Made by a program: the position numbers and the translations under genes | Notes under the pieces: model-generated | The model's database searches: none | What the model saw: only the letters and a program-made list of their open reading frames with translations | What the model was told of the DNA's origin: nothing | Shown: piece after piece, positions 1 through 40,044 of the stretch | Layout: every line of letters starts with the position of its first letter | Numbering within the stretch: position 1 is the first letter of the stretch | From: Prolixibacteraceae bacterium | GTDB lineage: Bacteria > Bacteroidota > Bacteroidia > Bacteroidales > Prolixibacteraceae | Reading direction: 5' to 3' | Assembly (NCBI GenBank): GCA_009773765.1 | Contig: WTWZ01000047.1 | Coordinates: forward strand, 1-40,044 | Length of the DNA: 40,044 nucleotides

Positions 1-78
1 AATAAAAATTGAAAGAAATGATTTTCATGGAGAATGGAATTATATAATCAAGCCAAACCAAGAATTAAAATGATTAAT

Positions 79-324
79 TTAATTCGTTACAGTTCCTAAG
101 TCAACATGACGTTGAAATAGATTCTCAAATTTATCAGCTAAATCAAAATATGTGTCCGCATAATCTCCGTAATCCATAGGCTTAAAGGAGATTAGTAAAT
201 CAATATCACTCTTGTCGTTAAATCTGTCGGTGCAGACAGAGCCAAAAACAAATAACGACTCTACATTATGTGTCATGCACAATGATTTGATTTTTTCAAT
301 ATTATCGGATATTAGTCTTTGCAT
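79..324 (-). CDS. MNT-type nucleotidyltransferase domain protein (short)
   Basis: An 81-residue protein with the minimal nucleotidyltransferase signature: FGS at about residues 27-29 followed by SDIDLLI, the Gly-Ser and paired Asp residues that bind Mg-nucleotide in the pol-beta superfamily. In this family such small proteins are often the antitoxin partner of a HEPN protein, AMPylating or otherwise modifying it. No HEPN gene is visible here, but the window begins just beyond the 3' end, so a partner could lie outside. The protein stops right after VDLGTVTN. Relatives usually continue with 15-20 more residues, so the C-terminus may be truncated. The family call is firm; the toxin-antitoxin role is inference. 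Confidence 0.75.
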   Translation of the reverse strand: MQRLISDNIEKIKSLCMTHNVESLFVFGSVCTDRFNDKSDIDLLISFKPMDYGDYADTYFDLADKFENLFQRHVDLGTVTN

Positions 325-384
325 ATCAATGTTTTGTACAAATCTATCATTAATGTTGAAATCTTACAAGTGCCTCCTTACAAT

Positions 385-396
385 TGGTTATAACCA
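385..396. promoter_or_regulatory. 12-bp perfect palindrome upstream of the MNT gene
   Basis: TGGTTATAACCA is a perfect palindrome about 60 nt upstream of the MNT start codon. It could be an operator or part of a degenerate repeat. No recognisable -33/-7 promoter pair was found with it. Confidence 0.3.
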
Positions 397-450
397 GTTA
401 TACAAGCAACGGGATAGATTTATACAAATCTTTTATCGAATTATTTCTTG

Positions 451-524
451 CCACAAAGTCACGAGGCCACTAAGAATAACAAAGAAACCCCTGATATAAC
501 TTTGTGTCTTTGTGCCTTAGTGGT
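451..524. repeat. Imperfect inverted repeat (CACAAAG-type)
   Basis: The arm starting ccacaaagtcacgaggcc pairs imperfectly with tttgtgtctttgtgcc and the bases that follow at 501-523. Arms of this wording recur as dispersed intergenic hairpins in many Bacteroidota genomes, from general knowledge. No gene is associated. Confidence 0.5.
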
Positions 525-540
525 TACTTAAATTGTACAT

Positions 541-878
541 TTTTATTCCGCTTTAGTATAATACCCCGAAGTTATTCCACTTTTTTTTCATTTTTTTTAC
601 CCCTGAAAATCAATATAACTTCATAAAAATAAATTCCAGGTGTATTTCCGAAAAACAAAGCAAATACCATAAATAGTGTACCAGTATTTAATTTATTTCC
701 GTAAATAGTTTGCCTGCCAAAAACACCATCCGGTTCGAGCGGCTTAACCACAGAATGAGTTCGGCATTTCCCAGCAGTATTAAGCCTGAACAAAATGCTT
801 TATCTGTAATATGCAGGCGCAAAACCACTTCCCCGCAAAAGATTTCTGCTAACTTTATGCCGTTAAAAATCCATTTTT
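541..878. other. Intergenic region without a supported gene
   Basis: The left part is AT-rich. The part from about 700 to 860 is richer in GC and has reading frames open for 50-70 codons on the minus strand in two different frames. None has a recognisable domain or a convincing start, so a decayed gene is possible but unproven. I see no clear promoter for the downstream oxidoreductase. TAACTTTA near 856 resembles a -7 box but lacks a -33 partner. Confidence 0.4.
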
Positions 879-3800
879 ATGATTCAGCCGGAAAAACTCA
901 ATCAACTCAAAACCCAACTCGAAGGCGACCTGTTCGCCGACAATGTGCACCGGGTATTGTATGCCACCGATGCCTCGCAATACAGGGAAATGCCAATGGC
1001 AGTAACCCGTCCGAAAAACAAGGAGGACATTAAAAAAATCATCGCTTTTGCACGCGAAAACGGTACCTCGGTGATACCTCGCGGCGCCGGGACATCACTG
1101 GCCGGTCAGGTAGTTGGCCCGGGCATCGTTGTGGATATTTCGAAATACATGAACCGGATTCTTGAATTCAATCCTGAAGAAAAATGGATTTGGGTTGAAC
1201 CGGGTGTGGTGTTGGCAGAACTCAATCTTTATCTGGAAAAACACGGTTTGCAGTTTGGCCCCGAAACTTCAACCGCCAACCGCTGCGTAATTGGCGGAAT
1301 GTTGGGAAATAATTCATGCGGGTTACATTCGTTGGTTTACGGCAGCGTTCGCGAACATATACTTGAGGTTGACGCCATTCTTTCCGATGGTTCCGAAACC
1401 ACTTTCAAACCGCTGACCAAAAAAGAATTTTCGCAAAAACTGAATGGAAACCCAAACCAGCTTGAAAAAGCGATTTATCAGAATATTTCCGAAATTCTTT
1501 CCAGTCCTGAAAATCAAAAAGAGATACACGAACACTTTCCCGATCCGCGTGTAACCCGCCGGAATATGGGTTACGCCATCGACGTTTTACTTGAATCTGA
1601 AATTTTTACTGAAGGCGGAGAACCTTTTAACTTTTGTAAACTGCTGGCTGGTTCAGAGGGAACGCTGGCTTTTTCGCACCGTATTAAACTGAATGTCATT
1701 CCACTGCCCCCCAAATACAAAGGTTTGGTTTGCGCCCATTTCGAAACGCTTGAAGAATCGCTTTTGGGAAATCTGGTAGCGCTGAAGCACAAACCTACGG
1801 CTATTGAACTGATGGACGACGCCGTGATGCAGGCAGCCAAACAAAACATTGAACAAAACAAAAACCGCTTCTTTGTAAAAGGCGATCCCGGTGCATTGCT
1901 GATGATTGAATTTTCTTACGAAACTGAAAAAGAACTCAACGAAACTGCGGCCACACTCGAAAAAGATTTCCGGAATGCCGGACTTGGTTTTCATTTTCCG
2001 ATGGTTACCGGCGCCGACAACATTAAACGTGTCTGGGCGTTGCGAACTGCCGGACTGGGCTTACTTTCCAACGTTCCGGGCGACAGAAAAGGCGTTCCGG
2101 GAATTGAAGACACTGCCGTAGCTCCCGAATATCTTCCTGATTATGTGGCCGGTTTTAAAAAAGTTCTTGAAAAACTCGGGCTGACAAGCATTTATTACGC
2201 CCACATCGCCACAGGCGAAATCCATTTCCGTCCTCTAATCAACTTTAAAGATCCTGCAGATGTTATTCTGTTCGACACGTTGATGAACGAAGTGGCAGCG
2301 CTGGTTAAAAAATACCGGGGTTCGATGAGCGGCGAACACGGCGACGGACGGGTGCGTGGAAAATTCATTCCGTTTATGCTTGGCGGGCACAACTATCAGC
2401 TTTTGCGAAATTTAAAAAACACATGGGACCCCGGCAAAATTTTCAATCCCGGAAAAATTGTGGACACGCCGCCAATAACAGAAAGTCTGCGCGTTGTTCC
2501 CGGGAAAATTACACCCGATTTCAAAACAGAATTTGACTTTTCGCGCTACCGTGGTTATTTCAGGAGTATTGAAAAGTGCAATGGATCGGGCGACTGCCGC
2601 AAAAGCGAAGCTATAGGCGGAACCATGTGCCCCACATTTATGGCAACCCGCGACGAAGACAAATCTACCCGTGGCCGCGCCAATATTTTACGCGAATTTC
2701 TGTATTCAAACGAAAAGGAAAATCCTTTTAACCAGCAGGAAATTTACGATATTCTTGATTTGTGTATTTCGTGTAAAGCCTGCAAAGCCGAATGCCCGTC
2801 GAATGTTGATATGGCCAAAATTAAAGCCGAATTTTTGCAACAGTATTACGATATTCACGGAATACCGCTGCGTTCGAAATTAGTGGCATATCTGCCGCGA
2901 CTGAACAGCCTGGCAGTTTTGGTCCGCCCGTTATCAAATTTCATGATGAATACTTCTCTCCTGAAAAAAGCCATCGGTTTTTCCACAAAAAGAAGCGTTC
3001 CAAAACTTTCAAGGATTACGCTAAACCAATGGACTGGCAATGGAATTCCGCTTCCGCAAACCAAAATAAAAGGAAAAGTATATCTTTTCAACGACGAGTT
3101 TACCAACTACAACGAAAGCGGTATCGGGATAAAAGCCATTTTATTGCTCACAAAACTGGGGTACGAAGTAAAAATACCGATACATAAAGAAAGTGGACGG
3201 ACTTTCCTTTCAAAAGGATTGGTTCGCACCGCCAAAAAAATTGCTACTGAAAATGTAAATCTTTTAAAAGGTATTATTTCGGCAAAAACACCGCTGATTG
3301 GAATCGAACCTTCGGCAATTCTGGCCTTCCGCGATGAATACCCCGATTTGGTGGATGCTACTTTACAACCGGCAGCAACTGATTTGGGCAAAAATGCCTT
3401 ACTTTTCGAAGAATTTATTGCCAACGAAATAGATAAGGGAAATATCACTTCTGAACAGTTCACAACAGAAGAGAAGCAGATCCTTCTTCACGGCCATTGT
3501 CAGCAAAAAGCAGTTGCCTCAACCGAACCTTCGAAAAAAATGCTTTCGCTTCCAAAAAATTATTCGGTAAAAGAAATCCCGTCAGGCTGTTGCGGAATGG
3601 CCGGTTCTTTTGGTTACGAAAAAGAACACTATGATTTATCAATGAAAATTGGTGAGATGGTATTGTTTCCTGCTGTACGGGGAGCAGAGGAAAAAGTAAT
3701 TATTTCTGCACCTGGAACATCGTGCCGCCACCACATTAAAGACGGAACCGGAAAACAGGCTAAACACCCGGTGGAGGTTTTGTATGAGGCGGCGCTGTAA
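879..3800 (+). CDS. GlcD/GlcF-type FAD-linked oxidase with Fe-S and CCG domains
   Basis: A 973-residue fusion. The N-terminal half is a FAD_binding_4 (PCMH) domain with the flavin-pyrophosphate loop PRGAGTSLAGQVVGPG near residues 67-82, followed by an FAD-oxidase C domain ending in the SGEHGDGRVRG motif. The C-terminal half carries a ferredoxin-like cluster site CISCKACKAECP near residue 633 and two CCG-type cysteine motifs (GHCQQK, SGCCGMAG; later GTSCRHH). This organisation is that of bacterial D-lactate or D-2-hydroxyacid dehydrogenases (GlcD plus GlcF, YdiJ, Dld-like), which oxidise a 2-hydroxyacid at the membrane and pass electrons to quinone or an electron-transfer protein. The exact substrate cannot be told from sequence. 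It stands alone, with a RAYT element starting directly after its stop. Confidence 0.9.
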   Translation: MIQPEKLNQLKTQLEGDLFADNVHRVLYATDASQYREMPMAVTRPKNKEDIKKIIAFARENGTSVIPRGAGTSLAGQVVGPGIVVDISKYMNRILEFNPEEKWIWVEPGVVLAELNLYLEKHGLQFGPETSTANRCVIGGMLGNNSCGLHSLVYGSVREHILEVDAILSDGSETTFKPLTKKEFSQKLNGNPNQLEKAIYQNISEILSSPENQKEIHEHFPDPRVTRRNMGYAIDVLLESEIFTEGGEPFNFCKLLAGSEGTLAFSHRIKLNVIPLPPKYKGLVCAHFETLEESLLGNLVALKHKPTAIELMDDAVMQAAKQNIEQNKNRFFVKGDPGALLMIEFSYETEKELNETAATLEKDFRNAGLGFHFPMVTGADNIKRVWALRTAGLGLLSNVPGDRKGVPGIEDTAVAPEYLPDYVAGFKKVLEKLGLTSIYYAHIATGEIHFRPLINFKDPADVILFDTLMNEVAALVKKYRGSMSGEHGDGRVRGKFIPFMLGGHNYQLLRNLKNTWDPGKIFNPGKIVDTPPITESLRVVPGKITPDFKTEFDFSRYRGYFRSIEKCNGSGDCRKSEAIGGTMCPTFMATRDEDKSTRGRANILREFLYSNEKENPFNQQEIYDILDLCISCKACKAECPSNVDMAKIKAEFLQQYYDIHGIPLRSKLVAYLPRLNSLAVLVRPLSNFMMNTSLLKKAIGFSTKRSVPKLSRITLNQWTGNGIPLPQTKIKGKVYLFNDEFTNYNESGIGIKAILLLTKLGYEVKIPIHKESGRTFLSKGLVRTAKKIATENVNLLKGIISAKTPLIGIEPSAILAFRDEYPDLVDATLQPAATDLGKNALLFEEFIANEIDKGNITSEQFTTEEKQILLHGHCQQKAVASTEPSKKMLSLPKNYSVKEIPSGCCGMAGSFGYEKEHYDLSMKIGEMVLFPAVRGAEEKVIISAPGTSCRHHIKDGTGKQAKHPVEVLYEAAL

Positions 3801-3812
3801 TTCAATATACGT

Positions 3813-3868
3813 AACAGGGGCGACGCCCCGACATGTAATAGCGTAGGGTGAAACCCTGCGTATCGGCG
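3813..3868 (+). repeat. REP-like double hairpin, left copy
   Basis: It contains GGGGCG-A-CGCCCC, a near-perfect stem, and then AGGGT-GAA-ACCCT flanked by further pairing bases. It matches the copy at 4472-4527 over about 56 nt with roughly 80% identity by eye. It starts 12 nt after the stop of the oxidoreductase gene and could also terminate its transcript. Confidence 0.75.
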
Positions 3869-3926
3869 TTTACGAACCAAATTAGAAATTCAACCTCAAA
3901 CAAAAAAAGCACAAGCAGTGAGTTCA

Positions 3927-4373
3927 TCAATCCCAAACGTACCGTTCATCAAAATCAATTTCATATTCTTTGAAAAATTGACGTAACTCATCCTTGTAAT
4001 TGGCCTGTTTATGATGCTCTGGCTGCTTACGGATATAATTTTCCACCGTGGCAACCTTAGATGAACTAACCGAAAAAATGCCATAACCATCCTGCCAGTC
4101 AAAATCATGTATTCCTTTGGTTTTTATCCATTTGGAAGATGATGTCTTAATTTTTGACACAAGATTCGCCATTGTCAGGGTTCGGGGCAGTGTGCATAAA
4201 ATATGGATATGATCAGGATTTGCATATATTTCATAAGTAAAAATACCCAGATTTGATAATGTTCCGACCATGTACGATTGTAATTCGGGTCTAACAACTT
4301 CATAAATAAATGGAAATCCTGTTTTTGTGGTGAATACAATGTGAATGTACACTTTTGCTAATGATTGTGGCAT
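3927..4373 (-). CDS. IS200-like Y1 transposase, REP-associated (RAYT)
   Basis: A 148-residue Y1_Tnp (HUH) single-strand DNA transposase. The HUH pair appears as DHIHILC near residue 54, and the catalytic tyrosine is in ENYIRKQPEHHK near residue 112. The C-terminus EIDFDERYVWD is typical of the Bacteroidota branch of this family. Length is full for the family, so it may be active. No tnpB follows. In the family the enzyme cleaves and rejoins hairpin ends of single-stranded DNA. Here the likely substrates are the repeats on both sides. Confidence 0.9.
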   Translation of the reverse strand: MPQSLAKVYIHIVFTTKTGFPFIYEVVRPELQSYMVGTLSNLGIFTYEIYANPDHIHILCTLPRTLTMANLVSKIKTSSSKWIKTKGIHDFDWQDGYGIFSVSSSKVATVENYIRKQPEHHKQANYKDELRQFFKEYEIDFDERYVWD

Positions 4374-4410
4374 AATTTGGATTTTTTGTATTTCTTAATT
4401 GTTTCATTTT

Positions 4411-4527
4411 CACAGGCTTGCAGCCTGTGCTTTTACAGATCGTCCTTTCAGGACTTGTTCGAATTAAACGAAACAGGGGCAACGCCCCGACCTGTAACAG
4501 CATAGGTAAAACCCTGTGTATTTGTGC
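4411..4527 (+). repeat. Hairpin cluster with the right REP-like copy
   Basis: Three structures in a row: CACAGGCT-TGC-AGCCTGTG (4411-4429), GTCCT-TTC-AGGAC (4442-4454), and the double hairpin 4472-4527 that matches the left copy (GGGGC-AAC-GCCCC, then a shorter second stem). They sit upstream of the transposase start and directly downstream of the GH5 gene stop. Confidence 0.7.
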
Positions 4528-4550
4528 AGAACTAATTGAAATACAATTCA

Positions 4551-5693
4551 TCAATATTTCTGCAGCAACGTCAGCAGTTTGCGGTCGAGTTTCTGCCCGT
4601 GCCAGTCTTCGTACTGAATATCTTTGCGGCCCGAGTTGAGGACGCCAAAAGTTCCCCTGAATTCCCAAAGTGCAAAACCAATCCCATGTTCAGATAAAAC
4701 ACTAAGCACATCATCAAACCAGGCAAGGAAAACATTGTGCGGGGTTTCGTTCCAGCAGCCACATTCGCCGCAATGCACGCCAACGCCTTTATTCACGGCG
4801 TCAATCCAGGGGGCATAAAACTTTTCGAGGCTGGCACGGTTAAATTCACGGCCTTCGATGGTTCCTGGCCAAACGGGTTTTGGCGCATCATCGGGGTTTT
4901 TAAATACCCACGGCGCGCGGTAATGCGATATATAATGCGGAAAATAACCCCGGCAACTCTGCCCGATGGGCAAATCGAAAATCTCTGGAATCACATCGCT
5001 TCCTACATTATTTCCATCAGCAATTACTAAATGGTTGGGGTTGTGTGACCGGATTGTTTCGAGTGACTTTTTGGCCACCTCACGGTAAAGTTCACCCGGA
5101 ATTGGTCCGCGGCGCGAATGCTGGTCATTCATATCTTCGCGGGTACAAGGCTCGTTCACCAAATCGAAACTGATTTGTTTTTGCGTTTTCGAAGCAAACC
5201 GTTTCGCCCACATTCCCCAATGAAAGTAAAATGCTTCCTGTGCTTCCTTGTCTTTCCACAAATTGTATGGTTCATTAAAACCGGCGTTCACACAAAATCC
5301 GGGGGCGCGGTGCAGGTTCAAACTCACATGCAACCCGAGTTTATTTGCCAGATCAACAATCTTTTCCACCTGATCAATTGCCGCCTCATCAATATTATAA
5401 ATATCTTCCGGGGCAATGTCTTTCGATCGGTCGAATTTTACATATCGCGGATACGCCATTGGAAACCGCACAAAATCAAAGCCCCAGTCGGCCATCCATT
5501 TAAAATCGTCCCCGGTTGTTATAGCATAACTGTTATGCACATCCGGGGAAAAATAATCGAGCAGGTTAAATCCCTTCCATTTAGGCAGTTTGTTTGCAAC
5601 TGTTTTTACTGAATTTGCATAAGCCAGGTTCCCGGCCAAACCTACCCCGGCGGCAACGGCACCGGTGGTTTTAATAAAATTTCGACGTTCCAT
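4551..5693 (-). CDS. Exported GH5-like glycoside hydrolase (cellulase family)
   Basis: A 380-residue protein beginning with a Tat-like leader: Arg-Arg at residues 3-4, then IKTTGAVAAGVGLAGN and a hydrophobic stretch ending near residue 26. The body is a GH5-type TIM barrel. FDLVNEP gives the acid/base Glu at residue 181, HCGECG near residue 310 supplies the likely nucleophile Glu, and ALWEFRG near the end is the strand-8 motif. GH5 enzymes are retaining beta-glycosidases (endoglucanases, mannanases and others); the substrate here is unknown. A good promoter lies just upstream, giving a very short leader of about 20 nt. No SusC/SusD genes are nearby. Confidence 0.85.
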   Translation of the reverse strand: MERRNFIKTTGAVAAGVGLAGNLAYANSVKTVANKLPKWKGFNLLDYFSPDVHNSYAITTGDDFKWMADWGFDFVRFPMAYPRYVKFDRSKDIAPEDIYNIDEAAIDQVEKIVDLANKLGLHVSLNLHRAPGFCVNAGFNEPYNLWKDKEAQEAFYFHWGMWAKRFASKTQKQISFDLVNEPCTREDMNDQHSRRGPIPGELYREVAKKSLETIRSHNPNHLVIADGNNVGSDVIPEIFDLPIGQSCRGYFPHYISHYRAPWVFKNPDDAPKPVWPGTIEGREFNRASLEKFYAPWIDAVNKGVGVHCGECGCWNETPHNVFLAWFDDVLSVLSEHGIGFALWEFRGTFGVLNSGRKDIQYEDWHGQKLDRKLLTLLQKY

Positions 5694-5718
5694 TTTGATG
5701 GTTTAAATTGGTTTGGCG

Positions 5719-5748
5719 TAAAGATACTATTTGGATTTAAATGAACAA
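5719..5748 (-). promoter_or_regulatory. Bacteroidota-type promoter for the GH5 gene
   Basis: On the minus strand TTG (5748-5746) is followed after 19 nt by TATCTTTA (5726-5719), a 7-of-8 relative of the TAnnTTTG -7 box. The start codon lies about 25 nt downstream. Confidence 0.55.
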
Positions 5749-5786
5749 GGGAGGGAAAGTGATTAGGAAGATAGGAAAAAAGGGAT

Positions 5787-5836
5787 GGAGATTAGTGGAG
5801 ATTGATGGAAATTGATCGAGATTTATCGAAATTAAA
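5787..5836. repeat. Tandem 10-bp repeat, five units
   Basis: Five consecutive 10-nt units: ggagattagt, ggagattgat, ggaaattgat, cgagatttat and cgaaattaaa. They lie in the 320-bp region between the divergent GH5 and DUF5916 genes. The remaining sequence there is AT-rich and holds only promoters. Confidence 0.7.
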
Positions 5837-5976
5837 AATTAATGAAGTAAAAGTGGATTTAAACGAAGGTCAGTTTCACCAGGGAAAAGCTGCCGTAATA
5901 AGAATACTGGGAGTAAAATAATCTTTCCTAACGGCAACAAATCCTGTTATTCAAACCTTACAAGTCAGTTTTTTAC

Positions 5977-5984
5977 TATTTTCG
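5977..5984 (+). promoter_or_regulatory. Probable -7 box of the DUF5916 gene
   Basis: TATTTTCG differs by one base from TAnnTTTG and matches the -7 box proposed ahead of the ATPase at 12432. The -33 element is not clear. Confidence 0.35.
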
Positions 5985-6013
5985 CCCCATTAAATTTTTT
6001 ACACCTATATTAT

Positions 6014-8116
6014 TTGAAACGAAATCTGATTACCCTGGTTATTTTATTTATTTTCATTGAATTAAGCCAGGCCCAGCAAACCATAAATGCTATAAGGGTT
6101 GAAAACCCGCCAACCATTGACGGGCAAGTGGACGAGCCCGTTTGGGACGAAGCTTTTGCGGTGGAAGACTTTTATCAGCGCGAACCGTTTGAAGGACAAC
6201 CCGTTTCGAAGAAGACCATTTTTCTGGACGACCCAAAAAAAATTACAGCCAGGGAAATGGCCCGGGATGTGAGCCTGGGAAAAGACGACCGGATTCAGAT
6301 TATTCTCGACACTTATCTTGACAAACGAAATGGTTACTGGTTTCAAATTGGGCCGCGGGGTTCAATTGGCGACGCCATTGTAAGTGAAAATGGGGCAGTT
6401 TTGAATAAAGAGTGGGATGGGCTCTGGTCAGGAAAGGCAAATATTAACGACTGGGGATGGGAGGCTGAAATGGCCATTCCTTTCAAAACCATGGGGTTCG
6501 ACAAGGAAAATACGCAATGGGGTGTAAAATTTATCAGAAACATTGTCAATAATCTCGAAGCATCGTACTGGCCTGCAGCCAATCTCAATTCGCACAGGTT
6601 CCAGGTTTCTGATGCCGGTACTTTAGATGGAATTGAAAACATTACCCAGGGAATCGGACTTGACATTGCACCCTATCTGGTTACAGGACTAAACACAAAA
6701 AAGGGAGAGAAAAACGACCTGAAACTTACAGGTGGGGTTGACCTTTTTTACCAGATAACACCCGGTTTAAAATCATCACTTACCATAAATACCGACTTCG
6801 CCGAAACCGAAGTTGACGACCGCCAAATCAATCTGACCCGTTTTAGCCTGCATTACCCCGAAAAACGCGACTTCTTTCTCGACGGTGCAAGTAATTTCAA
6901 GTTCGGAATTGATGGAGACGATACAAGCCCCGTGGCAAAAAACATCATTCCTTTCTTTTCGCGCCGGATGGGACTGGATTCAATGGGAGGCCCTATACCG
7001 GTTAATGTCGGGGCTAAATTAACCGGGCAAATCGATAACTGGAATTTAGGGATAATGTATATCAATGATGCCCGCGAAGACGGAATTAATAATTTTTCTG
7101 TGGCGCGCGTTTCACGAAATATTGGCAAACAATCGTCGGTTGGAATAATAGGAACATACGGAAATGCGCTGGATAACGAAACAAACCTGGTGGTTGGCGC
7201 CGACATGAAACTTTCAACCTCAACTTTTCAGGGAAATAAAAACGTATCGTTCATTCTTTTCGGGTTAAAATCGAACACCAAGGAGCGGGATGGCAATGAT
7301 GTTTCGTGGGGGTCGCAGGTGGTTTATCCCAACGATTTTATAAAAGCCCGGCTGGGATATCATCAAATTGGGAAAAATTTTGTTGCCGGAATGGGGTTTG
7401 TCCCGCGAACCAACATCCGGGAAACGTATGGCGGGTTGAAGTTTGGTCCGCGCCCCAATAAATGGGGAATTATGCAGATTGAATTTGGCGGAAGTTTCGT
7501 TTATATCACAAACTTCGATACAAACGGCCTGGAAACCCGCGAGTTTGAAATTCAGCCGCTTGGAATCCGTTTTTTATCGGGAGAGGCAATCAGCTATTCA
7601 TTGGTCAGCCAGTACGAATTGCTTACCAAAGACTTTAATATTTTTGAAGGTTTTGTTATTCCACAGGGAACATACGAATGGTGGCAGGAACAAATAAAAT
7701 TTGAAACAAAAGGGGCGAGAAATGTTTGGGGTGAAGCAAGCTACAGGTTTGGTGATTTTTTTAACGGAACACGAAACGACATAAAAATGATGGTTAACTG
7801 GAAAGTGGCAGTGCCGTTTTTTATTGGCGGAACAATTGCCCAAAACAAGGTATCACTCCCCGACGGAAGTTTCAAAGCCAATATTTTCCAGGTTAATGCC
7901 AATATTTTGTTTAGCCCGAATTTGACTTTTTACAATTATTTACAATACGACAACAAAAGCAACAGCGCCGGCTGGCAGGCACGTTTTCAGTGGATTATTA
8001 AACCAGGCAATGAAATTATACTGGCATGGACATCCAATTTCAACAAACCCGAAAACAGTTATGTTTTAGATGAAAGCGCTGTTCGGTTAAAACTTAAATA
8101 CAATATCAGGTTATAA
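6014..8116 (+). CDS. DUF5916 outer-membrane protein with CBM9-like N-terminus, internally deleted
   Basis: A 700-residue protein starting at TTG, with a signal peptide ending at about QAQ (residue 21). An N-terminal CBM9/DOMON-like carbohydrate-binding module starts at TIDGQVDEPVWDEAF. A DUF5916 region follows, predicted to form an outer-membrane beta-barrel (alternating strands up to the C-terminal KLKYNIRL). Its job is not established; relatives often sit near polysaccharide-use genes, and here GH5 is divergent upstream. In relatives a segment resembling LYDxxNLYxGxxCxDxDP joins the two parts. Here KKTIF runs straight into LDDPKKITAREMARD, so about 20-25 residues seem to be missing in frame. 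The TTG start has no ATG competitor that keeps the signal peptide. Confidence 0.8.
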   Translation: MKRNLITLVILFIFIELSQAQQTINAIRVENPPTIDGQVDEPVWDEAFAVEDFYQREPFEGQPVSKKTIFLDDPKKITAREMARDVSLGKDDRIQIILDTYLDKRNGYWFQIGPRGSIGDAIVSENGAVLNKEWDGLWSGKANINDWGWEAEMAIPFKTMGFDKENTQWGVKFIRNIVNNLEASYWPAANLNSHRFQVSDAGTLDGIENITQGIGLDIAPYLVTGLNTKKGEKNDLKLTGGVDLFYQITPGLKSSLTINTDFAETEVDDRQINLTRFSLHYPEKRDFFLDGASNFKFGIDGDDTSPVAKNIIPFFSRRMGLDSMGGPIPVNVGAKLTGQIDNWNLGIMYINDAREDGINNFSVARVSRNIGKQSSVGIIGTYGNALDNETNLVVGADMKLSTSTFQGNKNVSFILFGLKSNTKERDGNDVSWGSQVVYPNDFIKARLGYHQIGKNFVAGMGFVPRTNIRETYGGLKFGPRPNKWGIMQIEFGGSFVYITNFDTNGLETREFEIQPLGIRFLSGEAISYSLVSQYELLTKDFNIFEGFVIPQGTYEWWQEQIKFETKGARNVWGEASYRFGDFFNGTRNDIKMMVNWKVAVPFFIGGTIAQNKVSLPDGSFKANIFQVNANILFSPNLTFYNYLQYDNKSNSAGWQARFQWIIKPGNEIILAWTSNFNKPENSYVLDESAVRLKLKYNIRL

Positions 8117-8207
8117 ACTTTTTGAAATAAGTTTACGTATATTTAAACAATTAAAACACTAAATTAGCAACAAGTAGAGGATAAAGTGAAAAAAGAGTTT
8201 TATGTTC

Positions 8208-8238
8208 TTGTTTGGTAAAAAGTATTTTAATATACTTG
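8208..8238 (+). promoter_or_regulatory. Promoter for rho
   Basis: TTG at 8208-8210, a 20-nt spacer, then TATACTTG at 8231-8238 (7 of 8 to TAnnTTTG). It predicts a leader of roughly 85 nt before the start at 8331, so an in-frame extension starting at 8274 is less likely. Confidence 0.6.
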
Positions 8239-8330
8239 CACCCGAATTTTAAGAATTCAAATCCCCACTTCAATTGTTCCAGGGTTTTATTCAACACATG
8301 ACATTTAAAAAAAGGAATAATATTTTAATA

Positions 8331-10229
8331 ATGTACGATATTTTAGAACTAAACAAAAAACTCCTTACGGAGTTGAGAGAGATCGCCAAAGAGCTTAATA
8401 TTAAGCGGGTTGAATCGTTAAAAAAACAAGACCTTGTTTATAAAATTTTAGATGCCCAGGCCATCAGGGAAGCGGGAAAGGCTGAACAAAAAACAGTTGA
8501 GACAGAGCAACCCAAAGAAGAAAAGGGGATTAAGGCATTTTTTATAAAAAAGGCATTTACGCCTGAAAATAAAAATACCCAACAGGAAGACCTGCGCGGT
8601 AACCGGCCACGCCGCGAACGAATCGAACCCTTGGTTAAGCGCGAAAAGGTGGAAACAGGCAAAAAGAAACATGTCCAGAAAGAATCAGCTGTTCAATCGC
8701 GTCAGGAACAAATAAAAGCCATCATTAAAGGTTTTGGCCGCGAAAAGCCACAAATTATTGATAATGAACCAAAAGCTATTCCGGAAAAACCTGTCCTAAA
8801 CGAAGAAATTAAGCCCGATACTGAAAAAAAACAAAAGGATTTCAGTCAAAAGCACTTTCAGCGGAAAGAGAAATTCAATGTTGACAAGCAACCGCAAAAA
8901 CCGGAAAAACCAATAACCCTTGAAATACCTGAAATGCTGGATGAACCAGATTTGCCTGAAAATACCGAAATTACTGAAAATGAAAGTACTCCTGTAATGG
9001 TAGAACAGGAGAATGAACAGGATCAGCAAACCTCGCAAAAACCAAAACCAGAGAACCAGAACCAGAACGGCAATGGTAACGCAAAACAAAAAAACCGTCA
9101 GTTTGAATTTGAAGGGATTATTACCAATACCGGTGTTTTGGAAATACTTGTTGACGGCTACGGGTTTTTACGTTCAGCCGATTACAACTACCTGAATTCG
9201 CCTGATGATGTTTATGTTTCGCAATCGCAGATTAAACTGCTGGGCTTAAAAACCGGCGATACGGTTAAAGGAACCATCCGCCCGCCAAAGGAAGGAGAAA
9301 AATATTTTCCTTTGGTTAAAGTACTCGAAATTAACGGAAGAACTCCCGATTATATTCGCGACCGTGTTCCTTTCGACCACCTCACCCCACTTTTCCCGAA
9401 CGAAAAATTTCAGTTAACCGGAAACGGGCACGACAATCTTTCCACGCGCATTGTGGATATGTTTGCGCCCATAGGTAAAGGACAGCGTGGTTTGATTGTA
9501 GCCCAGCCCAAAACAGGTAAAACTGTATTGCTGAAAGAGATTGCCAATGCAATATCAGCTAACCATCCTGAAGTTTATATGATTGTCCTCCTCATCGACG
9601 AACGTCCGGAGGAAGTAACCGATATGGCCCGGAGCGTAAATGGCGAAGTTGTAGCCTCAACTTTCGACGAACCCGCTGAAAAACATGTGCGGGTGGCAAA
9701 TATCGTGCTCGAAAAAGCCAAACGCATGGTTGAATGCGGGCACGACGTAGTTATACTGCTCGATTCAATTACCCGTTTGGCGCGTGCTTACAATACAGTT
9801 CAGCCTGCTTCGGGGAAAGTTCTTTCGGGTGGGGTTGACGCTAACGCGCTGCACAAACCAAAACGATTTTTTGGAGCAGCCCGTAATATTGAAGAAGGCG
9901 GTTCGCTTACCATTATCGCAACTGCTTTAACCGAAACCGGTTCTAAAATGGATGATGTAATTTTCGAGGAATTTAAGGGAACAGGAAACATGGAACTGCA
10001 GCTCGACCGTAAATTGTCGAACAAACGTATTTTTCCGTCGGTGGATATTCCTGCATCGAGTACACGTCGCGAAGATTTACTGTTCTCTAAAACAATAATT
10101 GACAAACTTTGGATTTTGCGCCACTACCTTGGCGGAATGAATTCACTGGAAGCCATGGAATTTATGAAAACCCGGTTAATGCGCGCCAACTCAATGGAAG
10201 AGTTTCTGGCGTCGATGAACGACGAATAA
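8331..10229 (+). CDS. rho: Transcription termination factor Rho with long disordered insertion
   Basis: I choose ATG at 8331 (632 residues), because [20 protein letters not shown] is the standard Rho N-terminal helix domain; an in-frame start at 8274 adds 19 unlikely residues. After this SAP-like domain comes a charged, low-complexity stretch of about 200 residues rich in Glu, Lys, Gln, Pro and Asn. The RNA-binding cold-shock domain follows ([14 protein letters not shown]), then the hexameric ATPase with Walker [10 protein letters not shown] near residue 390 and Walker [17 protein letters not shown], and the R-loop/arginine-finger region. Rho unwinds nascent RNA from RNA polymerase. Such insertions occur in Bacteroidota Rho, and the one in Bacteroides thetaiotaomicron has been linked to phase separation. 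Confidence 0.97.
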
Positions 10230-10232
10230 AGA

Positions 10233-10265
10233 AAAAGCCCCTCCCTTACTCCCCAAGGGGAAGGA
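10233..10265. repeat. GC-rich mini-repeat after rho
   Basis: A stretch of wording type gcccctccc...ctccccaaggggaagg. It belongs to the same loose family as the gene-end repeats near 17663, 24525 and 26427. It lies between the convergent rho and U32 genes, where it may fold weakly. Confidence 0.5.
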
Positions 10266-10276
10266 ATAAAAGATAC

Positions 10277-12259
10277 TTACGCCATTCCTTTGGTAAAATT
10301 AAATGTAGTTGTGGGTTGAATTTGCTCCGATTTCAGAAAACGGGTTTTTAGCGTTTTTAACCTGTTTTTCGAAATGGCATCGTAACTTACATCAATCAAA
10401 AAATTTGAAAACCCAATTTTCGACAACCGGTTTTTATGATGCAAAATGGAAACTGCGCGGTCGGGGACAATAATTGTAATCCCGTTTTTACGGTAACGTT
10501 TGTAACTGGTTTTGGCGCCGAAGCCACTGAAATCCGCGCCGTTTTCCAAATAAACCGGCATTCGTGAGTAAAAAAGTTCAGGATAAAAATAAACCGGAAC
10601 AATTCCGTTTTTGTAATTCATTGTTTCGAGTGTCCCAAAATCAATTTCAAACGGGTAAATAAAATTTTCAATACCCTCGTTTCGAATGCATTTTACGGCG
10701 GCATCGTTAAAAGCGTAAACATTTTCGCTGGAAATAATCCGGCAATTTTCAGGAATCAGCAACTTTTGTGATAAATGGCCGATTACAAAATTCCTGATGC
10801 CGTGGCCAGCCATTTTATTAACCATATCAGCATAATAAGCAATCGATCCTTCGGCAATAAATTTTGGCAACTCAATATAAATCTTTTCGCGGTTATTCTG
10901 AATAAATGCATCCGCCGGATTAAACCGGTTCCAGACAGTTCTTGAAAACGAAAGGAACAATCCGTCCAGTTCGTTAAAATTAATCAGGCTCAACCACCCT
11001 GTTGAGGCAATTCGGAAGTAAAGTTTTTCCCCCACCTGCTCCTGACGTTCATTCAACCCTTTCAAAATTGACCTTTTGAAATCTGTTGAAACTGCCTTGA
11101 AAGGAAGTTGGCCGACTTTTTCCAGTTTATCCTGAATTTTTTTTTCCTGCAGTTTAGTAAGAAACACACGGCTTTGGATATCAACATTTATATTTTCTTT
11201 ATCAAACTGGTAAAAATCACCCACTTTTTCCGGATTCCTGACGATTATATAAAGCGGCCCTGCCCCGTCCATGCCGAGAATTCGCAAACGAAACCTGGGT
11301 TCAATCGGAACAGATGACGAAATCAGTATTTTATTCCCCAATACTTTTTCAACCCTGCCCAGATAAATTCCGGTGGAAGTTTCATCTGAAATGGCTGATT
11401 TTATATCGCCCCCAGCAAAATAGCTTGTTTTTTGTCGCCCAAAGTCCAGTTCCAGACTTTGCAGTGCCTGTTGAATTTTGGTTTCATCGTCCAAAACCAT
11501 CCGGTACGCCGAACCAACACAGTAAGTGTATTCTGCCGATTTTAAACGGCCCTCAATTTTCAAACTCGAAACCCCGGTATTAGTTAGCTTCTGAATATAT
11601 TCCAGCAGTTGGTTGTCTTTTAGATTGAAAAGGAATTTTTTGTGGTTTTTATCATCGTATCCGCGGCGGCAGGGTTGGGCGCACATACCGCGGTTGGCGC
11701 CGCGTCCGCCCATGTAACTGCTGAAAAGGCACATCCCTGAAAACGAATAACAAAGAGCGCCATGTACAAAAACTTCGGTTTCGGTTTCAGATTTTTTTAC
11801 CACAGTTTCAAGTTCCTTCATGGTAAGTTCGCGCGCCAGGACTGTGCGTTGAAATCTTTTCCCGCTTAAGAATTGAGTGCCCAATGAATTGTGAATTCCC
11901 ATTTGAGTGCTGGCATGAATTTTCAGACGGGGAAAATATGTTTTGGCGATATAGTAAACACCCCAATCCTGTATAATAATCCCATCGGCGCCGGCTTCGT
12001 TTAAAAAATGTAAATATTCAGTTAACTGGCCAAGTTCGGTATTTTTAATTACGGTATTCAGTGTAACGTAAACCAAAACCTTCCTTTTTTTTGCTTCTTT
12101 TAAAACCGAAATGAACTGAAACTGGTTAAAATTAGTGGCCCGCGCCCGTGCATTAAATTGCGGCAACCCTAAATAAACTGCATCTGCGCCAGCTTGAAGG
12201 GCTGCAAAAAACGACCCTGTATTTCCCGCAGGCAAAAGAAGCTCAGGTTTTTTCTGCAT
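10277..12259 (-). CDS. U32 family protein (RlhA/YhbU-like RNA hydroxylase or peptidase)
   Basis: A 660-residue protein from ATG at 12259; a TTG two codons earlier is also possible. The N-terminal U32 TIM-barrel-like domain starts ELLLPAGNTGSFFAALQAGADAVYLG. The signature cysteine cluster lies in ALCYSFSGMCLFSS and GMCAQPCRRGYDD, near residues 167-200, with four Cys likely holding an Fe-S cluster. A DUF3656-like middle domain and a further C-terminal domain follow. Family members were first called peptidases or collagenases, but RlhA and TrhP use prephenate-dependent chemistry to hydroxylate rRNA or tRNA. The full domain set here resembles RlhA more than short YhbU forms. The substrate is inferred, not shown. 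Confidence 0.85.
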   Translation of the reverse strand: MQKKPELLLPAGNTGSFFAALQAGADAVYLGLPQFNARARATNFNQFQFISVLKEAKKRKVLVYVTLNTVIKNTELGQLTEYLHFLNEAGADGIIIQDWGVYYIAKTYFPRLKIHASTQMGIHNSLGTQFLSGKRFQRTVLARELTMKELETVVKKSETETEVFVHGALCYSFSGMCLFSSYMGGRGANRGMCAQPCRRGYDDKNHKKFLFNLKDNQLLEYIQKLTNTGVSSLKIEGRLKSAEYTYCVGSAYRMVLDDETKIQQALQSLELDFGRQKTSYFAGGDIKSAISDETSTGIYLGRVEKVLGNKILISSSVPIEPRFRLRILGMDGAGPLYIIVRNPEKVGDFYQFDKENINVDIQSRVFLTKLQEKKIQDKLEKVGQLPFKAVSTDFKRSILKGLNERQEQVGEKLYFRIASTGWLSLINFNELDGLFLSFSRTVWNRFNPADAFIQNNREKIYIELPKFIAEGSIAYYADMVNKMAGHGIRNFVIGHLSQKLLIPENCRIISSENVYAFNDAAVKCIRNEGIENFIYPFEIDFGTLETMNYKNGIVPVYFYPELFYSRMPVYLENGADFSGFGAKTSYKRYRKNGITIIVPDRAVSILHHKNRLSKIGFSNFLIDVSYDAISKNRLKTLKTRFLKSEQIQPTTTFNFTKGMA

Positions 12260-12382
12260 TATCAATTGTTTTTGGCAAAAGTACTTTTTAAACCCAACAT
12301 AAATTCAAATCGTTATTTTTTCAAGCCTGCTATTTTTATCAGTTATAAATAGCATCAAATTTCCGTTTTTGCTATCCACGGA

Positions 12383-12414
12383 TTGCAATAATTACATAAT
12401 TCTGACTATTTTCG
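12383..12414 (+). promoter_or_regulatory. Promoter for the first DUF4143-type ATPase
   Basis: TTG at 12383-12385, a 21-nt spacer and TATTTTCG at 12407-12414 (one mismatch to TAnnTTTG). The expected transcript start near 12421 lies after the upstream in-frame TTG at 12371 and supports the start at 12432. Confidence 0.5.
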
Positions 12415-12431
12415 CAAAAATTTTAAAAAAA

Positions 12432-13607
12432 TTGGATTTTTTTCAAAATACACATAAAACACTGCTCGAAAGCCGAAAACCCACTATAAAAAGGGAGTTG
12501 GCAAAACAAATCGACTGGAACCAGCAACTCATTTGCATCAAGGGTTTCAGGGGAGTTGGCAAAACCACTTTTTTACTCGATTACATCAGGGACAAATACA
12601 TCGACGACAATGCTGTTTTATATATTAACCTTAATAATTTCTATTTCACCAAACGTAAAATCAGTTCGTTTGCCGACGAATTTGCAAAAAGAGGAGGAAA
12701 AATCCTGGTACTCGACCAAATTCAGAAATACCCCGATTGGTCGGCTGATTTAAGAAGGTGCATCGATGAAATTCCAACACTTAAAATTATTTTCAGTTCA
12801 TCTCCCATTCTTCGCATAGCCGATGGAAACCCCGATTTACATGGAATTGCGAATATTTATCATCTCGAAGGGCTTTCGTTCAGGGAATATTTAAATTACC
12901 AGACGGGAAATAATTTTAGCCACTATACCTTTGATGAAATTATTTTTAACCATGTTAAAATTGCAGGTGAAATTGTGGCGAAAGTGCGCCCGCTGGCCTA
13001 TTTTAACGATTACCTTAAAACTGGTTATTTCCCCTATTTTATCGATGATCCTCATTTTTATATCAACCGTTTACTGATGCACATTAACCTTGCGCTCGAA
13101 ATTGATGTTCCGTACATTAATCAAATAGAATTAAAATATTTGCCCAAACTCAGAAAACTGCTGTACATCATAGCGTCGGAGACACCTTTTACACCGAATG
13201 TGAGTAAATTAGCCGCATTAGTGGAAACATCGCGTGCAACTATTATGAATTATCTGAACTATTTAAAAAATGCCAAACTCATTCATTTGCTGTATTCAAA
13301 CGGCGATGATGAACAGATAAAAAAACCGAATAAAGTGTATTTGCACAACACCAATTTGATTTATGCCATTGCACCAAATAACACCGACAGTTTAAATTTA
13401 CGTCAAACGTTTTTTTATAACCAGGCAAACTATATTTGCGATGTAAAGAGTTCGCCTGTTGCCGATTTTTGTGTAAACAGCAAATATCATTTTATCGTTG
13501 GCGGTCGGAAGCTGGAACCCGGGGGCGAACATTATGCAGCCTCTGATGTGATAGAAACCGGTGAAGGAAATAAAATCCCACTGTGGCTTTTTGGATTCCT
13601 TTATTAG
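12432..13607 (+). CDS. AAA ATPase, DUF4143 family (variant Walker B)
   Basis: I choose TTG at 12432, giving 391 residues that begin DFFQNTHKTLLESR, as is usual for the family; the frame extends 21 codons further up, but that crosses the promoter. Walker A is GFRGVGKTT near residue 38. The Walker B strand is ILVLDQIQKYPDW, with Gln where most relatives have the catalytic Glu. A winged-helix-like DUF4143 region follows (ASETPFTPNVSKLAALVETSRATIMNYL) and the C-terminus ends in PLWLFGFLY. The C-terminal domain lacks an intact E-D-ExK nuclease motif. The function of the family is unknown. It lies 54 nt upstream of the four-helix-bundle gene. Confidence 0.85.
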   Translation: MDFFQNTHKTLLESRKPTIKRELAKQIDWNQQLICIKGFRGVGKTTFLLDYIRDKYIDDNAVLYINLNNFYFTKRKISSFADEFAKRGGKILVLDQIQKYPDWSADLRRCIDEIPTLKIIFSSSPILRIADGNPDLHGIANIYHLEGLSFREYLNYQTGNNFSHYTFDEIIFNHVKIAGEIVAKVRPLAYFNDYLKTGYFPYFIDDPHFYINRLLMHINLALEIDVPYINQIELKYLPKLRKLLYIIASETPFTPNVSKLAALVETSRATIMNYLNYLKNAKLIHLLYSNGDDEQIKKPNKVYLHNTNLIYAIAPNNTDSLNLRQTFFYNQANYICDVKSSPVADFCVNSKYHFIVGGRKLEPGGEHYAASDVIETGEGNKIPLWLFGFLY

Positions 13608-13638
13608 ATACTGGATACTGGATACTGGATGTTGGATA
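13607..13638. repeat. 7-bp tandem repeat (gatactg)
   Basis: gatactg occurs three times in a row, then gatgttg and gata. It begins at the last base of the ATPase stop codon. The core TGGATA is the reverse complement of TATCCA in the tandem repeat on the other side of the four-helix-bundle gene. Confidence 0.7.
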
Positions 13639-13661
13639 AATAGTTAAAAAACAGAAAAAAA

Positions 13662-14087
13662 ATGTCTTATAAGAAACTGGAAATATGGCAGATTGCGAAT
13701 GACCTGGTCATCAAAATTCATAAGATGACATTGGTTGAACTTCCTGCTTTCGAGATGTATGAAGAAGGTAGTCAGATAAGACGTTCTTCAAAATCTGTAA
13801 AATCGTTAATTATTGAGGGATATGGCAGAAGAATTTACAAACAGGATTTTTTACGTTTTCTGGTTAGTTCGATAGCATCTAATGACGAAACAATTGACCA
13901 CTTGGAGAATTTATACAACACCGAATCATTAACAAACAAACAACTTTACCTCGAACTGCACGAAAAAATAGAATTACTGGGAAGAAAATTAAACAACTTT
14001 ATAAATGCAGTTCAAATAAAGCACAACATAGTTTCAGAGCCGGAATCGTATTATCAATTACCAGATGTTGAGAATCAGGAACTCTGA
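13662..14087 (+). CDS. Four-helix bundle protein (S23/IVP-like)
   Basis: A 141-residue, mostly helical protein. The start MSYKKLEIWQIANDLVIKIHK and the RRSSKSVKSLIIEGYGR motif near residues 45-61 define the four-helix-bundle family once named 23S rRNA intervening-sequence protein (S23). Members occur inside rRNA intervening sequences and as free genes between repeats, and their role is unknown. Here the gene sits between two short tandem repeats in opposite orientation, which suggests it travelled as a unit. The C-terminal QLPDVENQEL runs into the right repeat. Confidence 0.85.
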   Translation: MSYKKLEIWQIANDLVIKIHKMTLVELPAFEMYEEGSQIRRSSKSVKSLIIEGYGRRIYKQDFLRFLVSSIASNDETIDHLENLYNTESLTNKQLYLELHEKIELLGRKLNNFINAVQIKHNIVSEPESYYQLPDVENQEL

Positions 14088-14126
14088 ATCAAGCATCCAG
14101 AATCAAGTATCCAGAATCAAGTATCA
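14086..14126. repeat. 14-bp tandem repeat (gaatcaagtatcca)
   Basis: Three 14-nt units (gaatcaagcatcca, gaatcaagtatcca, gaatcaagtatca) start within the stop codon of the four-helix-bundle gene and end 28 nt before nifJ. Confidence 0.7.
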
Positions 14127-14153
14127 TTTAATAACAACATAAATCGATTAAAA

Positions 14154-17100
14154 ATGACAAAGCAGAAAAAATTTACAACATGCGACGGTAACTATGCAGC
14201 AGCATATATAAGTTACATGTTTAGCGAAGTTGCCTGTATTTATCCGATTACCCCATCATCAACCATGGCAGAGTATGTTGATGAGTGGGCTGCATTTGGT
14301 AAAAAGAACATGTTTGGCCGCCCGGTCCGTCTGGCAGAAATGCAAAGCGAAGGTGGCGCTGCCGGCGCTGTTCACGGAGCGCTGCAATCGGGCGCGTTAA
14401 CTTCAACATTTACAGCATCACAGGGATTATTGCTGATGATCCCAAATATGTATAAAATTGCCGGTGAATTGTTGCCAACCGTTTTCCATGTTAGCGCGCG
14501 TGCATTGGCAGGGCATGCCTTGTCGATTTTTGGCGACCATAGCGATATTTATGCTGCACGCCAGACAGGTTTTGCCATGATTGCATCCGGTTCAGTTCAG
14601 GAAGAAATGGATTTGGCAGGTGTTGCGCACCTGGCAACCATCAAATCAAGGGTTCCATTCCTTGCATTCTTCGACGGGTTTAGAACTTCGCACGAAGTAC
14701 AAAAAATTGAAGCCATCCAAATGGAAGACATTGTTCCGCTGGTTGACCAGGAAGCATTGCAGGAATTCCGCAACCGTGCCCTGAATCCTGAAAACCCGAA
14801 GACCCGCGGTACAGCCCAGAATCCTGAAATTTTCTTTCAGGCAAAAGAAGCGTCTAACCGGTTTTACGATGCCGTTCCTGATATTGTGGCCGATTATATG
14901 GATCAAATCAGCGAATTAACAGGCAGAAAGTATCGCCCATTCAATTATTACGGCGATCCGGAAGCGGAAAATATCATCATCGCCATGGGATCGGTCACTG
15001 AAACCATTCGCGAAACCATCGATTACTTGAGCGCCCAGGGTAAAAAAGTAGGATTGCTTTCCATTCATTTGTTCCGCCCGTTCTCGGCAAAACATTTTGC
15101 TGAGGCGCTTCCAAAATCGTTAAAACGCATTGCCGTTCTCGACCGTGCAAAAGAACCGGGAGCAGTCGGCGAACCACTTTATCTCGATATCAGGTCCTAT
15201 TTCTACGGAAAAGAAAATGCCCCGGTAATTGTTGGCGGACGTTACGGTTTAGGGTCGAAAGACACCACCCCTTCGCAGATTCTTTCTGTGTATGAAAACC
15301 TGGAAATGAACGAACCCAAAGCCGGTTTCACTATTGGTATTGTCGATGATGTTACCTTTAAATCGCTCCCGCTAAAACCGGAAATCGATATGACGCCAAA
15401 AGGGACCAAACAGGCTAAATTTTATGGTTTGGGTTCCGACGGAACTGTTGGCGCCAATAAAAATTCAATCAAAATTATTGGCGATGCCACTGAAAAATAT
15501 TGCCAGGGGTACTTCCAGTACGACTCGAAAAAATCGGGCGGTTTCACATGTTCCCACCTCCGCTTTGGCGACAAACAGATTCGTTCAACCTATTTGGTTA
15601 CAACACCAGACTTTGTCGCCTGCCATGTTCCTGCATATATACATCTATATGATGTTTTAAAGGGATTGAAAAAAGGTGGCTCATTTCTGCTGAACTCTAT
15701 TTGGGATGAAGAAGAAACCAAAAAACAGTTGCCCGGCCACATGAAAAAGTACCTTGCCGAAAACGAAATCAATTTCTATATTATCAATGGTACCCAGCTG
15801 GGCGAAGATTTAGGTTTGGGAACCCGCACCAACACCATAATGCAATCGGCATTCTTTAAAATTTCAGGAGTAATCCCCTATTCGATTGCCGTTGACGAAA
15901 TGAAAAAAGCCATTGTCAAAACATATGGTAATAAAGGGGAGCAAATTGTAAACATGAACTTTGCCGCTGTTGACGCTGGCGGTAAAAATATTACCAAAGT
16001 TGAAGTTCCGATAGAATGGAAAAACGTTGTTATTCAAGGTTCGAACGGTGAAGGCGACCGTCCTGACTATATAATTAAAGTTGTTGATGTAATTAATGGC
16101 CAGCGTGGCGATGATCTTCCGGTTTCAACCTTTACAGGTTATGAGGACGGCACATTCGAAATGGGTACTTCAGCTTACGAAAAACGCGGAATTGCGGTGC
16201 ATGTTCCCGAATGGCAGGCCGAAAACTGTATCCAGTGCAACCAATGCGCCTATGTTTGCCCTCATGCTGCAATCCGTCCGTTCCTGTTAACAGGGCAGGA
16301 AGTGGAAAATGCACCTGAAGGTACAGAAGTTCGCGCTGCCACACCGGCAAAAACCTTTGGCGGGTTAAATTTCCGCATTCAGGTAAGCGTACTCGACTGC
16401 ACAGGTTGCGGTAATTGTGCCGATGTTTGCCCATCGAAAGAAAAAGCATTGATTATGAAATCGCTGGGTTCTCAGCTTTCCGAAGTTGAGCGATGGAACT
16501 ACATGGACAAAAAAGTTTCACTTAAAGAAAAAGTGGTCGATAAATTCCAGTCGGTTAAAAATTCGCAGTTTGCACAACCTTTGTTTGAGTTCTCCGGGGC
16601 TTGCGCCGGTTGCGGTGAAACGCCTTATATTAAACTGATTACGCAGCTTTACGGCGAAAGGATGATGATTGCCAATGCAACCGGATGTTCTTCAATTTAT
16701 GGCGGCTCGGCTCCGGCAACACCATATTGCAAACACAAAGATTCGGGACATGGGCCAACCTGGGCAAATTCATTGTTCGAAGATAATGCCGAATATAGTT
16801 TCGGTTTTGCCGAAGGTGTTCAGGCGCAGCGCGAACGCATTGCTGCTATCATGGAAGAAGCACTGAAAAATGGCGCCCCTGCCGCTATGAAAGTTGCATT
16901 TTCTGAATGGCTTGTCGGCATAAACAATGCCAATGCTTCGATAGTTGCCTCTGAGAAAGTTAAAGCGGCCATTGCCGGAAGCAACAGCAGTTACGCCAGG
17001 GAAATTTCGAAACTGGCGCAATACCTGGTTAAAAAGTCAATCTGGGCATTTGGCGGCGATGGTTGGGCTTACGATATTGGCTACGGCGGATTAGACCACG

Positions 17101-17222
17101 TGATGGCCAGTGGTCAGGATATAAATATTCTGGTGATGGATACCGAGGTTTATTCCCTATTGGTGCAGTTGCGAAATTTGCTGCCTCAGGTAAACGTGTT
17201 CGTAAAAAAGACCTTGGCATGA
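14154..17222 (+). CDS. nifJ: Pyruvate:ferredoxin (flavodoxin) oxidoreductase, frameshifted before the C-terminus
   Basis: The first 1022 codons of a single-chain PFOR, which turns pyruvate and CoA into acetyl-CoA, CO2 and reduced ferredoxin. Domain order: the pyrimidine-binding domain (GNYAAAYISYMFSEVACIYP), the transketolase-C-like domain II, the gamma-type domain, and a 2x[4Fe-4S] ferredoxin domain with CIQCNQCAYVCP near residue 691 and CTGCGNCADVCP near 750. The TPP-binding domain follows, with a proximal-cluster site CAGCGE and the TPP/Mg motif GDGWAYDIGYGG near residue 967. Normal sequence continues to DTEVYS. There a deletion of about 31 nt at 17156/17157 removes the conserved NTGGQSSKATP loop and shifts the frame, so the chain ends 22 codons later. 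Residues 1-1001 look intact. Confidence 0.9.
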   Translation: MTKQKKFTTCDGNYAAAYISYMFSEVACIYPITPSSTMAEYVDEWAAFGKKNMFGRPVRLAEMQSEGGAAGAVHGALQSGALTSTFTASQGLLLMIPNMYKIAGELLPTVFHVSARALAGHALSIFGDHSDIYAARQTGFAMIASGSVQEEMDLAGVAHLATIKSRVPFLAFFDGFRTSHEVQKIEAIQMEDIVPLVDQEALQEFRNRALNPENPKTRGTAQNPEIFFQAKEASNRFYDAVPDIVADYMDQISELTGRKYRPFNYYGDPEAENIIIAMGSVTETIRETIDYLSAQGKKVGLLSIHLFRPFSAKHFAEALPKSLKRIAVLDRAKEPGAVGEPLYLDIRSYFYGKENAPVIVGGRYGLGSKDTTPSQILSVYENLEMNEPKAGFTIGIVDDVTFKSLPLKPEIDMTPKGTKQAKFYGLGSDGTVGANKNSIKIIGDATEKYCQGYFQYDSKKSGGFTCSHLRFGDKQIRSTYLVTTPDFVACHVPAYIHLYDVLKGLKKGGSFLLNSIWDEEETKKQLPGHMKKYLAENEINFYIINGTQLGEDLGLGTRTNTIMQSAFFKISGVIPYSIAVDEMKKAIVKTYGNKGEQIVNMNFAAVDAGGKNITKVEVPIEWKNVVIQGSNGEGDRPDYIIKVVDVINGQRGDDLPVSTFTGYEDGTFEMGTSAYEKRGIAVHVPEWQAENCIQCNQCAYVCPHAAIRPFLLTGQEVENAPEGTEVRAATPAKTFGGLNFRIQVSVLDCTGCGNCADVCPSKEKALIMKSLGSQLSEVERWNYMDKKVSLKEKVVDKFQSVKNSQFAQPLFEFSGACAGCGETPYIKLITQLYGERMMIANATGCSSIYGGSAPATPYCKHKDSGHGPTWANSLFEDNAEYSFGFAEGVQAQRERIAAIMEEALKNGAPAAMKVAFSEWLVGINNANASIVASEKVKAAIAGSNSSYAREISKLAQYLVKKSIWAFGGDGWAYDIGYGGLDHVMASGQDINILVMDTEVYSLLVQLRNLLPQVNVFVKKTLA

Positions 17223-17692
17223 TGATGATGTCATACGGTTATGTTTACGTGGCACAGGTGGCCATGGGCGCTAACCAGTTGCAATTTATGAAAGCGCTAA
17301 AAGAAGCGGAAGCCTATCCGGGACCTTCGCTTATTATTGCCTATTCGCCGTGTATCAATCATGGATTACGGGCAAGCATGGGAAAAACACAGGAAGAAGA
17401 GAAAAAAGCGGTTGAGGCAGGTTACTGGAGTTTGTTCCGTTACAATCCGCTATTGGAAAACGAAGGGAAAAACCCATTCCAGTTGGATTCGAAAGAACCC
17501 GATTGGAGTAAGTTCCAGGAATTCCTGAATGGTGAAGTTCGTTACTCTTCCCTGAGAAATACCTTCCCGGCAGTTGCCGATCAGTTGTTTACATCGGCAG
17601 AAGAAAACGCAAAATGGCGGCACAATTCGTACAAACGGATGGCTGCCATGGATTTCTCGAATGCCTCTCCCAGCCTCTCCAAAGGAGAGTAG
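17157..17692 (+). pseudogene. nifJ: nifJ C-terminal part in the +2 frame
   Basis: From 17159 the frame reads IGAVAKFAASGKRVRKKDLGMM and continues with normal PFOR sequence (AYPGPSLIIAYSPCINHGLR, WSLFRYNP) to the end. It has no start of its own next to the junction, although an open frame begins at 17063. Re-inserting about 31 nt would restore one protein of roughly 1,200 residues. Its last residues NASPSLSKGE are encoded by a GC-rich mini-repeat and do not look like native PFOR sequence. Confidence 0.8.
17663..17690. repeat. GC-rich mini-repeat forming the nifJ 3' end
   Basis: It contains CTCTCC-AAA-GGAGAG (17675-17689), a perfect 6-bp hairpin, preceded by a second CTCTCC. It supplies the last codons and stop of nifJ. 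Confidence 0.6.
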
Positions 17693-17710
17693 TAAGAAAA
17701 ATACATTATA

Positions 17711-17750
17711 AAAGCCGCTGTTCGTCATTTGACGGATGGCGGTTTTTGCT
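17711..17750 (+). terminator. Intrinsic terminator after nifJ
   Basis: The arms 17711-17726 and 17731-17746 pair over 16 positions if G-U pairs are allowed, around a 4-nt loop. The right arm ends in a run of T. Confidence 0.75.
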
Positions 17751-17790
17751 TTAAAATGCCAACAAAAAGAGATGTTTAAATATCAAAAAA

Positions 17791-17870
17791 CGGATATTTT
17801 TGGACTGCCATTCCAATAATATCGGATATTTTTGGAATTATACCCCAAAATTATCCGATAATTCATATTT
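17791..17870. promoter_or_regulatory. Cluster of CGGATAT-type repeats upstream of the second ATPase
   Basis: cggatatttttgga occurs at 17791 and again at 17823. AATATC-G-GATATT (17818-17830) and ATTATC-C-GATAAT (17850-17862) are palindromes around one central base. TATTTTTG within the two repeats (17795-17802, 17827-17834) matches the -7 consensus, though no good -33 element is seen. The cluster ends about 25 nt before the start codon at 17887. An operator array or repeated promoter is likely. Confidence 0.45.
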
Positions 17871-17886
17871 TTACCCAAAAAAGGTA

Positions 17887-19134
17887 ATGTATATAAAACG
17901 GAAAATTCAAACAGAGGTAAAACAACACCTCTCCCGAAAAGAATATACTATTATAACCGGTGCCCGGCAAAGTGGAAAAACATCGCTTATAAAAGCCATT
18001 TATAAAGAGTTACAGGATGAGAATAAGAATGTAGCGTATATTACTTTAGAAGATAAGGATATCCTGTCAGCAATTAACACGCACCCCGAAGAAGTTTTTT
18101 CGTACGCCATGCGACCCGGAAAATCTATGGAAAATACTGACAATGAAAATATAAAGGTTTATTTGTTCATTGATGAAATACAATATGCCGGTGAGCCCTC
18201 AAATTTTTTAAAATACCTGTATGATGTTTATAATGGGAATCTTAAAATTATCGCTACCGGAAGCAGTGCATTTTACATCGACAATAAATTTAATGATTCG
18301 CTTGCGGGAAGAAAAAGGATATTTGAACTGCATACTTTATCATTTGATGAATGGCTCCTGTTCACAGGCGCAAATAATCTTCTTCCTGAAGTTCAAATGA
18401 TAAGGGCACAGAAAGATTATATTTCATCAGTCCACAGGGAATTAATGGATCGGTTTAATGAATACCTTGTTTTTGGTGGTTATCCGGAAATTGCCCTCGA
18501 AAAAGACAATAATGAAAGAATCCTCCTATTAAAGGAGTTAAAAAACGCTTTCCTTAAAAAAGATATCGATGAAGCAGGAATAAATTATCATGATAAATTT
18601 TATATGCTTTTAACTTTACTGGCCGGACAAACGGGAAATCTTGTTAACCGGAATGAGTTGGCAAATACCATTGGAGTGGACAACAAAACGATAGACAAAT
18701 ACCTGTATGTTCTTCAAAATAGTTTTCACATTGAACTGGTAAAACCTTTCTATTCAAATCAGAGAAAGGAACTTACCAAAATGCCAAAAGTTTATTTCAA
18801 AGATTCCGGAATGAGAAACATGGCTTTAAACAGGTTTTATGATTTTAAAAACCGCGACGATCAAGGACAGTTATTGGAAAATTATGTATTTACTCGTCTT
18901 TCACATATTTACGATAAAGACAACATTAAATATTGGAGAACCACCGACAACAAAGAAATTGATTTTATCATATCTACATCATTTAATGAAGGGCTGGCGT
19001 ATGAAGTAAAGATGAAATGCCCGAATTCAAAGATGATTTCCGAAAAGAAATTCAAAGAGAGCTATCCGGATTATCAGTTTGAAGTGATTTCCTACTCACC
19101 AGATGAAACATGTAAATGGATATTAAAACTATAA
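17887..19134 (+). CDS. AAA ATPase with DUF4143 and PD-(D/E)XK-like C-terminal domain
   Basis: I choose ATG at 17887 (415 residues, MYIKRKIQTEVKQHLSRKEYTIITGARQSGKTS); the 29-codon upstream extension runs through the repeat cluster and is not conserved-looking. Walker A is GARQSGKTS, Walker B is VYLFIDEIQY with intact Asp-Glu, and ATGSS follows as sensor. The C-terminal domain has NKEIDFIIS and AYEVKMK, matching the E-D-ExK pattern of a nuclease-like fold. The family is very common in Bacteroidota and of unknown function. It is only distantly similar to the ATPase at 12432. The stop lies 4 nt before the next gene, so the two are probably co-transcribed. Confidence 0.9.
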   Translation: MYIKRKIQTEVKQHLSRKEYTIITGARQSGKTSLIKAIYKELQDENKNVAYITLEDKDILSAINTHPEEVFSYAMRPGKSMENTDNENIKVYLFIDEIQYAGEPSNFLKYLYDVYNGNLKIIATGSSAFYIDNKFNDSLAGRKRIFELHTLSFDEWLLFTGANNLLPEVQMIRAQKDYISSVHRELMDRFNEYLVFGGYPEIALEKDNNERILLLKELKNAFLKKDIDEAGINYHDKFYMLLTLLAGQTGNLVNRNELANTIGVDNKTIDKYLYVLQNSFHIELVKPFYSNQRKELTKMPKVYFKDSGMRNMALNRFYDFKNRDDQGQLLENYVFTRLSHIYDKDNIKYWRTTDNKEIDFIISTSFNEGLAYEVKMKCPNSKMISEKKFKESYPDYQFEVISYSPDETCKWILKL

Positions 19135-19138
19135 TAAA

Positions 19139-20152
19139 ATGAAAACTTTACTTTTTACAGTCGCTTTCCTTTTTATTCTTTCTGAATGCTATTCGCAGAA
19201 CTATAAAAAAGATGCATTTGTGGTAATGAACAGTCAAATGCTTTCAGAATTAATTCCAAATAATATACAGGTTGAGATTCTGGCTGAAGGATTTGGATGG
19301 ACAGAAGGTCCGCTCTGGCTTCCAACCGAAAACAAGCTTATATTCTCTGATATTCCTTCGAACTCAATTTTTGAATGGACGGAAAAAGGAGGGACAAAAT
19401 TGTACCTGAAACCTGCCGGTTACACCGGGAAAGAAAAACGTGGCGGCGAAGCCGGTTCGAATGGGTTGCTGCTCAGCCCGGAAGGAGAACTTGTTCTTTG
19501 CCAGCATGGCGACCGGAGAATTGCAAAAATGAACGCGCCTCTTTCAAAGCCAAAAGCTGATTTTGAAACCATTGCGAAAAATTATAACGGTAAAAAACTG
19601 AACAGCCCAAATGATGCTGTTTATGACAATAAAGGGAATTTGTATTTTACAGATCCACCTTACGGACTGGAACAGAATGATAAAGATCCTCTAAAAGAAC
19701 TCGATTTCCAGGGTGTTTACAGGGTGGATAAAACTGGCAAAATTACCCTGTTGACAAAAGAACTTTCGCGCCCAAACGGCATTGCTTTTTCACCCGATTT
19801 TTCAAAATTATATGTTGCCAACTCCGACCCCGACAAGGCAATCTGGATGGTTTACGATGTTGATGAAAACGGCTTGCTGAAAAACGGAAAACTGTTTTTT
19901 GATGCCACCGATAAAACCAAAACATTAAAAGGCCTGCCCGATGGAATGAAAGTCCACAAAAACGGTTGGATTTTTGCCACCGGTCCCGGCGGAGTGCTGA
20001 TTTTTACTCCCGAAGGCGAGCACCTCGGAACAATTATAACCGGCGAAGCAACTTCAAACTGTGCTTTTAATTCCGATTATTCTGAACTCTTTATGACGGC
20101 TGATGATTATTTGCTGCGGGTGAGGATGCACGATGTAAAAAATCTTCACTAA
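19139..20152 (+). CDS. Exported SMP-30/gluconolactonase-like protein
   Basis: A 337-residue six-bladed beta-propeller of the SMP-30/LRE family, with a signal peptide ending near residue 19 (ECYSQ). Metal-site motifs visible are the early Glu in GWTEGPLW, LNSPNDAV in the middle and SRPNGIAFSPD later. Homologues are periplasmic lactonases that open sugar lactones such as gluconolactone. The specific substrate is unknown. It starts 4 nt after the ATPase stop, an odd pairing that may be chance read-through. A 140-bp gap with no recognised element follows. Confidence 0.85.
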   Translation: MKTLLFTVAFLFILSECYSQNYKKDAFVVMNSQMLSELIPNNIQVEILAEGFGWTEGPLWLPTENKLIFSDIPSNSIFEWTEKGGTKLYLKPAGYTGKEKRGGEAGSNGLLLSPEGELVLCQHGDRRIAKMNAPLSKPKADFETIAKNYNGKKLNSPNDAVYDNKGNLYFTDPPYGLEQNDKDPLKELDFQGVYRVDKTGKITLLTKELSRPNGIAFSPDFSKLYVANSDPDKAIWMVYDVDENGLLKNGKLFFDATDKTKTLKGLPDGMKVHKNGWIFATGPGGVLIFTPEGEHLGTIITGEATSNCAFNSDYSELFMTADDYLLRVRMHDVKNLH

Positions 20153-20295
20153 AGCAGAAACAGCAAAATGCTAAATCCAAATGGTAACAAAATAATTCAT
20201 TCCCGCTTCAATTTTTTCCTTCTTTCTTATCTCTGCTTTCAGCGATTATCATTAAATAAAAGAATACCAACCTTTTAGGTTTTTCCTTCACATTA

Positions 20296-21015
20296 TTAAC
20301 TTTTCCTAAATTTCTTTCTGTATTCCTTGTCCATTTTCTCCGTTGAATATTGTACTATTAATCTTCCACACTTGTCTTTCCATTTCATCAGAAAACTATC
20401 AATATCGTCAGGATATTTCTTCCATAATTCACGCAATAATGTGCCAATCCCTTTTTGAACGTATTCTGAATTATCAAGCATTAAAGGTTCAACAAGTTCT
20501 ATTGACTCAAAAGGTTTTAAATCCTTCGTTAGTTTATCAAGTTCAACAAGTGCAACAGGTACAGCTCTACGTTTCCATTCTGAATCAGAATCAATCCAGG
20601 ATTTTAAATCATTAAAGCCAATAACCTTGTCAATTAACAGGCTTGACATAATGAGCATGCATAGTACATCAGTAGTAGCCCAATTGTTAATTCCATAATC
20701 AAACCAATCGCCAACCCGGTTAAACGTATCCTTTGAAAACTCCTTTCTCCTTGATTTTAAAAAACTTATTGCAACATGTTTTTCATCAAACCGACCTTTT
20801 TTCATTAATTCATCGCCTAAAGTCAGGTAACTCCCAATGGTCATTTCGTCTTTCCATTGCTCAACCCAAATTTCAATTTGTCGTTTAAACACTTTATCAT
20901 CAATTCCATACCCATCGTAACCTTCCTTGAAATATCGTTGGTATTTTTTAATAATTTCCGGGTCTGAGTTCGATTCATGAAATTCTCTTATTTCTTTAAG
21001 TTTTGAATCTAACAT
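20296..21015 (-). CDS. DNA alkylation repair family protein (AlkD-like HEAT repeats)
   Basis: A 239-residue all-helical protein of the AlkC/AlkD superfamily. NWATTDVLC near residue 110 holds the Asp usually involved in base excision in AlkD. WKRRAVPVALVEL near residue 147 and LRELWKKYPDDIDSFL near 194 are the other family motifs. AlkD proteins excise positively charged alkylated bases without flipping them. The gene follows the 81-codon ORF by 13 nt and forms an apparent two-gene unit. Its low GC and the neighbouring GC-rich repeat suggest acquisition. Confidence 0.8.
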   Translation of the reverse strand: MLDSKLKEIREFHESNSDPEIIKKYQRYFKEGYDGYGIDDKVFKRQIEIWVEQWKDEMTIGSYLTLGDELMKKGRFDEKHVAISFLKSRRKEFSKDTFNRVGDWFDYGINNWATTDVLCMLIMSSLLIDKVIGFNDLKSWIDSDSEWKRRAVPVALVELDKLTKDLKPFESIELVEPLMLDNSEYVQKGIGTLLRELWKKYPDDIDSFLMKWKDKCGRLIVQYSTEKMDKEYRKKFRKS

Positions 21016-21028
21016 GGCATATGTTTTT

Positions 21029-21274
21029 TTAAATTATCAAATTATTAATGTTATCGAAAATCTTAATCGGCATATCACTGCTCATTAACTCATAATCTCC
21101 ATTCAAATAAAAATCCAGGTCAGTCGCATTTTTCTCATAAAATTCATCTGCGGGAATGCCATCAAATCCATAAATTCTACGGAATTTCATTTTACCACCT
21201 GCAAAGTAAGTCTCCTTTATAAATTCACGTCTTTTTTTATCTATATGAATCTTTTTCTTCCTATTATTTTTCAC
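21029..21274 (-). CDS. Small hypothetical protein
   Basis: An 81-residue protein with a basic N-terminus (KNNRKKKIHIDKKRREFIK) followed by YFAGGKMKFRRIYGFDGIPADEFYEKNATDLDFY. I do not recognise a domain. No signal peptide or membrane segment is seen. Close spacing to the AlkD-like gene downstream (13 nt) supports it as a real gene. Its start lies about 45 nt from a GC-rich inverted repeat. Confidence 0.55.
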   Translation of the reverse strand: MKNNRKKKIHIDKKRREFIKETYFAGGKMKFRRIYGFDGIPADEFYEKNATDLDFYLNGDYELMSSDMPIKIFDNINNLII

Positions 21275-21319
21275 TTGTTCTGAATCCTAACTTAGTTGCA
21301 CTATGGTTTCTTGCATGCG

Positions 21320-21460
21320 GCACAACGGTTGGTACATGTTGTCGGGGCGGATTTCGGAGAGCGTTCCTGTCCGAAGGACACGGGACTGCGATGCGAGAAT
21401 CCGCAGTTGGCGTACCGCCGAACCCGCCCTGCAATATGTACTTTGTTACAAGCTGTTGTT
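21320..21460. repeat. GC-rich 140-bp imperfect inverted repeat, cassette-boundary-like
   Basis: The left arm (21322-21354, with GGTACATGTTGTCGGGGCGG) pairs imperfectly with the right arm (21420-21459, with CCGCCCTGCAATATGTAC). An inner hairpin TGTCC-GAA-GGACA lies at 21368-21380. The GC content is far above both neighbours. The right arm supplies the last codons and stop of the TPR gene, as attC-type sites do in gene cassettes. Canonical attC core bases were not found. Confidence 0.6.
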
Positions 21461-22321
21461 TATTTCATTTATTTCGTTTTCTATGTCATTTACTCCAAGT
21501 TCCTTGGCTTTATTATAATCTTCAATTGCTTTTTCATACTGCTTCAACTCAGAATAAAGACGTCCTCTCCAAACATAAGAATCCGCATAACCTGAGTTTA
21601 GATTAATCGTCTTTTCAAAATCTAATAATGCTTTATCATAGTTGTCAAGATTAAAATGTGTTATAGCCCTATTGTAATAAGCATAATAATTTGTTTCGTC
21701 AAAAATTAGAGCTTTGTCATAAAAATCAAAGCTTTCATTATAATTCCCAAGCTTACAATAGGCGTTTCCAATATTTACATATAATTCTGTTGCCTTTGAA
21801 TCAATTTTTAATCCTTGTTTATAAACTTGAATTGCTTCTTCATATTTTTTTAATTCAACAAGACAAATACCTTTTCCAATATAAGATTCAATTTCATTAG
21901 GATTCATCTTTATAACTTGGTCGTATTCAATAATCGCATTTTCAAATTGCTCATCATCTTCCATCGTCTGAGCACGAAATAATAATAGCCCATCATCATC
22001 GGTACTTAGTTCAATAGCTTTTGAATAATCATGAATTGCCTGTTTATTTTCTGATAATTTTGAATATTCAGAAGCCCTACTTGAGTAATAATCTGGATTA
22101 TTAGGGTCAATTGAGATTGCCATTGAATAGTCCTCAATGGCTTTTTTATGATTGTTAATTAGTCCAAAGGCATCACCTCTTAATGAAAAATTTGAAGCTA
22201 TTGGATGAATTATAATTATCCAATTGAGTGTTCTTATTTCTGCCCTATAATTTTTTGCTGCAAACTGCTTTTGCATATTTTTTAATAAGAATCCTAATAT
22301 CTCTTTTTTCATAATGTTCAT
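21446..22321 (-). CDS. TPR-repeat protein
   Basis: A 291-residue protein made of about eight tetratricopeptide repeats with the usual Tyr, Gly, Ala and Pro spacing (ENAIIEYDQVIKMNPNEIE, EEAIQVYKQGLKIDSKATE, NESFDFYDKALIFDETNYY). TPRs form protein-binding superhelices, and nothing indicates a specific partner. No signal peptide is evident. The C-terminal NNSL and stop come from the GC-rich inverted repeat. The start could also be the second Met, three codons in. Confidence 0.8.
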   Translation of the reverse strand: MNIMKKEILGFLLKNMQKQFAAKNYRAEIRTLNWIIIIHPIASNFSLRGDAFGLINNHKKAIEDYSMAISIDPNNPDYYSSRASEYSKLSENKQAIHDYSKAIELSTDDDGLLLFRAQTMEDDEQFENAIIEYDQVIKMNPNEIESYIGKGICLVELKKYEEAIQVYKQGLKIDSKATELYVNIGNAYCKLGNYNESFDFYDKALIFDETNYYAYYNRAITHFNLDNYDKALLDFEKTINLNSGYADSYVWRGRLYSELKQYEKAIEDYNKAKELGVNDIENEINEINNSL

Positions 22322-22339
22322 TTTTTAGGAGTCAGTTTT

Positions 22340-22413
22340 ACAATTGCTTGTAACGTTTGTACATAATCATGTGCGTTTATATTCACTTTAACTTTTGTTT
22401 TATGTGCGTTTAT
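22340..22413. repeat. Partial copy of the cassette-boundary repeat and a 12-bp direct repeat
   Basis: Read on the minus strand, ATGTACAAACGTTACAAGC (22364-22346 region) resembles the end of the element at 21320-21460 in the same orientation. The 12-mer atgtgcgtttat also occurs twice, at 22369 and 22402. It lies 20-90 nt upstream of the TPR start. Confidence 0.4.
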
Positions 22414-22652
22414 CCACCCTTTTTAGCTGGATAAGCATAAAAGTTTGTTTTTATATTTCTTGTCGTATGTAAATTCATTCATCGGATTTTTTTGAAATTT
22501 TTGAATCATGGAAATGAGTTGTCTGTTTCAGAATCTTTCTCTTTTTTTTGATTTAAAAATAAACAGTTTCCGGCTAATCCTAAACCGATACAAGCATTTA
22601 ATTCTGGTTCAAACAAAAAAATCTGCAAACATACCAACCCTCGTATTTTAAG

Positions 22653-22715
22653 AGATTTCTCACCCTCGTACCTCAGGTTCGAAATGACAGCGCTGATGGG
22701 GCTTTCTGTCATTTC
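22653..22715. repeat. Dispersed repeat of type agatttctca...cgaaatgac
   Basis: One arm of the repeat seen in paired form at 27531-27607. Its end GAAATGACAG pairs perfectly with CTGTCATTTC (22706-22715), forming a hairpin with a 15-nt loop. Confidence 0.7.
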
Positions 22716-22779
22716 CTCATTATGCCAATTACAATAAAATGGGTGCAAATCTGGCAAAAATCCGAAACTACGCAGAAAA

Positions 22780-24330
22780 TTATGGCCGGTTTGAACTATA
22801 AACAATCACATCGCCAACATCGACCCGGAAAGCGGGGGTGGCATTCAGTAACTGAATTTCAACCGTGTGCTTTCCTTCGGGCAACTGGTATTTCCAGCCC
22901 AGTTCGTGCTTGCGTGTGGCAAATGCGGTGGGCATCAGAATTTTTTCAGGTTCCCCGCCATCAATGCTCATGGTAAGTTCGGCCACCGATTCTTCATACT
23001 CTTTCGCGGTTTTTTGTGCCCACCCTTGCAGCACAAAACCATTCCCGGTAAATTCAACCTGTACTTTTTTGTTTTGCGTATTCAGCGTTTTATCCACGGC
23101 ATTGCGTTCAACCGGGTAATGCCCTTCAAAACTGATTTCGAGCGCCACCGGTTTTATCTCCTGCACGGGAATTTCAATTTTATCTTCCATCATTTTTGCA
23201 CCGTTTTTTTCGAGTACCTGCAACGCGTGTTTTGTTCCCATTTCGTAAACATCATTCAGAGAAACCGTGGTGTATTTAAAATCCATGTCTTCCACCGGGT
23301 AAACTGCCTTTTTCCAATCTTCCGGAATATTTGAATAGCCTAACATGGTTCCCAAAATGCCGCCTGCGCTGGCCGGGTTGCAATCCGAATCCTGTCCGCA
23401 ACGGGTTGAGATATCGAGGGTTTTTGAATAATCGCCTTCGCCGTACAGCATTCCTACAACAATGTAGGCTGCATTTATTTTTGCATCGATGTTAAAATCG
23501 CGGAAAACGCCGTCGGGGCAACCAATATCGTTTGACCATTTATTCTGGATTTCTGCCCAGGTTTGCTTCCAATCGGCGGGGTATTTTTTGTGCCATGCAA
23601 TTACATCGGCAATGCACTGGTAAAACTGCGACTCCATCGGGATGGCTTTTAACGCCTCGTTCACCACATAATTCACATCGTCGGAAACAAAGGCCAGCGA
23701 ATACATGGCAGCCACATAAACGCCACCATACCATCCATCGCCGTAATTCATAATATGGCCTACTTTATCGCAGATTTCGGAAGCAGTGTTTACCATTCCC
23801 GGCGACATTAATCCGGCAAAATCGGCTTCAATCTGAAAATCGATGTCGTCGGCGTGCGGATTGTTGAGCCAGTGACCCGACTGCGGAGGCATAATTCCAT
23901 TGAGGATATTGTAACGCCCGGCCTGGTTGGCGTGCCACAACATATATTCGGCATTGGCATACGCCAGTGCGTGCGAATTGGCAGGCGCTTCGATTCCCTC
24001 TTTTTCAAAAACATCGACAAAAGTGAGGTCCATATAAACATCGTCATATAAACCTGGCGAATTTTCGTAATACCACAGGCAGCGGGTTGAATCCCATGGA
24101 ATGACAACAGAATCGGGAATCATCACACCATTGAATTTAAACTCAGTTGGCCCGCCATAAGTGCAACCAATCACCTGGCCTGCCCAACCACCTTTGATTT
24201 TATCCAGAAGTTCGGCTTTGGAAATTGTTGTATTAATGACTGTTTTTTCACTGGACGATTGGTTGCCTGATTTTTTGGAAGTGCAGGCAACCACGGCAAT
24301 AATTGCGAGAAGAATTGTTAGTTTTTTCAT
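22780..24330 (-). CDS. ADP-ribosylglycohydrolase-family lipoprotein
   Basis: A 516-residue protein with a type II signal peptide (LLAIIAVVAC, lipidated Cys at residue 16). The ADP-ribosylglycohydrolase (DraG-like) domain spans about residues 36-360: GGWAGQVIGCTYGG, YDDVYMDLTF with paired Asp, and the late metal motif CGQDSDCNPASAGGILG. A C-terminal beta-rich domain of about 130 residues follows, with a possible carbohydrate-binding fold (KVQVEFTGNGFVLQGWA). Cytosolic members remove ADP-ribose from proteins. An exported form suggests a different substrate, perhaps a nucleoside or sugar conjugate. No partner genes are adjacent. Confidence 0.85.
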   Translation of the reverse strand: MKKLTILLAIIAVVACTSKKSGNQSSSEKTVINTTISKAELLDKIKGGWAGQVIGCTYGGPTEFKFNGVMIPDSVVIPWDSTRCLWYYENSPGLYDDVYMDLTFVDVFEKEGIEAPANSHALAYANAEYMLWHANQAGRYNILNGIMPPQSGHWLNNPHADDIDFQIEADFAGLMSPGMVNTASEICDKVGHIMNYGDGWYGGVYVAAMYSLAFVSDDVNYVVNEALKAIPMESQFYQCIADVIAWHKKYPADWKQTWAEIQNKWSNDIGCPDGVFRDFNIDAKINAAYIVVGMLYGEGDYSKTLDISTRCGQDSDCNPASAGGILGTMLGYSNIPEDWKKAVYPVEDMDFKYTTVSLNDVYEMGTKHALQVLEKNGAKMMEDKIEIPVQEIKPVALEISFEGHYPVERNAVDKTLNTQNKKVQVEFTGNGFVLQGWAQKTAKEYEESVAELTMSIDGGEPEKILMPTAFATRKHELGWKYQLPEGKHTVEIQLLNATPAFRVDVGDVIVYSSNRP

Positions 24331-24504
24331 AGAATATCAGTTTAATGTTGAAAAATAAAAGTTTAAAAAATTCGCTTTTTTGTAAGTATAGTTTTGCGGC
24401 GCATTAAAATATTGCTATTCAATCAACTCGACCAGATGCGCCTTTTAATTCTTCGCTCGCTCAATCCATGTGCTCAATCCCGTGGATATTCAAAGTAAAC
24501 CCCT

Positions 24505-25353
24505 TCAAAATTCCTTCTTATCACCTACCCCTTCGGGGAAGGCCGGGATGGGGCTTGTCGGGGAAGGCCGGGATGGAGCTTCCAGTTTTTTCGCCTCTTC
24601 CCAAAAAACATCCATTTCAGCCAAACTCATATCGTGAAGCGATTTTTCTTTTGCCATCGTCTGGCTTTCAAGATAATTAAACCGTTTAATAAATTTCAGA
24701 TTTGTACGTTCGAGTGCTGCTTCAGGGTCAACTCCGTACAAACGGGCAGCGTTGACCATTGCGAAAAACAAGTCGCCAAATTCGGCTTCAATTTTATTTT
24801 TGTCAACCTGTCCAATTTCGTGCGCCAATTCGTTTATCTCCTCCTTTACCTTATCCCAAACCTGCTCGCGGAATTCCCAGTCGAACCCCACACCGCTGGC
24901 CTTTTCCTGAATGCGGTTGGCTTTAACAAGTGCGGGCATGGCAGCCGGTACTCCATCCAGTACGCGTTTATTTCCGTCTTTTTCCGTCAGTTTCAATGCC
25001 TCCCAGTTTTCAATTACCTGCCGCGAAGAATCATTAACTTCTACATCGCCAAAAACATGTGGGTGACGGTAAATCAGTTTTTTGTTAATTCCCTCCAAAA
25101 TATCTCCCATATCGAAAACCCCATTTTCGGAACCAATTTTTGCATAAAAAACAATATGGAGCATCAGGTCGCCCAATTCCTTTTTAATCCCGTTTAAATC
25201 GTTTTGTAAAATGGCATCGGCCAGTTCGTAGGTTTCCTCAATGGTAAGTTTTCGTAACGACTCAAGGGTCTGTTCCCTGTCCCACGGGCATTTCTCGCGG
25301 AGTTGGTCCATGATATCAAGTAATTCTTTGAAAGCAGCTATTCTCCTCTCCAT
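24505..25353 (-). CDS. mazG: Nucleoside triphosphate pyrophosphohydrolase MazG
   Basis: I choose ATG at 25353 (282 residues, MERRIAAFKELLDIMDQLREKCPWD) because it matches family starts and a -7 box lies inside the longer frame that begins at 25428. There are two MazG domains: an N-terminal one with CPWDREQT, EETYELADAI and ELGDLMLHIVFYA, and a C-terminal one with KVKEEINELAHE and EFGDLFFAMVNAARL. These carry the EExxE and ExxD metal-binding helices. The enzyme hydrolyses NTPs, including damaged nucleotides, to NMP and pyrophosphate. The last 20 residues or so (PSRPSPTSPIPAFPEGVGD) are encoded by a duplicated GC-rich mini-repeat and are not native MazG sequence. Confidence 0.93.
   Translation of the reverse strand: MERRIAAFKELLDIMDQLREKCPWDREQTLESLRKLTIEETYELADAILQNDLNGIKKELGDLMLHIVFYAKIGSENGVFDMGDILEGINKKLIYRHPHVFGDVEVNDSSRQVIENWEALKLTEKDGNKRVLDGVPAAMPALVKANRIQEKASGVGFDWEFREQVWDKVKEEINELAHEIGQVDKNKIEAEFGDLFFAMVNAARLYGVDPEAALERTNLKFIKRFNYLESQTMAKEKSLHDMSLAEMDVFWEEAKKLEAPSRPSPTSPIPAFPEGVGDKKEF
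24525..24579. repeat. GC-rich mini-repeat, duplicated, forming the mazG 3' end
   Basis: tcggggaaggccgggatgg occurs at 24533-24551 and again at 24558-24576, with a 25-nt period. It lies within the last codons of mazG. Confidence 0.7.
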
Positions 25354-25373
25354 CTGTTTGAAAAAAAATTCAT

Positions 25374-25407
25374 CAAATTTAACCATTCCTGAAGACTTGG
25401 TTTCAAA
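25374..25407 (-). promoter_or_regulatory. Promoter candidate for mazG
   Basis: On the minus strand TTTG (25407-25404) and TAAATTTG (25381-25374, perfect to TAnnTTTG) are separated by 22 nt, slightly longer than usual. Confidence 0.45.
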
Positions 25408-25450
25408 TTCACACACAAAGTTTTTCACATTTCAAATTCGATTTATTTTG

Positions 25451-25458
25451 TAATTTTG
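25451..25458 (+). promoter_or_regulatory. -7 box of phoH
   Basis: TAATTTTG fits TAnnTTTG perfectly and lies 29 nt before the TTG start of phoH. No convincing -33 element is seen. Confidence 0.45.
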
Positions 25459-25487
25459 AAACAATAAAAACAATTTAATATTCGCAA

Positions 25488-26480
25488 TTGGATAAACAAA
25501 TTATACTTGAAGGAATTGACCCGCTTGAGTTTTTCGGCGTAAACAATTCCAAAATCGAACTTATCACCTCTTTTTTTCCAAAAATAAAAATCATTGCACG
25601 CGGCCATTCACTTAATATTCAGGGCGAAGAATCTGAATTGCGAATCTTCGAGAAAAAGTTTGCCATCATTCTTGACCACTATGTGCAGTTTAATATTCTT
25701 ACACCCGATATTATAAGGGAAATCTTAGCTTCCGGAATTTCGGCAATGGAAGAAAACGGATTAGCCGAAACTGACATTATTGTATTTGGCAATAACGGAA
25801 AACCAGTTCGTGCCAGAACCCCAAACCAGCGGGTTTTACTGGATGAAAGCGTAAAAAATGATTTGATTTTTGCCATTGGCCCGGCTGGAACCGGGAAAAC
25901 TTATACTGCCATCGCACTTGCAGTAAGAGCGCTTAAAAACAAGGAAATCAAAAAAATAATATTGAGCCGCCCTGCTGTGGAAGCAGGAGAAAATTTGGGT
26001 TTTTTACCAGGTGATTTAAAAGACAAAATCGATCCGTACCTTCAACCACTTTACGATGCACTGCTGGATATGATCCCGGCAAAAAAACTGGAAGAGTATA
26101 TGAAAGACGGAACCATACAAATTGCACCGCTGGCATTTATGCGGGGACGGACTTTAAGCAATGCTTTTGTGATTTTAGACGAGGCACAAAATACCACTGT
26201 GAACCAGTTGAAAATGTTCCTGACCCGCATGGGGCTGAATGCTAAATTTATTGTAACCGGCGATGTTACCCAAATAGATTTACCAAAGCAAACACAGTCG
26301 GGATTAGTTCATGCCTTGAAAATTCTTGAAAAGATAAAATCGATTTCGATTGTTGAATTCGATAAAAGAGACATAGTAAGGCATCGTTTGGTAAGGGATA
26401 TAGTGGAAGCTTATGAAAAAGAACATAAAAGCCCCCTAAATCCCCCACATCGGGGACTTCAAACATTGGCGGATACTTAA
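25488..26480 (+). CDS. PhoH-like ATPase (YbeZ type)
   Basis: A 330-residue protein from a TTG start (MDKQIILEGIDPLEFFGVNN). The N-terminal KH-like region is followed by a PhoH P-loop domain with Walker A GPAGTGKTYTAIALA near residue 131, Walker B FVILDEAQNTT near residue 230, and TGDVTQIDLP. PhoH proteins are superfamily-1-like ATPases linked to RNA processing and ribosome quality, often next to ybeY. Here the neighbour is purC, an order also seen in other Bacteroidota. The C-terminal KSPLNPPHRGLQTLADT derives from a GC-rich mini-repeat. A divergent mazG shares the upstream region. Confidence 0.92.
   Translation: MDKQIILEGIDPLEFFGVNNSKIELITSFFPKIKIIARGHSLNIQGEESELRIFEKKFAIILDHYVQFNILTPDIIREILASGISAMEENGLAETDIIVFGNNGKPVRARTPNQRVLLDESVKNDLIFAIGPAGTGKTYTAIALAVRALKNKEIKKIILSRPAVEAGENLGFLPGDLKDKIDPYLQPLYDALLDMIPAKKLEEYMKDGTIQIAPLAFMRGRTLSNAFVILDEAQNTTVNQLKMFLTRMGLNAKFIVTGDVTQIDLPKQTQSGLVHALKILEKIKSISIVEFDKRDIVRHRLVRDIVEAYEKEHKSPLNPPHRGLQTLADT
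26427..26460. repeat. GC-rich mini-repeat forming the phoH 3' end
   Basis: A stretch of type gccccctaaatcccccacat with TCCCC...GGGGA pairing. It encodes the last 16 codons or so of phoH (SPLNPPHRGL). Confidence 0.65.
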
Positions 26481-26569
26481 AATGGAAAATAACATTTTTG
26501 CAATGAACCCAGTATCGGGCGTCAAATATCCGGAACCCGGAACAATCAAAAACTAAATAACAAATCATC

Positions 26570-27520
26570 ATGTGTAACGCATTAACGAAAACTAATTTCA
26601 ATTTCCCCGGACAGTTGAGTTTATATAAAGGAAAAGTTCGCGATGTATATAACATCAACAACGATTTTTTGGTGATGGTGGTTTCCGACCGCATCTCGGC
26701 TTTCGACGTGGTTTTACCTAAGGGAATCCCATACAAAGGCCAGGTATTGAACCAGATTGCTGCGAAATTCCTCGATGCAACTGCCGACATTGTTCCCAAC
26801 TGGAAAATTGCCTCGCCCGACCCCAACGTAACCGTTGGCCATTTATGCGGACCCTACAAGGTTGAAATGGTAATTCGCGGCTACCTTGCCGGACATGCAT
26901 GGCGCGAATACAAAAGTGGCAAACGCTCGATTTGCGGAGTACCAATTCCAGACGGAATGGTTGAAAACCAAAAATTTCCGGAACCGATAATTACGCCAAC
27001 CACCAAAGCCTCTAAAGGCCATGATGAAGACATTTCACGCGAAGAAATTATTGCACAGGGGTTGGTTGACAAAGCCGAATACGAAATGATGGAAGATTAC
27101 ACCCGCAAAATTTTTCAGCGCGGTACCGAAATCGCAGCGGAAATGGGACTGATTTTGGTTGATACCAAATACGAATTCGGCAAAAAAGATGGCAAAATCT
27201 ATCTGATTGACGAGATTCACACGCCCGATTCATCAAGGTATTTCTACCTGAACGGTTACACGGAAAGACTTGCCAAAGGCGAACAGCAAAAACAACTGTC
27301 AAAAGAATTTGTACGTCAGTGGCTTATCGAAAACGGGTTCCAGGGGAAAGAGGGGCAAAAAGTCCCGTTTATGAGCGATGAATTTGTAACTTCAATTTCC
27401 GGCCGTTACATCGAACTTTTCGAAAACATTACAGGCGATAAATTTCAAAAATCGGACGCTTCGAAAATTGAAGCCCGTATTGAAAATGCGGTGAATGAGT
27501 TTTTAAAAAGGAAAGTTTAA
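26570..27520 (+). CDS. purC: Phosphoribosylaminoimidazole-succinocarboxamide synthase
   Basis: A 316-residue SAICAR synthetase, the step in purine synthesis that joins aspartate to CAIR with ATP. Motifs: [10 protein letters not shown] at the N-terminal nucleotide loop, [31 protein letters not shown], and [12 protein letters not shown] near residue 211. It is the longer form of about 310 residues, typical of Bacteroidota, plants and yeast. The gene lies 90 nt downstream of phoH; ATG at 26570 is the obvious start. Confidence 0.97.
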
Positions 27521-27530
27521 TTTCTTAGTT

Positions 27531-27607
27531 GTCATTTCGACGACGAAGGAGGAGAAATCTGTTCATATTAAATGAGATTTCTCACTCGTACCTCATTCGA
27601 AATGACA
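27531..27607. repeat. Inverted repeat of type gtcatttcga...agatttctca...cgaaatgac
   Basis: The left arm (27531-27560, GTCATTTCGA then GAGAAATCT) and right arm (27575-27606, AGATTTCTC then CGAAATGAC) are imperfectly complementary and form a long hairpin around gttcatattaaatg. The same arm occurs near 22653. It fills the space between purC and the thioredoxin gene and may act as a terminator. The family is widespread in Bacteroidota, from general knowledge. Confidence 0.75.
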
Positions 27608-27622
27608 TCAAAACTGATAAAA

Positions 27623-28135
27623 ATGAAAACAAAACATTTATTTCTCCTTTTTTGCCTTTTTACTTTTTCCCTTTCCCTTTTTGCGCAGGACGAATTCACC
27701 TTGGTAAAAGTAGGCGACACAGCCCCCGATTTTTCGTTTGCAACTGAAAACGGACAAACAAAAAAACTTTCGGAACTGAAAGGCAAAGTGGTGTGGATTA
27801 ACTTTTTCGCCACCTGGTGCGGACCCTGCAGGCAGGAACTTCCGCACCTCCAAAAAGAGGTGTACGACAAACTGAAAAGCAATAAAAATTTTGAACTGAT
27901 TATTCTTGGCCGCGAACATTCGTGGGCCGAAATCAACAAATTCAAAACCGACAACAAATACAACATGCCCTTTTATCCGGATACCGGCCGGAAAGTTTTT
28001 GCGCTGTATGCCAAACAAAACATTCCGCGAAATTTTGTAATAGGTAAGGATGGAAAAATCGCCGTATCTTCAAGCGGGTTCAATGAAAAGGAGTTTAAGG
28101 AAATCATTGAAAAAGTGGAAAAGCTTTTAAAATGA
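27623..28135 (+). CDS. TlpA-like thioredoxin-fold protein
   Basis: I choose ATG at 27623 (170 residues, MKTKHLFLLFCLFTFSLSLFAQ, a clear signal peptide); the frame extends 17 codons upstream into the hairpin repeat. The AhpC-TSA/thioredoxin fold starts at GDTAPDFSFATENG and has the redox motif WCGPC (Cys 66 and 69). The cis-Pro region is IPRNFVIGKDGKI. These proteins reduce disulfides in the periplasm, often for cytochrome c maturation or outer-membrane proteins. No partner gene is adjacent. Confidence 0.9.
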   Translation: MKTKHLFLLFCLFTFSLSLFAQDEFTLVKVGDTAPDFSFATENGQTKKLSELKGKVVWINFFATWCGPCRQELPHLQKEVYDKLKSNKNFELIILGREHSWAEINKFKTDNKYNMPFYPDTGRKVFALYAKQNIPRNFVIGKDGKIAVSSSGFNEKEFKEIIEKVEKLLK

Positions 28136-28299
28136 ATTTTTTGAATCCCGAAAATAAACACGTTGTACCATTTTTAGAAAATTTGTTGCAAAACAACCAT
28201 TTATAACAAAATTTTGTAAGTTAAATTGTTTATGAATTAATAATTATCCGTAATTTTTGGGTGATTTAATAATTGACAAGTAATTTAATTGATTGATTT

Positions 28300-29505
28300 A
28301 TGAAAAAGTTAACCATTGTCGGGATAGCGATAGTTTTAACTGTTGCTGTTTTTCATTCGTGTAATGAACCCCTTACCGAAGACGTGACAAGTAATGAATT
28401 ATCGCTGAAATCGGCAGATGTTGCCAAAAGCTACATTGTTGTGTTAAACGATGCTGAACTAAATGCCGGACTGGCAAATCAAACAGGCTACGAAGCCAAA
28501 CAAAAAATGGCAAAATCGGCTGCTGAAAGAATCATAAAACGCGCCGGAATTACCGATGGCGAACTGGGTTTTGTTTACGGGACTGCTATAAAAGGCTTCT
28601 CTTTAAAAATTGCACCCGGACAACTAAAAAAACTACAGGACGACCCTTCGGTGGAATACATTGAAGAAGACCAGGTTGTTACACTTGTTTTGCCTGATGT
28701 AAAAGTCAAGGCAAAACCGCCAAAACCAACAGCGCCATCACAAACAATTCCCTGGGGAATAACAAGGGTTGGAGGCCCTACATCAAGTACAGGAGCGAAA
28801 GCCTGGATTATTGACACTGGGATTGATCTTACACATCCAGATTTGAATGTCAGCACTACTTTAGGAAAAAGTTTTGTTACAGGCGTTGTATCACCCAATG
28901 ATGATAACGGGCACGGAACACACTGTGCAGGTATTGTTGCAGCGGTTAACAACTCATTTGGTGTAGTTGGTGTGTCTGCAGGGGCAACTGTAGTTCCGGT
29001 AAAAGTATTGAACCGGCAAGGAAGTGGAACTTACACAGCAATAATTGCCGGAGTAGATTATGTTGCCTCAAACGCTTCTTCTTCTGCCGGAGATGTAGCC
29101 AATATGAGTTTGGGTGGAGCTTTTTCACAGGCGTTAAATGATGCAGTAATTGCTGCTTCTGCAAAAGTAAAATTTACCCTTGCTGCCGGAAACGAAAGTA
29201 CCAGTGCAACTACAAAATCACCAGCCAGTGCAAATGGACCAAATATTTACACCATCTCGGCAATGGGGCAAGGAGATGTTTGGGCCACTTATTCAAACTA
29301 TGATAATCCACCGGTAGATTACTGTGAACCGGGTTCAAACATATATTCTACTTATAAAGGAGGTGGGTATGCAACTTTAAGCGGGACTTCAATGGCTGCT
29401 CCTCATGCTGCTGGATTATTGTTACTTGGAAACATAACCTCAGGAGGTCAAGTTTCCGGCGATCCAGATGGTGCCCCTGACATAATCGGAGTTAGATTAA
29501 AATAA
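28300..29505 (+). CDS. Subtilisin-like (S8) serine protease lipoprotein
   Basis: A 401-residue protein. A lipobox-type leader (VLTVAVFHSC, Cys 21) is followed by an inhibitor-I9-like propeptide (YIVVLNDAELN to YIEEDQVVTL). The peptidase domain has the catalytic triad in IIDTGIDLTHP (Asp 172), NGHGTHCAG (His 205) and LSGTSMAAPHAAG (Ser 364), with the oxyanion Asn in AAGN (298). All key residues are present and the length is usual. It is probably exported to the periplasm or cell surface. A strong terminator follows. The 165-nt AT-rich upstream region has no clear promoter. Confidence 0.92.
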   Translation: MKKLTIVGIAIVLTVAVFHSCNEPLTEDVTSNELSLKSADVAKSYIVVLNDAELNAGLANQTGYEAKQKMAKSAAERIIKRAGITDGELGFVYGTAIKGFSLKIAPGQLKKLQDDPSVEYIEEDQVVTLVLPDVKVKAKPPKPTAPSQTIPWGITRVGGPTSSTGAKAWIIDTGIDLTHPDLNVSTTLGKSFVTGVVSPNDDNGHGTHCAGIVAAVNNSFGVVGVSAGATVVPVKVLNRQGSGTYTAIIAGVDYVASNASSSAGDVANMSLGGAFSQALNDAVIAASAKVKFTLAAGNESTSATTKSPASANGPNIYTISAMGQGDVWATYSNYDNPPVDYCEPGSNIYSTYKGGGYATLSGTSMAAPHAAGLLLLGNITSGGQVSGDPDGAPDIIGVRLK

Positions 29506-29522
29506 TTTTAATTCATATCAGG

Positions 29523-29556
29523 AAATCCGGGTATTTTTTATCCGGGTTTCTTATTT
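29523..29556 (+). terminator. Intrinsic terminator after the S8 protease
   Basis: Arms 29523-29533 (aaatccgggta) and 29539-29549 (tatccgggttt) pair at all 11 positions when G-U pairs are counted, around a 5-nt T loop. A T-rich stretch follows. Confidence 0.75.
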
Positions 29557-29630
29557 CAAAACCAAATTAAAATATTTTTATCTTTTTAACTAAACAACCT
29601 GTTTTGCCCCTCAAATTTTTAATTTCAGAA

Positions 29631-29759
29631 ATGCATTTATACAACAGGGTTAATAAGGAAGAGCTAACAAAAAGGATAATGGCTGAACTGTTTCAGCGGA
29701 AAACCATTTCGTTTTACAGGTACATTTATCCCGAAAAGCCCGCAGGAATTAAGGGATAA
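29631..29759 (+). pseudogene. Remnant of trhO (tRNA uridine-34 hydroxylase) N-terminus
   Basis: A 42-codon open frame starting at ATG (MHLYNRVNKEELTKRIMA) and containing KTISFYRYIYPE. This fits the start of rhodanese-like TrhO/YceA proteins (LYNRVxxEEL ... TLSFYKY). The match ends after about 37 residues, followed by PAGIKG and a stop, and no continuation is visible downstream. A short real protein is less likely than a gene remnant. Confidence 0.5.
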
Positions 29760-29803
29760 CATCCATAAAAATTTCAAAAACTATAACTTTGAGTATTATA
29801 TAT

Positions 29804-29860
29804 GTTTGGAATTTTGATTTTTTTATTTGTGATTTATTTGTTTATTGATATTTGGAATTT
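29804..29860. repeat. AT-rich dispersed repeat (tttggaattt type), copy 1
   Basis: Contains tttatttgtgattt followed by tttgtttattgatattt. It closely resembles 35711-35754. It directly precedes the dus start codon. Confidence 0.5.
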
Positions 29861-29871
29861 AAGTGTACCGT

Positions 29872-30852
29872 ATGGAAAACTTCTGGAAACATTTTAGCTG
29901 TCCTGTATTTTCACTCGCTCCAATGGAAGACGTCACAGACACCGTATTTCGCGAAATTGTGATGGGAATGGCTGCCCCCGGAAAACTACTTGTGGTTTTT
30001 ACCGAATTTACTTCTGTGGAAGGCATGAACCACCCGGTTGGCAGAACGCGTGTTTCGGAACGGTTGATTGTCAATGAATCGGAACGTGATTTGCTTCGTA
30101 AAATGAATGTAAAACTGGTTGCCCAAATCTGGGGGCGAAATCCTGAAATTTACCACAACGTTGCAAAGTACATTACCGAAAATTACACTTTCGACGGGCT
30201 GGATATCAACATGGGCTGCCCTGTAAAAAAGGTGGTAAAACAGGGCTCGTGTAGCGCGCTGATTGGCGAACCGTTGCTGGCAAAGGAAATTATTGCAGCT
30301 ACAAAAGAAGGAACAAATCTGCCGGTGAGTGTAAAAACCCGCACGGGAATTAAAAAACATCAAACTGAAGATTGGATTTCGCACCTTCTGGAAGCTGAAC
30401 CGGCTGCCATTATTTTACATGGCCGCACCCAGCGGATGCAATCAGAGGGAAATGCCGACTGGAATGAAATTAAAAAAGCAGTCCAACTTAAAAATCAGAT
30501 TAATCCAAATATACCATTGCATGGAAACGGCGATGTTTTTTCATATACTGATGGATTAAACAAAATTGAAGAAACCGGCGTTGATGGCGTGATGATTGGA
30601 CGTGGGATATTTCAGAACCCGTGGTTTTTCGATCCCAACAAAACAGAAATCGCAAAAGAAGGACGAATTGAAAAACTAATTCAGCATACCCGGCTTTTTG
30701 AAAAAACATGGGCTGGAAAGAAAAATTTCAACATCCTGAAACGGTTTTATAAAATCTACCTTAATAGTTTTGAAGGAGCTGCAAAAATGCGTGCCGATTT
30801 AATGGAGGCCAGAAATTATAGCGAAGTTTATTCGTATTTCGAAATGTTATAA
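29872..30852 (+). CDS. dus: tRNA-dihydrouridine synthase
   Basis: I choose ATG at 29872 (326 residues, MENFWKHFSCPVFSLAPMEDVTD); an upstream GTG at 29863 is also in frame. A FMN-binding TIM barrel: PMEDVTDTVFRE, VAQIWGRNPE, then the catalytic Cys in DINMGCPVKKVVKQG and the phosphate-binding HGNGDVFS and GVMIGRGIFQNPW. It reduces specific uridines in the D-loop of tRNAs using NADPH. QGSCSALIG differs from the commoner GAGAALM that follows the active Cys, a tolerable variant. It belongs to the Dus family, but the position specificity (A, B or C) is not assignable. Confidence 0.92.
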   Translation: MENFWKHFSCPVFSLAPMEDVTDTVFREIVMGMAAPGKLLVVFTEFTSVEGMNHPVGRTRVSERLIVNESERDLLRKMNVKLVAQIWGRNPEIYHNVAKYITENYTFDGLDINMGCPVKKVVKQGSCSALIGEPLLAKEIIAATKEGTNLPVSVKTRTGIKKHQTEDWISHLLEAEPAAIILHGRTQRMQSEGNADWNEIKKAVQLKNQINPNIPLHGNGDVFSYTDGLNKIEETGVDGVMIGRGIFQNPWFFDPNKTEIAKEGRIEKLIQHTRLFEKTWAGKKNFNILKRFYKIYLNSFEGAAKMRADLMEARNYSEVYSYFEML

Positions 30853-30940
30853 AAGAATATAAACCATTCCATTTGAAAAAGAAACGGTTAATTTTTAGTA
30901 AATTTTATTTTTAGCTATGAATATTACGCTGTTTATAAGT

Positions 30941-31675
30941 CTATAAATCAAGGTATTTCAAAAATTCCTCCCGTACCGGTTTGTCTTTAAACCGACCAGA
31001 GTATTCGGCCGTTACGGTGCTGCTGCTTTCGTCCTGAATACCTCGCGACGAAACACACATGTGTTTGGCATCTATTATCACGGCAACATCATCGGTTTTC
31101 ATTATTTCGCGAAGTTCGTTGGCAATTTGTACAGTCAATCTTTCCTGAACCTGCGGACGGCGGGCGTAATAATCCACAATGCGGTTGATTTTGCTCAACC
31201 CGATTACTTCACCATTCGAAATGTAGGCCACATGCGCTTTACCAACAATTGGCAAAAAGTGGTGCTCGCAGGTTGAGTTCATGTTAATGTTTTTCTCTAC
31301 CAGCATTTCGTTGTATTTGAACTTGTTTTCGAACACCGAAATTTTAGGTTTATTGGCAGGGTTCAACCCGTAAAAAATTTCATTGATAAACATTTTTGCC
31401 ACCCTGTGCGGAGTTCCGCGTAAACTGTCATCGGTTAAGTCCAAACCCATCGTTTCCATTATGTCGCGGAATTTATCTTCGATGATTGCCATTTTTTCGT
31501 CATCCGAAATATCGAATGCATCATCGCGCATTGGCGTGTCAACCGAAGTTCCAATGTGGTTGTCTCCAAATAACTCAAAATCCTTTATTTCTATTGTACG
31601 TTTTCCGTTTCCGTTAATCCCGCCGCTGCCGTTGATTTTACCGTTTACTTTTGATAAAATGATTTCATCTTTCAT
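30941..31675 (-). CDS. folE: GTP cyclohydrolase I
   Basis: A 244-residue type IA enzyme that converts GTP to dihydroneopterin triphosphate, the first step of folate, queuosine or pterin synthesis. Zn ligands: Cys 136 and His 139 in STCEHHFLP and Cys 207 in KHMCVSSRG. Other motifs are RGTPHRVAKM and GLSKINRIVDYY. The first 25 residues (KINGSGGINGNGKR) are a Gly/Asn-rich extension with no known role. The neighbours do not belong to a folate operon. Confidence 0.95.
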   Translation of the reverse strand: MKDEIILSKVNGKINGSGGINGNGKRTIEIKDFELFGDNHIGTSVDTPMRDDAFDISDDEKMAIIEDKFRDIMETMGLDLTDDSLRGTPHRVAKMFINEIFYGLNPANKPKISVFENKFKYNEMLVEKNINMNSTCEHHFLPIVGKAHVAYISNGEVIGLSKINRIVDYYARRPQVQERLTVQIANELREIMKTDDVAVIIDAKHMCVSSRGIQDESSSTVTAEYSGRFKDKPVREEFLKYLDL

Positions 31676-32149
31676 CGCTTTCGTTTTTTGTTTCCGCTAC
31701 CGGAATTGTATTCCTTATTTTTAAATCCCGAATGTATAAACAGACTGATTTGTATTTTGTTTAAAGAAATATCAAAATAAATTAAACATTTATTCCAAAA
31801 TATTTATATTTTTTTGATTTACAAAATATAACAGATTGAATTTATGACAAATAAAAGATAAAAAAATATCAGATTTTTTTGAATCATTTCAACAGACATA
31901 AAACATCAATTATTCATCGTTCCGGTAAATTCAAGAGTAAATTGTTGTAACCCCGGCTGTTCCGGAACAACACCGCTTTTATACCACGCAAAACCGTTGC
32001 ACTAAAAAATAAAAGCCCGAATGGAAATTACGCCAATATCTCTATGCCATTTTAGCCACCTTCTCCTTCCTTGATGAAACCGGGATTACAGGCATTTATA
32101 TCTTTAAATGCCCAGAAATTGTTTTGTTCCAAAAAAAATGTAATGTTAG
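31676..32149. other. Intergenic region, 470 nt, with palindromes and a possible gene remnant
   Basis: The part to about 31900 is very AT-rich. TGTTCCGGAACA (31958-31969) is a perfect 12-bp palindrome. GGCATTTA-TATCTT-TAAATGCC (32091-32112) forms a perfect 8-bp hairpin without a T run. On the minus strand 32001-31906 reads WYKSGVVPEQPGLQQFTLEF and stops, looking coding-like but without a start or known domain. Confidence 0.4.
31906..32001 (-). pseudogene. Possible C-terminal gene remnant
   Basis: About 31 codons, with codon choice similar to real genes, beginning directly after an in-frame stop. I recognise no family. Confidence 0.2.
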
Positions 32150-33211
32150 TTAATATTCCAGGCCTGTTTTGTTGATTTCTTCATCATCCGGTTTCGAAAT
32201 TAGGTGAAGTTTCTCGATAATCTTATTATTTATTCTGTTTTCCAAAGCAAAATTGGCATTTGAATATTGGTATGAACGTTGAAACTTATTCTTTGAGTTT
32301 ATTGTTATTAACCGTATTTTTCTTGAAATAATCCCTTCAATTTCTGCTTCCATTTCCCATTTCAATTGCAAGGTCCTGTTTAATTTATTTGTCTTTAATA
32401 CTTCACAATGAATTATATCTCCGTCTTTTAAAAAGCGTATTGCATTATTCATGCGCTTTCTGTTCTTAGCATAAATTGTTTTTGTTACCGGAAGTGTGCC
32501 ATTATATTTTTCAGCAACAATAAATTCCATTTTATCATCTTCCGCTTTTTTAACTATCCGCACAGGGAATACTTCACCTGTCAGATCATCTATATTTCCA
32601 TTGAGCCACTCAATTAATTCAGTCTTGCAACCAAATTGAATTTCTTCACTTTTGTTTACACCCCAAAAAAACACTTCAATTTCATCGCCAGTTTTTAATG
32701 TGTCAAATTTTTCGGGGGCGTCAAAATTTGACTTATGCAACAAACCGGTTAACGAACCACATTGCCAATGAAAATGAACTCCGATGTCAACAAAAACACC
32801 GAAGTTGACTTTGCTGATAATGACGCCTTTATATGATTCATTTTCAATTAATCTTACTTTTTTAAACTGAGGGATTTCGCTGTTTAAAATTATAGAAAGC
32901 GGTTCTTTGGTGAATTGATATACTTTGCAAAAAAACACCTTGTTAATTAATGTAGGGAAAATTGCCCGCCAAAAAGATGGATTGCTGTATTTCCAGGGCA
33001 TAAATTGAAATGCAACATAACCATATAACCCTACAATTTTAACCAGAAAACCATTTGTTTTTATGCCATAAATTCGAAATGGCAAATTTTCATCCTTTTC
33101 AATAAGCTTTTCCAGATTATCAACCAGTATTCTTAAATAATTTTTATTATCAGTACAGACTTCTGAATTTTCTTCTCTTTCACCTTTTCCTTTCTCTGTA
33201 AAAAGTTTCAT
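32150..33211 (-). CDS. S1-domain RNA-binding protein (unnamed)
   Basis: A 353-residue protein. The segment from about residue 125 (YKGVIISKVNFGVFVDIG ... LTGLLHKSNF) is a clear S1/OB-fold motif, as in ribosomal protein S1 and PNPase. An upstream segment (IYGIKTNGFLVKIVGLYGYVAF) and a later one (GDIIHCEVLKTNKLNRTLQLKWE) look like degenerate S1 repeats. No catalytic domain or signal peptide is seen. It may bind RNA or ribosomes, but no function is assigned. AT-rich gene without an operon partner. Confidence 0.65.
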   Translation of the reverse strand: MKLFTEKGKGEREENSEVCTDNKNYLRILVDNLEKLIEKDENLPFRIYGIKTNGFLVKIVGLYGYVAFQFMPWKYSNPSFWRAIFPTLINKVFFCKVYQFTKEPLSIILNSEIPQFKKVRLIENESYKGVIISKVNFGVFVDIGVHFHWQCGSLTGLLHKSNFDAPEKFDTLKTGDEIEVFFWGVNKSEEIQFGCKTELIEWLNGNIDDLTGEVFPVRIVKKAEDDKMEFIVAEKYNGTLPVTKTIYAKNRKRMNNAIRFLKDGDIIHCEVLKTNKLNRTLQLKWEMEAEIEGIISRKIRLITINSKNKFQRSYQYSNANFALENRINNKIIEKLHLISKPDDEEINKTGLEY

Positions 33212-33240
33212 GATTTTATTTTTAGTGTGAAATTATTAAT

Positions 33241-33248
33241 CAAAGCTA
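33241..33248 (-). promoter_or_regulatory. -7 box candidate for the S1-domain gene
   Basis: TAGCTTTG on the minus strand matches TAnnTTTG perfectly, about 30 nt before the start codon. No good -33 element is visible. Confidence 0.4.
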
Positions 33249-33307
33249 TATTTACCTCGTTCCCATAATTTCACAGTTTACAATTTGGGTTTAATTCAAA
33301 AATTAAA

Positions 33308-34525
33308 CTACACCTCTATCTGAATAATCTCTCCGGAAAGTTTCTCCTTCAAAATCACCTTTTTACGAAGTTTCTCCTTCAAAATCACCTTTTTACGTCC
33401 GTCGGGCAACAGTTCTTCCTTAACGAGCCAATGGTTCTGTCCGTATTCAACAAATGCCGAAAGTGGTTCAACTTCTGTTTTACCACGCCATTCTTTCAGT
33501 TCCACCGGTTCCCATTTTTTTGTTTTGGCCGATTTATAACAGGCATCCATAATTGCATTCACCACATAACCATCATAAAAATCCTCAATTGGTTTTTTGC
33601 CTTTCTCAATTGAGTTGAACATATCCATAAACATGTGGTTGTAACCCAATTCGTGTACTTCGTCGCCCACGGGGAAAAGCCAGCCCGAATCCGATTCGGC
33701 CTTTTCAGCAACATACCCTTTTTTCCCCGGTGCGGAATACATTTCGAATCCGGTCCTTAAAAAATTATCCAGCCGGATTGAACCATCAACACCCGAAACC
33801 TCGTCTTTTAATTCCATTCCCCCGCGGAAACACCAACTCACCTCAAACTGACCAATTGCGCCGTTTTGATACCGAACCAGGCCGATTGCATTATCTTCAG
33901 CATCAATGGGTTTTACCTGCGTGTCTGCCCAACAAACCACTTCAACGGGACGAATATCCTTACCGATAAAACTGCGGCCAATTTCAATACAGTGGCACCC
34001 CAAATCGATAATTGCCCCACCACCCGAAAGGTCAGGGTTCCAGAACCAGTCGCTGTGCGGGCCGGGATGCGCTTCGCGCGAACGAACCCAGAGCACTTTC
34101 CCGATGGCGCCATTTTCAACCGATGCATGTGCTTTCAGGTGCTTGGGCGTGTAAACCAAATCTTCGAGATAACCGTGAAAAACGCCGGCCGTTTCAACTT
34201 TTTGGAGAATTTCCCAGGCTTCATGTGCATTCCGTGCCAGCGGTTTGGTGCACAATACTGCTTTGCCTGCGTCAACAGCGGCAAAAATGGCCTCTTTATG
34301 CAAATTGTTTGGTAAACCTACCACTACTACATCCACTTGCGGGGCAGTAACTGCTTCTTTTAAATCTGTTGTCCATTTTGGAATGTTATTGTCAGTTGCA
34401 AACCTGGCGCCCCTTTCTGCAGAGCGCGAATAAACCACGGATACCTTGTCGCGGCTGCGTAGCCCATGAAACGACATGCAATAAAATGTTCCTATTAAAC
34501 CGGTTCCCAATAAAGCGATATTCAT
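33308..34525 (-). CDS. Gfo/Idh/MocA-family NAD(P)-dependent oxidoreductase
   Basis: I choose ATG at 34525 (405 residues, [21 protein letters not shown]), since the Rossmann GxGxxG begins at residue 7; the longer frame from 34585 adds 20 unconserved residues. The EKP-like motif appears as [13 protein letters not shown] near residue 97. A catalytic His-containing segment [16 protein letters not shown] follows. Family members oxidise or reduce sugars and inositols. The C-terminus carries a perfect 30-bp tandem duplication ([11 protein letters not shown], then [10 protein letters not shown]). Confidence 0.88.
33338..33397 (-). repeat. Perfect 30-bp tandem duplication in a coding sequence
   Basis: Two identical 30-nt units (33338-33367, 33368-33397) encode [10 protein letters not shown]-type sequence in frame near the C-terminus of the oxidoreductase. 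Confidence 0.95.
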
Positions 34526-34629
34526 ATTGAAAGTTTTTTTAGTTTTGGCTAAAGTTACAATATTATCAATTCTGCATCCGAACACATTGCTTCATTTTTT
34601 ATACTTTCGAACCAAAAAAAATTAATAAA

Positions 34630-35631
34630 ATGAAATACAGTATTTTTTTTTCAACCCTGTTGGTATTTGTAATAGCAAGTTGCCAAAATTCGCCATCGAA
34701 ATATATATACAACAAGGGAACGGTTTACGGAACCACTTACACAATTTCTTACGAAAGCCCAAAAGGAATTGACTTACATGAAGAAATAACGAAAAAGTTA
34801 AATGAATATAACCGCATGTTTTCAACGTTTGACAGGGAATCAACCATTTCGAAAATTAACAACAATGAACCTGTTGACCTGAGTAAAGAATTTATCGTTT
34901 GCTATGAGAAAGCTTTAGAAGTATCGGAAATTACAAACGGCGCATTTGATATTACAGCGGGCGCTATGGTAAATGCCTGGGGATTTGGGCCTGAAGAAAA
35001 GAAAAAAATGACACAGGAACGAGTGGACAGCCTAATTCAAATTACAGGATATCAGAAAATTAAACTTGAAAACGGTCGGATTATAAAAGAAAATCCAAAT
35101 ATCAAACTTGACATGAACGCCATTGCAAAAGGCTACACCAGCGATTTAATAGGTAATTTCCTTGCAGAAAACGGTTGCAAGAATTATATGGTTGAAATTG
35201 GCGGCGAAGTGGCGGCCAAAGGAATTAACGAGCGCGGAAAAACCTGGACTATTGGCATTAGCAAACCTGATGAAACCGATATTTTTGAAACTACCGGTTT
35301 ACAGGCCAAAGTAAAACTAACCGACCACGGTATGGCAACTTCCGGAAATTACCGCAATTTTTATATTGAAGATGGTAAAAAATATGCCCACACCATCGAT
35401 CCCAAAACCGGTTACCCTGTACAGCACAGCGTTTTAAGTTCAACGGTTATTGCCAACGATTGCATGACTGCCGATGCTTACGCCACTGCATTTATGGTGT
35501 TGGGATTGGAAACCAGTATAGAAATTGACAGAAAAGTGCCGGAAATTGAAGTCTTTTTTATTTATGCCGACGAACAGGGAAATAACCAGGTTTATATGTC
35601 GGATGGATTTGGGGAATACATTGTCGATTAA
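34630..35631 (+). CDS. apbE: FAD:protein FMN transferase (ApbE)
   Basis: A 333-residue lipoprotein-type ApbE (LVFVIASC, Cys 19). Motifs: GTVYGTTYTISY, FSTFDRESTISKINN, FDITAGAMVNAWGFG, LDMNAIAKGYTSDLI, MVEIGGEVAAKG, HTIDPKTGYPV and MTADAYATAFMVLG with the metal-binding Asp and Thr. The enzyme attaches FMN by a phosphoester bond to Thr/Ser of NqrB, NqrC, RnfG and similar proteins. The Rnf/Nqr targets lie outside the window. The convergent small membrane protein next to it belongs to a family sometimes found near ApbE genes. Confidence 0.94.
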   Translation: MKYSIFFSTLLVFVIASCQNSPSKYIYNKGTVYGTTYTISYESPKGIDLHEEITKKLNEYNRMFSTFDRESTISKINNNEPVDLSKEFIVCYEKALEVSEITNGAFDITAGAMVNAWGFGPEEKKKMTQERVDSLIQITGYQKIKLENGRIIKENPNIKLDMNAIAKGYTSDLIGNFLAENGCKNYMVEIGGEVAAKGINERGKTWTIGISKPDETDIFETTGLQAKVKLTDHGMATSGNYRNFYIEDGKKYAHTIDPKTGYPVQHSVLSSTVIANDCMTADAYATAFMVLGLETSIEIDRKVPEIEVFFIYADEQGNNQVYMSDGFGEYIVD

Positions 35632-35710
35632 GAAATTTCAATTTCCGAAAAAATATTAAGAGACCAAAAACAAAATCGAAACTGCCATTTTCATTGTATA
35701 ATATTGATAG

Positions 35711-35754
35711 TTTGCAATTTGGAGTTTATTTGTGATTTGTTTATTGCTATTTGT
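35711..35754. repeat. AT-rich dispersed repeat, copy 2
   Basis: Contains tttgcaatttggagtttat and tgtgatttgtttattgctat, matching the copy at 29804-29860. It lies between the convergent apbE and small membrane protein genes. Confidence 0.5.
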
Positions 35755-35772
35755 TCTTTCCAACAATACCGC

Positions 35773-36021
35773 CTATTCAACAGTTTTAATATCTGAAACA
35801 ATTTTCAGGTTTCCATAATCTACTTTTTTGTAAGCGCTGCTGCGGGCAAGTCTATCCTGCGTTTGAGAACAGTAAATGCCGTTTTGTTTTAAATATTTAT
35901 TTCCGCTCACATGCGTGTTAGGGAACTTGCCCCCCTTTTTCAACAAAATTGTGATAGCCAGCCCCGCAATTGCAATTGCAACCAACACAACTGCCGCCAA
36001 TAAAACAAGTAAGATTTCCAT
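35773..36021 (-). CDS. Small single-pass membrane protein
   Basis: I choose ATG at 36021 (82 residues, MEILLVLLAAVVLVAIAIAG) because AAAAAGGAGGG, a rarely strong Shine-Dalgarno sequence, ends 4 nt before it; the frame runs 17 codons further up. One N-terminal transmembrane helix is followed by a soluble tail with GKFPNTHVSGNKYLKQNGIYCSQTQDR. This wording recalls a Bacteroidota family of small membrane proteins whose conserved Cys follows GI. NqrM-like proteins have a comparable layout. The assignment is tentative. Confidence 0.6.
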   Translation of the reverse strand: MEILLVLLAAVVLVAIAIAGLAITILLKKGGKFPNTHVSGNKYLKQNGIYCSQTQDRLARSSAYKKVDYGNLKIVSDIKTVE

Positions 36022-36187
36022 TTTACCCTCCTTTTTCAGTATGCAAAAATAAGTTTTTCGCCGATGAACCACTATAAATATAACCTGTTGGCAGCCGAAA
36101 TGTTGAAGTTGGCCTAAAAAATAATGTTTGCTTCATTTAATCCCCCGTTTTTTTGTAATTTTAATCTGTTTAAAAAATCATAAAAGT

Positions 36188-36544
36188 ATGGAAAAACATA
36201 TTCAAATTGTTGCTGCACTGCGTATCGGGTGTAGCATTTTAGGCCTGCTTATCGGGTTATTGCTTTGTTCATTGTTTTTCTTGTTGGGCGATTTTATCAG
36301 CGACCCCGATGCCCAGGTAGTTTTTACTATCATTGCCAAAGTTATTTCGATTGTTATAATCATTCTGAGCATTCCCGGGATTATTGCCGGCATCGGGTTA
36401 CTGAAAAGAAAAGAATGGGCGCGGATTCTAACACTTATTTTATCAGTTCTCGACCTGATTAATTTCCCTATTGGAACGGCCGTTGGCTCTTACTCAATTT
36501 GGGCGCTGGTACAGCCCGAAATAATTGAACAATTCAAAAAATAA
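36188..36544 (+). CDS. Small multi-pass membrane protein
   Basis: I choose ATG at 36188 (118 residues, MEKHIQIVAALRIG). Three to four hydrophobic helices are visible: GCSILGLLIGLLLCSLFFLLG, FTIIAKVISIVIIILSI, GIIAGIGLL with KRKEWARILTLILSVLDL, and PIGTAVGSYSIWALV. KEWARI and YxIWxL are typical of a widespread hypothetical family. Function unknown. Confidence 0.75.
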   Translation: MEKHIQIVAALRIGCSILGLLIGLLLCSLFFLLGDFISDPDAQVVFTIIAKVISIVIIILSIPGIIAGIGLLKRKEWARILTLILSVLDLINFPIGTAVGSYSIWALVQPEIIEQFKK

Positions 36545-36596
36545 AAAACTTTAACCTGAAACTACCTTAAACATTGAACTTTAAACTTTAATCTCT

Positions 36597-36869
36597 ATGG
36601 TAGTTCAATACGAAATAACAATATCAGGCAGGGTCCAGGGAGTTGGCTTCCGGCATTTTGCTGTTCAAAAAGCCAATGAAATGGGAATTACCGGCTGGGT
36701 CAAAAACTCGGTTGACGGCAGTGTAATCATCGTTGCCCAGGGAATTGAGGAGGAAATAAAAACCTTTATCGATTATTTATATATCGGGCCAACGCGCTCA
36801 CGAGTTGCTCAAATTTCAAAGGTTAAATTCAATACTTTGGCCAATTTTGATAATTTTAGCGTCAAATAA
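36597..36869 (+). CDS. acyP: Acylphosphatase
   Basis: A 90-residue protein with the full active-site signature GRVQGVGFRHF (phosphate-binding Arg) and GWVKNSVDGSV with the catalytic Asn near residue 38. It hydrolyses acyl phosphates such as acetyl phosphate or 1,3-bisphosphoglycerate. A decarboxylase gene starts 15 nt downstream and is probably co-transcribed. Confidence 0.95.
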   Translation: MVVQYEITISGRVQGVGFRHFAVQKANEMGITGWVKNSVDGSVIIVAQGIEEEIKTFIDYLYIGPTRSRVAQISKVKFNTLANFDNFSVK

Positions 36870-36883
36870 TAAACACGTCAAAA

Positions 36884-38317
36884 TTGAAAAAGAGCAGTTA
36901 CCACATGACCACTGAACAGTTCCGTACGGAAGGCAAAAAAGTGATCGACTGGATTGCCGATTATTATGAAAACATTGATAAATACCCCGTTTTATCACAA
37001 GCAAAACCTGGAGAAATAAAGGCTGCATTACCCGAAAATCCTCCTCAAACAGGCGAATCGATGGAAGTAATGATGTGCGATTTGGACGAAAAAATCATGC
37101 CCGGAATCACACACTGGCAATCGCCGAATTTTTATGCATTTTTTCCTTCAAATACTTCGTTCCCTTCAATTTTAGGCGATTTAATTTCTTCGGGACTTGG
37201 TGTTCAGGGAATGATTTGGGCTACAAGCCCCGCAGCAACCGAACTTGAAACACGGGTTCTGGACTGGCTGGCCGACATGATGGGAATGCCGGAAAAATTC
37301 AAATCCACCTCAACCGGCGGCGGGGTTTTGCAGGACACAGCCTCAACTTCGGCGTTAACAGCAATGATTGCCGCCCGCGAACGGGCTACAAATTTTCAGT
37401 CGAACAAAACCGGGATTCAGCAAAAACTGGTGGCCTACATTTCTACACAAACCCATTCGTCGCTTGAAAAAGCAGCAAAAATCTGCGGTATCGGCAGCGA
37501 AAACCTGAGGATGATTGTGGTGGATGAGAAATTTGCCATGCGAACTGATTTGCTGAAAGAACAAATTCAAAAAGATAAAGCCGCAGGGTTAACACCTTTT
37601 TTCATTTGCGCTGCACTGGGCACAACATCGTCAAATGCAGTTGACCCGGTAAGAAAAATCGGGGAAATTGCCCGGAAAGAAAACTGCTGGTTTCATATCG
37701 ATGCGGCCATGTCGGGCACGGCCATGGTATGCCCCGAATTCAGGCATTTTCAGGATGGTGTGGAACTGGCCGACAGCTACTGTTTTAACCCGCACAAATG
37801 GATGTTCACAAATTTCGATTGCGATGTTTTTTGGGTGGGCAACCGCGAAGAACTGATTAACACATTTTCAATTTTACCAGAATATTTAAGAAACCAGGCA
37901 ACTGAATCAGGACAGGTTTTCGATTACCGCGACTGGCATGTTCAACTTGGCCGCCGTTTTCGCTCGCTGAAATTGTGGTTTGTCATCCGTCATTACGGAG
38001 TGGAAGGATTGCAATTCCACATTCGAAACCATGTTAAACTTGCACAAAACTTTACGCAGTGGATTAACGAATCTGACGATTTTGAACTGTTTGTTGAACC
38101 TCCGTTTAACCTGGTTTGCTTTCGCCACAAAGCCGGTGACGATTTCAATATGAAACTGATGAATGCAGTGAATGCCACCGGAAAGGCCTATTTTACGCAT
38201 ACAAAACTAAACGGGCAGGTTGTTTTGCGAATGAGCATCGGGCAAACAAATACCGAAGAAAATCATGTGAGAGATACGTGGGATTTGATTCGGGAGATAG
38301 CAAGGGAAATCTCCTAA
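36884..38317 (+). CDS. PLP-dependent group II amino-acid decarboxylase (DDC family)
   Basis: A 477-residue protein from TTG at 36884; ATG at 36905 (MTTEQFRTEGKKVIDWIADYY) is an equally plausible start and matches family N-termini. Motifs: TSPAATELE, GGGVLQDTASTSAL, THSSLEKA (His 191 stacking on PLP), HIDAAMSG (Asp 273) and FNPHKWMFTNFDCD with the PLP-binding Lys 305. This family includes aromatic L-amino-acid (DOPA, 5-HTP, Trp) decarboxylases and tyrosine decarboxylase. The substrate cannot be named. It is close downstream of acyP (15 nt). Confidence 0.9.
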   Translation: MKKSSYHMTTEQFRTEGKKVIDWIADYYENIDKYPVLSQAKPGEIKAALPENPPQTGESMEVMMCDLDEKIMPGITHWQSPNFYAFFPSNTSFPSILGDLISSGLGVQGMIWATSPAATELETRVLDWLADMMGMPEKFKSTSTGGGVLQDTASTSALTAMIAARERATNFQSNKTGIQQKLVAYISTQTHSSLEKAAKICGIGSENLRMIVVDEKFAMRTDLLKEQIQKDKAAGLTPFFICAALGTTSSNAVDPVRKIGEIARKENCWFHIDAAMSGTAMVCPEFRHFQDGVELADSYCFNPHKWMFTNFDCDVFWVGNREELINTFSILPEYLRNQATESGQVFDYRDWHVQLGRRFRSLKLWFVIRHYGVEGLQFHIRNHVKLAQNFTQWINESDDFELFVEPPFNLVCFRHKAGDDFNMKLMNAVNATGKAYFTHTKLNGQVVLRMSIGQTNTEENHVRDTWDLIREIAREIS

Positions 38318-38349
38318 AAAGTTAACTTGCAATTAAAAGTTATAAAAAA

Positions 38350-38380
38350 TTGTATTTTAGTATCTAATTAGATACATTTG
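38350..38380 (+). promoter_or_regulatory. Consensus promoter with an embedded 16-bp palindrome
   Basis: TTG at 38350-38352, a 20-nt spacer, then TACATTTG (38373-38380), a perfect TAnnTTTG. GTATCTAATTAGATAC (38360-38375), a perfect 16-bp palindrome, fills the spacer and overlaps the -7 box. The start codon follows at 38398. A dimeric regulator bound here would block transcription; the XRE domain of the second gene is the obvious candidate. Confidence 0.75.
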
Positions 38381-38397
38381 CTAAAAAATTCATTTGA

Positions 38398-38634
38398 ATG
38401 CCGATTTTAGAAAATTTTAAGGGAGTTAAAATACATGTTTATAATGGAGAGCACAGACCTCCACATATTCATGCTGATTATAACGAATTTGAAGTTTTGA
38501 TTGAAATAGAAAGCAGAAGAATTTATGCAGGTAGTTTGCCAAAAAGGCAATTAAAAATTGCTTTTGATTGGTTGACAGAAAATGCGGACTGGGTACTTCA
38601 AGTGTTTTATGAATTAAATACTGAGTTGAGATGA
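38398..38634 (+). CDS. DUF4160 protein, first gene of a toxin-antitoxin-like pair
   Basis: A 78-residue DUF4160 domain with HxHVYxGExRPPHxH as VYNGEHRPPHIHADYN near residues 14-29. Family members are often paired with DUF2442 proteins and are annotated as likely toxins, but the activity is unknown. Its last four bases (38631-38634) are shared with the start of the next gene (ATGA overlap), so both are translated from one message. Confidence 0.85.
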   Translation: MPILENFKGVKIHVYNGEHRPPHIHADYNEFEVLIEIESRRIYAGSLPKRQLKIAFDWLTENADWVLQVFYELNTELR

Positions 38635-39152
38635 GAAAAAATATAAAAATACCAAGAGTTTTAAAAATAAACTTGATTAATGGACTATCGATTTCAGTAA
38701 TTTTTAATAACGGCGAATCCAGAATTATTGATTTTAGCAAATTGCTAACCGAAATCGGAGTAAAGGATGATTCTGCTGCATCTGTTTTGTTTAATCCAAT
38801 AGAATTTGCTAAAGTAAAATTGATTGGAAATACTTTATCATGGGATAACGTCGAGCAATACATTAGTTCAAAAACAGGTGACAAAATAAAAGTACCTTAT
38901 GAAATTGGTGCTGATATTTTATTGAAATTCAGTTATGCTGAAAAATCGGAATCTGTTATAAAAATCGGACAACTAATTAAAGAAACAAGATTAAAAACAG
39001 GTTTAACCCAACAAGATTTGGCTATAATTAGCGGAACAAGCAGGACGTATATCTCAAGAATAGAAAATAACAGGTCGGATATTGAACTCGCAACACTTAG
39101 GAAAATAATTGAAACAGGATTAGGTAAAAGGTTGGATATCAGAATATTATAA
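38631..39152 (+). CDS. DUF2442 domain fused to XRE-type helix-turn-helix
   Basis: A 173-residue fusion. Residues 1-95 are DUF2442-like (DFSKLLTEIGV, SWDNVEQYISSKTGDKI). Residues 110-173 form an XRE/HTH_3 domain (IGQLIKETRLKTGLTQQDLAIISGTSRTYISRIENNRSDI). In DUF4160/DUF2442 pairs the DUF2442 partner is usually the antitoxin-like component. The added HTH suggests it binds the palindrome at 38360. The fusion, ATGA overlap and operator together support an autoregulated TA-like operon. Confidence 0.88.
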   Translation: MRKNIKIPRVLKINLINGLSISVIFNNGESRIIDFSKLLTEIGVKDDSAASVLFNPIEFAKVKLIGNTLSWDNVEQYISSKTGDKIKVPYEIGADILLKFSYAEKSESVIKIGQLIKETRLKTGLTQQDLAIISGTSRTYISRIENNRSDIELATLRKIIETGLGKRLDIRIL

Positions 39153-39183
39153 AATTTTGAAAAAAGATTAAAGCTCTACGTCT

Positions 39184-39228
39184 TTCGTTAGTCATCACCC
39201 GACCTGGAGTCGGGTGACGACTAACGAA
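39184..39228. terminator. Bidirectional terminator hairpin between convergent genes
   Basis: Arms 39184-39203 and 39209-39228 pair over 20 bp with one mismatch around the loop ctgga. It also resembles REP-type palindromes of the form CACCCGAC...GTCGGGTG. Confidence 0.75.
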
Positions 39229-39229
39229 T

Positions 39230-40044
39230 TCATTTATCGGTATAAATATCAAATTCTCCGTTTACTACCTTTTTTACAACTTCCAGGTAACCAAATCCGT
39301 TAAGCATATCGGGCAGCAGGTAACTGCCTTCCACCCACTCGTTCCAGGCGTTGATTGTAATCAGTTTTGGTTGTTCAGGATGGCTGTCGGCATACTGTTT
39401 TGCTTTGGAAAGCAGGGCTGCAAAACTTTCAGGCGTGTTGTGATAATGAACCACATCCTTAATACCTTTTGCCGGAAAACGTGGTGTATCGTCCCAACCA
39501 ATGGAAACACAAGGGAAGAGCGGGATATTTAAAATTGAATCCATCTGTGTTCTTATTTTTATCGAATTGGCGCCATAAACCAGGTAATCTTCCGCTAATC
39601 CGCCCATATTGTACATGGCAACACTGTTGAAACCCATTTCGTTTACCCGGTTGGAAAAGTTTGTTGCCGATTCTTCTGACATAATGGAGCCTCCGCCCTG
39701 GTTCCACTGGATATGCAAACCGGGGAATCCGGCTTTTTTCACTTCATCCCTGAAATAATCAAGCGCTTTGCGGGCTTCTTTCACATCTCCGCCAAAACTT
39801 TCAAGCAATTTATCAACACTGAATACGGAAAATACCGGACAGCCGTCGATTTTGAAATAGTTGGGCTGACTGAAATACTGTTTGATAACGCGGTCAACTA
39901 TATTTTTGTAGTTGTCCCAATCCACAACGGCGTTCCAGAGAATCGAAGTGTCGTCCTTATATTTGTGTACGTTCCAGTAGTTCCGTTTCACATCGTGGTT
40001 GGCCCACATGATGTAAAACTGCATCTTCGAATTATTTTTTGCTT
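39230..40044 (-). CDS. WbsX-like, GH99-related protein (5' end outside the window)
   Basis: At least 271 residues, open to the window edge: the frame continues upstream of the first Met seen (40024) as AKNNSK, so the N-terminus is missing. The sequence has WANHDVKRNYWN, YFKIDGCPVFSVFS and ITINAWNEWVEGSYLLPD, which match the C-terminal part of WbsX/GH99-like proteins. Some WbsX relatives occur in O-antigen or capsule clusters, others are glycoside hydrolases with endo-mannosidase-like barrels. The substrate is unknown. Confidence 0.85.
   Translation of the reverse strand, partial: AKNNSKMQFYIMWANHDVKRNYWNVHKYKDDTSILWNAVVDWDNYKNIVDRVIKQYFSQPNYFKIDGCPVFSVFSVDKLLESFGGDVKEARKALDYFRDEVKKAGFPGLHIQWNQGGGSIMSEESATNFSNRVNEMGFNSVAMYNMGGLAEDYLVYGANSIKIRTQMDSILNIPLFPCVSIGWDDTPRFPAKGIKDVVHYHNTPESFAALLSKAKQYADSHPEQPKLITINAWNEWVEGSYLLPDMLNGFGYLEVVKKVVNGEFDIYTDK

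Follow-up and report, generated by a model that had tools for sequence, protein, structure and literature searches.

A 31-nt gap in the only NifJ-type PFOR gene found in a Prolixibacteraceae draft genome, most likely a local assembly error

Introduction

Does the broken nifJ of a Prolixibacteraceae bacterium record the loss of its PFOR (pyruvate:ferredoxin oxidoreductase), or a fault in its draft sequence? The gene lies in the window, by which we mean the whole stretch of DNA analyzed, positions 1 to 40,044 of contig WTWZ01000047.1 (assembly GCA_009773765.1). The first-pass annotation, which considered this sequence alone, proposed that about 31 nt were missing, that this was "not a random frameshift," and that a genuine loss would be striking biologically, while itself naming assembly error as the possibility that would refute the claim. 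Here we compare the gene with its relatives, the genome with its genus, and the nifJ break with breaks in other genes of the same assembly. The deletion is very probably a local assembly error, arising from a wrong contig join or gap closing.

Results

Structure of the nifJ break. The 5' part of nifJ runs in frame on the plus strand from 14154 to 17155, where it ends in DTEVYS. The ORF that contains it (14154-17222, 1,022 amino acids) continues from 17157 with 21 out-of-frame residues foreign to PFOR and closes with TGA at 17222. Frame translation regains the PFOR reading at 17156, now in the -1 frame, and carries it through to 17692, so that DTEVYS joins directly to the shifted frame, as had been described. 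DNA alignment to a same-genus copy, a comparison with close PFORs that the first-pass annotation had called for, shows that precisely 31 nt are missing, in a single gap at 17155/17156, a C-run there leaving the gap point uncertain by 1 to 2 nt. The junction (17155-17157), where nifJ lacks 31 nt that the related loci read possess, falls inside the interval of 17140-17180 suspected at the outset, and the estimated size was accurate.

The two pieces match the NCBIfam model TIGR02176 at positions 1-994 and 1005-1167 of 1167, the 5' piece with 1610.8 bits (cut-off, 911.35) and the 3' piece with 260.1 bits for the remainder of the model. With a match that exceeds the curated cut-off and extends over the entire model, the window gene is thus a NifJ, or homodimeric PFOR, a family that includes the solved chains 1b0p, 7plm, and 6cin, which we take to come from Desulfovibrio africanus and Moorella. 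It covers the model except for 10 positions and is 83 to 87% identical to most same-genus NifJ copies and 69% identical to one. Unlike these proteins it is 31 nt short and loses its frame past DTEVYS; instead of one unbroken ORF of ~1,180 to 1,200 amino acids, there is the 1,022-residue ORF and a shifted remainder. No direct repeat of at least 8 nt within 120 nt was found in the interval 17000-17300, and we reject repeat-mediated deletion on this ground. The same lack offers no explanation for a mis-join and counts against assembly error.

Several other features of the window were seen in passing. An inverted repeat, CTCTCC-AAA-GGAGAG, noticed by eye at 17675-17692, spans the final nifJ codons and yields the tail PSLSKGE. 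Immediately upstream of nifJ, positions 14085-14126 hold ccagaatcaagtat-like short tandem repeats (also by eye), which are preceded by a gene for a four-helix protein of the 23S rRNA-intervening type. On the minus strand, 3927-5693 carries an IS200-like transposase ORF and a GH5 cellulase ORF, both overlapped by a 122-amino-acid ORF with no Pfam match.

The deleted segment. Among 109 relative loci (L006-L114, some genomes being represented twice), 103 matched the pattern GDGWAYDIG.GGLDHV and were thereby readable, and in all 103 NTGGQ[SA]SK follows DTE[VI]YS. The window nifJ lacks this segment, which upholds the claim that a conserved stretch is gone. Loci L049, L072, L096, L100, L104, and L111 did not match the pattern and were left out of the count; L072 nonetheless shows NTGGQ in a separate motif search with a narrower pattern. 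Among 29 PFORs of the genus, 8 of the 10 lost residues are invariant, including all five of NTGGQ, with which they begin. To call this one of the most conserved loops of the enzyme is nonetheless too strong, since 37% of all 10-residue windows in the same 29 proteins are at least as invariant. A random short deletion in PFOR would often strike a comparably conserved stretch.

In chain 7plm_A, residue 995 corresponds to the last residue of the retained DTEVYS, which makes residue 996 the first one lost. Passages of PMC5020499 describe Asn996 of DaPFOR as lining the pyruvate pocket and rotating upon pyruvate binding and, for the Sulfolobus enzymes, Mg bound by a GDG motif and Asn118b, with Leu123b corresponding to Asn996. 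Applied to Asn118b, the offset between Leu123b and Asn996 would place it at residue 991, which is the Thr in the retained DTEV. Both the GDG motif and the DTEV segment, the parts that hold Mg and TPP, lie upstream of the junction and are intact in the window nifJ; the active-site segment with Asn996 and NTGGQ is missing. We take Thr991 and Val993 to be Mg ligands. With Asn996 the first residue lost and GDG and DTEV kept, the deletion removes a substrate-pocket segment and not the Mg ligands. The label "TPP/Mg loop" was therefore inexact. The frameshift also removes from the first ORF all PFOR sequence 3' of the lost segment.

Selection on nifJ. Between the window nifJ and six relatives, dN/dS is 0.044 to 0.062 in the 5' part and 0.038 to 0.070 in the 3' part, against 0.040 to 0.050 and 0.025 to 0.074, respectively, in four pairs of intact relatives, all of these values being rough because synonymous sites are near saturation. 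Both sides of the junction thus appear to show purifying selection, as had been supposed. The 5' values of the window nifJ lie slightly above those of the relatives, which we count against assembly error. At otherwise invariant sites, the window nifJ has private changes at 13 of 660 positions (5') and 1 of 87 (3'), and its nearest relative at 11 of 672 and 2 of 97. The 5' number is the highest among 30 sequences compared, near that of the closest relative, the others having 0 to 7; this excess, too, would speak against assembly error. Decay of nifJ is not clearly indicated by these comparisons, which suggests that any loss is either very recent or technical.

PFOR in the genus and possible substitutes. 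A search of the genome for a second NifJ-type PFOR, another check that had been proposed, found none, and the window copy is the only one found. Matches on contigs C100 and C37 were rejected as a second PFOR, being partial only and belonging to other 2-oxoacid:ferredoxin oxidoreductases. Across the genus, PFOR is matched in 36 of 37 genomes, counting this one; the remaining genome is 73% complete. The 36 other genomes divide into 32 in which nifJ is matched to residue 1001, 3 with a partial match, and 1 with none. Two of the partial genes are spread over two contigs (G008) or cut at a contig start (G023). The third (G011, C6 18362-20986, in a genome 79% complete) is 39 residues short, lacking residues 143-181 in frame on one contig, so internal shortfalls occur outside the present genome too.

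E1-type domains occur at five places in the genome, of which three were typed: two fused E1 alpha-beta 2-oxoacid dehydrogenases and one 2-oxoglutarate dehydrogenase E1. Both fused proteins score under the curated pyruvate dehydrogenase cut-offs, and one of them adjoins an ORF that by eye resembles a lipoyl-domain E2. Bypass by pyruvate formate-lyase was rejected, as the sole match to the PFL family, a glycyl radical enzyme, is a trans-4-hydroxy-L-proline dehydratase.

Other broken genes in the same assembly. We surveyed 1.20 Mb of the genome (G000), about 28% of it, against ORFs of relatives. Best hits with stop codons (likely spurious reverse-frame ORFs), with less than 50% identity, or with less than 60% query coverage were dropped, which left 149 conserved gene places in a first count; the second count also dropped second pieces below 45% identity, which excluded one place on C32 (L245) with pieces flanking an N run, and gave 148. 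Frameshifts were present at 7 of these 148 places, 6 of them by at least 19 nt. Gene names in what follows are our readings of the sequences themselves, and sizes were taken from DNA alignment except as noted, since BLAST misjudged them at -4 for holB and -22 for the dipeptidase. The holB gene, for the delta' subunit of DNA polymerase III (C31 15637-16723; L244), has lost 35 nt; a xerD-like tyrosine recombinase gene (C16 1113-1918; L142) has lost 91 nt; and an MBL-fold gene (C21 142387-142954; L164 2387-2960) has lost 254 nt; all three are split by these losses. By BLAST offset, and judged against one distant relative only, a Gfo/Idh-type oxidoreductase gene (C84 about 13250; L249 3244) is short of 19 nt, in a segment that holds a GG motif. 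A dipeptidase gene (C21 about 130000; L163 9778-10735) has 19 extra nt and, separately, an in-frame shortfall of 168 nt that may be natural. By eye, its extra nucleotides include a near-copy of the neighboring sequence, as from unmerged contig ends. The seventh place has a 2-nt shift, seen by BLAST offset only.

For a control in the opposite direction, we took ORFs from the window and the first 40 stretches of the present genome (0.82 Mb together) and compared them with 1.2 Mb of G003, a single-contig genome and not a draft matched to this assembly. There, 8 of 100 places are frameshifted, none by at least 19 nt in DNA alignment. Seven conserved genes have 1-nt losses (L174, L189, L191, L210, L214, L220), as is typical of small-indel sequencing error or real frameshifts, and one place has 14 extra nt and small indels. 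The pattern in G003 differs from that in the present genome, being of the small-indel kind.

A full-length holB is present in 35 of the 36 other genomes of the genus, the remaining copy being split over contig ends; for xerD the number is 33, with no hit above the search threshold in the other 3. The MBL gene has a match in 28, none of them split, and no match in 8; 27 of these 28 matches extend across most of the protein, and one is distant (36%). A frame break within a contig was seen in none of the 36 for nifJ, holB, xerD, or the MBL gene. The genus searches found the last three broken inside a contig in the present genome alone, where any further match is incomplete or remote (36% identity for holB, 34% for xerD). 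Neither the holB nor the xerD break is on the contig that carries nifJ.

Discussion

Several unrelated conserved genes are broken in one assembly and intact in relatives. In Escherichia coli, the delta' subunit of DNA polymerase III is essential, and a living cell without it is not expected; a similar break in its gene, among others in the same assembly, therefore points to assembly and not to biology. In our proposal, a wrong contig join or gap closing would have dropped 31 nt of nifJ from the draft, one kind of technical cause may lie behind all of the breaks, and the sequencing reads would be expected to show the missing nifJ stretch. The draft consists of 118 contigs, and its surveyed stretches contain N runs, eight in all and from 1 to 61 nt long, against none in the 1.2 Mb of G003. 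Runs of such uneven length suggest that gap sizes were probably estimated during scaffolding. Cooley and Wright (2024; PMC11017572) report that assembly errors create many false pseudogenes, and our case resembles the spurious pseudogenes described there in that several conserved genes are broken in one assembly with relatives intact. It differs in that their abstract concerns frameshifts and internal stops in general, whereas the events here are losses of 19 to 254 nt. Also counting against assembly error are the statistics given for the genome (completeness, 99.91%; contamination, 1.27%) and the lengths of the deletions, which share no common size.

The leading alternative is a genuine and very recent deletion that inactivated the only NifJ-type PFOR of the strain, or of its dominant subpopulation, with pyruvate oxidation passing to 2-oxoacid dehydrogenase complexes. 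The nifJ gap is single and clean, a recent deletion would likewise leave both sides of the gene conserved, and the two fused E1 proteins, one of them beside its E2-like ORF, could offer a bypass. Nevertheless, we regard this explanation as unlikely. Both E1 proteins fall below the pyruvate dehydrogenase cut-offs (among the three of five E1 places typed), the sole PFL-family enzyme acts on hydroxyproline, PFOR is matched almost throughout the genus, and holB and xerD are similarly broken in the same assembly. If true, the deletion would mean that the only PFOR had been lost within an otherwise PFOR-bearing genus. The idea that the break was something other than a random frameshift, and a striking biological loss, does not sit well with similar losses in unrelated conserved genes.

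More doubtful still, with a slim chance at best, is that all of the deletions are real and that a recent wave of small internal deletions passed through the lineage or a subpopulation of it, affecting PFOR, XerD, and even delta'. We give next to no credence to the use of both nifJ ORFs as they are, by -1 recoding or as two polypeptides, to make a working PFOR variant that lacks the loop: the second frame is indeed -1 relative to the first and both pieces appear to be under purifying selection, but we reject programmed recoding, as the junction shows no slippery heptamer by eye and any product would in any case lack Asn996 and NTGGQ, present in every relative locus read, none of which has the same arrangement.

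Assembly error thus remains our preferred account of the nifJ deletion, and the organism itself probably still carries an intact nifJ. The finding serves mainly as a caution: this is a draft genome with several false-looking pseudogenes, and claims of gene loss drawn from it need the support of reads.
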